Assembly: GCA_007132725.1 (NCBI GenBank)
Contig: SLOD01000084.1
Coordinates: 1-52,625, forward strand
Direction of reading: 5' to 3'
DNA length: 52,625 bases
DNA from: Candidatus Sumerlaeota bacterium
GTDB taxonomy: Bacteria; UBP6; UBA1177
Numbering within the stretch: position 1 is the first letter of the stretch; each line of letters starts with the position of its first letter. This document shows, one piece after another, positions 1 to 52,625 of this stretch. The notes below the pieces were generated by a model that saw only the letters and a list, made by a program, of their open reading frames with translations, was not told where the DNA came from and ran no database searches. The position numbers and the translations under genes are program-made.

Positions 1-232
1 AAAACCTCACCAGTGTTTCATAGTTTGTCTGTTTCGGATCAAAATCAACTTTTACTGCTTCGGCATGACCTGTTGCACCGGTTTTCACAAGCTGGTATCT
101 TGGATTGACAACATTTCCTCCAGTGTAGCCGACAACAGTTGAAACAACACCTTTTTCTTTTCCGAACTTATACTCTACTCCCCAGAAACAACCTGCTGCA
201 AAAACGGCTGTAGAAACAGCATCTTTTGTCAT
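1..232 (-). CDS. msrA: Peptide-methionine (S)-S-oxide reductase MsrA, N-terminal part
   Basis: MsrA reduces methionine-S-sulfoxide in proteins and free methionine as part of oxidative damage repair in the cytoplasm. The 77 readable residues carry the active-site motif AAGCFWGVE with the nucleophilic Cys, then VGYTGG and GATGHAEAV, all in the order and spacing of the family. The ATG at 232 is preceded by AAGGAGA, a good ribosome binding site. The gene runs off the left edge, so the C-terminal half and any resolving cysteines, or a fused MsrB, cannot be seen. It is divergent from a peroxiredoxin gene, which fits a small redox-defence locus. The family call is very secure. Confidence 0.97.
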   Translation of the reverse strand, partial: MTKDAVSTAVFAAGCFWGVEYKFGKEKGVVSTVVGYTGGNVVNPRYQLVKTGATGHAEAVKVDFDPKQTNYETLVRF

Positions 233-266
233 TGTTTTCTCCTTCGTTACTCAAGTTCACCAACTT

Positions 267-295
267 TTTTTACTTTAATTAAAAAGTTTCGTCAA
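267..295 (-). promoter_or_regulatory. Promoter for msrA
   Basis: On the minus strand TTGACG and TAAAAA are separated by 17 bases, placing a start near 260, about 28 bases before the msrA ATG. This is a motif match by eye only, but it follows the same pattern seen ahead of many other genes here. Confidence 0.5.
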
Positions 296-391
296 TGTTT
301 TTACGACATTCTTTTTTAGCCACCAGAATTGCAGGCAAGCTAACCCCCTGCAACTAAAAGGGAATAATTTAGACCTTTTTCACTTAATTAT

Positions 392-420
392 TTGACTTAT
401 CCTTTAAATTGTTTTAATTT
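392..420 (+). promoter_or_regulatory. Promoter for the peroxiredoxin gene
   Basis: TTGACT and TAATTT lie 17 bases apart, with a predicted start near 427, some 30 bases before the ATG at 458. The -10 is weak (3 of 6). The position between the divergent msrA and peroxiredoxin genes is right. Confidence 0.4.
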
Positions 421-457
421 ACAGAGTCAGTTCGTTAATTTAATGATGGAGAGGAAC

Positions 458-919
458 ATGTTAAAAAAAGGTGACAAAGCCCCTGATTTCCAACTGCTTG
501 ATTCCAATGGCACTGAAGTGAAGCTTTCTGATTTCAGAGGAAGTAATGTGGTGCTTTACTTTTATCCGAAAGATAACACTTCAGGGTGCACAAACGAAGC
601 GAAAGATTTCAGTGCTCTTGAAAAAGAATTTAAAAAGAAAAAAGCGATCGTTATCGGTATCAGCCCTGATTCTGTCGCTTCACACAAAAAATTCATTGAA
701 AAACATGACCTTAAAGTTACTCTTCTTGCAGATCCTGAAAAAGCTGCTCTTGGCAAATACGGAGTTTGGCAGCTTAAAAAAATGTGCGGCAGAGAGTCTA
801 TGGGTGTTGTGAGAACCACCTTCGTTATAAATAAAGAGGGTGTCATTGCTGATGTTTTTGAGAAAGTTAAAGTTGCAGGACACGCCGATAAAGTTATGGA
901 CAGCGTTTGTTCTCTTTGA
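458..919 (+). CDS. bcp: Peroxiredoxin of the PrxQ/Bcp type
   Basis: A thiol peroxidase that reduces hydrogen peroxide and organic hydroperoxides with electrons from thioredoxin. The 153-residue protein has the usual PrxQ length and motifs: KGDKAPDF near the start, a peroxidatic Cys at residue 44 in DNTSGCTNEAKDF, and the MGVVRTTFVI strand. The common resolving Cys five residues after the first (C50 in E. coli Bcp) is Lys49 here. Other cysteines are C110, at a place where relatives usually have no Cys, and C151 near the C-terminus. Either may resolve, or the enzyme may act as a 1-Cys form. I chose ATG 458 because GGAGAGG precedes it and the family begins there; an upstream in-frame start at 392 lies inside the putative promoter. 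Confidence 0.93.
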   Translation: MLKKGDKAPDFQLLDSNGTEVKLSDFRGSNVVLYFYPKDNTSGCTNEAKDFSALEKEFKKKKAIVIGISPDSVASHKKFIEKHDLKVTLLADPEKAALGKYGVWQLKKMCGRESMGVVRTTFVINKEGVIADVFEKVKVAGHADKVMDSVCSL

Positions 920-950
920 AATTTCAAACCAGATAAAAAACCACAAATTC

Positions 951-979
951 TTGACTCTCCACCCTATAAGGTGTATATA
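951..979 (+). promoter_or_regulatory. Promoter for the AAA ATPase gene
   Basis: TTGACT and TATATA are 17 bases apart, directly after the peroxiredoxin stop. The predicted start near 986 leaves a leader of about 26 bases before ATG 1012, and argues against the TTG at 991 as start codon. Confidence 0.55.
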
Positions 980-1011
980 TGGGCTGAAAGTTGTCTTTAT
1001 GGGGTGTGAAA

Positions 1012-2334
1012 ATGGATAAAGCGATTCTTTTCCCGATTATTTTAGAGTGGCAGAAGATAGCTGCTCAAACTGAAGGAATTTTTCGTTTGTATCAGCTTGA
1101 GCTGTTTGAGTTAATCGGCTCAAAACCTATTAAGATCGTTACTGGGTTTAGAAGAAGCGGCAAGTCATTCCTTGTTCAGAAAACGATCTCTCAATTAATT
1201 GCAGAGAAAAAAATAGCAAAAAAGAATGTGCTGTATCTTAATTTTGAAGATTATCAGCTTGCGTCAATAAATAACGCTCAATTGCTTGATGAAGTGTTTC
1301 AGCTTTTTATGAATGAGATTGCCGAAGAAGGAAAAAGGCTTATAGTTCTTGATGAAATTCAGCTTGTTAAGGGCTGGGATAAATTTGTGCGGACGATTTA
1401 TGAGAAATATCGAAATATTGAAATAATTTTGACTGGTTCCAATTCTGAACTATTGTCATCGGAGCTTGGTTCAAATCTTGCCGGAAGGTTTGTTGAAATA
1501 AAGATACTGCCATTTGATTTTAAAGAATTTCTTCTAATCAGAGGATTAAATATAAAAACTGAAAAAGATTATTTTGAAAATATCAATAAGATCAGTTCTT
1601 TGTTCGGGGAATATCTGAATTTTGGCGGGTTGCCTGAACTTGTTTCAATTACAAATGAAAAAGCAAAGCAGAGCTATCTTGAAGGGGTCCTAAGCAAAGT
1701 TATTCTGGATGATGTTGTAAATCGTTTTAATGTCAGACAGCCGGCTGTTGTTGAGCAGATAATAAAATATCTTTTTATTGGAACTGGGAATATTACCAGT
1801 TATGCAAGGATTTCCACACATCTCAAAACTGCAGGATATGAAGTAAAGCCTGATACTGTAGCAAATTATGTGGATTTCATCGTGAAGACTTTTGCCATGT
1901 ATACACTTGAAAAACTTGAATATAAACAGAGCCGTGTTTTTAGCACGATTAAAAAGTTTTATTCAGTTGATACTGGTTTTTCCGCTCTTTACGGAGGTTA
2001 TCTGAAGATATATTCAAGACTTCTTGAAAATGTTGTGTTTTTGAAGCTCAAAAAAGAGTCGTATCAGATCAATTTCGGTCAGAACGAGTCCGGCAAAGAG
2101 ATAGATTTTGTGGTGACGGAAAGAAACCGCTCGGCTACGAACTATCAAGTCTCAGTTACTTTAAATGAAAGTAATAAAGATAGAGAGTTGAGCTCTTTTG
2201 TTTCAATTGACAAATATGTTTCTAACGGGAAGCATATTTTTCTTTCAACAGACGCTGATGAAAAAACAATAGAATATTCCGGCATAAAGATCGAAAAGCA
2301 TAATATTGTGAGATGGCTCTTGGGAGTATCATAA
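1012..2334 (+). CDS. AAA ATPase with C-terminal DUF4143-type domain
   Basis: A 440-residue member of the AAA_14/DUF4143 family, whose cellular role is not established. Walker A is GFRRSGKS at residues 45-52, Walker B is LIVLDEIQ around 111-117, and a sensor-like LTGSNS follows near 136. The SNLAGRF and LPFDFKEF stretches are typical of the family. The C-terminal third has the nuclease-like fold signature of the family, with GKEIDFVV resembling the acidic/Asp pair of PD-(D/E)xK enzymes, but catalytic activity is not proven. It stands alone with its own promoter and no partner gene. Such genes are scattered in genomes, often in many copies and exchanged laterally. A 90-base open remnant and short tandem repeats lie behind it. 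Confidence 0.88.
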   Translation: MDKAILFPIILEWQKIAAQTEGIFRLYQLELFELIGSKPIKIVTGFRRSGKSFLVQKTISQLIAEKKIAKKNVLYLNFEDYQLASINNAQLLDEVFQLFMNEIAEEGKRLIVLDEIQLVKGWDKFVRTIYEKYRNIEIILTGSNSELLSSELGSNLAGRFVEIKILPFDFKEFLLIRGLNIKTEKDYFENINKISSLFGEYLNFGGLPELVSITNEKAKQSYLEGVLSKVILDDVVNRFNVRQPAVVEQIIKYLFIGTGNITSYARISTHLKTAGYEVKPDTVANYVDFIVKTFAMYTLEKLEYKQSRVFSTIKKFYSVDTGFSALYGGYLKIYSRLLENVVFLKLKKESYQINFGQNESGKEIDFVVTERNRSATNYQVSVTLNESNKDRELSSFVSIDKYVSNGKHIFLSTDADEKTIEYSGIKIEKHNIVRWLLGVS

Positions 2335-2376
2335 GCCGTCGGGGCAAATTCAGGGATTGTTTTTATTTACAATTGA

Positions 2377-2466
2377 GAAAGAGAAAGTTACCACCTTTTC
2401 AATGAGCCATCTGTTTTAGAGTTTAAAGAATTTCAGAAAGCTCTTAATTTTGTGGTGGAAAATTAA
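2377..2466 (+). pseudogene. Possible remnant of a gene 3' end
   Basis: A start-less open stretch of 29 codons ends at TAA 2464-2466 and reads like protein, with the segment PSVLEFKEFQKALNFVVEN. It has no plausible start and is preceded by an in-frame TGA. I cannot assign it to a family. It may be the decayed tail of a gene cut away when the neighbouring ATPase arrived, or chance in AT-rich DNA. Confidence 0.25.
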
Positions 2467-2474
2467 AAACCAAG

Positions 2475-2501
2475 TAAATCAGGCAAATCAAGACAATCAA
2501 G
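2475..2501 (+). repeat. Three tandem 9-base units
   Basis: TAAATCAGG, CAAATCAAG and ACAATCAAG follow each other directly in the 274-base gap between the ATPase and the kinase. They share AATCA(A/G)G. No function is visible. Confidence 0.5.
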
Positions 2502-2536
2502 GCTCAGAATTGCCTTGACATTGTTGCAAGAAATAC

Positions 2537-2565
2537 TTGAAACAATTTGAATAACATGTTATAGG
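2537..2565 (+). promoter_or_regulatory. Putative promoter for the hybrid kinase
   Basis: TTGAAA and TATAGG are 17 bases apart, with a start expected near 2572 and a 37-base leader. The -10 match is modest. A second TATTAT lies closer to the gene (2588-2593) but lacks a -35. Confidence 0.35.
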
Positions 2566-2608
2566 TGTTGCAGTTATTATTTTGTGCTATTATAGGGGAT
2601 AGTTCAAA

Positions 2609-4192
2609 ATGAATGAATACACCATAATTTTTCTGTCACTATTTTTCTTGCTCATTACTGTTGCCGGTGTGCTGTTCAACTATTCTTTGCGGAAACTTGT
2701 TAAAAAAAGAACCGGAGAGCTTGAAAGAGAAAAGAACTTTTTAAGCTATGTTATGGAAGCTACTAACACCAATATCAATATAACGGATGCCCATTACAAC
2801 CTGCAATATGTTGATTCTAACTGGCAGAAAGTTTATGGAGATCCAACTGGAAGGAAGTGTTATGAATATTTCATGGGCAGGGATAAGCCATGTGAAGTCT
2901 GCGGAATGCCTGAAGCGATGGAGAAGAAAGAGACAATTGTTTATGAAGAGGTTATGCCGGGTGAAAATAACAGAGTTGTAGAGGTTCACACGATTCCTTT
3001 TAAAGATGAGGACGGAAAATGGCTTTTTGCTGAATTCAATATTGATATCACAAAACGCAAAAGGGCGGAAGATGCCCTTGTGACCACACAGAGACTTGAA
3101 TCTCTCGGAATTCTCGCAGGAGGCATAGCTCATGATTTTAACAACCTTCTTGCAGGAATTTTCGGAAATATAAATCTTGCAACTGGAATATCTGAAAACA
3201 AAGAAGTCGTTGAGATTCTTAATCAAACTTCAAAAACAATAGAGAGAGCAAGAAGCCTTACCTGTCAATTGCTAACCTTTGCAAAGGGGGGGAACCCTGT
3301 TAAGAAGGTCGGAGAACTGGCTCCTTTCATTGAAGGAACTGTCAAGTTTGCGTTGAGCGGCTCTAATATTTCATGCAGTTTTAAAATTCAGGAAAATCTC
3401 CCCTTGTCTGAATTTGACAAAAACCAGATAGGGCAAGTTCTTGACAATCTTGTTATTAATGCAAAGCAGGCGATGTCTGAAAACGGAAAAATTGAAGTCA
3501 TTGCAGAAAGCATTACTCTTTCAGGAAACAAACACTTCCGGAATGACTCAGGAAAATATATTAAAATAACCATCAAAGACAACGGGTCAGGAATTCCTAA
3601 AGAAATTCTGCCAAAAATCTTTGATCCGTTTTTTTCTACAAAACCGGGTGGTACAGGACTTGGACTTGCCACATCATATTCAATCCTTAAAAGACATGGC
3701 GGCTTCATTGAAGTTGCTTCTGAAGCTGGTAAAGGAAGTGCTTTCTCAATTTTTCTTCCTGCGACAGAGGGCTCCTTGCCTGGAAAAACAGAAGCTGTTG
3801 ACAAAGAGGATGTTGAGCACAAAGGAATCGGCACTTTTCTTGTAATGGACGATCAGGTGCTTGTCAGGCAGACTACAGGAAAAATGCTTGAAACTTTAGG
3901 ATATAAGGTAATTTTAAAAGAAGACGGGGAGGCTGCTGTAAAATATTTTGAAAGTAACCGTAAAAATATTAAAGGGATGATATTCGACCTGACAATTCCC
4001 GGAGGAATGGGTGGGCTTGAAGCTATTTCAATCATAAGAAAACTTTGTAATGAAGTGCCCGTTTTTGTTTCAAGCGGTTATGCGGATGACCCCGTTATGG
4101 CACATCCGGAGAAATACGGCTTCACTGCAAGCCTCTCAAAACCGTTTAAAAAAAAGGAGTTGGCAGCTCTGCTAAACAAACATCTGTTTTAA
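2609..4192 (+). CDS. Hybrid sensor histidine kinase (TM-PAS-HisKA-HATPase-REC)
   Basis: A 527-residue membrane-anchored sensor kinase with an attached receiver. One transmembrane helix spans about 5-27, then a short coil and a PAS domain at about 45-150. The PAS carries C84, C95 and C98 (CYEYFMGRDKPCEVC), a cysteine pattern common in sensor PAS domains that suggests a metal or redox role, which I only infer. HisKA has the phosphorylatable H175 in GGIAHDFNN. The ATPase domain shows the N box DNLVINAKQAM, DNGSGIP and GGTGLGLA. The receiver starts near 405, with acidic residues in MDDQ and acceptor D460 in FDLTIPGG. No output regulator or phosphotransfer protein is adjacent, so the partner must be encoded elsewhere. 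ATG 2609 follows ATAGGGGATAG. Confidence 0.95.
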   Translation: MNEYTIIFLSLFFLLITVAGVLFNYSLRKLVKKRTGELEREKNFLSYVMEATNTNINITDAHYNLQYVDSNWQKVYGDPTGRKCYEYFMGRDKPCEVCGMPEAMEKKETIVYEEVMPGENNRVVEVHTIPFKDEDGKWLFAEFNIDITKRKRAEDALVTTQRLESLGILAGGIAHDFNNLLAGIFGNINLATGISENKEVVEILNQTSKTIERARSLTCQLLTFAKGGNPVKKVGELAPFIEGTVKFALSGSNISCSFKIQENLPLSEFDKNQIGQVLDNLVINAKQAMSENGKIEVIAESITLSGNKHFRNDSGKYIKITIKDNGSGIPKEILPKIFDPFFSTKPGGTGLGLATSYSILKRHGGFIEVASEAGKGSAFSIFLPATEGSLPGKTEAVDKEDVEHKGIGTFLVMDDQVLVRQTTGKMLETLGYKVILKEDGEAAVKYFESNRKNIKGMIFDLTIPGGMGGLEAISIIRKLCNEVPVFVSSGYADDPVMAHPEKYGFTASLSKPFKKKELAALLNKHLF

Positions 4193-4198
4193 AAACAA

Positions 4199-4226
4199 TT
4201 GCATTTTTCATTCATCGGATTATTAT
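4199..4226 (+). promoter_or_regulatory. Putative promoter for the transferase-ask-lysA operon
   Basis: TTGCAT and TATTAT are 16 bases apart, with a predicted start near 4233. The -10 matches 5 of 6 and the -35 only 3 of 6. Confidence 0.35.
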
Positions 4227-4265
4227 GAAATTGCTTGACCATTTGCTCGCTAAAGGCTGTGTAGA

Positions 4266-5663
4266 ATGAAAACATATTTTATATCGTTTTTAATATCTTT
4301 TCTTTATCTTATAATTGTAACACCCCTGTTGATCAAAGTCGGCATAAAGTACGGCATTGTTGACAAAGTCAGCAGAAGAACGATCCACCGAGGGCTTATT
4401 CCAAGAATAGGAGGAGTGGGAATAGCGACAGGAACTTTACTTCCTATAATGCTCCTTTTTTTCTATGACAATGATGTTTCCAAGCTTCTTTATAATCCGC
4501 CTACAAACGCACATGTCATTGTTTTGGGCGGATTGATGATAGGTCTTCTGGGCTTGATTGACGACATAAAAGGAGTTAAGGCTAAACATAAACTTTTTTT
4601 TCAGATAGCTCTTTCGGTTTTTGTTTATTACAACGGTTTTGATATATCTGCTCTTTCCACACCTTTTGGGGTTATTGATCTGGGGATAATGGGCCCGCCC
4701 ATAACTGTTCTGTGGATCGTGGGCATAATAAACGCTTTCAACCTTATAGACGGAGTGGATGGCCTCTCTTCAGGGGTCTCTTTCTTTGCCTGCATCACAA
4801 TAATGACCCTTTCAATAGTTAACGGACATGTTTTTGTAGCAACTGTTTCTGCTGCTCTTGCAGGTGCAGTCGTGGGGTTTCTTGTGTATAACTTCAATCC
4901 TGCAAAAATATTTATGGGTGACGCAGGATCTATGTTTATCGGCTATATCCTCGCTGTGATATCTCTTAAAAACCAGTCTAAAGGACACACCGTTGTTTCT
5001 TTTTTAATTCCTGTGATAGCAATGGGGCTTCCCATCCTTGACACTATCCTTGCATTTTTAAGAAGGTATCTTAGAAAACAGTCTGTTTTTCAGGCAGACA
5101 GTCAGCACATTCACCACCTGCTTCTTTCAAAGGGCTGGACTCAAAAAAAAGTTGTAGTTGTTCTTTACGGCATCTCTGTTCTTTTCACCATTCTTGCCAT
5201 GCTTCTGATATTTCAAAAAGATGTTCAGGCTTTTCTTATTATCGCCGTTTTTTCTATCATTATTGTGGTGATTATTTCAAAACTTGGATATACAGAGATC
5301 TTTTACAGTAGATTTAAAATGAGAAAAGGAGAAGAAAGACTTGAAAATCAGCTCGAATCACTGATTGTTGAAAATATTTCAAAAACCTCTTTTGATTTTG
5401 ACAGTTATCTTTACGACTCTATACCAGTAAAAGGCTATGATGTTCTTGATTCTTCCGGAAAAACAGTTTTGGGTACAGGAGAAAAAGACAAGGTGAACTT
5501 TATTGATATTGATGTTGAAAATGATTTTGCTATAAGATTTTTCTGGAAAACAGCTGTCCCTGTTATAAACACGAAAGAAGCCGCCCTTCTTACAGTCGTG
5601 GCAAAATCTCTTTTCAAGAAGTATTTAAATGCATCAAAAAAAATGCCGGAGCAAAAGAAATGA
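4266..5663 (+). CDS. Polyprenyl-phosphate sugar-1-phosphate transferase (WecA/TagO/MraY family)
   Basis: An integral membrane enzyme of the family that moves a sugar-1-phosphate, usually GlcNAc-1-P, from its UDP sugar to undecaprenyl phosphate, the first step of O-antigen, teichoic-type or capsule synthesis. Family motifs are present in order: LIDDIKGVKAKHK with the Asp pair at 99-100, NLIDGVDGL at about 159-167, FMGDAGSM near 217-223 and HIHHLL at 281-286. The HIHHLL motif points to the WecA-like branch rather than MraY. Roughly ten membrane helices end near residue 340. About 115 further residues form a soluble tail that the core family does not need. The stop overlaps the aspartokinase start by ATGA, implying cotranscription. 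Confidence 0.9.
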   Translation: MKTYFISFLISFLYLIIVTPLLIKVGIKYGIVDKVSRRTIHRGLIPRIGGVGIATGTLLPIMLLFFYDNDVSKLLYNPPTNAHVIVLGGLMIGLLGLIDDIKGVKAKHKLFFQIALSVFVYYNGFDISALSTPFGVIDLGIMGPPITVLWIVGIINAFNLIDGVDGLSSGVSFFACITIMTLSIVNGHVFVATVSAALAGAVVGFLVYNFNPAKIFMGDAGSMFIGYILAVISLKNQSKGHTVVSFLIPVIAMGLPILDTILAFLRRYLRKQSVFQADSQHIHHLLLSKGWTQKKVVVVLYGISVLFTILAMLLIFQKDVQAFLIIAVFSIIIVVIISKLGYTEIFYSRFKMRKGEERLENQLESLIVENISKTSFDFDSYLYDSIPVKGYDVLDSSGKTVLGTGEKDKVNFIDIDVENDFAIRFFWKTAVPVINTKEAALLTVVAKSLFKKYLNASKKMPEQKK

Positions 5664-7006
5664 AAGTGCTTAAGTTTGGCGGGATATCGGTAAAAAATGC
5701 TCTATCTATAGTGGCTGTAAAAGACATCCTCAGGAGAGACAATGAAAAAAAGGTTGTTGTTGTTTCCGCCTTTTATGGCGTGACAGACACTCTTTGCGAA
5801 ACCGTTGAGCAGATAAAGCAGAATAATGTTAAAAAAGCATTCGATTTGACGAACAAAACGGAGAATCTTTGCCTTAAAATTTCATCGGAACTTATCGGAT
5901 GCAGAAATTCTCATAATTTTATAAAAGAAAAGTTCAAAGAAATTAGACAGTTCATTCCTGCACTTTGCCTGCTTGGAGAAGTAACCCCCAGATCAATTGA
6001 CATGATATTGTCATATGGAGAAAAAATAAGCAGTTTCGTGATAGCAGATTACCTCAATGCCACCGGGTTGAAAACAGCATATATTGATGCTTTACAAATA
6101 ATAAAAACTGACAGCAATTTCAATAGAGCATCTGTTGATATGACAAAGACCGGGGCTTCTGTAAAAAAAATTCTCCTTCCTCTGTTTAAAAGTAACGACT
6201 GTATCGTTACCGCCGGCTTTATAGGATGTGACAAAGATGGCTCTGTTACAACTCTCGGGCGGGGCGGAAGTGACTATACAGCATCTGTTATAGCGGTTTG
6301 TGCAGCAGCTGAAAAGCTTGAAATATGGAAAGATGTGAACGGAATAATGACAACAGACCCCAAGGTCGTTAAAAAAGCAAAACCTGTCAGCCAGCTTTCA
6401 TATAAAGAAGCTTCGGAGCTTGCTTTTTTTGGAGCAAAAATTCTCCACCCTAAAACAATAAGGTCTGCAATAATGGCAGGAATTCCTGTTTATGTTAAAA
6501 AAACTTCTGAGCCGGATTATCCGGGGACACTTATCGAAAAAAACTCAGAAAATAAAAGAAAAGTCAAAGCCGCAACATTCCAGAAAAATATTACTATCGT
6601 TAATATATGCTCTGAAAAAATGCTCGGAGCATATGGATTTCTTAGCAAAGTTTTTGATGTCTTTACATCTTATAAAACTCCTGTAGACCTGATCACCACT
6701 TCTGAAGTAAATATAAGCGTAACCATTGAGTGCTGTGAACATCTGCAAGATATAGTTAAAGACCTTTCAGCCTTTGCAGAAGTCGATATTACAAAAGATG
6801 TTGCAATCATCAGTCTTGTCGGAGAAGGAATAAAATATACCCCGGGTATTGCTGTAAAATGTTTTTTCGCTCTTAAAGATATAAATGTAATAATGGTCAG
6901 CATGGGAGCGTCTGAAGCGAATTTAAGCGTAATTGTAAAACAGAGCGAGTTGCAAAGGGCTGTTTCAAAACTGCATCATGAATTTTTTGAAAAAAAGGGA
7001 GAGTAA
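5660..7006 (+). CDS. lysC: Aspartate kinase
   Basis: Aspartokinase phosphorylates aspartate, the first step towards lysine, diaminopimelate, threonine and methionine. The 448-residue length fits a monofunctional enzyme with a C-terminal pair of ACT domains. The N-terminus KVLKFGGISV matches the kinase opening (usually KFGGTSV; the Thr is Ile here). TTLGRGGSDYTA and KDVNGIMTTDP are the substrate and nucleotide motifs. The ACT region after about residue 305 contains SEVNISVTIE, SLVGEGIKYTPGI and MGASEANLSVIV, typical of feedback-inhibited enzymes. The start overlaps the upstream transferase and lysA follows after 2 bases. That arrangement supports a role in lysine and diaminopimelate supply for the wall. 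Homoserine-pathway neighbours are absent. Confidence 0.95.
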   Translation: MKVLKFGGISVKNALSIVAVKDILRRDNEKKVVVVSAFYGVTDTLCETVEQIKQNNVKKAFDLTNKTENLCLKISSELIGCRNSHNFIKEKFKEIRQFIPALCLLGEVTPRSIDMILSYGEKISSFVIADYLNATGLKTAYIDALQIIKTDSNFNRASVDMTKTGASVKKILLPLFKSNDCIVTAGFIGCDKDGSVTTLGRGGSDYTASVIAVCAAAEKLEIWKDVNGIMTTDPKVVKKAKPVSQLSYKEASELAFFGAKILHPKTIRSAIMAGIPVYVKKTSEPDYPGTLIEKNSENKRKVKAATFQKNITIVNICSEKMLGAYGFLSKVFDVFTSYKTPVDLITTSEVNISVTIECCEHLQDIVKDLSAFAEVDITKDVAIISLVGEGIKYTPGIAVKCFFALKDINVIMVSMGASEANLSVIVKQSELQRAVSKLHHEFFEKKGE

Positions 7007-7008
7007 CA

Positions 7009-8241
7009 ATGATACCGCTAAATCTTTTACAGGAAATTTCTGAAAAATATTCGACACCCGGATATATTTATGATGCAGAAAAGATTAGAGAAAACTGTAC
7101 AAAAATAACCAGGGCATTTACAAGACACTACCCCTCAACGGTAGTTCATTTTGCTGTTAAAGCAAATAGCTGTCCTGCTGTTTTAAAAATCATTGCCGAA
7201 ACTGGCCTTTCTGCAGACTGTTCAAGCCCCTTTGAGCTTTTACTTGCAAACAAATGTGGATTTGAAAAATCAAAAATTATGTATACGGGAAACTATGAAA
7301 GTCCTCAGGACCTTGCTTTTGCAACAGAATATGCATCTATCATCAACCTTGATGATATCACATCTTTAAAAAGATTGACCTCTTTTAAAGTACCGGAAGT
7401 TGTTTCTTTCCGTATTAATCCCGGCATAGGAAGAGGCGGCTTCGAGGGTGTTGTTACAGGAGGTGTTGATGCAAAATTCGGTGTTCCCTACGAACAAGCT
7501 TTTAAAGCATATCAAGATGCTTATGATCTTGGAGTAAGGAGGTTCGGGATCCATATGATGACCGGGTCCAACAATCTTGAACCTCTGTTTTTTGCAGAAA
7601 TAACTGAAAAGTTGATGCATGTTGCAGGAGATGTATTTTCCAGACTCGGTGTTGCCCCTGAATATATAGATATCGGCGGGGGTTTTGGAATTCCATACTC
7701 AAATGCCGAATCCGAAATAGATATTGAAAAAGTAGCGGAACTTGTTTCTTCAAGATTCATTGAAAACTGTAAAAAATATCATTTCCAAACACCCATACTT
7801 CGTATAGAGCCGGGTCGCTATATAACTGGCAATGCGGGAATACTTCTTTCCAGGGTTACGGGCAAAAAAACAGGATACCGGAACTATACAGGGTTGGATG
7901 CCGGAATGAATTCTCTTTTAAGACCGGCTCTTTACGGTGCTTTTCATCGGATAGAAGCCCCTTTTAAAAAAGAGACCCCGCTTGTAAAAACCAATCTGTG
8001 CGGTAGAATATGTGAAAACTCCGATATTTTTGCAAGGGACATTCTTCTTCCCGATCTTGAAGAGGGAGACCTTGTTCTTTTCAGGGACTGCGGAGCTTAC
8101 GGATTTACAATGAGTTCTAATTACAACGGAAGACCCCTTCCCTCGGAGATCGTCGTTGACCGGGGAAAAGTGACTTATGTCAGAAAAAAAGAAACCCCGC
8201 AGGAAATGTTAAAAAAACATTTTAAAGAACAGGAATCTTGA
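7009..8241 (+). CDS. lysA: Diaminopimelate decarboxylase
   Basis: A fold-III PLP enzyme that decarboxylates meso-diaminopimelate to lysine in the cytoplasm. The PLP lysine lies in VHFAVKANS. Downstream are GIHMMTGSN, YIDIGGGFG (phosphate binding), EPGRYITG and LCGRICENSDIF with the catalytic Cys-Glu. GAYGFTMSSNYNGRPLPSEI closes the active site as in LysA. At 410 residues the length is normal. HMMTGSN replaces the more common HIGSQ, so a related decarboxylase for another substrate (carboxynorspermidine, for example) is a less likely alternative. Its position 2 bases behind aspartokinase strongly favours the lysine enzyme. ATG 7009 is preceded by GGGAGAGTAAC. Confidence 0.93.
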   Translation: MIPLNLLQEISEKYSTPGYIYDAEKIRENCTKITRAFTRHYPSTVVHFAVKANSCPAVLKIIAETGLSADCSSPFELLLANKCGFEKSKIMYTGNYESPQDLAFATEYASIINLDDITSLKRLTSFKVPEVVSFRINPGIGRGGFEGVVTGGVDAKFGVPYEQAFKAYQDAYDLGVRRFGIHMMTGSNNLEPLFFAEITEKLMHVAGDVFSRLGVAPEYIDIGGGFGIPYSNAESEIDIEKVAELVSSRFIENCKKYHFQTPILRIEPGRYITGNAGILLSRVTGKKTGYRNYTGLDAGMNSLLRPALYGAFHRIEAPFKKETPLVKTNLCGRICENSDIFARDILLPDLEEGDLVLFRDCGAYGFTMSSNYNGRPLPSEIVVDRGKVTYVRKKETPQEMLKKHFKEQES

Positions 8242-8265
8242 CTTTGGTCTAAATAGCATTAGAAT
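8238..8265 (+). promoter_or_regulatory. Promoter for the small XRE regulator
   Basis: TTGACT overlaps the lysA stop, and TAGAAT (5 of 6) follows after 16 bases. The predicted start near 8272 gives the regulator its own transcript. Confidence 0.5.
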
Positions 8266-8283
8266 CGATTTCGTATTGGTTTC

Positions 8284-8520
8284 ATGTATGGAATCGTTAT
8301 GGTTGAAAAACTTAAAAAGAACAAATTAAAAGATTTTCGAAAACAAAATCTTATCAGCAAATCAGAACTTGCAAGAAATGCCGAAATATCCCTTGTAACA
8401 CTTGACAGAATTGAAAAAGGGTTTGACTGCAGACTTTCAACGAAAAGAAAGATCCTTGAGGCTCTCGGTCTTGATCTTGATGAAAAAGATATCGTTTTTC
8501 CTGAAAAAGAATCCGAATAA
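8284..8520 (+). CDS. Small XRE-type helix-turn-helix DNA-binding protein
   Basis: A 78-residue protein that is almost entirely an HTH domain, so probably a dimeric DNA-binding regulator. The stretch LISKSELARNAEISLVTLDR (about residues 24-43) is the HTH, followed by IEKGFDCRLSTKRKILEALG, the typical XRE/Cro closing helices. From memory, similar stand-alone proteins ending in a KD.VF-like tail occur widely in Deltaproteobacteria, but I know of no defined target. Start choice is open: ATG 8284, or the in-frame ATG 8299, which has GGAA at a reasonable distance. The HTH is unaffected. It has its own promoter and faces the convergent mglA gene 17 bases away. Confidence 0.85.
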   Translation: MYGIVMVEKLKKNKLKDFRKQNLISKSELARNAEISLVTLDRIEKGFDCRLSTKRKILEALGLDLDEKDIVFPEKESE

Positions 8521-8537
8521 GATTCAGTAACGGTTTC

Positions 8538-9122
8538 TTAAATATCTATTTTTTTTATTACCATTCTCATGATGGTTTTGAAGGTATCAAAAACACTCTT
8601 TCCTTCTAAAGCACAGGCTACAAACTCTTCGTACTTTTCTTCCGGATTGAAAATATTCCGCATCTCATCAACAGACATTGCGTTGGGAAGGTCTGTCTTG
8701 TTATACTGAATAACAAGCGGAATTTTCTCAAGAATTACCGAATTCATGAGGAGGTTCGTTTTTAAATTATTGAAGCTTTCTATATTGGCATCCATCCTTT
8801 CCTTTTGGGCATCTACAACGAATACTATTCCGTCACACCCTTTTAATATCAGCCTTCTTGAAGAATCATAGAAAACCTGTCCGGCAACAGAATAAACATG
8901 AACTCTCAGCTTCATTCCTTTTACTGTGCCAATGTTAATGGGAAGAAAGTCGAAAAAAAGGGTTCTTTCCGTGTCAGTCTTTATTGAAAACATTTTTCCC
9001 CGGTTGGCAGGGTCTATGTTGGAGTAAATGTATTCTATGTTGGTGGTCTTACCAGACAATCCCGAACCGTAATAAACTATTTTACAGTTAATTTCCTTAA
9101 TGATCTTATTAACAAGTACCAT
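8538..9122 (-). CDS. mglA: MglA-type Ras-like small GTPase
   Basis: A 194-residue homologue of Myxococcus MglA, the Ras-superfamily GTPase that sets cell polarity and drives gliding or twitching motility by cycling at the cell pole. The opening REINCKIVYYG-like stretch, P-loop GSGLSGKTT (19-27), TERTLFFDFLPI, RVHVYSVAGQVFYDSSR (SVAGQ at 78-82), GCDGIVFVVDAQ, IQYNKTDLP (NKxD at 141-144) and a final GKSVFDTF all align with MglA by eye. MglA has TVPGQ where this protein has SVAGQ, nearer to the Ras DTAGQ. The roadblock GAP partner MglB is not adjacent, although mglBA pairs are usual. The gene has a good promoter of its own and is divergent from purB. Confidence 0.93.
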   Translation of the reverse strand: MVLVNKIIKEINCKIVYYGSGLSGKTTNIEYIYSNIDPANRGKMFSIKTDTERTLFFDFLPINIGTVKGMKLRVHVYSVAGQVFYDSSRRLILKGCDGIVFVVDAQKERMDANIESFNNLKTNLLMNSVILEKIPLVIQYNKTDLPNAMSVDEMRNIFNPEEKYEEFVACALEGKSVFDTFKTIMRMVIKKIDI

Positions 9123-9166
9123 TTCTCAAACCTTTTCTTTTTCCAACACCCTCTAACAAACAGGGT

Positions 9167-9195
9167 ATCATACTTTCGGGTTTGTAATAATTCAA
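9167..9195 (-). promoter_or_regulatory. Promoter for mglA
   Basis: On the minus strand TTGAAT and TATGAT (5 of 6) lie 17 bases apart, predicting a start near 9160 and a leader of about 40 bases. A TATAAT at 9209-9214 on the same strand has no good -35. Confidence 0.5.
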
Positions 9196-9282
9196 TTTTT
9201 TAGAATCAATTATAGATTTTATTTCAAAAATCAGGTATGATTCCCTGTTTTTTGCAATGGAAACCTTACCGGAGACAGCAAT

Positions 9283-10656
9283 ATGAGTGAAATAACGAAT
9301 CTTTCGGTTCTTGATGGAAGATACTGCCATCAAACAGAAGAGCTTAAAGAAATCTTTTCCGAGTACGGACTGATAAGCCACAGAGTCTTTGTTGAAATTG
9401 AGTGGCTTAAATTTATTCTGAACGATCTGGGCTTTATGCCTCTTACAGAAGAGGAAACCGAGTCTGTTTCTGCCATTTGTTCCGGATTCAACAGGGAAAG
9501 TGCCTTGATGGTCAAGCAAATTGAAAAAACGACAAATCATGATGTCAAAGCTGTCGAATACTATATTAAGCAGCAACTTGAAAACAGAGGACTTTCCAAA
9601 ATAAAAGAATGGGTACATTTTGCATGTACTTCTGAGGATATAAACAATGCTTCCTATGCTTTAATGGTTAAAAAAGGAAGAGCGATCCTTATTCGATTTA
9701 TGGAGGAACTGCTTGAAAAAATAGAAGGTTTAGGAAAACTTTATAAAAACATACCCATGATGGCAAGAACTCACGGACAGCCGGCAACGCCTACAACTGC
9801 GGGAAAAGAGTTTATAAATTTTGCACAAAGGATCCAAAGAGAACTTTTAATTTTAAAAAAATGCCAAATAGAATGTAAGGTCAATGGGGCAACTGGTTGT
9901 TTTAATGCACATTTTTTCGTAAAACCCGAATTTGACTGGATTAAAGCCTCTGAAAATTTTGTCTGCAACAAACTTCACCTTTCTCCCCTGCTTTGGACCA
10001 CACAGATCAATAATTATCATTATCTGTCCGAGTTGTTCCATGTGCTTATAAGAATCTGTGGCACCCTCATTGACCTTGACCGTGATATGTGGGGCTATAT
10101 TTCAATAAACTATTTTAAACAAAAAACCATCGAGGGAGAAGTGGGATCTTCGACTATGCCCCACAAAGTAAACCCGATAGATTTTGAAAACAGCGAGGGA
10201 AATCTCGGCATAGCGACTTCAATACTTGAACATTTAGCTCTTAAACTGCTTTGCTCAAGATTTCAAAGAGATCTGACAGACTCAACGGTTCTCCGTAACA
10301 TCGGGGCAGCTTTTGGGTACTTTCTTATCGGAATAAAGAGTTCTCTTAAAGGACTTTCAAAAATCGATCTTAATGAAAAGTTGCTTGAGCAGGATCTTGA
10401 AGAAAACCTTGCTCTTCTTGCAGAACCTATACAAACGGCAATGAGAATTTACGGAGAAGAAAATCCTTATGAAAAACTTAAAGAACTCACAAGAGGTAAA
10501 AAAATAGACAGAGAGTCTTATGTTTTATTTATAGAGTCTCTTCAAAATATTCCTTTGGAGATCAAGCAGAAAATGAAAGAGCTTTCCCCTTCAAAATATA
10601 CAGGACTTGCAGAAAAACTTGTAGATCTTTATTTTTACAAAAAAAAAGAACGCTGA
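9283..10656 (+). CDS. purB: Adenylosuccinate lyase
   Basis: PurB cleaves succinyl-AICAR and adenylosuccinate, releasing fumarate in purine synthesis. The 457 residues match the long E. coli-type enzyme rather than the shorter 430-residue Bacillus type. The fumarase/aspartase signature GSSTMPHKVNPIDFENSEGN is present around residues 287-306 and carries the mobile active-site loop. TTNHDVKAVEYY, FACTSEDINNASY and MARTHGQPATP are the other substrate-binding blocks. GGAGA precedes ATG 9283. It is divergent from mglA, and purE lies 6 kb downstream in another operon, so purine genes are dispersed here. Confidence 0.97.
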   Translation: MSEITNLSVLDGRYCHQTEELKEIFSEYGLISHRVFVEIEWLKFILNDLGFMPLTEEETESVSAICSGFNRESALMVKQIEKTTNHDVKAVEYYIKQQLENRGLSKIKEWVHFACTSEDINNASYALMVKKGRAILIRFMEELLEKIEGLGKLYKNIPMMARTHGQPATPTTAGKEFINFAQRIQRELLILKKCQIECKVNGATGCFNAHFFVKPEFDWIKASENFVCNKLHLSPLLWTTQINNYHYLSELFHVLIRICGTLIDLDRDMWGYISINYFKQKTIEGEVGSSTMPHKVNPIDFENSEGNLGIATSILEHLALKLLCSRFQRDLTDSTVLRNIGAAFGYFLIGIKSSLKGLSKIDLNEKLLEQDLEENLALLAEPIQTAMRIYGEENPYEKLKELTRGKKIDRESYVLFIESLQNIPLEIKQKMKELSPSKYTGLAEKLVDLYFYKKKER

Positions 10657-10679
10657 TTTAACACAAAACTTGATTGCTG

Positions 10680-10708
10680 TTGAATTTTAGAGCAATTTCA
10701 AGTACAAT
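10680..10708 (+). promoter_or_regulatory. Promoter for lipoprotein and mnmE
   Basis: TTGAAT and TACAAT (5 of 6) are 17 bases apart, in the gap after purB. The start is expected near 10715, about 30 bases before ATG 10746. Confidence 0.55.
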
Positions 10709-10745
10709 GTTCCTTGATACTGTTTTTTTAAGTCCGGAGAAAAAG

Positions 10746-11750
10746 ATGAATAAAAAATTTTTTACAGCCCTGTTTGTATTTATGTTTGTTTTTGTTTTTT
10801 CATGTTCTTCCGAAGATATGGGGGAAGAAGTTGGCGGACCTCCTGATGACTGGGATTATGGCAATGTTGTAAGCGATGATGATCTTAAGTCTTATGATGA
10901 AGATGCTACTGAAGGCGAAAAACCGGGAGAAGAAGAAAGCCCTTCTTCTGATGAAGATGTTGAAAATGGCGAAAACGGAAATGAATTGGCCAAAGGTTGT
11001 GGAAACGAACATGTTGAGTACGAAGAAAGGTGTGACAGCCCTGTCCCTGTTGAATGCCAAAATCTCAATCCCAATATGGACGGGATTGCATACTGTGCCC
11101 ACGACTGCCTTTCTTACGATTTGTCCAGCTGTAGTTTAAAAAAGGGAATATGGGGGGTTCTTAATGTAAGGTTCCGTACTAACTTTATTCTTGACGGAGC
11201 AAAAATTTCCGACCCCGCTTATTTTAATAAGGGTTCTTTGCCTTATGCCGCTTTTGGAGCAATTTATGGAGAAGACGAAAAACAAATTCCCTCTAAAAAT
11301 CAGCGATCCCTTGTCTCTTTTGCCGTCACCTCAGATTACAAAGCAACCTTCGGAACAAAACGGCAGCTTTTTGTAAAACAGAATCCTGTTGTAGGGGGAG
11401 TCCCGGGGTTTCCCAAGCTGGAACTGGAGTTTGCTCCGGGAGGAATAAAAAAAGGAAGTGAATACAGAATAAATGCTATAAGCGTTATAGATTTTATTGA
11501 CGGTCTTTTCGGACTGGTAAGGTTCAGGCTTATTGAAAACCAGGAGGGTATAGAGTGTATAATGGGCCTGGGGTATTCCGGCTCTGTTTATATTACCGAT
11601 GTGATCCCTGAAAATGTAGATCTTTTTGAAGGTGGATCTGTCGAGGTTGTTGCCAACAATGTCATTTTCTATCATCCTGATGATATTGCAGAAATGGGCG
11701 GAGAGCCAATTCCGGAAAGTGTTCTGAACTATCCTGTCTGCACTAAATAA
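10746..11750 (+). CDS. Secreted lipoprotein with acidic linker, function unknown
   Basis: A 334-residue lipoprotein. The signal peptide FVFMFVFVFSC ends in a lipobox Cys, so it should be lipidated and carried to a membrane. The next 70 residues or so are rich in Asp, Glu, Gly and Ser (EEVGGPPDDWD and similar) and probably form a flexible stalk. A Cys-rich segment, CGNEHVEYEERCD through CAHDC, follows and recalls the DUF4215-like Cys repeats of myxobacterial surface proteins (CGNG..E..E.CD). The last 200 residues show no motif I know and look beta-rich. ATG 10746 has CCGGAGAAAA upstream; an in-frame TTG at 10674 lies ahead of the promoter. mnmE follows 5 bases later. Confidence 0.8.
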   Translation: MNKKFFTALFVFMFVFVFSCSSEDMGEEVGGPPDDWDYGNVVSDDDLKSYDEDATEGEKPGEEESPSSDEDVENGENGNELAKGCGNEHVEYEERCDSPVPVECQNLNPNMDGIAYCAHDCLSYDLSSCSLKKGIWGVLNVRFRTNFILDGAKISDPAYFNKGSLPYAAFGAIYGEDEKQIPSKNQRSLVSFAVTSDYKATFGTKRQLFVKQNPVVGGVPGFPKLELEFAPGGIKKGSEYRINAISVIDFIDGLFGLVRFRLIENQEGIECIMGLGYSGSVYITDVIPENVDLFEGGSVEVVANNVIFYHPDDIAEMGGEPIPESVLNYPVCTK

Positions 11751-11755
11751 AACCT

Positions 11756-13102
11756 ATGTATCACGACAGAGTAAACTTGACAATTTCAGCTTTAGCCTCT
11801 GCTCCGGGAAGCAGCATAGGTATTATCAGAGTTAGCGGGACCGACGCTTTTAAGATATCTACAGAAATATCCGGAAAAACTTCTTTTGAACACATGAAAG
11901 CATCTCTTGTAAAAATAAAAAATTCTCACGGAAAAATCATTGAGCAGTGTCTTTGTCTTCCTTTTTTCGGCCCCCACTCTTTTACCGGGGAAGATGTTGT
12001 AGAGTTTCACACCCACGGTGCAACAAAAAATGCAAAAGATATTCTACAGCTAATAAATGAATCCGGAGCTGTCCCGGCTTTGAAAGGAGAGTTTTCTTTC
12101 AGAGCGGTTTTAAACAACAAAATGTCTTTAAACGAAGGTCTTTCTCTTAACACCCTCATTTCAGCAGAAAACCCTTTATCTGTCGAGCTTTCAAGAAAAG
12201 TTTCTTTTGAAGACACTTTTGTTGAAGAATTACAGAATCAACTTAAAGAATGGGAACATTTCCATATTCTCTCCACAGCAGTAGTGGACTTTCCCGATCA
12301 AATGAACAGTGAAATTGATTCTGAAAAACTGAAAAACGCCGGGGAAAAACTGAAAAGTCTTCTCGTCTCTGTCGTTGAAAACAGCCAAAGCTACCAAAAG
12401 ATGCTTGACTTTACTGTGCTTATCCTTGGAAGACCAAATGTTGGAAAGTCAACTCTTTTCAACTATCTTCTAAAGAAAAACAGGGCTATAATTTCTTCTG
12501 ACGAGGGAACAACGCGGGACTATATTTCTGAAACCCTGTTTATAAAAGGGTTTCCTCTTAAACTTGTTGACTCTGCAGGAATAAGGAACAGCTGTTCAAA
12601 CATTGAGGCCGAGGGGGTAAAAAGGTCGCGGTTTTTGCTTCAAAATGCAGATCTGCTGCTTGTTGTTCTTGATTCTTCTTTGCCTCTTCAAAAAGGTGAC
12701 CATCAAATTTTAAAGGAAACTTCCGGCAAACCAAGGATCGTTTTATATAATAAAGCAGACTTGAACTTTGATGCTGAAAAACATAACAGATTGAATTTTT
12801 TGAAGATAAGTTCAAAAACCGGAGATGGCATAACATTGTTGCTTGAACAAATAGAGGCTTTTGTTTCAAACAACCTTCCTGATACCAATAGAGCTGTTTT
12901 TTTCTCTGACTGGCAGATGGCAACCGCCAACAAAATAATCGAGAACATTGATACTCTTCAAAATATTGCCGACACCGACCAAATTGAAATAACTTCCCTT
13001 GTAATTAAAAATATTTTTTCTGATGTTTCAAATCTATCGGGAAAAATTTCAACCTTCAACCTATATGATGAAATTTTCAGTTCTTTCTGTCTGGGAAAGT
13101 AA
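11756..13102 (+). CDS. mnmE: tRNA-modifying GTPase MnmE
   Basis: MnmE works with MnmG to install carboxymethylaminomethyl or aminomethyl groups on wobble U34 of tRNAs. The 448-residue protein has the tetrahydrofolate-binding N-domain (IGIIRVSG, FTGEDVVEFHTHG). The G domain carries P-loop LGRPNVGKST (about residue 224), DEGTTRDYISE, DSAGIR and YNKADL. The conserved C-terminal FCLGK corresponds to the FCIGK that holds the catalytic Cys. Length and order are normal. It follows a lipoprotein gene by 5 bases, with mnmG next downstream on the same strand, so both halves of the modification enzyme are nearly together. Confidence 0.97.
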   Translation: MYHDRVNLTISALASAPGSSIGIIRVSGTDAFKISTEISGKTSFEHMKASLVKIKNSHGKIIEQCLCLPFFGPHSFTGEDVVEFHTHGATKNAKDILQLINESGAVPALKGEFSFRAVLNNKMSLNEGLSLNTLISAENPLSVELSRKVSFEDTFVEELQNQLKEWEHFHILSTAVVDFPDQMNSEIDSEKLKNAGEKLKSLLVSVVENSQSYQKMLDFTVLILGRPNVGKSTLFNYLLKKNRAIISSDEGTTRDYISETLFIKGFPLKLVDSAGIRNSCSNIEAEGVKRSRFLLQNADLLLVVLDSSLPLQKGDHQILKETSGKPRIVLYNKADLNFDAEKHNRLNFLKISSKTGDGITLLLEQIEAFVSNNLPDTNRAVFFSDWQMATANKIIENIDTLQNIADTDQIEITSLVIKNIFSDVSNLSGKISTFNLYDEIFSSFCLGK

Positions 13103-13163
13103 TGGGCCTTTTCAGCGCCTTATTTTACTTTAGAGAGCTTTTGTGATATATGAATACCGAAAT

Positions 13164-13197
13164 ATTGGCTTGCCCCGTTTTTTTTGTTACAGCCAAT
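13164..13197 (+). other. Inverted repeat ahead of mnmG
   Basis: ATTGGCT at 13164-13170 is repeated as AGCCAAT at 13191-13197 across a 20-base loop containing TTTTTTTT. It could form a small leader hairpin or hold a regulator, or be chance. Confidence 0.3.
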
Positions 13198-13226
13198 TTT
13201 AGAAAGCCTGTTTTCATGGTGGTTTT

Positions 13227-15116
13227 ATGAAGATTTTTGATGTCACGGTAGTTGGCGGCGGACACGCAGGAATAGAGGCTGCTTTTGCAGCTTCCCGCTT
13301 AGGATCTAAAGTGCTGCTCGTCACAATGACGATAGAAAAAATCGGAGAAATGTCATGCAATCCGTCTATCGGAGGACAGGGCAAAGGTCAAATTGTCCGC
13401 GAGATAGATGTTCTGGGCGGGCTTATGGGTAGAGCCGCAGATTTTTCTGCAATACAGTACAAGGTGTTGAACCGGAGAAAAGGTCCGGCTGTTCAAGCTT
13501 TAAGGTGTCAATCAGACAAAGAACTTTATTCTTCATATATGAAAAACTTTCTTTTAAATAGAAAAAATATTTCTGTTTTTCAGGGAAAAGTCCGCAATTT
13601 TGAAGTGTGCAGCGACGGGATTTTTGTTATTAATGACGGAATGGGCCAAAAATTTAAAACAAAAACTGTTGTCTTTACCCCTGGAACTTTTCTTAATGGA
13701 CAAATTAAAATAGGGTCTCTTGTTTGTGAAGGCGGTCGTTTAGGAGAGCATTCTTCCAATACTGTTTCCGGGCAGATCCAGGAACTCGGGCACATCCCTG
13801 TGAGATTAAAAACAGGAACTCCTGTGAGAATTCTTGGGAGAACTGTTGATTTTTCAAAAATGGAAATTCAAAATGGTGAGACAGACTGTTCCCCTTTTTC
13901 TGTTCATACACAAAATATACTTCAAAAACAAATCCCCTGCTACATCACCCGCACAACAAACGCAACAAAAGAGATCGTGGAAAAAAATCTTCACTTGTCA
14001 CCTCTTTACGGCCATAATCAGTCAATAGAAGGAATAGGTCCCAGATACTGCCCTTCTATTGAAGATAAAATTGTTAAGTTTCCCTCGAGAGAGAGTCATC
14101 AGGTGTTTGTCGAGCCTGAGGGATGGAACTGTTTTGAGTACTACCCTAACGGAATATCAACCTCTTTACCGATAAATGTTCAGAAAAAGCTGCTTAAGAC
14201 CATTCCCGGTTTTGAAAACGCTGAAGTTACCAGGCCGGGCTACGCTATCGAGTATGATGCTTTTGACCCAAGAGACCTGAAAAACACTTTGGAAAGCCGG
14301 TTTGTCAGCTCCCTGTTTCTTGCGGGACAGATAAACGGAACCAGCGGGTACGAAGAAGCTGCGGCACAAGGGCTTGTGGCCGGAGTAAATGCCGCCTTAA
14401 AAGCTAAAGGGATGGATGCTGATTTCACCCTTTCCCGGACAGAATCCTACATAGGGGTACTGATCAGTGATATCACATCTACCGGTATTGACGAACCGTA
14501 TAGAATGTTTACCTCCAGAGCTGAATTCCGTTTACAGATCAGAGAAAACAATGCTCCGGAGCGGCTGTTGGAAAAAGCTTATCAATACAAACTTGTCAAT
14601 GAAAAAACTTATTGCCGGGAAAAAAATAAAATTTCTCAAATACAGACTCTAGTTAATTATCTTGACTCGGTTTTTCTGCCTCCGGATAAAAAAACAAACA
14701 CAAAACTTACAAATATTGGCGAACAACCTTTAAACAAACCTGTTTCTTTAAGTTCTCTTCTAAGACGACATTCTATGAGTCGGGAAAAACTTCAAATATT
14801 TTCTGAAAAATCTTTTGCTGTAACAGACGATATCTGGACCCGGGCAGAAGTTGAGATCAAATATGCAGGGTTTGTTCAACACGAAATAGAAGAGATCAAA
14901 AGATTGAGCAACCTTCAACAATACTCTGTTCCGGAAGACTTTTCTTATGATGACATTCCCGGACTTACAAACGAAGCGAAGCAAAAGCTCAAAAGAAAAA
15001 AGCCGGAAAATCTTGCACAGGCGGCAACTGTTCCCGGCATCACTCCTGCCGCAATATCAATTCTTATTCTTTATCTAAAACGAAAGTCCAATGAAAAAAA
15101 ACAACCCGGAAACTAA
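13227..15116 (+). CDS. mnmG: tRNA uridine 5-carboxymethylaminomethyl modification enzyme MnmG (GidA)
   Basis: The FAD-dependent partner of MnmE in wobble uridine modification. The 629 residues open with the Rossmann fold [15 protein letters not shown], then [20 protein letters not shown], the GidA signature. [22 protein letters not shown], the C-terminal [16 protein letters not shown] and FTSRAEFRL are all present. Full length, no breaks. Its 3' end overlaps the rsmG start by 26 bases, the classical gidA-gidB pair near an origin. ATG 13227 is the conserved start; its ribosome site, GGTGG, is weak. Confidence 0.98.
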
Positions 15117-15735
15117 CAATGTTTCACGTGAAACATTGTTTAAGTTGTTAACCGATGCTGCCGGAGAACTCAACATACGCCTCTCCAAGGACGTCCTTCT
15201 TTCTCTTTTTCTTTTCTGGGAATTGCTTTTAAAGTGGAACGCCACCCACAACCTTACTTCTGTTACCGATACAAAAAGGGCTGTTATTCGTCATTTTGCA
15301 GACTCACTTCTGCCTCTTTCGGAAAAAAATTTTTTTGAAGAAGGAGTTTCCGTTCTCGATTTCGGAACAGGGGGCGGTTTTCCCGGAGTACCCCTTTCTG
15401 TTTGTCTGCCGAAGTGTTCTTTTTTTCTTCTTGATAAAGCCCGGAAAAAAATATCCTTTCTCAAATATGCCTCAGCTCACCTTTCTCTTTCCAATGTTTT
15501 TCCTGTATGTGGAAACTTGGTGGATATTGGCAGAAAATATGATGTCGTTGTTTCAAGAGCTGTTAACATTGAGCCGGCTTTGCAGAATAAAATAAAGACG
15601 ATCCTTGCCCCATCAGGTGTTTTTATACAGTATCTTTCTTCAAGCCAAGAACTTGCTTATGACAAAAAACTTATTTTTTCAAAAACTTATTTTTTAGCAG
15701 GGCTTAAGCGGAAACTCGCTTTCTATCAGTTTTGA
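15091..15735 (+). CDS. rsmG: 16S rRNA (guanine(527)-N7)-methyltransferase RsmG (GidB)
   Basis: RsmG methylates G527 of 16S rRNA with S-adenosylmethionine. The 214-residue protein has the SAM motif [16 protein letters not shown] and [13 protein letters not shown], both diagnostic. The N-terminal residues NVSRETLF are the translation of a parS site (15120-15135). As far as I recall, a VSRET-type N-terminus is common in GidB proteins for this reason. The start at 15091 lies inside mnmG, so the two are probably translationally coupled. In many bacteria parA and parB follow; here an unknown secreted protein and purE follow instead. Confidence 0.96.
15115..15140 (+). promoter_or_regulatory. parS: parS chromosome-partitioning site, perfect palindrome
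   Basis: TGTTTCACGTGAAACA at 15120-15135 is an exact match to the near-universal ParB-binding parS sequence. The symmetry extends to a perfect 26-base palindrome from 15115 to 15140. It lies in the first codons of rsmG, about 6.4 kb left of the oriC candidate, which is where parS sites cluster in other bacteria. Confidence 0.95.
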
Positions 15736-15760
15736 CTTTTTTGTTTTTTTCTGCTAATCT
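15732..15760 (+). promoter_or_regulatory. Putative promoter for the purE-dnaA gene run
   Basis: TTGACT overlaps the rsmG stop, and TAATCT follows after 17 bases. The predicted start near 15767 is 20 bases before ATG 15787. If real, this may be the main promoter for the run ending in dnaA. Confidence 0.4.
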
Positions 15761-15786
15761 TCCTGTGAATATTTGCCGGAGGCATT

Positions 15787-16290
15787 ATGCAGAAAGTTCT
15801 TGTTTTGTTTTTATTCTTTTTATTTTTATTTCCAGTATCCCCTTCTTCTTACGATATTAATTTCTTGACAAGAAAGTATCAAGGGGTAGCTATCGGACAG
15901 CTTACCCTTGCCTACAGATTGATTTCTCTTTCAACAAGCCTTGCTATTTCTAAAGCGGTAGACAAAGAGTACATCATTTCCCTGCTTGACAATGTTGATG
16001 CCACTGTTATGAACTCCAAAAGAATAATTGCTTCCAATGACAGAGATCCAGACCCGCTTACACTTGAAATTTTAAAAGGGATCGAGTTTTTTGTTACCTG
16101 TTCAAAAAATGTTAAAGAATACTCTTCCAACCAGAACTATGAAAATCTGACCAAAGTCAGAGTCTGTATTGAAAATTCTTCAAACATTATTGACAGCCTG
16201 ACAGACAACTTTAATTCCCTCAATAAAAAAGAACTTGAAAAGAAAGAAGTAGAAGAAAAAAAGTCCGAAAAAGAAAAAAGAAAACCCTGA
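15787..16290 (+). CDS. Secreted helical protein of unknown function
   Basis: A 167-residue protein with a clear signal peptide (KVLVLFLFFLFLFPVSPSS) and no lipobox Cys, so it is probably periplasmic. The mature part looks mostly helical, with two cysteines about 30 residues apart (near 113 and 127 in the precursor) that could pair. It ends in a charged Lys/Glu tail (KKELEKKEVEEKKSEKEKR). I do not recognise a family. GGAGGCATT precedes the ATG. It sits between rsmG and purE and may be first in the transcript that reaches dnaA. Confidence 0.75.
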   Translation: MQKVLVLFLFFLFLFPVSPSSYDINFLTRKYQGVAIGQLTLAYRLISLSTSLAISKAVDKEYIISLLDNVDATVMNSKRIIASNDRDPDPLTLEILKGIEFFVTCSKNVKEYSSNQNYENLTKVRVCIENSSNIIDSLTDNFNSLNKKELEKKEVEEKKSEKEKRKP

Positions 16291-16313
16291 ACAACTATTT
16301 AATGGAGGATGTT

Positions 16314-16799
16314 ATGGCTAAAGTTATGATTTTAATGGGTTCAGACTCCGACTGGCCTGTTATGAAAAAAAGTACTGAAATCTTAAAAAAATTCGATGTA
16401 GATTTTGAAGTAAGGGTAAGTTCCGCTCATAGAACACCTCAAAAAACAGTGGCTCTGGTTGAGAATTTTAATGGAGCATGCTTTATTATCGGAGCCGGAG
16501 CAGCAGCCCATCTTGCCGGAGTAGTTGCCGCCCACACGACAAAACCTGTTATTGCTGTTCCGATCAATGCGACACCTTTAAACGGGGTTGATGCTCTTTA
16601 TTCAACTGTTCAGATGCCTTCCGGTATTCCGGTAGCATCAATGGCAATTGACGGCTCAAAAAACGCCGCTCTTTTTGCCGTACAAATAATCGCTGTGTCT
16701 GATGAAAAAAAAAGAAAAAAGCTGGTGCAATACAAAAAAGACATGGTTACGGAAGTAAATGCAAAAGACGAAAATCTTCAAAAATCTATTTCGGAGTAA
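16314..16799 (+). CDS. purE: N5-carboxyaminoimidazole ribonucleotide mutase PurE
   Basis: PurE (class I) shifts the carboxyl group of N5-CAIR to give CAIR in purine synthesis. The 161 residues match the family length. MGSDSDWPVM, VSSAHRTPQ and IIGAGAAAHLAGVVAAHT are the nucleotide and catalytic motifs with the active His of SAHR. The start at 16314 is set by GGAGG five bases ahead; the in-frame ATG at 16302 would add four residues and overlap that site. purK is not adjacent. The tsaC-like gene follows 4 bases later. Confidence 0.96.
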   Translation: MAKVMILMGSDSDWPVMKKSTEILKKFDVDFEVRVSSAHRTPQKTVALVENFNGACFIIGAGAAAHLAGVVAAHTTKPVIAVPINATPLNGVDALYSTVQMPSGIPVASMAIDGSKNAALFAVQIIAVSDEKKRKKLVQYKKDMVTEVNAKDENLQKSISE

Positions 16800-16803
16800 C
16801 TAA

Positions 16804-17433
16804 ATGGAAATACTATCGATCGAAGAAGCCGCGTGGAAAGTCAGGAATGGAAGCGTTATAGCTTATCCTACAGAAACTATTTATGGCTTGGGAACAATAA
16901 TCTTCGAAGAAGAGCCGGTAATGAGGATCAAAAAAATCAAGGGGCTCCCTGAAAACAAACCTCTTTCTGTGCTTGTTTCCAATAATAAAACCGAAATGCT
17001 TTATGAACTTGTAGAAACATTTCTTCCTGTAGCCCAGAGACTTGCGAAATTTTTCTGGCCGGGACCATTGACCATCATACATGAATGTAAAGAAGATTTG
17101 CCCGGTTTCATAACGGGAAATACCGGTTTTGTCGGAATAAGATGTTCACCGTTTTCTTTTGTCAATAGTTTTTTAGATTTTGTCGGCCATCCCGTAGTGA
17201 GTACCAGTGCCAATCCTACAGGAGCCTCCCCGGCGACTAACTATGAAGAGATCTTTTCATATTTTGACGGAATGATCGACGGGGTTTTGATAAATGAAGA
17301 AACCATATCTTTTGATAAAAAAAACCAACCTCTGAACATTCCTTCCACAATTGTAAAAGTAGACGCTCATAATTTTGAGATAATAAGAGAGGGAGCCATT
17401 AAAAAGGATGATATCATTAGAAAAATCTTTTAA
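16804..17433 (+). CDS. tsaC: L-threonylcarbamoyladenylate synthase (Sua5/TsaC/YrdC)
   Basis: Makes threonylcarbamoyl-AMP from threonine, bicarbonate and ATP for the t6A37 modification of ANN-decoding tRNAs. The 209-residue single-domain protein has YPTETIYGLG near the start, KIKGLPENKPLSVLV, FWPGPLTII, GIRCSPF and VVSTSANPTGASPA, the full YrdC set. It lacks the extra C-terminal Sua5 domain, so it is TsaC-length with a slight extension. The 3' end overlaps the next methyltransferase gene by 26 bases. Confidence 0.95.
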   Translation: MEILSIEEAAWKVRNGSVIAYPTETIYGLGTIIFEEEPVMRIKKIKGLPENKPLSVLVSNNKTEMLYELVETFLPVAQRLAKFFWPGPLTIIHECKEDLPGFITGNTGFVGIRCSPFSFVNSFLDFVGHPVVSTSANPTGASPATNYEEIFSYFDGMIDGVLINEETISFDKKNQPLNIPSTIVKVDAHNFEIIREGAIKKDDIIRKIF

Positions 17434-18181
17434 AGATGCTTCTTTCGATTCTGAAGTAACTCATGATAAAATTTTCAGCGATGATATTCTGATCGCTCAA
17501 CATAAAAAAGGATACCGGTTTAACGCCGACTCCATCCTTTTATCATGGTTCATTTTTAACTCTTATAAAAACACAAAAAATATAAAGGGGCTGGAAATAG
17601 GATCAGGAACAGGAGTTATTCCGATAGTTCTTAGTAAAAGAGGAAAAGCTTTTCACATCGATTGCATAGAAATGCAGGAGGATTTGTATAAACTCTTAAA
17701 ATACAATATAGAAAATAATCATCTTTCAACATACTTAAACCCTCTTCTTTGTGATTTTAGAGTGTTTTCAAAAAACTCCGGCTCTACTTATGACATTATT
17801 TTTACCAACCCCCCCTACTTTCATGCTGGCGGAAAAATGAGCCCTGATAGTAAAAAAGCCTGCTCAAGACACGAGGTTTTGGGCAGTTTGAAAGATTTCT
17901 TTGAGCTATCTTATAAACTTCTTGCTTCAAAAGGAGTTTTCTATTTTATTTATCCTGTATCAAGAATACAGTATGCCCTTGCAAATGCTCAAGCTAACAA
18001 GCTTTATCTCAAAGAAATATGCTTTTTCCAAGAATATTCTGACACCCCCCCTTCACTGTTTGCTGCTAAGCTGACAAAAGGAGATCCGGGAGCAAGCTTG
18101 AAGTCTGATCTGGTATTATTAAGGAACCGCGACAAATCTTACACTGAAACCGGAAAAGGGATCATGTATGATATACATTGA
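17408..18181 (+). CDS. trmN6: tRNA1(Val) (adenine(37)-N6)-methyltransferase-like protein
   Basis: A 257-residue SAM-dependent methyltransferase of the YfiC/TrmN6 group. GLEIGSGTGVIPIVL is motif I and FTNPPYFHAGG is the N6-adenine catalytic NPPY motif. HKKGYRFNADSILLSWF near the start and SRHEVLGSLKDF after NPPY are typical of TrmN6 rather than of HemK/PrmC. The probable target is adenine in tRNA, but relatives can act on other RNAs. It overlaps tsaC upstream and the ABC-F gene downstream (14 bases), a compact translation-related cluster. Confidence 0.88.
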   Translation: MISLEKSFKDASFDSEVTHDKIFSDDILIAQHKKGYRFNADSILLSWFIFNSYKNTKNIKGLEIGSGTGVIPIVLSKRGKAFHIDCIEMQEDLYKLLKYNIENNHLSTYLNPLLCDFRVFSKNSGSTYDIIFTNPPYFHAGGKMSPDSKKACSRHEVLGSLKDFFELSYKLLASKGVFYFIYPVSRIQYALANAQANKLYLKEICFFQEYSDTPPSLFAAKLTKGDPGASLKSDLVLLRNRDKSYTETGKGIMYDIH

Positions 18182-20144
18182 TTCTGTTTCCAAGTCTTTT
18201 GGAGCACAAAAGGTTCTTGACTCCGTTACCGGCACCATAAAAAAAGGAATAACCGCTCTGACCGGTCTGAATGGAAGTGGTAAAACAACTTTGCTTAACA
18301 TTCTTGCCGGCATAGAACAACCGGACAGCGGCACATTTGTACTTGCAAAGAACATGTCTTTGAAATACATTCCCCAAAATGCGACCTATAGCTTTAAAAG
18401 CTCTGTGATTTCAGAGGTTTCTTCTTCATCCAACCTTAAAGCAAAACGAAAAGCCCTCATAGAAAAGGAACATTCCCTGATAAAGGAACTTGAAAACAGC
18501 GATCCGGCAAAACAGGAAAATTTCTTTTTGGAACTTATGTTTGTTCAGGAAAAAATCAATAACCTTGATATTTCTATCAAAAAAACTCTTTCTCCTGAAG
18601 ATATTTTGCGAAATCTCGGTTTTTCTCCTGAATGGCTTAACATGCCTGCAAAAAATCTTTCAGGAGGATGGCAAATGAGGCTTGCTCTCGCATCTTTAAT
18701 TGCAGAAGAACCTGATATAGTTTTTTTAGATGAGCCTACAAATTTTCTTGATATTGACTGCATTTTTTTTCTTACAGACTGGCTTAAAAATTATCGTGGT
18801 GCCGGGATAGTGGTATCTCATGATAGAAGTTTCTTAAACTCTGTTTCTTCCGAGGTTTGGGAAATATTCAACGGAAAAATTACCTCATATAAAGGAAACT
18901 ATGATAACTATATTTCAGAAAGAAAAAGAAATATTGTTTTTCTTAAAAAACAAAGAAAAAAACAATTGGATGAAATTCGCAGTCTTCAAGATTTCATTGA
19001 TAAAAACCGGACAAATGCCGCAACTGCCGCCAGAGCACAATCAAGAATAAAAATACTTGAAAAAATCAAAAAAGATCTGACAGAGATACCTCCGGAAATA
19101 AATGATATGAAGATCAGGTTCCCGAATCCCGAGAAGGGGGGAGACATCGTATGTGACATCTCGGAAGTCACACACTGTTATGGCAGCACTAAACTTTTAA
19201 ACGGGCTTTCAAGAATCGTTCGGAGAAAAGAAAAAATTGCCATCGCAGGAAGAAACGGTCTGGGAAAAACCACTTTACTTGAAATTATAGCGGGAAACAT
19301 TGTTCCAGCCGAAGGTTCTGTAACAATGGGGCATAATATATCCGTTTCATATTTCAAACAGGAACAGATCAAAGATCTTCCTTTTGAAAAAACTGTTCTT
19401 GAGTACATGGAATCAATAACTCCCTACTCTCATTTCGGCTCTATAAAAACAATTCTTGGATCTTTTCTTTTTTATGAAGATTCCTGGGAGAAAAAAATCT
19501 CAATTTTAAGTGGCGGAGAAAAAATGAGACTTGCCCTTATTAACCTTATGCTTAATGCCGGAAATCTCATCTTGATGGATGAGCCCACATCTCATCTTGA
19601 TATAAACTCAAAAGAAGTCCTTATTAAAGCTCTTAATAATATTGACTCAACTCTTTTGTTTGTTTCCCATGACCGTTATTTTATTGATTCAATATCAACT
19701 TCTGTAATATATTTTTCTTCTATTCAAAAAATAGATAAATTTGATGGAACTTTAAGCGAATATATTGAGTTCCGCTCCCGTCTTGATTCCGGAGAGTTTT
19801 CAAACAGAAAAGAAAAAAACAGTCTATGTGCCGGAAGCAATAGTAAAAAAAGGTTTGTCTCAGGAGAAGATAAGAAATATATTGAAATGAAAAAAAAGAG
19901 AAATCTCATAAGTAAAATAGAGAAAAGAATAGATGAGGCAGAAAAAAAAATAATCCTGACTGAAGAAAAAAGAAATAAAATAATAGAAAAAATAAACACA
20001 TGTGATGGTAATATCACCGAGTTATCCATTAATCTTAAAAATATTGACTTTTTTCTTGAAAAACTGGTTAATGATTGGGAAAATGATGTTGATGAACTTG
20101 AACGAATTAAAGCTTTAAGCAAGCCTTTTTCGCAGGAAAAGTGA
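18168..20144 (+). CDS. ABC-F family ATPase (Uup/EttA-like, ribosome-associated)
   Basis: A 658-residue soluble protein with two ABC domains and no membrane helices, the ABC-F layout of translation factors that act at the ribosomal E site. Walker A sites are GLNGSGKTT (33-41) and GRNGLGKTT (around 362). Signatures are LSGGW near 164 and LSGGEKMRL in the second half; Walker B sites are FLDEPTNFLD and LMDEPTSHLD. A charged interdomain linker at about 240-310 is the P-site tRNA interaction motif. A long Lys/Glu coiled coil from about 560 to 650 resembles the Uup tail. Function among EttA, Uup, YheS or resistance types cannot be fixed. dnaA starts one base after its stop. Confidence 0.94.
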   Translation: MIYIDSVSKSFGAQKVLDSVTGTIKKGITALTGLNGSGKTTLLNILAGIEQPDSGTFVLAKNMSLKYIPQNATYSFKSSVISEVSSSSNLKAKRKALIEKEHSLIKELENSDPAKQENFFLELMFVQEKINNLDISIKKTLSPEDILRNLGFSPEWLNMPAKNLSGGWQMRLALASLIAEEPDIVFLDEPTNFLDIDCIFFLTDWLKNYRGAGIVVSHDRSFLNSVSSEVWEIFNGKITSYKGNYDNYISERKRNIVFLKKQRKKQLDEIRSLQDFIDKNRTNAATAARAQSRIKILEKIKKDLTEIPPEINDMKIRFPNPEKGGDIVCDISEVTHCYGSTKLLNGLSRIVRRKEKIAIAGRNGLGKTTLLEIIAGNIVPAEGSVTMGHNISVSYFKQEQIKDLPFEKTVLEYMESITPYSHFGSIKTILGSFLFYEDSWEKKISILSGGEKMRLALINLMLNAGNLILMDEPTSHLDINSKEVLIKALNNIDSTLLFVSHDRYFIDSISTSVIYFSSIQKIDKFDGTLSEYIEFRSRLDSGEFSNRKEKNSLCAGSNSKKRFVSGEDKKYIEMKKKRNLISKIEKRIDEAEKKIILTEEKRNKIIEKINTCDGNITELSINLKNIDFFLEKLVNDWENDVDELERIKALSKPFSQEK

Positions 20145-20145
20145 A

Positions 20146-21489
20146 ATGTGGAACCGGATCGTAGAAGAATTAAAAAAAACCAACAGCGAAGGAATAATAA
20201 ATGCTTTCATAAAACCGCTCTTTGTAATAAAAGAAGACCGTGAAAAAATAATTGTCGGATGCCCAAGTGAACAAATACTTCATATTCTTAAAAAACAGGG
20301 CTGGGTCAACCAGATAAAAGGCCTTGCTCCCTATCTTTTTGATGAAACGACAACTGTTGATTTTGTGATCCAGCATGTTGAACCGGAAGAAAATTTACAA
20401 CCTCCCCTCCCATTTAACGGAGATAAACATAAAAAAAGTTTAGAAGTGGAAAGCTCTAAAAATATTATTTCAAAAGAATTCACCTTTGATAATTTTGTTT
20501 CAGGACCGTCAAATCAAACTGTTTATGCTGCATCCATGGGAATAGCCCGAAATCCCGGCACTAATTACAATCCCTTTTTTATATACGGCGATTCCGGTCT
20601 GGGAAAAACCCATATTATTCAGGCAATAGCCAATCATGTCATGAAAAACAAAAATATGTCTGTCTGTTATATGACTGCTAAACAGTTAATGATGGATTAT
20701 ATATCATCTCTTTCCGATAACAGCACCGATAAATTCAGAAATGAAGTAACCGGATACGACATGCTGTTAATAGATGATATTCAGTTCCTGTCAAAAAAAG
20801 CGGCAACACAGGAAGAGTTTTTCAACATATTCGGCTCCTATCATACCAAAGGAAAACAAATAGTTCTCACATCAGACAGATACCCTTCTGAAATAAAAGA
20901 TATAGACAACAGACTTGTCAGCAGATTTATAATGGGGGTAACACTTGATATAAAACCTCCTGAGTATGAAACAAGATTGGCTATTGTAATGAAAAAAGCT
21001 GAGCTTTATAAAATGAAAATAGACGACGAAGCCGCTAAGTTTGTCGCAGTCAATTTAAAAAACAATGTAAGAGAGCTTGAAGGTGCTCTTAAAACATTAC
21101 AAATATCTTCCGAACTTATGGGTATAGAAACCATATATAAATCTTTTGCGGAAGATATCTTAAAAGACATGATAAAAAAGAAAAGCAGTATGGGTCCTGA
21201 TCAGATAATAAAAATGACATCAACTTATTTAAATGTAAAAGCAAATGAAATTGTTTCAAATAAAAGATCTAAACAGATATCTCTCTCACGACAAATAGCG
21301 ATGTATCTCATAAAAAAATATACTTCCGTTACACTGAAAAATATAGGCAACATCTTTGGAGGTAGAAATCATGCTACTGTAATATCCTCTATTTCCAAAG
21401 TTGAATTTATGATAATGAACGATGCTAACATAAAGAAAATAATTGAAAAACTGGAAAGAGAAATAGAGGAATCCATCAATGTTTTTTAA
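20146..21489 (+). CDS. dnaA: Chromosomal replication initiator DnaA
   Basis: DnaA binds DnaA boxes, melts the origin and loads the helicase. The 447-residue protein has a helical N-domain, a linker with PPLPF, and the AAA+ domain opening at FTFDNFVSGPSN. Walker A is GDSGLGKT at 148-155; LLIDDIQFL follows, then VSRF with the arginine finger. The C-terminal DnaA signature RQIAMYLIKKYTSVTLKNIG and GGRNHATVISSI give box recognition. It follows an ABC-F gene by one base with no regulatory gap of its own, so it is probably transcribed with upstream genes. Usual autoregulatory boxes ahead of dnaA are not seen; the box-like motifs lie downstream. Confidence 0.98.
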   Translation: MWNRIVEELKKTNSEGIINAFIKPLFVIKEDREKIIVGCPSEQILHILKKQGWVNQIKGLAPYLFDETTTVDFVIQHVEPEENLQPPLPFNGDKHKKSLEVESSKNIISKEFTFDNFVSGPSNQTVYAASMGIARNPGTNYNPFFIYGDSGLGKTHIIQAIANHVMKNKNMSVCYMTAKQLMMDYISSLSDNSTDKFRNEVTGYDMLLIDDIQFLSKKAATQEEFFNIFGSYHTKGKQIVLTSDRYPSEIKDIDNRLVSRFIMGVTLDIKPPEYETRLAIVMKKAELYKMKIDDEAAKFVAVNLKNNVRELEGALKTLQISSELMGIETIYKSFAEDILKDMIKKKSSMGPDQIIKMTSTYLNVKANEIVSNKRSKQISLSRQIAMYLIKKYTSVTLKNIGNIFGGRNHATVISSISKVEFMIMNDANIKKIIEKLEREIEESINVF

Positions 21490-21662
21490 CAAATGTTATA
21501 AACCGGAGTGTTGAAAAAATGTTTATTTTATATTCAACAGGTTCCATCTTCTTTTTTCAACATTCAGATAAGATAAAACTTTTATTGTTTCAGTATGTTA
21601 TTAACTTATCAACAATTTTACTTTTATTATTATTAATAACTTTTTAACTTAAGGAGAGAATA
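21490..21662 (+). other. oriC: Candidate replication origin oriC between dnaA and dnaN
   Basis: A 173-base AT-rich gap holds four 9-mers ending in TCAACA: TGTTGAAAA at 21509-21517 (TTTTCAACA on the other strand), TATTCAACA at 21531-21539, TTTTCAACA at 21554-21562 and TTATCAACA at 21606-21614. The last differs by one base from the consensus DnaA box TTATCCACA. The stretch 21615-21650, nearly all A and T, could be the unwinding element. The dnaA-dnaN setting and nearby parS support the call. The gap must also hold any dnaN promoter. AAGGAGAG at 21652-21659 is the dnaN ribosome site. Confidence 0.7.
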
Positions 21663-22805
21663 ATGATTAAATTACTGTTCAAAAGAGAAAAATTATTGAA
21701 AGCAGTTGACTACTGTATCGGTTCAATAGAGAAAAAAAATACCATGCCGATACTTAGTCATATTCTGTTCAGCTTCAAAGATGACAAATGTACCCTTATA
21801 TCAACAAATCTGGAAACAACAGTGATAGCAAATGTTGATCTTGCTGAAAAAACGGAAGAGGGTAAAATTGCAGTTCCTGCTAAATATATTCATGACATAT
21901 GTAAAGTGGGAAGAGGAGACAGTATAAACTTTAAATATGATAAATCATCTAATGTGCTTGATATAACTGCAGAAAAAACTAAATATGTTGTTCCTTGTTC
22001 TGATGCTGATGATTTTCCTTCAGTAGCTAAAATAAAAGAAAGTGATAAAAGTATAAACATTCAAAGACTTATATCATCTTTTAAAAAATTACAGTTTTCC
22101 ATGACCGAACAAAATGTTAATAAAGCTTACTCCGGTGTTTTGATCAACAAGGTTACAGAAGATGAAAAAGTTGTAATTGAAATGGTTACTACAGATATTC
22201 ATCGTATTTCTGTTGTAACTCTAAAAGATTTTAATATGGATCTTGAGGGTATTGAGAACGGTATAGTGATTCCAGGAAGAAATTTTTCTGAAATGGCTAA
22301 AATATTTGATGATTCCAAGGAAGCTAAAGTATCGTTAGAAGATGATAAGATATCTTTCAGTAACGATGAAGTTACCTTTATTTCAAGATTACTTAAAAAT
22401 GAATTTCCAAATTACAGAACAGTTATAGGAGGATATTCAACTTTAGTTTCAAAAGAGTCATCTGTCATTAATAAAAAGGAACTTATTGAAGGTGTAAGGA
22501 GGGTTATAGCTTTAAGCTCCGATGACAAGATATGGGCTACAAAATTCAGTTTTAAAAATTCTGTTTTAAGTATGACGGCAAATGCTCAGTTCGGTGGAAA
22601 TTCAAAAGATGAAATACTTGTTCAAAAGCCGTTTACAGATGACAAAGATGTTGGGATAAATGCCAGATATTTAATGGATGTATTATCTGTTCTTGATAAA
22701 AACGAAACCACAATGATAGTTGAAGAAGGATTGAAACCTTTGACTATAATTGAAGAAACAGACAATTATAATTATATTCATATGGTGATGCCATTGAGAA
22801 TCTGA
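21663..22805 (+). CDS. dnaN: DNA polymerase III beta sliding clamp DnaN
   Basis: The processivity clamp encircling DNA. The 380 residues match the family and open with the usual LLFKREKLLKAVDYC. TMPILSHILF, GRGDSINFKYD and the C-terminal NYIHMVMPLRI (the M-P-(M/L)-R-(I/L) ending) are typical of beta clamps. It lies just after the oriC candidate and 11 bases before recF, the standard dnaA-dnaN-recF order. AAGGAGAG precedes ATG 21663. Confidence 0.98.
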   Translation: MIKLLFKREKLLKAVDYCIGSIEKKNTMPILSHILFSFKDDKCTLISTNLETTVIANVDLAEKTEEGKIAVPAKYIHDICKVGRGDSINFKYDKSSNVLDITAEKTKYVVPCSDADDFPSVAKIKESDKSINIQRLISSFKKLQFSMTEQNVNKAYSGVLINKVTEDEKVVIEMVTTDIHRISVVTLKDFNMDLEGIENGIVIPGRNFSEMAKIFDDSKEAKVSLEDDKISFSNDEVTFISRLLKNEFPNYRTVIGGYSTLVSKESSVINKKELIEGVRRVIALSSDDKIWATKFSFKNSVLSMTANAQFGGNSKDEILVQKPFTDDKDVGINARYLMDVLSVLDKNETTMIVEEGLKPLTIIEETDNYNYIHMVMPLRI

Positions 22806-22816
22806 TCATTAAATGA

Positions 22817-23839
22817 ATGAAAATATTCGATATATATCTTAAAAATTTTAGAAAATTTGATAATTTTAATATTTCTTTTGATGATAAGTTTTTTATAGAG
22901 GGATTAACAGGTTCTGGAAAAACATCAATAATTGAAAGCTGTTACATATCATTAAGCGGTAAATCTTTCAGGACATCTTATTTAAAAGATGCTGTAAAAA
23001 ATGAAAATGAAAATTTTTTTATAAAGTGTACAGTAGAAGATGGAGATAAATATAAAAGAGTTTTATCTACCGGTGTTGACAGCTCAGGAAAACGCAAAAT
23101 ATTCATTGATGGAATTTTAAAAACAAGAAAAGAACTGGTTAATATTGTAACATCGGTTGTTCATACTCCGGATGATATTAATATAATTGATGGTTTTCCT
23201 TCCAAAAAGAGGGATTTTCTTGATAAAACCGCATTTATTGAAGAGAAAGGTTATTTTGATGATCTTTTAAACTACACAAGATTCATTAAACAAAAATCGG
23301 CATCATTAAAAAGATCAAACAAAAAAGCTGTAACATACCTTAATGAGGCATCTGTTCCCCTCATAGACAAAATAAGGAAAACAAGGAGTAAAATATGTGA
23401 TGAAATAAACAAAGAATTTCAGCATGTTTCTCAAAATATTTCCCCATCTCTATTTTTTGATATATCTTCTCCTGTTGATGATAAAACTGAAGAAAAATTA
23501 TATCTGAAACTTGACAAAGAATTAGAGAAGGGGCATCCTCTTTATGGACCTCATCTTGATACAGTAACTATTAAAACTCAGACTGGAGAATCAAAAAACA
23601 TGTCTATGGGAGAAAAATATTTAATATCTGTAATGCTTAAACTGTCAGAACTCTCTCTTCATTCAAAAAAAGGAGTGTATCCGTTGTTTTTTATGGATGA
23701 TGCTTTTGTATTTCTTGACCGGGAAAAAAGAAATCTTCTTTTTGATGCTGTAATGGATTTAAAAAACCAAGTTATTATGACAAGTTCTGTTGAAAGAGAC
23801 TATAAATCGGACAAACTGACCACATTTAATATTGTTTAA
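22817..23839 (+). CDS. recF: DNA replication and repair protein RecF
   Basis: RecF is an SMC-like ATPase that helps load RecA at gaps. The 340-residue protein has YLKNFRKFDN near the start, Walker A GLTGSGKTS (about 30-38), RRDFLD-like KKRDFLDKTAF, GPHLD and Walker B MDDAFVFLD. The ABC signature reads SMGEK instead of the usual SQGQ(Q/K), and the protein is 15-30 residues shorter than typical RecF. It is therefore a divergent but recognisable member. Position after dnaN supports it. gyrB, often next, is replaced by sppA. Confidence 0.92.
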   Translation: MKIFDIYLKNFRKFDNFNISFDDKFFIEGLTGSGKTSIIESCYISLSGKSFRTSYLKDAVKNENENFFIKCTVEDGDKYKRVLSTGVDSSGKRKIFIDGILKTRKELVNIVTSVVHTPDDINIIDGFPSKKRDFLDKTAFIEEKGYFDDLLNYTRFIKQKSASLKRSNKKAVTYLNEASVPLIDKIRKTRSKICDEINKEFQHVSQNISPSLFFDISSPVDDKTEEKLYLKLDKELEKGHPLYGPHLDTVTIKTQTGESKNMSMGEKYLISVMLKLSELSLHSKKGVYPLFFMDDAFVFLDREKRNLLFDAVMDLKNQVIMTSSVERDYKSDKLTTFNIV

Positions 23840-23856
23840 TAGAATAGGAGAAAATT

Positions 23857-25641
23857 ATGAGTTTTTTAAAAAAGATCATTTTTAGATTTTTAATGATGGT
23901 GGGTCTGCTCACGATCGTTATGGCAATTTCAGCCATCTTTATTTTAAAAAATGTTATTTCAATGAGAAAAAGTATTGATGAAGATACACTACTCCATTTA
24001 AATGTATCTGCAATAAGTGGAGATGTCACAACAGACTCCGGTTTTTTTGCATTTGAAAATATGTTCAGCAACCGGGTTTCTCTTATAGACACACTTCAGC
24101 TTATAGAAAATGCAGCTGAAGATGAAAATATTACAGGTATATTTGCTGATGTTTCATCTGTGCCGTTAAGTTTTTCACAAGTGGAAGAACTGAGAAATGC
24201 CATAGAAAAATTTAAAAAGAGCGGAAAACCTGCTTATGCATGGGGCGACAGTTTTGGTGAAATAGAAAATGGAACTAGACATTATTACCTGGCTTCTGTA
24301 TTTGATAAAATTTATACACAACCTTCCGGTATGCTTGGGCTTAACGGTTTAAGTAGCAGCTCAATATTTTTTAAAGGAGCTCTTGAAAAACTTGAAATTG
24401 AACCGATAGGATCAAAAAGAGAAGAATATAAAACATATTGGAACATGTTCACCGAAGAAAAATATACAAAAGAACACGAAGAAGCCGTAACAGGAGTTCT
24501 GGATTCAATTTTTAATAAAATAGCATCAGATATTTCTGTTTCAAGAAATATCTCAAAAGAAAAGGTATATAAAATAGGGGACTCTATGCCTTTAACGGCA
24601 GAAAAGTCAATGAAGTATGGTTTAATAGACGGTATTAAGTACAGAGAGCAGGTATTGGAAGCTTTGAAAACGGAAACGGGTTATAAAAAAAGAACCTCTG
24701 TCGGATATTACAGAGATGTTGTTTTTTCAGAAACAAGAAAGATAGAGTCAAAAATAGCATTGATAGAACTTCCCGGAACCATACACAGAGGAGCAAGTGA
24801 TATAGGACCCTCCGGATATCATCAGTCAAGTGGATCTTCAACAATAACCGGGATGATCAGAAGAGCCGTTAAAGATGAAAATGTCAAAGGAATTATTTTG
24901 AGAGTAAATTCTCCGGGAGGTTCAGTTGTAGCCTCTGAAACGATCTGGAATGAAATAAAAGAAATAGTAAAAGAAAACAAAAAGCCGATCATTGTTTCAA
25001 TGGGAAGCGTTGCTGCATCCGGAGGATACTATGTTTCGATGTCTGCTGAAAAAATATTTGCAAATGACTGCACCATAACGGGGTCTATAGGGGTTATAAT
25101 GGGTAAATTTTATATGAGAGATTTTTTCAAAAAGCTCGGCATAACTTTTGACGCAGTTTCAACTGGAAAAAACACAAGAATCTATTCACCTATGACAAAG
25201 CTTGATGATATACAGAAAGAATACCTTGAAAAGTCTTTGGACAACATATATGAAACTTTTGTCAAAAGAGCTGCTGATGGAAGAAAAATGGAATACAGTG
25301 AAATGGAAAAGAATGCTAAAGGGCGTGTCTGGACAGGGACTGATGCCAAAAAAAGAAATCTCGTGGATGAAACCGGGGGTTTTATGGAAGCCTTAAGCTA
25401 TATAAAAAACCGTTTTCCTGATATTGAAGAATTTGCCGTAGTGAAATATCCAAGACCGGAAAGAGTTCTTGCAATACTTCTTGGAAGAGATGACATTGCT
25501 TATGAACAAGAACGATTCTCAAGTAGATTTATAAGGAATATCAACGGTTTAGCGTCATTTTATCTTCAACTTCAAAGAAGTATGTTTTTAAAAGATGACG
25601 AGTTATTAAGATTGGAAGATAAAAGGATTCCTGTTAAATGA
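23857..25641 (+). CDS. sppA: Signal peptide peptidase SppA, long (67K) form
   Basis: A membrane-anchored serine protease that degrades cleaved signal peptides. The 594-residue protein has one N-terminal helix (about 8-32) and two S49 domains, as in E. coli SppA. The catalytic Ser is S388 in GSVAASGGYYVSM and the general-base Lys is probably K192 in SKREEYKTYW. The 196-residue separation agrees with K209 and S409 of E. coli. SPGGSVVASE and TGSIGVIMGKF are the other family blocks. AGGAG precedes ATG 23857. Its stop overlaps the cca start by ATGA. Confidence 0.96.
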   Translation: MSFLKKIIFRFLMMVGLLTIVMAISAIFILKNVISMRKSIDEDTLLHLNVSAISGDVTTDSGFFAFENMFSNRVSLIDTLQLIENAAEDENITGIFADVSSVPLSFSQVEELRNAIEKFKKSGKPAYAWGDSFGEIENGTRHYYLASVFDKIYTQPSGMLGLNGLSSSSIFFKGALEKLEIEPIGSKREEYKTYWNMFTEEKYTKEHEEAVTGVLDSIFNKIASDISVSRNISKEKVYKIGDSMPLTAEKSMKYGLIDGIKYREQVLEALKTETGYKKRTSVGYYRDVVFSETRKIESKIALIELPGTIHRGASDIGPSGYHQSSGSSTITGMIRRAVKDENVKGIILRVNSPGGSVVASETIWNEIKEIVKENKKPIIVSMGSVAASGGYYVSMSAEKIFANDCTITGSIGVIMGKFYMRDFFKKLGITFDAVSTGKNTRIYSPMTKLDDIQKEYLEKSLDNIYETFVKRAADGRKMEYSEMEKNAKGRVWTGTDAKKRNLVDETGGFMEALSYIKNRFPDIEEFAVVKYPRPERVLAILLGRDDIAYEQERFSSRFIRNINGLASFYLQLQRSMFLKDDELLRLEDKRIPVK

Positions 25642-26849
25642 AGATATATCAGGTAGGGGGATCTGTAAGGGATAAAATTTTAGGGCGGAATAAATTTTCA
25701 GACAGAGATTTTGTTGTTGTAAATGCAACAGTCGATGAATTTTTAAAAAAGTATCCTTGTGCAAAAAAAGTGGGATCTGATTTTCCTGTTTTTCTGGTTG
25801 ATAATGAAGAATATGCTTTTGCAAGAAAAGAAAAAAAAGTTTCCGCGGGACACAAAGGTTTTGAAATAGTTGCAGACCCGGATGTTACTTTGGAAGAAGA
25901 TCTTAAAAGAAGAGACATTACCATTAATGCAATTGCCGAAGATATTGAAACCGGAGAACTGCTTGACCCTTGTAATGGAATAAAAGACATTGACAGAAAA
26001 AGGATCGTTCATATTACCGATGCTTTTGCAGAAGACCCTCTCAGGGTTTACAGAGTAGCCCGGTTTGGAGCGGTTTTTCATGATTTTTCTATTGACTCCT
26101 CAACAGTAAAATTAATGAATTCATTAAAAAACGAATTGGAAGAACTGCCTGTTGAAAGAGTTTGGACAGAATGCAGGAAAGCACTTTCAAGCGAAGATCC
26201 CGCCCGGTTTTTTGAGTTACTAGTGGAGGCCGGTGTTTTGGAGGTTCATTTTAAAGAGGTGCAGAAGCTTGTCAAAGTTCCGGCGGGCCCCCAAGAATAC
26301 CATCCTGATGATATTGACACATTCCATCATACCATGAAAGCTTTAAGAAGAATTTCTGATAAAGAGAAAGGGACAGATCCTCAAATAGCTTTTTCTGTAC
26401 TGTGTCATGACCTGGGAAAAGGTTTAACTGACCCTGAAAACCATCCCCATCATTACGGTCATGACAAAGAGGGGGTTAAAGAAGTAAAGTCCTTTTGTGA
26501 AAGACTTAAAACACCGTCCAGCTATTTAAAATGTGGAACAATGGCATCGAGATATCATCTTGTTTTAGGAAAAATAAAAGAACTCAGACCGTCAAAAGCT
26601 GTAAATGTCCTTTCAGAGCTTCGCCTTTTTCCTGCCGGAGGAATAGAAGGTTTTTTGAAACTGGTGTATGCTGACAGCGGTGAAGATGTTGAAGAGCTAA
26701 AAAACTTTATAATAAAAGTGATACCCGCTCTTGATGTAAAACTTCCTCAAAAATGGAGAGACCGCGGATTGAAAAGCAGAGAAATACACTTGCAATTAAA
26801 AGCAGAAAAATATAAAGAACTTAAAAATAAAGACGGGAGAACATTATGA
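25638..26849 (+). CDS. cca: Multifunctional CCA protein (tRNA nucleotidyltransferase with HD domain)
   Basis: Adds or repairs the 3' CCA of tRNAs. The 403-residue protein follows the E. coli Cca plan: YQVGGSVRDKILG, the two catalytic Asp in SDRDFVVV, LEEDLKRRDITINA, EDPLRVYRVARF and PVERVWTE, then an HD phosphohydrolase domain with LCHDLGKGLT. E. coli-type enzymes use the HD domain for phosphatase and 2',3'-cyclic phosphodiesterase activity. This bifunctional form is best known from Beta- and Gammaproteobacteria. It is coupled by ATGA overlaps to sppA upstream and the symporter downstream. Confidence 0.95.
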   Translation: MKIYQVGGSVRDKILGRNKFSDRDFVVVNATVDEFLKKYPCAKKVGSDFPVFLVDNEEYAFARKEKKVSAGHKGFEIVADPDVTLEEDLKRRDITINAIAEDIETGELLDPCNGIKDIDRKRIVHITDAFAEDPLRVYRVARFGAVFHDFSIDSSTVKLMNSLKNELEELPVERVWTECRKALSSEDPARFFELLVEAGVLEVHFKEVQKLVKVPAGPQEYHPDDIDTFHHTMKALRRISDKEKGTDPQIAFSVLCHDLGKGLTDPENHPHHYGHDKEGVKEVKSFCERLKTPSSYLKCGTMASRYHLVLGKIKELRPSKAVNVLSELRLFPAGGIEGFLKLVYADSGEDVEELKNFIIKVIPALDVKLPQKWRDRGLKSREIHLQLKAEKYKELKNKDGRTL

Positions 26850-28066
26850 ATCCAAAAAAGTTCACAAAAAAAATGAATCTTGGAACATGGATAATTTTTG
26901 CAATGTTTGCAGGTATCGTTGCAGGAGTTTTAATGGGTCAGAGTGCGGAACTTTTCCGCCCACTTGGAGAACTTTTCATCAGGCTTATAAGAATGCTTGT
27001 GGTTCCACTGGTGGCATTTTCGATCATACTGGGAGCAAGCAGTCTCGGGGATGCCAGAAGTGCGGGAAAAGCGGGAATATTGACTTTTGTTTACTATCTG
27101 ACAACTACAGCTTTTGCTGTTGTCCTGGGACTTATTGCAGGATCTGTTTTTGAGCCCGGAAAAGGACTTGAAGTGGCTCAAATTCAAATGATGTTCAGTG
27201 ATGAATACGCTCAAAGAGGAGCAACTCCCGGTTTTTGGGACACTGTTCTTGGTTTTGTGCCTGTAAATCCTTTTGAAGCTCTGGGAGAGGGGAACATTCT
27301 GCAGGTGCTTTTCTTTTCTTTATTTTTCGGATTCGGGCTCAGCCGCATTTCTCATGAAAAAAAAGCGGCTGTTATCAGTCTGGTATCAACGGTCAACGAT
27401 GTTCTTATCTGGATGATAATGAAGGTTATGTGGACAGCTCCTATCGGAGTGTTTGCTTTAATGGCTGATGCTGTCGGGACTTTCGGTTGGGACATCCTTG
27501 CTTTGGTTTTGAAGCTGCTTCTTGTTTATGTGGCGGTTTTGTTAGCTCAGACCTTTGGAGTTTACCCATCCATGGTTAAAATATTTTCAAAAATGTCCCC
27601 CCTTCACTTTTTAAAAAAAATATCCAAAGCCCAGATAGTTGCACTTTCGACATCAAGTTCAATGGCAACCCTCCCTGTAACAATGAAAGTCTGTGAACAT
27701 GAGCTGGATGTTTCAAAAGAAACAACATCTTTTGTTCTTCCTCTTGGGGCAACTATAAATATGGATGGAAATGCAATATATTATGCTCTTGCGGCCCTGT
27801 TTTTTGCCCAGCTTTTCGGAATAGAGTTGGGCATGGCTCAATATGTTGCTATTATTCTGACAGCAACCCTTGGTTCTATCGGGCAGGCGGGAGTTCCCGG
27901 CCCGACCCTTCTTGTTGTTGCTGTGCTTTTAGCCGCCGATATTCCAATAATAGGGCTTCCCCTTCTCTTTGGTGTTGACAGGATTTTTGATATGCTTAGA
28001 ACGGCTGTTAATATAACAGGAGATGCCAGTTGTGCAGTAATTGTCAATGAAAAACTGAAAAATTAA
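26846..28066 (+). CDS. Dicarboxylate/amino acid:cation symporter (DAACS family)
   Basis: A 406-residue inner-membrane carrier of the glutamate/aspartate/C4-dicarboxylate family with about eight helices and two re-entrant loops. The serine-rich loop ALSTSSSMATLPVTM is HP1, GATINMDGNAIY is the helix-7 Na-binding motif (NMDGT in most, NMDGN here) and GSIGQAGVPGP is HP2. The helix-8 NITGDASCAVIV has the substrate-binding Asp. Exact substrate, among glutamate, aspartate, succinate or Ser/Thr, cannot be read from these alone. It is the third gene of sppA-cca-symporter, and its stop codon overlaps that of the convergent lipoprotein gene by 4 bases. Confidence 0.93.
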   Translation: MNPKKFTKKMNLGTWIIFAMFAGIVAGVLMGQSAELFRPLGELFIRLIRMLVVPLVAFSIILGASSLGDARSAGKAGILTFVYYLTTTAFAVVLGLIAGSVFEPGKGLEVAQIQMMFSDEYAQRGATPGFWDTVLGFVPVNPFEALGEGNILQVLFFSLFFGFGLSRISHEKKAAVISLVSTVNDVLIWMIMKVMWTAPIGVFALMADAVGTFGWDILALVLKLLLVYVAVLLAQTFGVYPSMVKIFSKMSPLHFLKKISKAQIVALSTSSSMATLPVTMKVCEHELDVSKETTSFVLPLGATINMDGNAIYYALAALFFAQLFGIELGMAQYVAIILTATLGSIGQAGVPGPTLLVVAVLLAADIPIIGLPLLFGVDRIFDMLRTAVNITGDASCAVIVNEKLKN

Positions 28067-29541
28067 TGTTTCTTAAATATCTGAATTCTGTTTTTTGAGC
28101 TGGCATCAACCACATAGATATAATCGTTATCAACAGCTATTCCCTTAGGGTCGAACAAATTGTAACCGCTTTCAGAAGAGAACCCGATCCCATCTTCGCC
28201 CCAGGCTGAAATAAACTCTCCGTCACTATCATAGCTCATCACCATTTTTCTGGTGTTATAGGTAACATATGAAGTGCCGTCAGAACCAATGGCAACGGCA
28301 TAGGGGTAAACTTTTTCTTCAACACAGTTGTTAACTCTGCCATAACTTCTGATATGATCCCCGCTATTGGAAAACACCTGAATCCGGCAGTTTTTTGAAT
28401 CAGCTATGTGGACATTTCCTTCACTGTCAATATCAATTCCTTTAGGGTCAATACAGCTTCCGTCACCCACTCCGTAGCCCCCTACTTTTTTAATAAGCAG
28501 TCCGCTATCCAAGTCATAAACATCAAAACAGGCATCAAAACCATTGCTGACATAAATTAGATTATCATCCCCTGAGGCCAACCCGAAAGGGGCTTGAATA
28601 AGTCTGTTATAAAAAGTTCCTCCGGATTCATATTGAAATGAAGGATATTGTGCTTTAAATGTTCCATCCAACAATATCTCAACAAGCTTCGAGTGTTTAT
28701 AGTCCCCGTCTTCTTGTTTGCCGAGATCTCCAAGCAATATTGTATCTCCTGCCACTGTTATTGAGGCAAGCTCATTTACCGGCACGCTGTAGCTGCCGTC
28801 CCTCCAATCGGAAGAGTTCCACCAGTCAAGAACAGTTCCTGTTTTATCAAGCTTTACTAAAGCATTGTTCGTGTCTATAGTTACATAGATCGCATTTTCA
28901 TATATAGTTATCCCTGAAGGGCGTCCCTGTATGTAACCACCTTCGGGCCGTCCTATTTCTTTTTCTGTAAGATCTTTTTTGAATTCGGTGCACTTGCCGA
29001 CACCGCTCCATTCACCGTTAATACAAACAAGTAGTTGACCACTATTTTCAGAACTCTCTTCCTCCCGGCATTCACCGATCTTCTCTCTTCCGTCAAGACA
29101 TCCGCAAACCCCAACATCTTTCCAATTTCCGTCTTCACATACTTTTTTCTGGTAAAGGTCATTTCCCGACTCATCTTCTCCGCAAATGAAGATCAATTCC
29201 TCCCCTTCCTGGAAAGTTTTTTCGACAAATTCTCCTCCTTCGTAAACTTCAGCAACACAATAGTCTGCAGTCCAATTATCATCATCGGGTTCAACATTTA
29301 CAATATCGTCATCATTGCTCGCTCCGTTGCCGTTGCTGTCATTGTTTTCTTTTTCATCGGGAAAAACTTCAACCGCATCGGAATCATTAACCTCTCCGTT
29401 GGCAACGGTATCTTTATCTGCGAACTCTTCTTCCAGCAATGGTTCATCTTTTATGCATCCGGAAAAAGAAAAAAACAGCAGGGCCATTAAAAATATAAAG
29501 TTTTGGGATAGCACTTGAAATCTCTGGTTTTGTCTCAACAT
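28063..29541 (-). CDS. NHL-repeat lipoprotein with acidic linker and Cys modules
   Basis: A 492-residue secreted lipoprotein. The signal peptide ends in FFSFSGC, a lipobox. The next 70 residues or so are Asp/Glu/Asn-rich. Two small Cys modules follow, including QKKVCEDGNWKDVGVC and VCINGEWSGVGKC. The C-terminal 290 residues look like a six-bladed NHL beta-propeller, with blades such as DPKGIDIDSEGNVHIADSKN and DPKGIAVDNDYIYVVDAS. NHL propellers bind protein, glycan or RNA; outside the cell a protein or glycan ligand is likelier. AGGAGG lies six bases before the start at 29541. The -10 region is TATAAG with an inverted repeat in place of a -35. Confidence 0.88.
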   Translation of the reverse strand: MLRQNQRFQVLSQNFIFLMALLFFSFSGCIKDEPLLEEEFADKDTVANGEVNDSDAVEVFPDEKENNDSNGNGASNDDDIVNVEPDDDNWTADYCVAEVYEGGEFVEKTFQEGEELIFICGEDESGNDLYQKKVCEDGNWKDVGVCGCLDGREKIGECREEESSENSGQLLVCINGEWSGVGKCTEFKKDLTEKEIGRPEGGYIQGRPSGITIYENAIYVTIDTNNALVKLDKTGTVLDWWNSSDWRDGSYSVPVNELASITVAGDTILLGDLGKQEDGDYKHSKLVEILLDGTFKAQYPSFQYESGGTFYNRLIQAPFGLASGDDNLIYVSNGFDACFDVYDLDSGLLIKKVGGYGVGDGSCIDPKGIDIDSEGNVHIADSKNCRIQVFSNSGDHIRSYGRVNNCVEEKVYPYAVAIGSDGTSYVTYNTRKMVMSYDSDGEFISAWGEDGIGFSSESGYNLFDPKGIAVDNDYIYVVDASSKNRIQIFKKH

Positions 29542-29573
29542 TTGAGCCTCCTGAACATCTTATATTAAAAAGC

Positions 29574-29593
29574 TGACCGCCATCAGGCGGACA
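29574..29593 (-). promoter_or_regulatory. Interrupted palindrome upstream of the NHL lipoprotein
   Basis: TGNCCGCC and GGCGGNCA flank a 4-base centre, giving seven matched pairs in a GC-rich island within AT-rich DNA. It covers the place of the -35 for a TATAAG at 29559-29564. It could be an operator or a hairpin; no T run follows on either strand. Confidence 0.4.
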
Positions 29594-29700
29594 GATAAAG
29601 GTTACCGATAAGAAATTGCTTTGTAAAGAACTTCAAAAAACTTTGTTTTGCAACTGAAAGGATATGCTTGCTTTGTTAACACAGGTTATGAAATCTTTCT

Positions 29701-29729
29701 TTGACTTTTTTTAAACAAACTCATAGAAT
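29701..29729 (+). promoter_or_regulatory. Promoter for the folP-cdaA-cdaR-glmM operon
   Basis: TTGACT and TAGAAT (5 of 6) lie exactly 17 bases apart. The start is expected near 29736, favouring ATG 29762 over the GTG at 29744 as the folP start. Confidence 0.6.
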
Positions 29730-29761
29730 TATCCACCAGTGATGTGAAAAAGGGTGTTTTT

Positions 29762-30958
29762 ATGCAGGTTTTCCCTTTCGAGCTTAAAGATGACGAGTAT
29801 GCTCCACTTATGGACTCTCTTGAAGTGTCCTGCAGTGGTATTTCGATCATGCACGGGCGCTTCAATACAAAAACATTCATGATAACAGATATTTCAACTC
29901 CTGCGGCAAATGTTGTGAAACAACATGTTCTTGCAATAGGTGGAGAAGCGGCGGTTCCGGCATATTCTGTAAATTGTTCAAAGCCTAAATGTGATCTTAT
30001 CTTTTCTGTCAGAGAAGACAGGCTTTCTCTGCTTCTTGAAAAATTCAGGATGCAATGCTGGAAATTACCTGAAGTTGCAAATATTATTGAAAACTATTTG
30101 AAAAACAAAGCCCCTTGGTTTTCTTTCAGGAATAAAAACATAGATACATCAAGACCTCTTGTAATGGGGATACTCAATGTCACCCCGGATTCTTTTTCTG
30201 ATGGAGGGAAGTATAATGATGTTGAAAAAGCTGTTATAAAAGCAGAAGAAATGATACAGCAAGGTGTTGATATCATTGATGTTGGAGGAGAGTCAACCCG
30301 CCCTGGCTCGAAACCGGTTGATGTGGAAGAAGAAGTATCGAGAGTCATTCCTGTCATTTCAGAAATAAAAAAAAGGTATCCTGCCATACCGGTTTCTGTT
30401 GACACTACTAAAAGTATTGTTGCCGCAAAATCAATAGATATGGGAGCAGACATGGTAAACGATATAAGCGGCTTGAGTTTTGACAGCAAAATGGGTGATT
30501 TGTGTGCAAAAAAAGGGGTGCCTGTAATACTTATGCACATTCAAAAAACACCTAAAACTATGCAGGCATCTCCTGAATATGCCAAACTTCTTCCGGAAAT
30601 GCTCGGTTTTCTTCAAAACAGTATTGCCAAAGCAACAGAGGCAGGAATAAAAAAAGAAAAAATAATTATAGATCCCGGCATAGGATTTGGTAAAACAACA
30701 GAACACAACCTCTTTATAATCAAGCATCTTGAAGCATTTCAAATATTTGGGTTTCCGCTGATGGTAGGGGTTAGCAGAAAGTCGGTGATAGGGGATGTAA
30801 CAGGGATAAAAAATCCTTCCGAAAGAATTACAGGAACAATAGTTTTAAATTTTTTGAGTATTCAAAAAGGAGTTGCTATAATAAGATGTCATGATGTCAA
30901 AGAAGCGAAAGATAGCCTTGACATTTTTTCTGCATTAGAGGGGTCGAAATGCTTTTAA
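29762..30958 (+). CDS. folP: Dihydropteroate synthase with N-terminal extension
   Basis: FolP joins pterin pyrophosphate and p-aminobenzoate in folate synthesis. The catalytic domain starts near residue 130 with MGILNVTPDSFSDGG, then DVGGESTRPGS, VSVDTTKS, NDISGL, IDPGIGFGK and GVSRKS, the complete DHPS set. At 398 residues it is about 120 longer than usual because of an N-terminal region of unknown role, seen in some deltaproteobacterial and thermophile enzymes as I recall. ATG 29762 has AAGGG upstream; GTG 29744 would sit at the very 5' end of the predicted transcript. It overlaps cdaA by 10 bases. Confidence 0.94.
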   Translation: MQVFPFELKDDEYAPLMDSLEVSCSGISIMHGRFNTKTFMITDISTPAANVVKQHVLAIGGEAAVPAYSVNCSKPKCDLIFSVREDRLSLLLEKFRMQCWKLPEVANIIENYLKNKAPWFSFRNKNIDTSRPLVMGILNVTPDSFSDGGKYNDVEKAVIKAEEMIQQGVDIIDVGGESTRPGSKPVDVEEEVSRVIPVISEIKKRYPAIPVSVDTTKSIVAAKSIDMGADMVNDISGLSFDSKMGDLCAKKGVPVILMHIQKTPKTMQASPEYAKLLPEMLGFLQNSIAKATEAGIKKEKIIIDPGIGFGKTTEHNLFIIKHLEAFQIFGFPLMVGVSRKSVIGDVTGIKNPSERITGTIVLNFLSIQKGVAIIRCHDVKEAKDSLDIFSALEGSKCF

Positions 30959-31749
30959 ATTATTTTGGGGCTGTTATTGGTGCTATATGGGGCGGATCTC
31001 CTACTGCTTTTCTGATAAGACTTCTCGATTTTTTTATAGTTTATGTCATTTTTTACAGATTTCTTGTTCTTGTCAAAGGGACGAGATCTATGCAGATACT
31101 TTCCGGTTTTTTCCTTCTTCTTCTTCTGTACCTTCTTGGAACTCAGCTTGGTCTGAAAACAACGGAATGGCTGCTTAGGGGTATTTTTGCCAATATTTTT
31201 ATAATTATTATAGTTCTGTTTCACGAAGAGATCAGAACCATACTTTCGGGGTTTGAACTTTTTGATATATTTAAAGGAGGAGCCGGAAAAAGAGATACTA
31301 TTTTTATGGTTGATGAAATAACCGAAGCTCTTTCACACCTTGCTTCGGTTCATGAAGGAGCCTTAATGGTTATCTCTCAAAAAGGAAACCCCGAAGCATT
31401 TGTAACAGGTGGTGTTCCGATAGATGCAAAAGTGAAAAAAGAACTTTTGCTTACTATTTTTGCTAAAAAGTCTCCACTGCATGACGGAGCTGTTATAATT
31501 AAAGACAGCAGAATAACTCTTGCCAGTGCAGTGCTTCCTTTGAGTACAAATCCAAACATCGATCCCAACTTCGGAACAAGGCACAGAGCTGCTTACGGAA
31601 TCAGTGAGCAGGTTGACAGCTTGGTTTTTGTGGTGAGTGAAGAAAGAGGGCAGATATCAATGCTGAACAATGGTCGTATAACCAGAAATATGAGCAAAGA
31701 TATGGTACGGAAAGTTCTTACAGCATATTTAATAAAGGAAAAGAAATGA
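30949..31749 (+). CDS. cdaA: Diadenylate cyclase CdaA
   Basis: Makes the second messenger c-di-AMP from two ATP. The 266-residue protein has three N-terminal membrane helices (about 20-42, 49-65, 78-92), a short linker and the DAC domain. HDGAVII (DGA at 179-181) and GTRHRAA (RHR at 211-213) are the catalytic motifs and both are intact. The adjacent cdaR (YbbR) and glmM genes form the cdaA-cdaR-glmM operon known from Firmicutes, where GlmM and CdaR modulate the cyclase. This ties the signal to cell-wall precursor supply. Confidence 0.96.
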   Translation: MLLNYFGAVIGAIWGGSPTAFLIRLLDFFIVYVIFYRFLVLVKGTRSMQILSGFFLLLLLYLLGTQLGLKTTEWLLRGIFANIFIIIIVLFHEEIRTILSGFELFDIFKGGAGKRDTIFMVDEITEALSHLASVHEGALMVISQKGNPEAFVTGGVPIDAKVKKELLLTIFAKKSPLHDGAVIIKDSRITLASAVLPLSTNPNIDPNFGTRHRAAYGISEQVDSLVFVVSEERGQISMLNNGRITRNMSKDMVRKVLTAYLIKEKK

Positions 31750-32663
31750 ATGACAAGATAAAAAGATTTTTTACTGAGTATTCAAGAGAAAAAATTCTTG
31801 CACTGTTTCTGACTCTTTTGATTTGGCTTTTTATGATAAGTGGAACACGGGAAGTGAAAGATTTTACTGTTGCAGTTGAAGTGACTTCCAATGACGACAT
31901 CGTGCTGGTCTCAGAAATAGTGGAAAAAGTGCATGTGAAGGTTTCCGGCAGTCTTTTTGCTTTTGCGAGGATCAGGGAAGAAGATCTTAAAATAAAAATA
32001 GATATTTCTACCAAAAAACCGGGAATTCATACCAGATTTTTAGACTCTTCAATGATGCCTTTTGGTGATGGAATAAAAACAGAAAATATATTTCCGTCAG
32101 AGCTGGTTTTTAAGGTTTCAAAGAAAGCTGAAAAAGTAGTGTCTGTTGAGCCGTGGCTTGAAGGACAGCCCCCGCTCGGTTGGAAAATTTCAGGATGGAG
32201 CATAACTCCTGAGCAAATACTGGTAGAGGGTCCTGAAAATGAAATAGAAGAACTTGAAATAATATCAACAGAAAGGATATTTTTAAGCTCAATAAAAGGT
32301 ACTGTTGAAAAAACAGTAAAAGCCCACAGTGCGGTTCCTTTCATTAAACCGGTAGAGGATGTTCCTATCACAGTGAAAATAGAACTTGAAAGGGACATGG
32401 ATATAAGAATGTTTTCAAAAGTTCCAATAAACCTTGACAGTGGAAAAGAAGCGGAAATAACCCCTTTGGAGATTTCATTTAGACTTAAGGGACCTAAAGA
32501 TATCCTTCAAAAAATGGAGCAGGAAAAAGTTAAAGCATATATCAAAGATCAGCCGGACAAGAAAAGTTTCAAAACAGATTCTTTTTATATAAAAGATCTC
32601 CATGAAGAAGTTGAGCTTTTAGGGCTTGATAAAGCTCTTGAAATCAGCGTTATAAAAAAATAA
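31746..32663 (+). CDS. cdaR: CdaR/YbbR-domain protein, likely regulator of CdaA
   Basis: A 305-residue protein with one N-terminal helix (about 15-35) and an outside region built of YbbR repeats, seen as alternating beta-rich segments of about 80 residues (KDFTVAVEVTSNDDIVLVS, KVHVKVSGS, VEPWLEGQPPLGWKISGW). In Bacillus and Listeria CdaR binds CdaA in the membrane and tunes c-di-AMP synthesis. The start overlaps the cdaA stop by ATGA, and glmM follows after one base. The family call rests on the repeat pattern and on context; no catalytic residues are expected. Confidence 0.88.
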   Translation: MNDKIKRFFTEYSREKILALFLTLLIWLFMISGTREVKDFTVAVEVTSNDDIVLVSEIVEKVHVKVSGSLFAFARIREEDLKIKIDISTKKPGIHTRFLDSSMMPFGDGIKTENIFPSELVFKVSKKAEKVVSVEPWLEGQPPLGWKISGWSITPEQILVEGPENEIEELEIISTERIFLSSIKGTVEKTVKAHSAVPFIKPVEDVPITVKIELERDMDIRMFSKVPINLDSGKEAEITPLEISFRLKGPKDILQKMEQEKVKAYIKDQPDKKSFKTDSFYIKDLHEEVELLGLDKALEISVIKK

Positions 32664-32664
32664 A

Positions 32665-34005
32665 ATGAAAAAAAAACTATTTGGCACAGATGGGATAAGA
32701 GGTACTGCTGACAAACATCCTTTAACTCCTGGATCTGTAATAAAAGCAGGAAGGTCTTTTGCCCTTTTTTTTAAAAAAAAGAATAATAAAAAAAATATCC
32801 GTGCTGTTATAGGGATGGATCCCAGACTGTCTTCAGAAACACTTTCAAATGCTGTCATTTCAGGGATACAGAGCGGGGGATGTGATACACTTTTTCTCGG
32901 TGTTGTCCCTACTCCTTTTGTAAGTCTTTTTGTTAAAGAGAGCGGTTTTGATTTTGGTGTTGTCATTTCTGCCAGCCACAACCCTTTTTATGATAACGGG
33001 ATAAAATTATTCAACAGGTGTGGTACTAAACTGAAAGATGATGAAGAGCTCGAAATAGAATCGATATACTTTAGTGACCCCGAAGGCGACAAAGACACAG
33101 GAATATCTATAACGGCAAGAAATATAAAGGAAAAATACTTAGGTTTTGTAAGTGAAAAGTTTGAGCCGGTACTGAAAAACAGTAATTTCAAACTCTCTAT
33201 TGACTGTGCAAATGGAGCAATGTCCCCCTATGTTGCCGATATATTTGGTTCTTTTAAGGGGATAGAAGCCACTGTTTATTCAAATAAGCCTGATGGGAGA
33301 AATATAAATGAAAACTGCGGTGCACTTTACCCTGAAAAGCTTTCTGAAAAAGTCCTTGAAAACAGAAGTGATGCTGGAATTGCTTATGACGGAGACGGAG
33401 ACCGTCTTATAATGACCGATGAAAACGGGAAAGTTGTTGACGGGGATGAGCTGATAGGAGTTGTCGCAGTTTATCTTAAATCAAAAGGTCTGTTAAGCAA
33501 CGATATTGCCGTTACAACGGTTATGAGTAATGCAGGTCTTGAAAATTATCTGAAAAAAAATGGAATATCAATGATAAGAGCAGGGGTAGGGGACAGATAT
33601 GTCTTTGAAAAAATGGAAGAAACCGGTGCTGTATTAGGGGGAGAGAACAGTGGTCACATTATTTATACTGGAATAAGCCCTACGGGAGACGGGCTTGCAG
33701 CATCGCTTCTCATTCTTCAAATAATGACAGAAACAGGCAAAAAACTTTCAGAACTGGTTGAAGATATTGAGCTTTATCCTCAGATTCTTGAAAAACTGAA
33801 AGTAAAAGAAAAAGTTCCTTTGGAAAAAATAGATGGACTTTCCGGTATTCTCGAAAAAGAAGAATCTCTTCTTAAGGGTGGAAGGGTCCTTATAAGATAC
33901 AGCGGTACTGAACCTGTAATGAGAATTATGGCGGAAGGCCCTGATAGTTTACAAGTTAGAAGCTCAGTTGACAATCTTCTTGATTTTTTAAGGAAAAAGG
34001 TGTGA
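32665..34005 (+). CDS. glmM: Phosphoglucosamine mutase
   Basis: GlmM converts glucosamine-6-phosphate to glucosamine-1-phosphate for UDP-GlcNAc, feeding peptidoglycan and lipopolysaccharide. The 446-residue protein opens with KLFGTDGIRGTA. The phosphorylated Ser is S104 in ISASHNP. YDGDGDRL is the metal loop, GGENSGHII the sugar loop and IRYSGTEPVMR the phosphate loop. Length and all four loops agree with GlmM rather than ManB/Pgm. It is in the cda operon, one base after cdaR, and acpS follows after one base. Confidence 0.97.
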   Translation: MKKKLFGTDGIRGTADKHPLTPGSVIKAGRSFALFFKKKNNKKNIRAVIGMDPRLSSETLSNAVISGIQSGGCDTLFLGVVPTPFVSLFVKESGFDFGVVISASHNPFYDNGIKLFNRCGTKLKDDEELEIESIYFSDPEGDKDTGISITARNIKEKYLGFVSEKFEPVLKNSNFKLSIDCANGAMSPYVADIFGSFKGIEATVYSNKPDGRNINENCGALYPEKLSEKVLENRSDAGIAYDGDGDRLIMTDENGKVVDGDELIGVVAVYLKSKGLLSNDIAVTTVMSNAGLENYLKKNGISMIRAGVGDRYVFEKMEETGAVLGGENSGHIIYTGISPTGDGLAASLLILQIMTETGKKLSELVEDIELYPQILEKLKVKEKVPLEKIDGLSGILEKEESLLKGGRVLIRYSGTEPVMRIMAEGPDSLQVRSSVDNLLDFLRKKV

Positions 34006-34006
34006 T

Positions 34007-34339
34007 TTGATTGCCGGAACAGGAATAGACATTGTTGAAATCGAGAGACTTAAAGGAAAAACGGATCTCTGGAAAAAATTTCTGTCTCCAAAAGATTTTG
34101 AGTATATTGAAAAATTTAAAGATCCCTCAGAAAGAGTTGCCGGTTTCTGGGCGGCAAAAGAGGCACTTGTCAAGGCACTTGATGACAAAACCATTGAATT
34201 TACAGAAATAAATATTGCCCACAATGAAAACGGAAAACCATATTTTGAAAATGTCCACATAGAAGGAAAACTTCACCTTTCCATAAGCCATGAGCGAAAC
34301 TATGCAACTGCCATTGTAGTGTGGGAAAAAGAGAAATGA
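34007..34339 (+). CDS. acpS: Holo-[acyl-carrier-protein] synthase AcpS
   Basis: Transfers 4'-phosphopantetheine from CoA to the ACP serine. The 110-residue protein has AGTGIDIVEIERL at the start with the metal Asp, RVAGFWAAKEALVKAL and LHLSISHERNYATAIVVWE, the complete AcpS pattern. It starts with TTG at 34007: no ATG or GTG is in frame upstream, and the conserved IAGTGIDIVE begins right after it. AAGGAAAAAGG lies ahead. Its stop overlaps the following HAD gene by ATGA. Confidence 0.95.
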   Translation: MIAGTGIDIVEIERLKGKTDLWKKFLSPKDFEYIEKFKDPSERVAGFWAAKEALVKALDDKTIEFTEINIAHNENGKPYFENVHIEGKLHLSISHERNYATAIVVWEKEK

Positions 34340-35190
34340 TCTACAAAGGTGCTTTTTTTTGTGATCTGGATGGTACTCTTGCAAAAAACAACGGCTCTAT
34401 TTCACTTGAAGACAAGGCTGTTTTTGAGAAGCTTAAAGACAACAATATTCTAAGAGTTATTGTTACAGGGAGATCTCCCTATTCTGCCGATAAAGTGATT
34501 GACGCTTCTTTTCCGATAGATTATCTTGTCTGCTCAACCGGGTGTGCTGTTTTCAAGTGGCCTGAAAAAGATCTTGTTGAAAAACATGGTTTGACAGAAA
34601 AAGAAGTGAATGTTGCCGCAGATGCTTTAAGGAAAAGAAAAATTGACTTCATGGTACTTGATGAAGTTCCTCAAAACCATAAGTTTTCTGCTCATATTTA
34701 CAACAATCCTCATCCGGACATACTTAGGCGGTTTAAGATATACGAAGGTTTTTATGTTGAGAAAGATTATTATTCAGAAATAAAAAACCCCGCCTGTCAA
34801 CTTATAGGGGTAACGGTCCCGGAAAAAGACCCTGTGGAAGAACTTGCTGAGGAACTGAAAAGCCTGAAAGTTCTTAAAGCAACATCTCCTCTTGACGGTT
34901 GTTCGATCTGGACAGAGATATATCCGAAACATGTTTCAAAAGGAATTGCCGCAAAAAAGCTATGTGAAAAATTGAACATAGATATTGAAAAAACTGCAGG
35001 GGTTGGCAATGACTATAATGACATTGACTTGCTTGAGACAGTGGAAATCTCTTGTGTAGTATCCAACGCTCCGGATATTATGAAACAAAAATACAACACA
35101 GTTCCAAAATGCGGAGAGCTTGGAGTAAAAGAAGCTGCTGAAAAATTTATTTCTTTTCTTCAGACTTCTTCTTTTCCTTTTCCGGCTTAG
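34336..35190 (+). CDS. HAD-superfamily hydrolase, Cof type
   Basis: A 284-residue phosphatase of the Cof subfamily (cap type C2). FFCDLDGTLA is motif I with the nucleophile and acid/base Asp, VTGRSPYS is motif II, SKGIAAKKL carries the motif III Lys and VGNDYNDIDLLE is motif IV. Cof enzymes dephosphorylate sugar phosphates, FMN or pyridoxal phosphate; the substrate here is unknown. ATG 34336 is preferred over GTG 34321, inside acpS. The 3' end runs 44 bases into the convergent DUF4412-like gene. Confidence 0.9.
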   Translation: MIYKGAFFCDLDGTLAKNNGSISLEDKAVFEKLKDNNILRVIVTGRSPYSADKVIDASFPIDYLVCSTGCAVFKWPEKDLVEKHGLTEKEVNVAADALRKRKIDFMVLDEVPQNHKFSAHIYNNPHPDILRRFKIYEGFYVEKDYYSEIKNPACQLIGVTVPEKDPVEELAEELKSLKVLKATSPLDGCSIWTEIYPKHVSKGIAAKKLCEKLNIDIEKTAGVGNDYNDIDLLETVEISCVVSNAPDIMKQKYNTVPKCGELGVKEAAEKFISFLQTSSFPFPA

Positions 35191-36028
35191 TGCTTTCTTT
35201 TTTTTCTTCCGGAGCTGGGGAAGGAGCTTTTACTTCCGGTTCTTTATCAAGAGAAGGCATCTGAATTTCTTTATATTTTGAGGGGACAGAAAACTTGTCT
35301 TTGGGAACTTCAACTTTTTCAAATGAAACGAGGGTGTTTGTAAAAACAGTTTTATTGTTTTCTATGGCCCTGTGAACAACAGGTACTCCCAGCTCTTTAA
35401 TATTGTTCCATGCTGAAATTCCTTCCTGATCATTTATGGCAAAATCTGTGGATATCTGCCGAAGTTTGTCAAGTTCATCAACAGAACATTTAAGGTCTTT
35501 TGCCATGACAGTACAAAGCTCTTCCGTTTTTACTTTTCCTGACATCCCGTCATAGAGAATGCACGGCAGGTCATTCCACTTTTCCTTTTTTCCCGTTTTT
35601 ATGTATTTTACAGGGACACTTTCAGTCTCGCCCATTATTTCTTTCATTTGTGCCTCTACCTGCTTTCTTTGTTCTTCTGAAAGGCCCTGAAGTGCCGCTT
35701 TTTGTTGCTCTATTATCATATCCATGTGTGCTTTTATCTGTGCTTTTGAGTCATCTATTTGCTTTTTTGTGAGTTTTATCCATGACTTTTCTTTGTGATT
35801 GATAATAGTAACTTCTTTTTTTTCAAGGTCATAGATAATCGATTGATCTCCTTCGTCATCTGTGTCAACCCGTATCTTTTCTCCTGCTATAAGCAAAACT
35901 CCGGAAGCTTTTTGGTTATTAATGTGATCTACACTTTCTGTAATGATCTTTATCCCCTTTTCTCCTTCTCCGTAAATATAAAATGACAAAAGTATAGTCA
36001 TTAAAAAAATTAATTTTTTTAAATTCAT
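35147..36028 (-). CDS. Secreted DUF4412-like protein
   Basis: A 293-residue exported protein with a signal peptide (KKLIFLMTILLSFYIYG) and no lipobox. The body has the DUF4412 feel: IRVDTDDEGDQSIIYDLEKK followed by a line on keeping an ion or factor in an oxidation or binding state, a helical stretch with SEEQRKQVEAQMKEIMG, and two Cys about 17 residues apart. The tail is Pro/Lys/Glu-rich. Function is unknown. The start at 36028 follows GGAGG; the in-frame upstream start at 36052 has none. The last 44 bases overlap the convergent HAD gene, so the two transcripts are complementary there. Confidence 0.75.
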   Translation of the reverse strand: MNLKKLIFLMTILLSFYIYGEGEKGIKIITESVDHINNQKASGVLLIAGEKIRVDTDDEGDQSIIYDLEKKEVTIINHKEKSWIKLTKKQIDDSKAQIKAHMDMIIEQQKAALQGLSEEQRKQVEAQMKEIMGETESVPVKYIKTGKKEKWNDLPCILYDGMSGKVKTEELCTVMAKDLKCSVDELDKLRQISTDFAINDQEGISAWNNIKELGVPVVHRAIENNKTVFTNTLVSFEKVEVPKDKFSVPSKYKEIQMPSLDKEPEVKAPSPAPEEKKESTKPEKEKKKSEEKK

Positions 36029-36086
36029 CTTTTCCTCCATGCCAAAAATCATAAACGCAACACGATGGTATCAGAAACAGTAACAA

Positions 36087-36128
36087 AAAACACTAATAAT
36101 TAAAAAATTTTTTTTAAATTGGTGTTTT
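36087..36128 (-). terminator. AT-rich hairpin after the glycosyltransferase gene
   Basis: AAAACAC at 36087-36093 pairs with GTGTTTT at 36122-36128, and a second A/T stem lies inside. Read on the minus strand the right half ends in TTTTTTG. It could end the glycosyltransferase transcript, but the stem is almost all A and T. Confidence 0.35.
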
Positions 36129-38385
36129 ATCGGATATTTACCCTGAATGTTCCAAGAATAAAACGATCCTGTCCGTCGTTGTCTTTATCTCTGTCAACAG
36201 GAAGTCTGTCCCTGCCGATATAAAATCCGGTATAGATCCTGATTCCTCCCCCGGGATGGTCTCCGGGAACAGTAATGTTTGTTTCCTGACGGATAATATC
36301 CCCTTTCTGCCAATGATTTGTCGGATAGAACCCATTTAGCGGAAAAGCATCGTGTCTGAAACTTCTTGGAAGAGCTCCGCTGTAAACATCAAAGTGAAAA
36401 AATATCTGCCAATTTTTTTCGATTTCTTTGTTAACTCTGTAGTAAACTGTAATATCAAGATCTTCTCCGGCATCAAAACGGTTTTTGTTTATAGTATGTC
36501 CGATTATTTCAATAGAACCTCCTCCAAAAGTACCGCCTGATTTTATCAGATTTCGAGGGATCTCTGATTCATCTATAATATTTTTTCGCCATTCCTGCTG
36601 ATCTTCGCTTACCTTGTCTTTTTTTGAAACTCTGTAAAACTCTATATCTTTGTATGTATCAACCTGGTCGTCCATAATTTTTGAGATGTTTACCCCAAGT
36701 TCACTGAAAAGTTTTGCCCTGAGCTTAGGGACATCATTTTCCTTGACGGCTATAAAAACAGAGTTTCCGGGATTTCCTTTAACAAGCTTAACTATTTGGT
36801 CCAAGTCTTTTACGCTGTGAAGCTTTTCATCTGTTCCAAGATAAAAAAGCATGGACTTACTTTTCCAGTTGTTATAATCAACAACGATATCCCCCTCTTT
36901 TTTAAGTTCAAAGTATTTTTGGACGATCTGTCTGGAAGAAAAAACTTCAACGATCCTGGGAACCCAATAAAAATTCAAATAACCGGCAAAAAGAACAGAC
37001 AGTACAATAAAAACTGAAATAGAAGATTTTATAATAATTTTTTTTGAAGGGTAAATTATGGGAACAACAATAAAAAACACCATTAATGGGACAAAAATAT
37101 AAAGGACCGGAAGCATATCAAAGATTCTGCCGAACGAACTTTGAACTTTTTGAGGAGTTATTATATAAAGAAAATTTGTGTAATTTATGTCCGTTCCAAG
37201 GTCTTTGCCTATTATTCCTACTATCAAAGCGGCAAAAACAGCACAAAAGGGGTAGGTATAGCGGAGGTCTTCATTGTTAAAAATCTTAACAAAGGCGACA
37301 GCTGTTATAATAGCAAAAAAAGGAATGATCGTAAAAATATAATGGGGAAACTTTGTGCCACAAAGTGTGAAAAAAAGGAACGGAACAAAAAAAGCTGTCA
37401 TTACAAACAGCTCTTCTTTTTTCTCTTTAACTTTTTTTGCTGCAAAAAGAAGCCCCGGAGCAAAGAATCCAATCCACGGAAAAGTTCCTATTCCCAGCTC
37501 CCATACATAAAACTCAAAAGGCCCGTCAGGTTCATTTAAATTTCCTGCAAGCCGGGCAAAGTGGTGTTTGCCAAAAAATTCTAAGAAAAAAGGGATTCCG
37601 TGTCTGAATCCCATATATATATACCACCACGAAGCCGTTACAAAAAAGATGGCGATCCCTTCTAACACACGGGCTTTTTTTAAAATTTGAACAAGGTTTT
37701 TAAATGATGTTTTAAAACCGGAAGAGTAATCTGCTGATGCAATTGAATATATAGCGAAGATTACTGTCGGAATAAAAAGGGCAAGCAGTCCTTTTGTGAG
37801 CATTCCAAGACCCATGAAAAGATATGAAAAACGCAACAGCTTGCGATCATTATCTCTCCACCCCAGATACAAAAAACCAGTTGCTCCTGTAGTAAAAGTT
37901 ACAAAAGTTATATCCCACATAAACTGGCGGGTTATTAAAAAAGTAAAGGGGAGGAACAAGGTGATAAAGCCGGCAACAAAGCCCCTGAAATCATCGTTAA
38001 AAAGTCTTTTTGTTATGTAAAAAACAAGAATAACAAAAGCAATTCCGTTTAATGCAAAAGGGAGTCTTAAGGCGAGTTCTGTCGGACCGAAAATCTTTAT
38101 AAATGGAAATACCATCCAGTAACAAAATATAGGATGAGACCAGAAATCATAGTTGCCAAGATATTTTGGATTCAGAAACCAGTCCCATGAATTTGATGCT
38201 GTCATTTCAAGAGCAACTCTTCCAAAAACAGATTCCCATTCACCCAGCAAAGAATAACTCCCCAAGAAAGGAAGATAGAACAAAGCCGCCAAAAATGAGA
38301 GTATTGTCAAAGAGTTTTTTTGCTTAAACAGAGAATAAAATCTTGGCGAATAATAGTTGTTGTTTTTATCTACATTTTTGTCCAT
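36127..38385 (-). CDS. GT-C family glycosyltransferase (ArnT/PMT-like)
   Basis: A 752-residue membrane protein of the PMT/ArnT superfamily, which moves a sugar from a polyprenyl-phosphate donor to lipid or protein on the outer face of the inner membrane. The first loop LLGEWESVFGRVALEM holds the conserved acidic residues, and SHPIFCYWMVFPFIKIFG matches the HPP(L/F)YYW-type motif. About 12 helices run to residue 450. A 300-residue C-terminal region follows, mainly soluble with a beta-rich end. Acceptor unknown. The start at 38385 has GGAG six bases ahead and a perfect sigma-70-type promoter. No other glycan genes adjoin it. Confidence 0.88.
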   Translation of the reverse strand: MDKNVDKNNNYYSPRFYSLFKQKNSLTILSFLAALFYLPFLGSYSLLGEWESVFGRVALEMTASNSWDWFLNPKYLGNYDFWSHPIFCYWMVFPFIKIFGPTELALRLPFALNGIAFVILVFYITKRLFNDDFRGFVAGFITLFLPFTFLITRQFMWDITFVTFTTGATGFLYLGWRDNDRKLLRFSYLFMGLGMLTKGLLALFIPTVIFAIYSIASADYSSGFKTSFKNLVQILKKARVLEGIAIFFVTASWWYIYMGFRHGIPFFLEFFGKHHFARLAGNLNEPDGPFEFYVWELGIGTFPWIGFFAPGLLFAAKKVKEKKEELFVMTAFFVPFLFFTLCGTKFPHYIFTIIPFFAIITAVAFVKIFNNEDLRYTYPFCAVFAALIVGIIGKDLGTDINYTNFLYIITPQKVQSSFGRIFDMLPVLYIFVPLMVFFIVVPIIYPSKKIIIKSSISVFIVLSVLFAGYLNFYWVPRIVEVFSSRQIVQKYFELKKEGDIVVDYNNWKSKSMLFYLGTDEKLHSVKDLDQIVKLVKGNPGNSVFIAVKENDVPKLRAKLFSELGVNISKIMDDQVDTYKDIEFYRVSKKDKVSEDQQEWRKNIIDESEIPRNLIKSGGTFGGGSIEIIGHTINKNRFDAGEDLDITVYYRVNKEIEKNWQIFFHFDVYSGALPRSFRHDAFPLNGFYPTNHWQKGDIIRQETNITVPGDHPGGGIRIYTGFYIGRDRLPVDRDKDNDGQDRFILGTFRVNIR

Positions 38386-38419
38386 ATCAAACTCCAGGAT
38401 CAAATAAAAAAACAGCTTG

Positions 38420-38448
38420 ATTATAGAAGAATGGCAGAAACTTGTCAA
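38420..38448 (-). promoter_or_regulatory. Promoter for the glycosyltransferase, perfect consensus
   Basis: TTGACA and TATAAT occur on the minus strand with exactly 17 bases between them, a full match to the sigma-70 consensus. The start is expected near 38413, 28 bases before the start codon. Confidence 0.8.
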
Positions 38449-38520
38449 AAAAACAAAAAATTGATAACAATTGACAGTTGTGATATATAATTCCGGTAAG
38501 TGTTCAGGGTTAACTGCAAG

Positions 38521-40299
38521 ATGAAGAAAACATTTTTAATCGTTGTTTTACTTGTTGCCGTAAATTTCATATTGACACAGGATGTGGCTGCTTCTGTAAA
38601 GACGGAATCTTTTTTTGACAGGGAAGGTTTTGTTAAAAGCGTTAATGAAGCATATCTTCTTGACCATAATGCCTTGCCCGAAAAAGTAGCGCCGTTTTTA
38701 AAAGTTTTCAGGGCAAAAGGTATTCCTAACTGTTTTGAGTGTTCTTTGTATCTTATCAGAACTTCGCTTGAAAAAACAGGCCCCATGCAGCTTGTTGCCG
38801 CTGATCTTGCTGTAAAACTGTCTCCCGATCTGCCTGAAGCCCACCTTCATTATTTTTTGAGGCTGATAAAGTTTTCCCCTCAGAGCATGAGGAGAATATC
38901 GAAAGCTTTTTCCGATACTCTTGTAACATTTTATAATTTTCCTCCCAGAAATGCATTTTTTTACTCGATTTTAAACAGAATAAGCAAAAGCTGTATAATT
39001 TTTCTTATAGTTCTTTTCATAATACTTTTTTTCAAGTATCCTTCCGCTGTTGCACACAGATACATGCATTTGGTAGGGTTTTCAAGATTTTATGCGGCAA
39101 CTCTTCTTGTGGTGATGACAGTATCATCGGTCGTTCTTATTTTAAACCAGTTGAGCTGGTTGATAGTGCTTTTGACTTTTACAATATTTTTCAGCGGAGT
39201 TTCTGTTGTAAGGGAAAAAATAATTCTTAATACAGTATTTTTCATTTGTGTTGCCGCTGAAGCCGCAATAATCTTAACAGGTGCGGAACATCCAATGATC
39301 GTTGATAAAGAAGTTGCAATGTCAAATCTTAAAGGGATATATTCTCCTTCATCTACTTTATTTGAAAATACTGACATAAACGCTCCCGGAGGATCTATGG
39401 CAAGAGGGGTCATGTTCTATTATGCAGGGAACTATAACCGGGCAGCTTTTTATTTAAAAAGGGAACTTAACACCGTTTCTGACAAAAAAATAAAAGCATC
39501 TCTTGACAACTTTTTAGGCCTTTCTTTTGCCAGACAGGGCAACTTAAAAGAAGCTTCGGAGCACCTTCGCAGATCTTATGAGGAAACAGGCAACTTCAAT
39601 ATCGGTTATAATCTCAGCAGGGTTTTATACGAAGGGGGCCGTGCCGGAGATGCCGCTTCCCTTGAACGCCATATTCTTGAAAATGCCGGAACGATTTCAT
39701 TAAGGTTTCCTTACCACTACTATCCTGAAATGTATAGAACTTGGAGATATGTAACAACTGGAAAAACCGGAGAAAGTCTTGAAATATGGATTAAATTCTT
39801 TTTGTTCTGTTTTGCAATTATTCTGCTTTATATGGTGCTTCTTGTGGTACGGTTTAATTATTTGCGAAAAATAAGACTACATAAATGTCTTGAATGCGGG
39901 TCGATAATTTGTTCAAGCTGTAATCCGGGGGCAAACACCACGGTATGTGTCGTATGCAGACTGATCAAGGCCAAGCCTGATCTTTTTAAAAGAGGAGAGA
40001 CCGAGATATACGAATCAAAAAGAAACGGTTACTTTGCAAGATATTCTCTATTTACAACAATTTTTACTTTTATTGCCCCGGGAGGGGGATTGATTTTTTC
40101 CGATAGAATTTTAGAGGGTTCCGTATATCTTTTCACAATAGTTTTTTTGTTGACCCAGATATTTCAAAGCGAGTGGGGCACAGTATATAATATTAGTCCG
40201 GATGGTTCTGACGCTGGAATCATACTTTCAGGTATTTTTTTGGGACTTATATATCTTGTGTCGATACTGAGAGGTTTTTATGCTTCCAGGGATGTTTAA
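38521..40299 (+). CDS. Membrane protein with TPR-like and zinc-ribbon regions, unknown function
   Basis: A 592-residue multi-region protein. A signal-like helix opens it, then about 130 residues outside. Several helices around 155-250 lead to a long tetratricopeptide-like stretch (ARGVMFYYAGNYNRAAFYLK, NFLGLSFARQGNLKEASEHL). A further helix near 430 is followed by a zinc-ribbon-type segment CLECGSIICSSCNPG...CVVC with three Cys pairs, then four C-terminal helices. I do not know a described protein with this order. ATG 38521 has only a weak ribosome site; GTG 38500 is an in-frame alternative. The next gene starts directly at its stop, so the two are probably made together. Confidence 0.75.
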   Translation: MKKTFLIVVLLVAVNFILTQDVAASVKTESFFDREGFVKSVNEAYLLDHNALPEKVAPFLKVFRAKGIPNCFECSLYLIRTSLEKTGPMQLVAADLAVKLSPDLPEAHLHYFLRLIKFSPQSMRRISKAFSDTLVTFYNFPPRNAFFYSILNRISKSCIIFLIVLFIILFFKYPSAVAHRYMHLVGFSRFYAATLLVVMTVSSVVLILNQLSWLIVLLTFTIFFSGVSVVREKIILNTVFFICVAAEAAIILTGAEHPMIVDKEVAMSNLKGIYSPSSTLFENTDINAPGGSMARGVMFYYAGNYNRAAFYLKRELNTVSDKKIKASLDNFLGLSFARQGNLKEASEHLRRSYEETGNFNIGYNLSRVLYEGGRAGDAASLERHILENAGTISLRFPYHYYPEMYRTWRYVTTGKTGESLEIWIKFFLFCFAIILLYMVLLVVRFNYLRKIRLHKCLECGSIICSSCNPGANTTVCVVCRLIKAKPDLFKRGETEIYESKRNGYFARYSLFTTIFTFIAPGGGLIFSDRILEGSVYLFTIVFLLTQIFQSEWGTVYNISPDGSDAGIILSGIFLGLIYLVSILRGFYASRDV

Positions 40300-41274
40300 A
40301 TGAGTGTAAAAAAAGACATTGAAATTTTATCAGGCTCTATTTCTTCCGGCAACACCTTTTTTGATATATGCCGGGAAATCGCTCTTCCGAAGTGGACAGG
40401 AATGCTTGTTATAAAGGCCGGTAAAACAAAGTACAATTTTTATTTTAGAGAAGGAGAAATAATTTACTCGGAAAATTCTTTGGAAAAAACTGAATCAAAA
40501 ATTCTTGAAATGATAAGAAGGGCAGACCTTGTTTCCAGGGAGACACTTTCTTCTTCTGAAAAGAAAAAATCAAAAGTAATGCGGACTCTCCTTGAAATAC
40601 TTGTTGAAGAAGGTCATGTTTCCATGCTTCTTTATTCAAGGGTTATAAGCACTTTGATCAGGCTGAATATTTTAAAAGCAATGCTTCTTAAAAAAGGAGA
40701 ATACAAATTTCTGGAAAGAAAAACGATAAGAGAGGTTCATGGAGTCAAGCCTGTTTCAGTGCTGGATATAAACAACATTGCTTCTGTGGTTGACAGCTAC
40801 CCTGCTGAAACAAAAAAAATATTGAAAAACTGGTATAACAATGTTTCTGAAACGAAAGAAGGACATTATCTTGTAAAAAACAAATCTTTTTTACAGAGTT
40901 TTCTTGCCAGAGAAATAGACTTTTTAAGCTTTATGGCAAAAGCTGTTCCTGATTATGCCAAAAAAGAGTGGCAGATGCAGGGACTATTTGGGTCTTTCTC
41001 TGCTTTTCAGACTATTCTTATTTACATGTTTCGGTCTTTGGCTGTTTTCGGGATTGCATTGTTTTTATATCTTGTTTTTATGACAGGTGCTTTCAGTGCC
41101 GTAAAAAATCCTCGCTCTGTGGAAGAATTTTATTTTTTTAAAGTGAAGCTGACTTCTTCCATGATAAGCCTTGAAACAGGTTCGGAGCCTGACAAAGAAC
41201 AACTGATAATGTCCGGGCTTTTGACAGAGAAAGATATAGAAATATCGGGAATAAAAGATAATAACAAACCGTGA
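40300..41274 (+). CDS. DUF4388-like protein with C-terminal membrane helix
   Basis: A 324-residue protein. Its first 110 residues resemble DUF4388/PATAN-type domains of deltaproteobacterial signalling proteins: a small beta unit (WTGMLVIKAGKTKYNFYFRE, GEIIYSENS) in the pattern where a low-activity surface reports a ligand or partner. The middle is helical. One membrane helix spans about 243-262, and a short tail ends the protein outside. This gives a cytoplasmic sensor-like domain tethered to the membrane, with no kinase or enzyme motif. It abuts the TPR/zinc-ribbon gene without a gap and precedes the Lon-like protease by 29 bases. Confidence 0.65.
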   Translation: MSVKKDIEILSGSISSGNTFFDICREIALPKWTGMLVIKAGKTKYNFYFREGEIIYSENSLEKTESKILEMIRRADLVSRETLSSSEKKKSKVMRTLLEILVEEGHVSMLLYSRVISTLIRLNILKAMLLKKGEYKFLERKTIREVHGVKPVSVLDINNIASVVDSYPAETKKILKNWYNNVSETKEGHYLVKNKSFLQSFLAREIDFLSFMAKAVPDYAKKEWQMQGLFGSFSAFQTILIYMFRSLAVFGIALFLYLVFMTGAFSAVKNPRSVEEFYFFKVKLTSSMISLETGSEPDKEQLIMSGLLTEKDIEISGIKDNNKP

Positions 41275-41303
41275 CTTGATAACAACAGATTCCGGAGGAT
41301 CCA

Positions 41304-43682
41304 ATGAACAAAATGTCAGGAAAAAAACTGAAAGCAAAAAATCTCAGATACTATCCTCTACTGAAAAAATATGAAGGTATGACAACAAAAGATATTAAAC
41401 CTTCTCCGCAATTTGTTTTCCAAAAAAGGGGTTTTGAAGCTCTTGACTTCGGTGTGACCATATCAAAAAAAGGTTTTAACATTTATGTTTCCGGGGATGC
41501 AGGAACAGGGAAGACTTCCAATGTAAAAAAACATGTCGAAGAGATCGCTTCTTCAATGCCTGTTCCGGACGATGTGCTTTATGTGAACAATTTTAAAAAA
41601 CCCGACGAACCCAAACTTCTTTGTATGCCTGCAGGAACAGGGGAAAAAATAGTCAGGGATATGGATGAAACTCTGGATTATTTTATTCATCAAATTCCAA
41701 GACAGCTTGAGAGCGAAAGTTTTGAAATGCAGAAAACAGAGGTTGTAAGATGGTATCAGGAAGAGAGTCAGAAAAATTATCAGGAAATAGAAAAAGAAGC
41801 ATCTGAACTGAATTTTTCTCTTAAGTCAACACCTAATGGTTTGGTTATAAACCCTATTTTAGACAGTCAGCCTATTGACAGGGAACAGTTTGATAAGCTT
41901 TCAGAGGAGCAGAAAGACTCTATAAGAAAAAATGAAGAACTTCTTCAGGAAAAACTGATAGCGTTTTTTCACAAAGAGAGAGTGCTTGAAAAAGAATATA
42001 AAGAAAAAATGACAAAACTTCGTCAGACAATGGTCAGGCTTATTATTTCCCAGCCTTTAAGGGAGTTGAAAAAAAAGTATTCTCCAAGTGAAAGCTTTGA
42101 CAACTATCTTGAAGATGTAGCAGACCATCTGGTTGACAACTTTGAAGAGTTTTTTCTTTACCGTGACATCCAGGAGGGAAAAATTGATCCTTCAAAATTT
42201 ACGGAACCTGATTTTAAAGAATATAAGATAAACCTGCTTATAAACAACAAAGAGCTTGAAGGAGCTCCTGTAGTTTATGAAACAAATCCGACATATCAGA
42301 ATGTTATCGGCTACTTTGAATATGAAGAACTTCACAATTCGCTTTTTACCGATTTTACAAAAATGAAACCGGGAGCACTGCATCGGGCAAACGGAGGATT
42401 TTTAATAATTCAGGCAAACGATATACTGAAAAACTACTATGCCTGGGCTGCTCTTAAAAAATCTATGAGAAACAGGTCTCTCAGGATGGGAGATATTGAT
42501 ATAGATTTCCGGCATAGAGTAAACATTCTTCCTGATCCTGAACCGATACCCTTAAATGTAAAAGTTATTCTCATAGGAGATGATTATATTTTTCATCTTC
42601 TGTATAATCTTGATCTGGATTTCAGAAGAATTTTCAGAGTAAAGGCTGATTTCGGCTCAACTATTGATATTACATCACATACAACAGATGCTTTGGTAGG
42701 TTTTATTTCAAGAGTTGTAATGGAAGACTGTTCTCTCCCTTTTGATGTCAGTGCTATCAGAAGACTGCTTCACCATAGCTCAAGAGGCTCTGAAGATCAG
42801 AAAAAATACAGAATTCATGCAAGTGACTTGGTAGATGTCATTGTTGAGGCAGATTACTGGGCTAAAAGCAAAAAGAAAAAGGTCGTTGATGAAAAAACAG
42901 TTGTCAAGGCAATAGAAGGCCAGGAAAAAAGACATGCCAGATTTAAAGAACGACACTATGAATCAATAAAAAGGGGAAAAATCCTTATTGATGTGACAGG
43001 GGAAAAAACAGGGCAGATAAACGGGCTTGCAGTTTTTTCTGTCGGAGACTTCAGCTTCGGCATTCCTTCAAGGATCACAGCAAAAGTGTTTGCAGGAAAA
43101 AGAGGTATCATCAATATAGAGAGGGAAGCGAGACTTTCCGGCTCAATTCACGATAAAGGGGCTATGATACTGGCCGGTTATATTGGAAGCATGTTCGCTC
43201 AGGACAAACACCTTTCAATAACAGCGTCTATTGCTTTTGAGCAGAGCTATGGAGGCGTTGACGGAGACAGTGCCAGTTCAACAGAGCTCTATGCTCTTTT
43301 GTCTGCGATTTCTGAAATTCCCATAAAACAGTCAATAGCTGTCACCGGTTCAATAAATCAAAACGGAGAAATTCAACCGATCGGGGGGGTAAATGAAAAA
43401 ATAGAAGGTTTTTTTGAAATATGCAACCTGAGAGGACTTTCCGGAGATCAAGGGGTAGTCATTCCTGTTCAAAATGTGGAAAACCTTAATTTGTCGGACA
43501 AAGTTGTTGAAGCTGTTGAAAAAGATAAATTCCATATCTATGCAATTAAAAATGTGGTTGAAGGCATTGAAATCCTGACCGGTATCCCTGCCGGAAAGAG
43601 AAAGAAAAACGGCTCTTTTACAAAAGATTCGGTTTTTGATCTGGTTAACAGAAAAGTTAAAGCTTTGAGTGAAGTAAAGTGA
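41304..43682 (+). CDS. Lon-like ATP-dependent protease (YcbZ/LonB-related)
   Basis: A 792-residue AAA+ protease whose N-terminal half is the divergent AAA_32-type ATPase found in YcbZ-like proteins. Walker A is SGDAGTGKTS (63-72). A long coiled insertion at about 130-240 carries Glu/Lys-rich helices. The C-terminal S16 domain has catalytic S656 in VDGDSASSTEL and K699 in GGVNEKIEGF. The 43-residue spacing equals that of E. coli Lon (S679-K722). The substrate-binding N-domain of classical Lon is absent. GGAGG precedes ATG 41304. It shares a transcript direction with two membrane proteins upstream and a small gene that overlaps its stop. Confidence 0.92.
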   Translation: MNKMSGKKLKAKNLRYYPLLKKYEGMTTKDIKPSPQFVFQKRGFEALDFGVTISKKGFNIYVSGDAGTGKTSNVKKHVEEIASSMPVPDDVLYVNNFKKPDEPKLLCMPAGTGEKIVRDMDETLDYFIHQIPRQLESESFEMQKTEVVRWYQEESQKNYQEIEKEASELNFSLKSTPNGLVINPILDSQPIDREQFDKLSEEQKDSIRKNEELLQEKLIAFFHKERVLEKEYKEKMTKLRQTMVRLIISQPLRELKKKYSPSESFDNYLEDVADHLVDNFEEFFLYRDIQEGKIDPSKFTEPDFKEYKINLLINNKELEGAPVVYETNPTYQNVIGYFEYEELHNSLFTDFTKMKPGALHRANGGFLIIQANDILKNYYAWAALKKSMRNRSLRMGDIDIDFRHRVNILPDPEPIPLNVKVILIGDDYIFHLLYNLDLDFRRIFRVKADFGSTIDITSHTTDALVGFISRVVMEDCSLPFDVSAIRRLLHHSSRGSEDQKKYRIHASDLVDVIVEADYWAKSKKKKVVDEKTVVKAIEGQEKRHARFKERHYESIKRGKILIDVTGEKTGQINGLAVFSVGDFSFGIPSRITAKVFAGKRGIINIEREARLSGSIHDKGAMILAGYIGSMFAQDKHLSITASIAFEQSYGGVDGDSASSTELYALLSAISEIPIKQSIAVTGSINQNGEIQPIGGVNEKIEGFFEICNLRGLSGDQGVVIPVQNVENLNLSDKVVEAVEKDKFHIYAIKNVVEGIEILTGIPAGKRKKNGSFTKDSVFDLVNRKVKALSEVK

Positions 43683-43978
43683 TTGAGAACAGGTATCTTT
43701 TGAAAATATCTGCAAACTACTCCGGATCGCTTAAAGAAATGTGGGAATGGTTGGAAAAAAATCTTGATTTTCAACTGAAAAGAAAAGTTGGTTTTGAGAA
43801 GGTGAGCTATGTGGTCAACAGAAATGAAAATGCTATCATTTTTACCGGAAGGACGGTAAGTGGAACAATGTTTGTCAATGAAAATGTTTTGGAAATATCG
43901 CTAATGCTTCCGCTTTTATACAGGTCATTAGCTCCCCGCATAAAAAAAGCAATACTTTCTATTTTCAAAGAACGATGA
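43679..43978 (+). CDS. Small protein resembling the polyhydroxyalkanoic acid system family
   Basis: A 99-residue protein. Its last half, FTGRTVSGTMFVNENVLEIS followed by LMLPLLYRSLAPRIKKAI, resembles PF09650, a family named after genes near polyhydroxyalkanoate granule loci but without a proven activity. The first half has WEWLEKNLDFQLKRKV, helical and basic. No PHA synthase is in the window, so the name is only a family label. It starts with GTG at 43679, overlapping the Lon-like stop (GTGA), which suggests translational coupling with the protease. Confidence 0.6.
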   Translation: MIENRYLLKISANYSGSLKEMWEWLEKNLDFQLKRKVGFEKVSYVVNRNENAIIFTGRTVSGTMFVNENVLEISLMLPLLYRSLAPRIKKAILSIFKER

Positions 43979-44056
43979 TTTTCCAGTATAGAACAGTTCT
44001 AAAAAATGCCGGCCCAGTTGAGATCACAGAAAAAAGTGCGGGGAAAATAAAAATCG

Positions 44057-44773
44057 TCAGTTAAGGTTTTCTTTTGCTTTGACAGTGTGCTCGCTAATTA
44101 ATTCAAACAGTTCAGGATTATCCGGGTTTTCCTGATAGGCTTCATATGCATAGTCAAGGGCAGTTTTTCCGGCGTAATCTTTTGCAATGGTAGAAGATCC
44201 TTTTTTAAGGAGGGTTTTAGCACTTTCATAGAAATTGTTTTTAACGGCATATATCAACGGTGTTCTCCGGTCAGCATCTCTGGAGTTTACATCGGCGCCT
44301 GCTTCTATAAGAACTTCAACAATTTTAAGGTTTTCTTCTTTCCCGTTTTTTAAATAAGTTGAAAGAACATCTCTTTCAAAATTATCTTTCCATTCAGGGT
44401 TTGCCCCCTTTTGTAACAAGAAAAGAACAGCTTTATAATTATTTGCAGCAGCAGCATAATGGAGAGGGGTTCTTTTCGAGTTGTCAGTTATCAAAATTTC
44501 TGCTCCGGCCCCTATAAGATATTTGAGCATGTCGGGAGATTCCGTTTGTGCTGCGTAAAAAACTCCGGAAGCACCATGTCTGTCAATGGAATTTATATTT
44601 TTTCCTCCTTGTATAAAGAGCTTAACGGCTTTGAAATTTTTCTCTTTAACAGCATTTATAAAATCTATTTCTTCGAAACCAAAGCCCATTTGCCTGAGCA
44701 AAGCTTCTTCAGATTTCCTGCAACCGGAAAAAAAGATAAAAAAAACAGCAAATAAAAGTAAGAAAATCTTCAT
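44057..44773 (-). CDS. Ankyrin-repeat lipoprotein
   Basis: A 238-residue exported lipoprotein: the signal peptide ends in FFIFFSGC. Unlike its lipoprotein neighbours it has almost no acidic linker. The body is about six ankyrin repeats from residue 38 on, with clear copies KRTPLHYAAAANNYKAVLFL, VLIEAGADVNSRDADRRTPL and GKTALDYAYEAY. Ankyrin repeats bind proteins, so an envelope scaffold or inhibitor role is plausible. ATG 44773 is chosen over GTG 44779. It converges on the small PHA-family-like gene. Confidence 0.9.
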   Translation of the reverse strand: MKIFLLLFAVFFIFFSGCRKSEEALLRQMGFGFEEIDFINAVKEKNFKAVKLFIQGGKNINSIDRHGASGVFYAAQTESPDMLKYLIGAGAEILITDNSKRTPLHYAAAANNYKAVLFLLQKGANPEWKDNFERDVLSTYLKNGKEENLKIVEVLIEAGADVNSRDADRRTPLIYAVKNNFYESAKTLLKKGSSTIAKDYAGKTALDYAYEAYQENPDNPELFELISEHTVKAKENLN

Positions 44774-44831
44774 GGGCACCCCCGTTAAACAGTCTGATTA
44801 TATCACATAAAAAAAATGTGCAACCTTTTCT

Positions 44832-44860
44832 TTGCAGAGTATTGCCAAATCATATAAAAT
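44832..44860 (+). promoter_or_regulatory. Putative promoter for the FGE-like lipoprotein
   Basis: TTGCAG and TAAAAT (5 of 6) are 17 bases apart, with a start near 44867 and a leader of about 27 bases. The -35 matches only 3 of 6. Confidence 0.4.
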
Positions 44861-44893
44861 AAGGAAGCAGTTTTTTAAAAGAGGAAGTTAAAT

Positions 44894-45985
44894 ATGAAAA
44901 AGTTTTTTCTGATTCCTGCCATTTTAACATTTTTTATCATTTCCTGTGTCGTAGATGATGAAGATGCAGTCTCAGACAAAGATATAAACGGCAGTGATAT
45001 TGATGCTGTGCCCGATAACGACCAGACAGAACAGCTTGATAAAACGGAAAATGGTAAAAATGAAGTGAACGACAAGGACGAAGAAGAAAAAGATGACGAC
45101 CTTGTTCCCGGTTCTTTCTGTTTTTCAGGGGGAGCAATACTTTATGAAGGGGAACAGCAGTACAAAGTATGTCCCGGTTTTCCTGAAAAAATGCAGAAAC
45201 AACTTTGTAAAAACGGCAGATGGAGAGACGAAGCAGACTGTATTGACAACTTTGCGGTTATTCCGGGAGGAAAGTTTATTATGGGGTGTGATCCGGAAAG
45301 AGAAGGTTCCTGCGAAGAAGACAACAAGCCTGTTCATGAAGTTGAAATATCACCTTTTCATATTGACAAATTTGAAGTTACTGTCGAAAGATACATGATG
45401 TGTGTGGACGATGGAGCCTGTTATGCTTCTCATTACAGAACAAACAATGATTCATACAGATGCAACATCGGTGATAATGAAAGAAAAAATCATCCTGTAA
45501 ACTGTGTAACGTGGGAGGGCGCAGATGCTTTCTGCAAGTGGTCGGGAGGAAGACTTCCTACAGAAGCTGAGTGGGAAAAAGCGGCAAGAGGAACAGAAGG
45601 CTCAATATATCCCTGGGGAGACTCTCCTTCGGCAAGCTGTGATAATGCTGTAATCGAATCAACTTCTGCAGGTTGCGGCAGCGGGGGAACTTTTCCTGTC
45701 GGATCAAAACCGGAAGGGAAATCTCCTTACGGACTCCACGATGTTGCAGGGAATGTTGCTGAATATGTGAGCGACTGGTATGACAAAGATTTTTACTCAA
45801 AAGAAGAAGCTGTTCAAAAAGATACACAAGGTCCCGAAAAACCGAGTATTGAGGGTTACAGGGTTATCAGAGGAGGCTCTTTCCTTTACGGGGAAAGGAG
45901 AACAAGAGCGGCATACAGAAGCTCCACTGTAATGGATGATGCTTCCATAAATTTCGGATTCAGGTGTGTCAAAGATATTAAGTAG
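44894..45985 (+). CDS. Lipoprotein with a formylglycine-enzyme-like (SUMF1) domain
   Basis: A 363-residue lipoprotein with lipobox FFIISC, about 50 acidic residues, a Cys module ending in QKQLCKNGRWRDEADC, and a SUMF1/FGE-sulfatase-like domain from about residue 115. Domain marks are IPGGKFIMG, HIDKFEVTVERY, VNCVTWEGADAFCKW, RLPTEAEWEKAARG, GLHDVAGNVAEYVSDWY and YRVIRGGSF. The final helix reads AAYRSSTVMDDASINFGFRC; true FGE has an active Cys at YRC, replaced here by Ser. The protein is therefore unlikely to make formylglycine and may instead bind ligands, as other non-catalytic members do. It is preceded by AGAGGAAG. Confidence 0.88.
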   Translation: MKKFFLIPAILTFFIISCVVDDEDAVSDKDINGSDIDAVPDNDQTEQLDKTENGKNEVNDKDEEEKDDDLVPGSFCFSGGAILYEGEQQYKVCPGFPEKMQKQLCKNGRWRDEADCIDNFAVIPGGKFIMGCDPEREGSCEEDNKPVHEVEISPFHIDKFEVTVERYMMCVDDGACYASHYRTNNDSYRCNIGDNERKNHPVNCVTWEGADAFCKWSGGRLPTEAEWEKAARGTEGSIYPWGDSPSASCDNAVIESTSAGCGSGGTFPVGSKPEGKSPYGLHDVAGNVAEYVSDWYDKDFYSKEEAVQKDTQGPEKPSIEGYRVIRGGSFLYGERRTRAAYRSSTVMDDASINFGFRCVKDIK

Positions 45986-46083
45986 AAAAACTGTTGTTTA
46001 AACAGATGATTGAAGGATTAACTTGATTTTTTCTGATTTACTACAAAAATGAAACAGAAACGGTTATTTTAAAAATAGACGAG

Positions 46084-46094
46084 AAGGAGGTGAT
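46084..46094 (+). promoter_or_regulatory. Unusually complete Shine-Dalgarno sequence
   Basis: AAGGAGGTGAT matches the anti-Shine-Dalgarno tail of 16S rRNA without a gap. It sets the start at GTG 46096, not the GTG at 46090 that lies within it. Confidence 0.75.
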
Positions 46095-46095
46095 T

Positions 46096-46653
46096 GTGAA
46101 GAAAAAAACTTTAATTTTGGCAGTTACAATATTTTTTACAGGAATGCTGTCTGCTAAAAGCATGTATGTTCAGCCCAATTTCGGAGTGGGTTTTTCCTAT
46201 AACAGATACAACGCTGTAGGTGTTTCCGGTGGAATGGACATGGTTTGGAAAGTATGGGAACATGATAAAAAAGCTGCAGGAACGATATATGTCGGAGGGA
46301 GTACAGGGCTCAGATACTGGTTTCCGACAAGCAGCCAATGGACATACACGACCCATCATGTTTTTACAATACCTGCTTTAGCCTATGGTTCCTACGAGTT
46401 TAAAGTAAATGCAGGACCATTGAGCCATGTCGGTCCGTTTTTTTCTCCCGGAGTAAGCTTTAACATTTCTCACCGCAGAGCAGACAGTGCGACAAATACA
46501 TACTTTTCTGTTAGGTTTAATCCTTCGTTTGGAGGAATACTGGTATTTAACAGCAACTGGATATTGAAACAAACTTTCAGTTGGGGTGTCAATCCCTATG
46601 GATTGAGCGGGACAGCAGGCGGATTTATAATTGAAGCAGGATACCGGTTCTAA
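46096..46653 (+). CDS. Small outer-membrane beta-barrel-like protein
   Basis: A 185-residue exported protein. A signal peptide (KKKTLILAVTIFFTGMLSA) precedes a body of alternating beta strands rich in Tyr, Phe, Trp and Gly (FGVGFSYNRYNAVGVSGGMD). The final strand GFIIEAGYRF ends in Phe, the usual signature of outer-membrane barrels recognised by BamA. Length and aromatic girdle suit an eight-stranded barrel. No specific function is recognised. The GTG start has a near-perfect ribosome binding site, suggesting strong translation. It stands between the FGE-like lipoprotein and dnaX. Confidence 0.78.
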   Translation: MKKKTLILAVTIFFTGMLSAKSMYVQPNFGVGFSYNRYNAVGVSGGMDMVWKVWEHDKKAAGTIYVGGSTGLRYWFPTSSQWTYTTHHVFTIPALAYGSYEFKVNAGPLSHVGPFFSPGVSFNISHRRADSATNTYFSVRFNPSFGGILVFNSNWILKQTFSWGVNPYGLSGTAGGFIIEAGYRF

Positions 46654-46705
46654 CTTTTTATTAAGTTATATAATGCTTTATGCTGTTTTATGACAAGGGG
46701 AACGT

Positions 46706-48340
46706 ATGAGCTATAAAGTTGTTGCAAGAAAATGGAGACCTCAACGATTCAATGAAGTTGTAGGCCAAAACCATATTACCGAAACTCTTCAGTATGCAAT
46801 AGAGAACGGAAGGGTCGCCCCTGTCTATCTTTTTACCGGAATAAGAGGAACCGGCAAAACAACTCTTGCAAGAATTCTTGTAAAAACCCTTAACTGTCTG
46901 ACCCCTCTTGATGGAACTGAACCGTGCAACGAATGTGAAAACTGCTGTGAGATCATTGAAGGAAAAAGCCCCGATATCATTGAAATTGACGGAGCATCGA
47001 ACAATTCTGTTGATGATGTAAGGAGCATTAAGGAAAATATCTCTTACTCTCCTGTAAAATCAAGATATAAAGTTTACATCATAGACGAAGTTCACATGCT
47101 TTCAAGATCAGCGTTCAATGCTCTTTTAAAAACTCTTGAAGAACCTCCCGACCATACAATTTTTATACTTGCCACCACAGATCCTCAGAAAATACCGACA
47201 ACGGTTCTCAGCCGGTGTCAGAGATATGACCTGAGGAGGCTGACGATAGATGATGTTGTTTCCCAAATGACAAAAATTCTCGAAGCAGAAGGTTTGGAAT
47301 ATGACAATGAAGCCCTTTATACAATAGCAAGAGAAGGCGAAGGGAGCATGAGAGACAGCCAGACAATTCTTGAGCAGCTTATAACTTTCGGGGAAGGAAA
47401 GATTTCTGAAGATGAAACGGCCATGATGCTTGGAGCTTCAGATAAAACCCAACTTAGAAAGATAATAGAGGCAACGGTTCTTGGCGACTCCTCAACAGCT
47501 GTTTCGATCGTTGAGGAAATATACAAAAACGGCAAGTCCATAGAGAAAGCTGCAAGAGATATCCTTGTTCTTCTGCACCATATTCTGCTTTACAGTGAGT
47601 TGAAAAACCACAGCTATCTTCAAGTTCCCGATGAAGAGAAAAAGTGGATAGAAGAGTGTTCTAAAAAAGGCTCTGTTTCTGACTGGATAAGATTTTATCG
47701 GTTTTGGAACGATGAATATGAGAAGATAAAAACAACAGATTTTTCTTTAATGATATTTCAGACCGCTATAATAGCTGCGGCAAATTTTCCCAAAATGGCA
47801 GATTTCAAGTCATTTATAAAAAACTTTACCGATGCTGTTGAAAACAGAGAGAGTATAAGTGCAACAGAAACAGAAGTAGAAACAAGAGCAGACCCTGTGA
47901 AACAAAACAACAAAGAAGAATCTCCAAAACTGTTTAGCGAGGAGACTCATGAATCAACTCCAACGGTTAAATACTCATGGAAAGGATTTTCCGATTATTT
48001 ACAGGAAAAAGACACTTTTTTATATGGAGCTTTAAATTCTGTCCCTTATTTTGAAGATGATTTTCGTATAGCCGTAACGGTTAACCTGAATATGGAAATG
48101 GCAAAAAAAGATCTGGTAGAAAATCTTAAAAAAAGGTTTTCAGAATACTTTAATGGAAGAAAAGAATTGGAGATCAGATATGAAAAATCTGACGATTCCT
48201 CTTTAAACGATGAGCAGGAAAAAGAAAGAAAGCATTATATTGAAAACAAAAAACAGGAAATTACAGAAAGTGATGCAGCAAAGGCAGCAAAACAACTAGG
48301 TTTTGAACTGAAAAAAATAGATGTTGAAGAAAAAAAATAG
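46706..48340 (+). CDS. dnaX: DNA polymerase III subunits gamma and tau (DnaX)
   Basis: The clamp-loader ATPase. The 544 residues begin with KVVARKWRPQRFNEVVGQ. Walker A is GIRGTGKTTLAR near 45, a zinc cluster CNECENCCEI follows, then IIDEVHMLSRSAFNALLKTLEEPP and SRCQRYD with the arginine finger region. The tail from about residue 380 is low complexity, with a C-terminal domain like that of tau. An A7 tract in the slip register at 48103 could yield a shorter gamma-like form. TATAAT at 46669-46674 may be its -10, but no -35 fits. The following membrane protein gene overlaps its 3' end by 20 bases. Confidence 0.97.
   Translation: MSYKVVARKWRPQRFNEVVGQNHITETLQYAIENGRVAPVYLFTGIRGTGKTTLARILVKTLNCLTPLDGTEPCNECENCCEIIEGKSPDIIEIDGASNNSVDDVRSIKENISYSPVKSRYKVYIIDEVHMLSRSAFNALLKTLEEPPDHTIFILATTDPQKIPTTVLSRCQRYDLRRLTIDDVVSQMTKILEAEGLEYDNEALYTIAREGEGSMRDSQTILEQLITFGEGKISEDETAMMLGASDKTQLRKIIEATVLGDSSTAVSIVEEIYKNGKSIEKAARDILVLLHHILLYSELKNHSYLQVPDEEKKWIEECSKKGSVSDWIRFYRFWNDEYEKIKTTDFSLMIFQTAIIAAANFPKMADFKSFIKNFTDAVENRESISATETEVETRADPVKQNNKEESPKLFSEETHESTPTVKYSWKGFSDYLQEKDTFLYGALNSVPYFEDDFRIAVTVNLNMEMAKKDLVENLKKRFSEYFNGRKELEIRYEKSDDSSLNDEQEKERKHYIENKKQEITESDAAKAAKQLGFELKKIDVEEKK
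48103..48109 (+). other. Possible -1 frameshift site in dnaX
   Basis: The zero-frame codons GCA AAA AAA put A-AAA-AAA in the classic slip register. A -1 shift would meet TAA at 48127-48129 after six further codons, giving a product of about 474 residues. No stimulator hairpin or strong upstream Shine-Dalgarno is obvious. Confidence 0.35.
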
Positions 48341-50456
48341 GGTGGCGGGATCGGTTACCGCTTTAATATTTTTCCTTGTGTTTTTTGTATGGGGAACAAG
48401 GGGGAAGCCTTGGAATGTTCTGACGGCTTTTTATCCCCGCTTTCATATTACTTTACTGATAACACTGTTTGTCTGCTTGTTCCTATCTCTACTTTTTGAC
48501 AAAAATGTTCTGAAAGTATTTGAATTTTTTGTGAAGCACAGGTACAAAATATTTCCTGTTACAGGGTTTGTGTTGTGTGCTCTTATTTCAGTTTTTGTGT
48601 TTGATTCCATTCCTCATGTCATAGATGCGGCACACTTTTTGTGGACAGCAAGGGTTTTTATTCAGACAGGCAGGTTTCATCTGCCAGCCAGTGAGCTTTA
48701 TGAGTATTATCATAACACATTTAATGTTATGATAGACGGACGCTACCTTTCACTTTTTCTTCCGGGATTTTCCATATTTCTTGTTCCTTTTGAGCTTCTT
48801 GGGCTGTCACACTTGTTCACTCCGCTCTGTAATGGTGTTTCCGTTTATTTTTTAGGAAAGATAGCTGACAGGCATTCTGATGAAAGAACCTCTTTTTTTG
48901 CTATGTTTTTCGGTGTTTTTTCTTCTTTTTATCTTTTTATGGGAGCATCTTTTATGTCCCATACCTTCAATTTAATGCTCACACTTTTTTCAATATACCT
49001 GATTTTTAACCGGGGATCTGTAAAAGCTGTTTTTCTGGCAGGAGCAACGGCTTCGATACTTCTTTTTATTCGTCCTCAAAATGCAGTCTTTTTTTATGGA
49101 GCGGCTATCGTTTTCATGTTTTTTCAGAAAAAGGGGATAAAACATATGATTTTTTTCACCATCCCTTTTATTATGACAGGAATAATACTTATGTTCTACA
49201 ATACATACTATACCGGTCATCCGACAGTCTTTCCGCAAGATATTTACTTTCTGATAAGAGAGCCGCATCCCTATTGTCACAGACTCGGCTTTGGTACCGG
49301 ATGTCCAAATACTGAAGGTTACTATCTGCCCAAAGAAGGGTTGACCCCGATTTATGCATTCTGGATAGCTTTTACCAGAATAAATTTAATGAATTTTAAT
49401 TTATCGGGACACCCTTTGATCTATATTTTCCTGATAGCCGCATTTATATTTTCTTTTAGAAAAAACTTTATGATTTCCTTATTTTTTATATTTTTCTTTG
49501 TCGGTTATTACATGTTTTATCTTCCAGGAAATCTTTTCGGACCAAGATATTTTGCAGAAGTGGCTTCTTTGCTTTTGATACCTATCGGTTATGGGTTTTT
49601 TAAAGTAATGGACATTGGAAACAAATTTTTTAAAGGGGTTGTCGCTTCGATTCCGATAGCTGTTGCCGCCTTTTTGATGACTACGATCATGCCTATCTTA
49701 ATTCCTCAATATTCAGATGCTTTTTGGGATACAGACAGAAGCATAGAGCGGGCTATAGAAGAGAAAGGAATAAAAAACAGCATTCTTTTTGTTCCTAAAT
49801 ATTATCCGAGCGTTTTTCTCAATTTAATGGATAAACCACCGTATGACAGACATGGGAATCTGATTCTTCTTGACCTTGATGATGAAAATGAATATGCAGC
49901 CGCATATTTTATGGAAAACGGTGACTTTGAGGATGTTTTTGTTATTGATTATTATCAGAGGCTTGACTATAAAGTTGTTGTCAGTCCGCTTCACAGGATT
50001 GAAAGACATGATATCTGGTTTGAATTTGAAAACAAAAGGCTCCCTTTGACAGGTCTTCCTGATTACGGGGTAAACTTTGCAGATCAAGAGGTGGAAGACA
50101 AAAAGTTCTATCCGGTAAAACAACTTAAAGTTGCCGCCTCAAGGGGAAGTGTCTATGCGATGAGATTTGATGAACTGCATGATAGAAGCTATTATGATTT
50201 CAGTCATCCTATACTTGAGCCGGGAGTTTATTTTGTCACGCTTCATTATGTTGCAGATCACTGCGGGGCAGACTTTGAGTTCAAAGTCAATGGTCAGGTT
50301 GCAGGAGTTTTCAGCTCTCACTCAGAAAATCAGGTCAGGACAGGATTTACATTCACCAGTTCTTTTGAAAAAGGGGTTGCCGAGTTTGTAGTTACTCCGC
50401 TTAAGGAAAACTCCTGTCTAATGCTTGATTCATTTTCTATGAAGTTTTTATACTGA
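48321..50456 (+). CDS. GT-C-like membrane protein, probable glycosyltransferase
   Basis: A 711-residue membrane protein with about 11-13 helices up to residue 470 and a soluble C-terminal part of about 240 residues that looks beta-rich. FDSIPHVIDAAHFLWTARVF in the first loop resembles the D..PHV.D....YLFQA pattern of GT-C enzymes, and LLFIRPQNAVFFYG and GNLFGPRYFAEV further in are also typical. No soluble glycosyltransferase domain is present. Donor and acceptor are unknown; a polyprenyl-linked sugar donor would be expected. It starts within the end of dnaX (ATG 48321). A convergent lipoprotein gene ends 3 bases beyond its stop. Confidence 0.78.
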   Translation: MLKKKNRVAGSVTALIFFLVFFVWGTRGKPWNVLTAFYPRFHITLLITLFVCLFLSLLFDKNVLKVFEFFVKHRYKIFPVTGFVLCALISVFVFDSIPHVIDAAHFLWTARVFIQTGRFHLPASELYEYYHNTFNVMIDGRYLSLFLPGFSIFLVPFELLGLSHLFTPLCNGVSVYFLGKIADRHSDERTSFFAMFFGVFSSFYLFMGASFMSHTFNLMLTLFSIYLIFNRGSVKAVFLAGATASILLFIRPQNAVFFYGAAIVFMFFQKKGIKHMIFFTIPFIMTGIILMFYNTYYTGHPTVFPQDIYFLIREPHPYCHRLGFGTGCPNTEGYYLPKEGLTPIYAFWIAFTRINLMNFNLSGHPLIYIFLIAAFIFSFRKNFMISLFFIFFFVGYYMFYLPGNLFGPRYFAEVASLLLIPIGYGFFKVMDIGNKFFKGVVASIPIAVAAFLMTTIMPILIPQYSDAFWDTDRSIERAIEEKGIKNSILFVPKYYPSVFLNLMDKPPYDRHGNLILLDLDDENEYAAAYFMENGDFEDVFVIDYYQRLDYKVVVSPLHRIERHDIWFEFENKRLPLTGLPDYGVNFADQEVEDKKFYPVKQLKVAASRGSVYAMRFDELHDRSYYDFSHPILEPGVYFVTLHYVADHCGADFEFKVNGQVAGVFSSHSENQVRTGFTFTSSFEKGVAEFVVTPLKENSCLMLDSFSMKFLY

Positions 50457-50459
50457 AGA

Positions 50460-51476
50460 TCACTCATAAACATGAAAAACCGGCAAAGCTTCATAGCACG
50501 GTCTGCAAAGTGCCGCAGGAAGTCCTGTGTTTCTCCTTGTTCTTCCCGCAACAGCTTTAAAAACATCTCCGCTGTTATCTTCATCACATTGAATGCAGTC
50601 ATTAAGAGATCCGTCAGGTTTGTGGTAAGGGTCGTCCCTAGCCGTAATACAAGCCCACCAGCATTTACTGCCAGTATGGTCAGTATTGTAATACCATATC
50701 TGGGCACAAGGATAGTCAAAGCCGAGCTTCATTAGACATTCAATGTTTTTTTCTTCACTGCCTCCTATTAAATTGTCAAGACCACATTGTCTGACAGGTC
50801 CGGTAAGATCTCCCACAAGGATATATACCGCAAGATTGTTAAGAGGCGAACACAATCCGCATGCTCCGTAATGGGTTAAAATTGCACCATCTGCCTCAAG
50901 CTCTTCGAGTGTATCGTAAGTTGCAAGTGAATAGTATTCAGGGTCATCACTGTCAAGGATAACTCCGCATACTTTATCGTGTTGCGGAACATTTTCCTGA
51001 GGTTTATCATAAGGATCTGAAGTTAACGGATCCGGAGGATTTTTCAATATTTTCCCTGAAAATTTATCTACCATTTCTTTTGTATAAACAGGTGGTTCAA
51101 AGTATTTTCCTTCACAATTACACAAAGGTTGACACATATCAGGTCCCAAGCCTGTATTTTCACTCGGTCTTCCAAAAAGCACAGTGCATGGTTCGTCGCT
51201 TGGAGTAAAACTATCATCAGGAGTTTCAAAGGCATCGTTTTCTTCAAAATTATCAGTTGTTTCTTCATTGTTCTCATCCGGTATTTCTGCCGGATCATCG
51301 TTTTTCTCATCAGCTGTTTCAAAACCGCTTTCATCTGATCTTTCAACAATAGTTTCATCCGGTTTTTGATCATTTTTGTTTTCTGTATCGGGCAAAACTG
51401 ATTCGTTGTTGCACCCCGAAACCAACAAAGAAAAAATAAAAACTGCAACAATAATTAAATTGAAAAGATTTTTCAT
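50460..51476 (-). CDS. Cys-rich lipoprotein with duplicated motif, unknown function
   Basis: A 338-residue lipoprotein: lipobox SLLVSGC, about 75 Asp/Glu/Asn-rich linker residues, then a Cys-rich domain of about 240 residues. GRPSENTGLGPDMCQPLC near its start is echoed by GRTRRNTGLPAALCRPC near the end. Between them lie HYGACGLCSPLNNLAVYI, CGLDNLIGG, FDYPCAQIWYYN and CIQCDEDNSG, with about 16 cysteines in all, many in C-x-x-C or C-x-x-x-C spacing. This suggests either several disulfides or a bound metal. I know no named family with certainty. The start at 51476 follows GGGGGAGG. It has its own promoter. Confidence 0.8.
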   Translation of the reverse strand: MKNLFNLIIVAVFIFSLLVSGCNNESVLPDTENKNDQKPDETIVERSDESGFETADEKNDDPAEIPDENNEETTDNFEENDAFETPDDSFTPSDEPCTVLFGRPSENTGLGPDMCQPLCNCEGKYFEPPVYTKEMVDKFSGKILKNPPDPLTSDPYDKPQENVPQHDKVCGVILDSDDPEYYSLATYDTLEELEADGAILTHYGACGLCSPLNNLAVYILVGDLTGPVRQCGLDNLIGGSEEKNIECLMKLGFDYPCAQIWYYNTDHTGSKCWWACITARDDPYHKPDGSLNDCIQCDEDNSGDVFKAVAGRTRRNTGLPAALCRPCYEALPVFHVYE

Positions 51477-51502
51477 CTTAACCTCCCCCAATAATCTCCA
51501 CC

Positions 51503-51530
51503 TTTATACTGAAAGTTAACAAAAAATCAA
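51503..51530 (-). promoter_or_regulatory. Promoter for the Cys-rich lipoprotein
   Basis: On the minus strand TTGATT and TATAAA (5 of 6) are 16 bases apart, with a start near 51496, 20 bases before the start codon. Confidence 0.45.
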
Positions 51531-51697
51531 AGTTGAAAAGATTTTTTATTACACAAGATTTGGAAAATATACTTAACTTACTGTCCGGAAAAACCGGAGG
51601 GGGTCACAGAGAGGTTGCAAAACGGACAACACAGCGAATTTGCATTAAATCGATAATCTGTTAAAATCAGAAAGAACTTTTGAATAAAAGGTAATAG

Positions 51698-52625
51698 ATG
51701 AAACTGCTGATATTCATATTTACCATACTGATTTCCTGTACTGCATGTAATTCCAATAGTCAGAACCCCGATTCACCTGATTCAGACCCCGATTCACCTG
51801 ATTTAGACCATGATTCACATGATTTGCATGATTTGGATAAAGACACGGAAACGGTTGATGAGGAGCCTGATGAAGTACCCGATGAAACAGGGGAAGATGT
51901 ATTGAACTGTATTCCCGTTCCCGAAACAGGAGATGAACTCTGTTTCGGGGTGAGGGCGACAGGGGAGACCTGTTCACTTCCCGGAGATGGTATTTTCTTT
52001 ACGGATCATCTGATAGCTCAGAATGTGCCCGGCTATTATCTTCAAAGTCCTGTTGGAGTTAGTGATAGTTATTATTTTTATGTGCGTTCTTTTTCCGACC
52101 CCGGATCACACAGGATAATTTACCGTTGCAGCCGTAAAACAGGAAGGGAGGAGATAATTGTAGAAAACGATCCATCTATGGGAGATGATGGTTATTTAAG
52201 GACATTTGATGTTGAAGGAAAGTATATTGCATTTTCCTATCACTCCCTTCTTTTCCACGGTTCCCGTGATCAGACCTGTTACCTGGGTATAATGGACGGG
52301 GACTGGGAGCTGAAGCGGATAGCCGGATTTGAGAGTGACTGCTATGAACCGCAGATAAGGTGGCCTTTTGTCGCATACAGGAACCGCACCACGGGCTGGA
52401 TATTCATTTATGATATCCGTACCGGGGAGACCCGGATGCTTGAAGGGTTCAAAGCAAGCTATCACCATATTGATCAAGCCGGAAAAAAGATGTACATCAA
52501 TGCGGTTCCCGGTGACAGTGATGAATTTGTGGATCATTATCTGGGTAAAGGTCCTTTCCGTCCTGTCAAGACATTTAAAAACCTTACCAAGCGGTTCATC
52601 GTCGAGACATTAATTTTCTTACTAT
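51698..52625 (+). CDS. Lipoprotein with acidic linker and propeller-like domain, runs off the end
   Basis: An open frame of 309 codons from ATG 51698 with no stop before the window edge. The short signal peptide ends in ILISC (C14), a lipobox, with a second Cys three residues on. An Asp/Ser/Pro/His linker follows, built of 21-base repeats. The rest has repeated beta segments such as EGKYIAFSYHSLLF and RWPFVAYRNRTTGWIFIYDI, with Trp and Tyr at similar places, suggesting a beta-propeller of the TolB/WD type. Arg codons are often CGT, CGG or CGC, while neighbouring genes use AGA or AGG, and the GC content looks higher. A weak promoter may lie at 51640-51667. Confidence 0.75.
   Translation, partial: MKLLIFIFTILISCTACNSNSQNPDSPDSDPDSPDLDHDSHDLHDLDKDTETVDEEPDEVPDETGEDVLNCIPVPETGDELCFGVRATGETCSLPGDGIFFTDHLIAQNVPGYYLQSPVGVSDSYYFYVRSFSDPGSHRIIYRCSRKTGREEIIVENDPSMGDDGYLRTFDVEGKYIAFSYHSLLFHGSRDQTCYLGIMDGDWELKRIAGFESDCYEPQIRWPFVAYRNRTTGWIFIYDIRTGETRMLEGFKASYHHIDQAGKKMYINAVPGDSDEFVDHYLGKGPFRPVKTFKNLTKRFIVETLIFLL
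51766..51828 (+). repeat. Three tandem 21-base units in the lipoprotein linker
   Basis: Units at 51766-51786, 51787-51807 and 51808-51828 share a GATTCA-(C)-CTGATT core and encode Asp-rich heptads such as DSPDSDP. The first two differ by one base; the third is more diverged. Confidence 0.8.

Follow-up and report, generated by a model that had tools for sequence, protein, structure and literature searches.

Does the short gap between dnaA and dnaN in a Candidatus Sumerlaeota contig serve as the origin of replication, and what would its initiator read there? The window analysed here is one entire contig (G000:C160; 52,625 nucleotides) from a 2.43-Mb assembly in 222 contigs that is 91% complete. 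It carries dnaA, dnaN and a recF-like gene consecutively and in that order, all three with Pfam support (Table 1). We put the probability at about 90% that the dnaA–dnaN gap is the chromosomal oriC, with predicted DnaA sites of the form YTTTNAACA and DnaA-trios that would open an A/T stretch. Judged by its sequence, the gap is a regular bacterial oriC that carries a lineage-specific DnaA box, and the change in the box is the main point of interest.

Searches with DnaA recovered dnaA in 20 genomes of the order, including that of the window, and the dnaA–dnaN gap measured 162–203 bp in all 20. An origin half upstream of dnaA was rejected for lack of space, as the preceding gene ends at 20144 and dnaA begins at 20146. 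The genes mnmE, mnmG and rsmG, which are found together beside the origin in many bacteria, lie on the same contig at 11756–15735, 6–10 kb upstream of dnaA, and no box cluster was seen there. In two members of another family of the same phylum (f4; L028 and L030), the dnaA–dnaN gap is just 9–43 bp and no box cluster was seen around dnaA, so the origin of this sister group probably lies elsewhere than at dnaA.

Table 1 Genes, predicted DnaA sites and trio array at the dnaA–dnaN locus, in window positions. Counts are of scored genomes, including the window.
Feature	Position	Strand	Sequence	Support or conservation
dnaA, replication initiator	20146–21489	+		Pfam Bac_DnaA and Bac_DnaA_C; relatives; solved DnaA structures
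Site A, candidate	21483–21491	+	TTTTTAACA	Overlaps dnaA stop codon; same place in 17/18
dnaA–dnaN gap, proposed oriC	21490–21662			173 bp; length nearly constant across the family
Site B	21494–21502	-	TTTATAACA	ACA kept in 18/18; TTTTCAACA in most relatives
Site C, in earlier note	21509–21517	-	TTTTCAACA	ACA kept in 18/18
Site D, weak, tentative	21520–21528	-	AAATAAACA	Only near relatives and family f3, 7/18
Site E, in earlier note	21531–21539	+	TATTCAACA	ACA kept in 15/18, letters variable
Site F, in earlier note	21554–21562	+	TTTTCAACA	ACA kept in 16/18
Site H, in earlier note	21606–21614	+	TTATCAACA	ACA kept in 17/18; adjoins trios
DnaA-trio-like array	21618–21635	+	TTACTTTTATTATTATTA	Bottom strand 3'-AAT GAA AAT AAT AAT AAT-5'; part of candidate unwinding region
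dnaN, beta clamp	21663–22805	+		Three DNA_pol3_beta Pfam domains
recF-like gene	22817–23839	+		SMC_N/AAA Pfam domains and place after dnaN

An earlier note on this DNA had counted four 9-mers sharing TCAACA within 106 bases, only one of them close to the canonical TTATCCACA. Both counts are correct: the four run from 21509 to 21614, exactly 106 bases, with one on the minus strand (site C) and three on the plus strand, and the last of them, TTATCAACA, is one mismatch away from TTATCCACA. The number of canonical DnaA boxes within the gap is zero. Three further sites of the same kind had been overlooked (A, B and D), and the predicted DnaA sites of the region probably number seven, not four, with site A held as tentative because its positions 5–7 are the dnaA stop codon itself (21487–21489). 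The sites fall into oppositely oriented groups in which several neighbours lie 2 bp apart (A–B, C–D and D–E), and together they form the kind of cluster beside dnaA and dnaN that marks a bacterial oriC.

A chance gathering of short words in an AT-rich spacer is scarcely credible as an explanation. While TTTTCAACA is frequent genome-wide (318 copies, 2.3-fold the reversed control), TCAACA occurs four times in the gap, where the composition of the remaining window predicts 0.26, and of 5000 sequences simulated from a first-order Markov model of the gap, none had more than three copies. Nowhere else in the window do four TCAACA fall inside 120 bp, and the contigs of relatives (~1.1 Mb) contain one other such place. 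The idea of a chance cluster is refuted by positional conservation across the family. Relatives have ACA-ending sites at fixed distances from the end of the dnaA stop codon, namely at -7(+), 4(-), 19(-), 30(-), 41(+), 52(+), 64(+) and ~117(+), where the site at 30(-) is confined to near relatives and family f3 and the site at 52(+) is absent from the window.

Comparison of the dnaA–dnaN gaps of relatives, a check that the earlier note had suggested, showed that the sites hold their positions and stand out from the remaining gap. Based on 14 same-family relatives (leaving out the divergent G014), which are not independent of one another, the columns of sites A, B, C, E, F and H had a mean identity to the window of 79% versus 42% for other gap columns, and this difference was reached by 0 of 172 circular label shifts. 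Conservation of the four original 9-mers holds for their position and AACA end but not for their exact letters, which are changed even in the nearest genus-mate.

The nearly pure A/T stretch described after the boxes is indeed 92% A+T (21615–21650), and is better described as an array of DnaA-trios beside the last box. Directly after TTATCAACA, the top strand reads ATT TTA CTT TTA TTA TTA TTA ATA, which corresponds to bottom-strand trios of the form 3'-[G/A]A[T/A]-5'. Six consecutive [CT]T[AT] triplets on the plus strand occur only once in the window, at this array, and the trio score of the window was matched by 0.4% of shuffles (p 0.004). Across 19 genomes, which are not independent, the summed trio score was 144.5 compared to a maximum of 115 in 1000 shuffles, with the trio runs of five genomes (G004, G002, G012, G015 and G007) no better than shuffles. 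Most relatives have a box, an 11–12-bp spacer and then TTA/CTA-type trios. In genus g3, the first box usually has a second one (ATTATAACA) immediately after it, followed by a short G-containing spacer and the trios. The same orientation is found in unrelated sampled genomes with canonical boxes, for example G032, with TTTTCCACA, 12 bp and then CTACTACTACTA. According to the published rule for the basal unwinding system (BUS), a DnaA box lies no more than 16 bp from at least three NAN trios, with a spacer peak at 10–13 bp (PMC8287927). In the window, up to eight.T. triplets (top strand) follow straight after the box on the right strand, and as this rule is loose in AT-rich DNA, the p value given above comes from a stricter score. 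On this evidence, we read the A/T stretch as DnaA-trios arrayed in BUS layout.

The earlier note had also argued that placement between dnaA and dnaN fits an origin, and had named cumulative GC skew as a further check. Run on contigs, skew favors the origin, as does the positional conservation of the sites. Third-position GC skew of plus-strand genes rises from left to right across dnaA in all seven contigs (the window and six relatives), going from -0.09 to +0.04 in the window, and that of minus-strand genes rises in five of the seven. The raw cumulative minimum falls at or near dnaA in four relatives: it is at 110,298 in G007, where dnaA starts at 110,410, lies within about 2 kb of dnaA in G009 and G004, and in G021 is a flat trough that begins at dnaA (106 kb) and reaches 126 kb. 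The contigs of the window, G003 and G006 have no raw minimum at dnaA. At the level of contigs, strand composition therefore switches at the locus.

DnaA acts as a gene regulator in other bacteria, and the sites lie immediately upstream of dnaN. They could thus be DnaA-bound regulatory elements for the dnaN–recF promoter (and for dnaA), with replication beginning elsewhere. We consider this very unlikely, given that skew changes at the locus, that a trio array adjoins the last box and that the assembled genome contains no other canonical-box cluster; moreover, regulatory and origin roles are not mutually exclusive. A canonical-box origin at another place was rejected, as the assembled genome has 19 copies of TTATCCACA, none of them close together, although an origin elsewhere could have gone unseen in an assembly that is 91% complete.

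If the gap is the oriC, domain IV of DnaA would bind about seven YTTTNAACA-type sites, filling the minus-oriented group (21494, 21509 and 21520) and the plus-oriented sites (21483, 21531 and 21554), several of which have only 2 bp between them. A DnaA filament would extend from the last plus-oriented box (21606) onto the adjoining trios (21618–21635), where it would stretch one strand and open the A/T stretch next to dnaN, and the opened stretch would admit helicase loading.

The predicted box of the lineage is about YTTTNAACA, which is the E. coli consensus TTWTNCACA with a single change, C to A at position 6 (C6 and A6 hereafter). The earlier note had proposed a shifted box, N-T-N-T-CAACA; a shifted box it is, but the motif was too narrow, as position 5 is free in relatives and position 6 is nearly always A. 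Compared with canonical TTWTNCACA, the sites rarely have C at position 6 but do have A7, C8, A9 and T-rich positions 1–4 (T in the majority), where A7, C8 and A9 are to be read knowing that sites were selected by ACA at positions 7–9. Among 120 sites chosen solely by that ACA, position 6 was A in 107, C in 7, G in 5 and T in 1. Restricting to sites B, C, F and H, it was A in 64 of 69 and T in none; this tally excludes the weak sites D, E and E2 as well as site A, in which the stop codon dictates the A. Elsewhere in the contigs, the base preceding ACA is A in 38% of cases.

In a broader sample of loci, matches to TTWTN.ACA around dnaA had C 150 : A 63 at position 6 in other bacteria, A 40 : C 5 (plus 12 G) in the Sumerlaeota order and A 79 : C 1 in the phylum of G038. 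The latter (L025 and L174–L197) is a second, unrelated and A+T-rich phylum, in which boxes near dnaA are almost all TTWTNAACA and helix 5 of DnaA reads DHSSIIYAV. A at position 6 is not unique to the order: it is almost exclusive in the phylum of G038, and Mollicutes allow it.

One possible reading, somewhat short of probable, is that the initiator of the order switched its preference at position 6 from C to A, and that the same change arose separately in one or more other phyla, including that of G038; initiator and origin would then have reached a second stable specificity, which origin finders based on TTATCCACA can overlook. An 'A or C' reading by DnaA, with T excluded, would be chemically natural because each of the two bases presents an amino group to the major groove, and such a tolerance would fit these data as well as a changed preference. 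It is just as possible that A6 merely records mutation toward A+T at a base left unread by DnaA, whose specificity would be unchanged. The gap is 78% A+T, a higher A+T content goes with a larger share of A6 in other lineages, and A6 makes up nearly all boxes of the sampled phylum richest in A+T. However, a free position 6 should carry T about as often as A, as is the case in the gaps at large, which is contrary to the near absence of T at the sites. At a matched A+T content of 65–75%, counts were A 33 : C 69 in other lineages compared to A 29 : C 5 in the Sumerlaeota order, which also speaks against mutation pressure. On the other hand, the DnaA of E. coli and M. tuberculosis protects the guanine opposite C8 but leaves the one opposite C6 exposed, as expected for an unread base (PMC5043019). 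C8 is retained in the boxes of the lineage.

Both Pfam DnaA domains are intact in the DnaA of the window, and helix 5 of domain IV reads RNHATVISSI versus RDHTTVLHAC in E. coli. The base-contacting positions of E. coli DnaA are 399, 423, 432–435 and 438–439 (PMC5043019), at which the window has R, K, R-N-H-A and I-S, respectively. Asn replaces the near-invariant Asp433 of the DH dyad (GGRNHATV; window 21363–21380, L004, L005, L006 and L009) in the genus of the window, in g2, in g4 and in G021, with AACA-type boxes kept. As a cause of A6 it was rejected, because most of genus g3 has Asp yet the same boxes. Changes at 435, 438 or 439 were not established as a cause either: A6 is somewhat more common with Ser435, Ile/Val438 and Tyr439, an association confounded by descent, and Ser, Tyr or Asn at 439 co-occur with C6 boxes elsewhere. 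From these comparisons, A6 appears to be explained by no single DnaA residue. A DnaA with HY instead of DH was found in a Clostridiales assembly (L090).

The locus resembles the B. subtilis type of BUS (PMC8287927) in its location between dnaA and dnaN, its boxes oriented toward trios, its repeated 3'-[G/A]A[T/A]-5' trios and, in most relatives, a spacer of ~10–13 bp. It differs in the letters of the box, and the window has no clear second box and a trio run that begins 3 bp after the box (12 bp if only the last part is counted). Oppositely oriented groups with several 2-bp separations are also seen in the arrays of low-affinity DnaA sites of E. coli oriC (PMC4285127, PMC6070618), whereas the proposed origin in the window is shorter (173 bp), lies between dnaA and dnaN and lacks strong TTATCCACA anchor boxes. 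Lineage-specific boxes have been described in Epsilonproteobacteria (core TTCAC; PMC5043019), cyanobacteria (TTTTCCACA; PMC4674748) and Mollicutes (TT(A/T)TC(C/A)ACA, with phytoplasma candidates TT(T/A)TCAACA; PMC3322544). These likewise involve a clade-wide shift of the 9-mer, and Mollicutes allow A6, but in the Sumerlaeota case an entire order of an uncultured lineage has A6 as its norm, with C6 exceptional.

A usable candidate oriC is now at hand for this uncultured lineage, in which the box-plus-trio layout stays while the letters of the box drift. Should A6 be a real preference, it would provide natural DnaA–box pairs with which to identify the residues of DnaA that recognize position 6, and would help to explain why origin finders that seek TTATCCACA may fail in AT-rich phyla.

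Elsewhere in the assembly, a 110-residue open frame (L002 1–330; G000:C203) has a weak second match to the DnaA-type helix-turn-helix (PF08299, 25.7 bits, below the cut-off). The window itself is mostly plus-stranded, and among its few minus-strand genes is one at 28063–29541 (-) whose product is probably secreted and has an NHL repeat and a linker rich in Asp/Asn.
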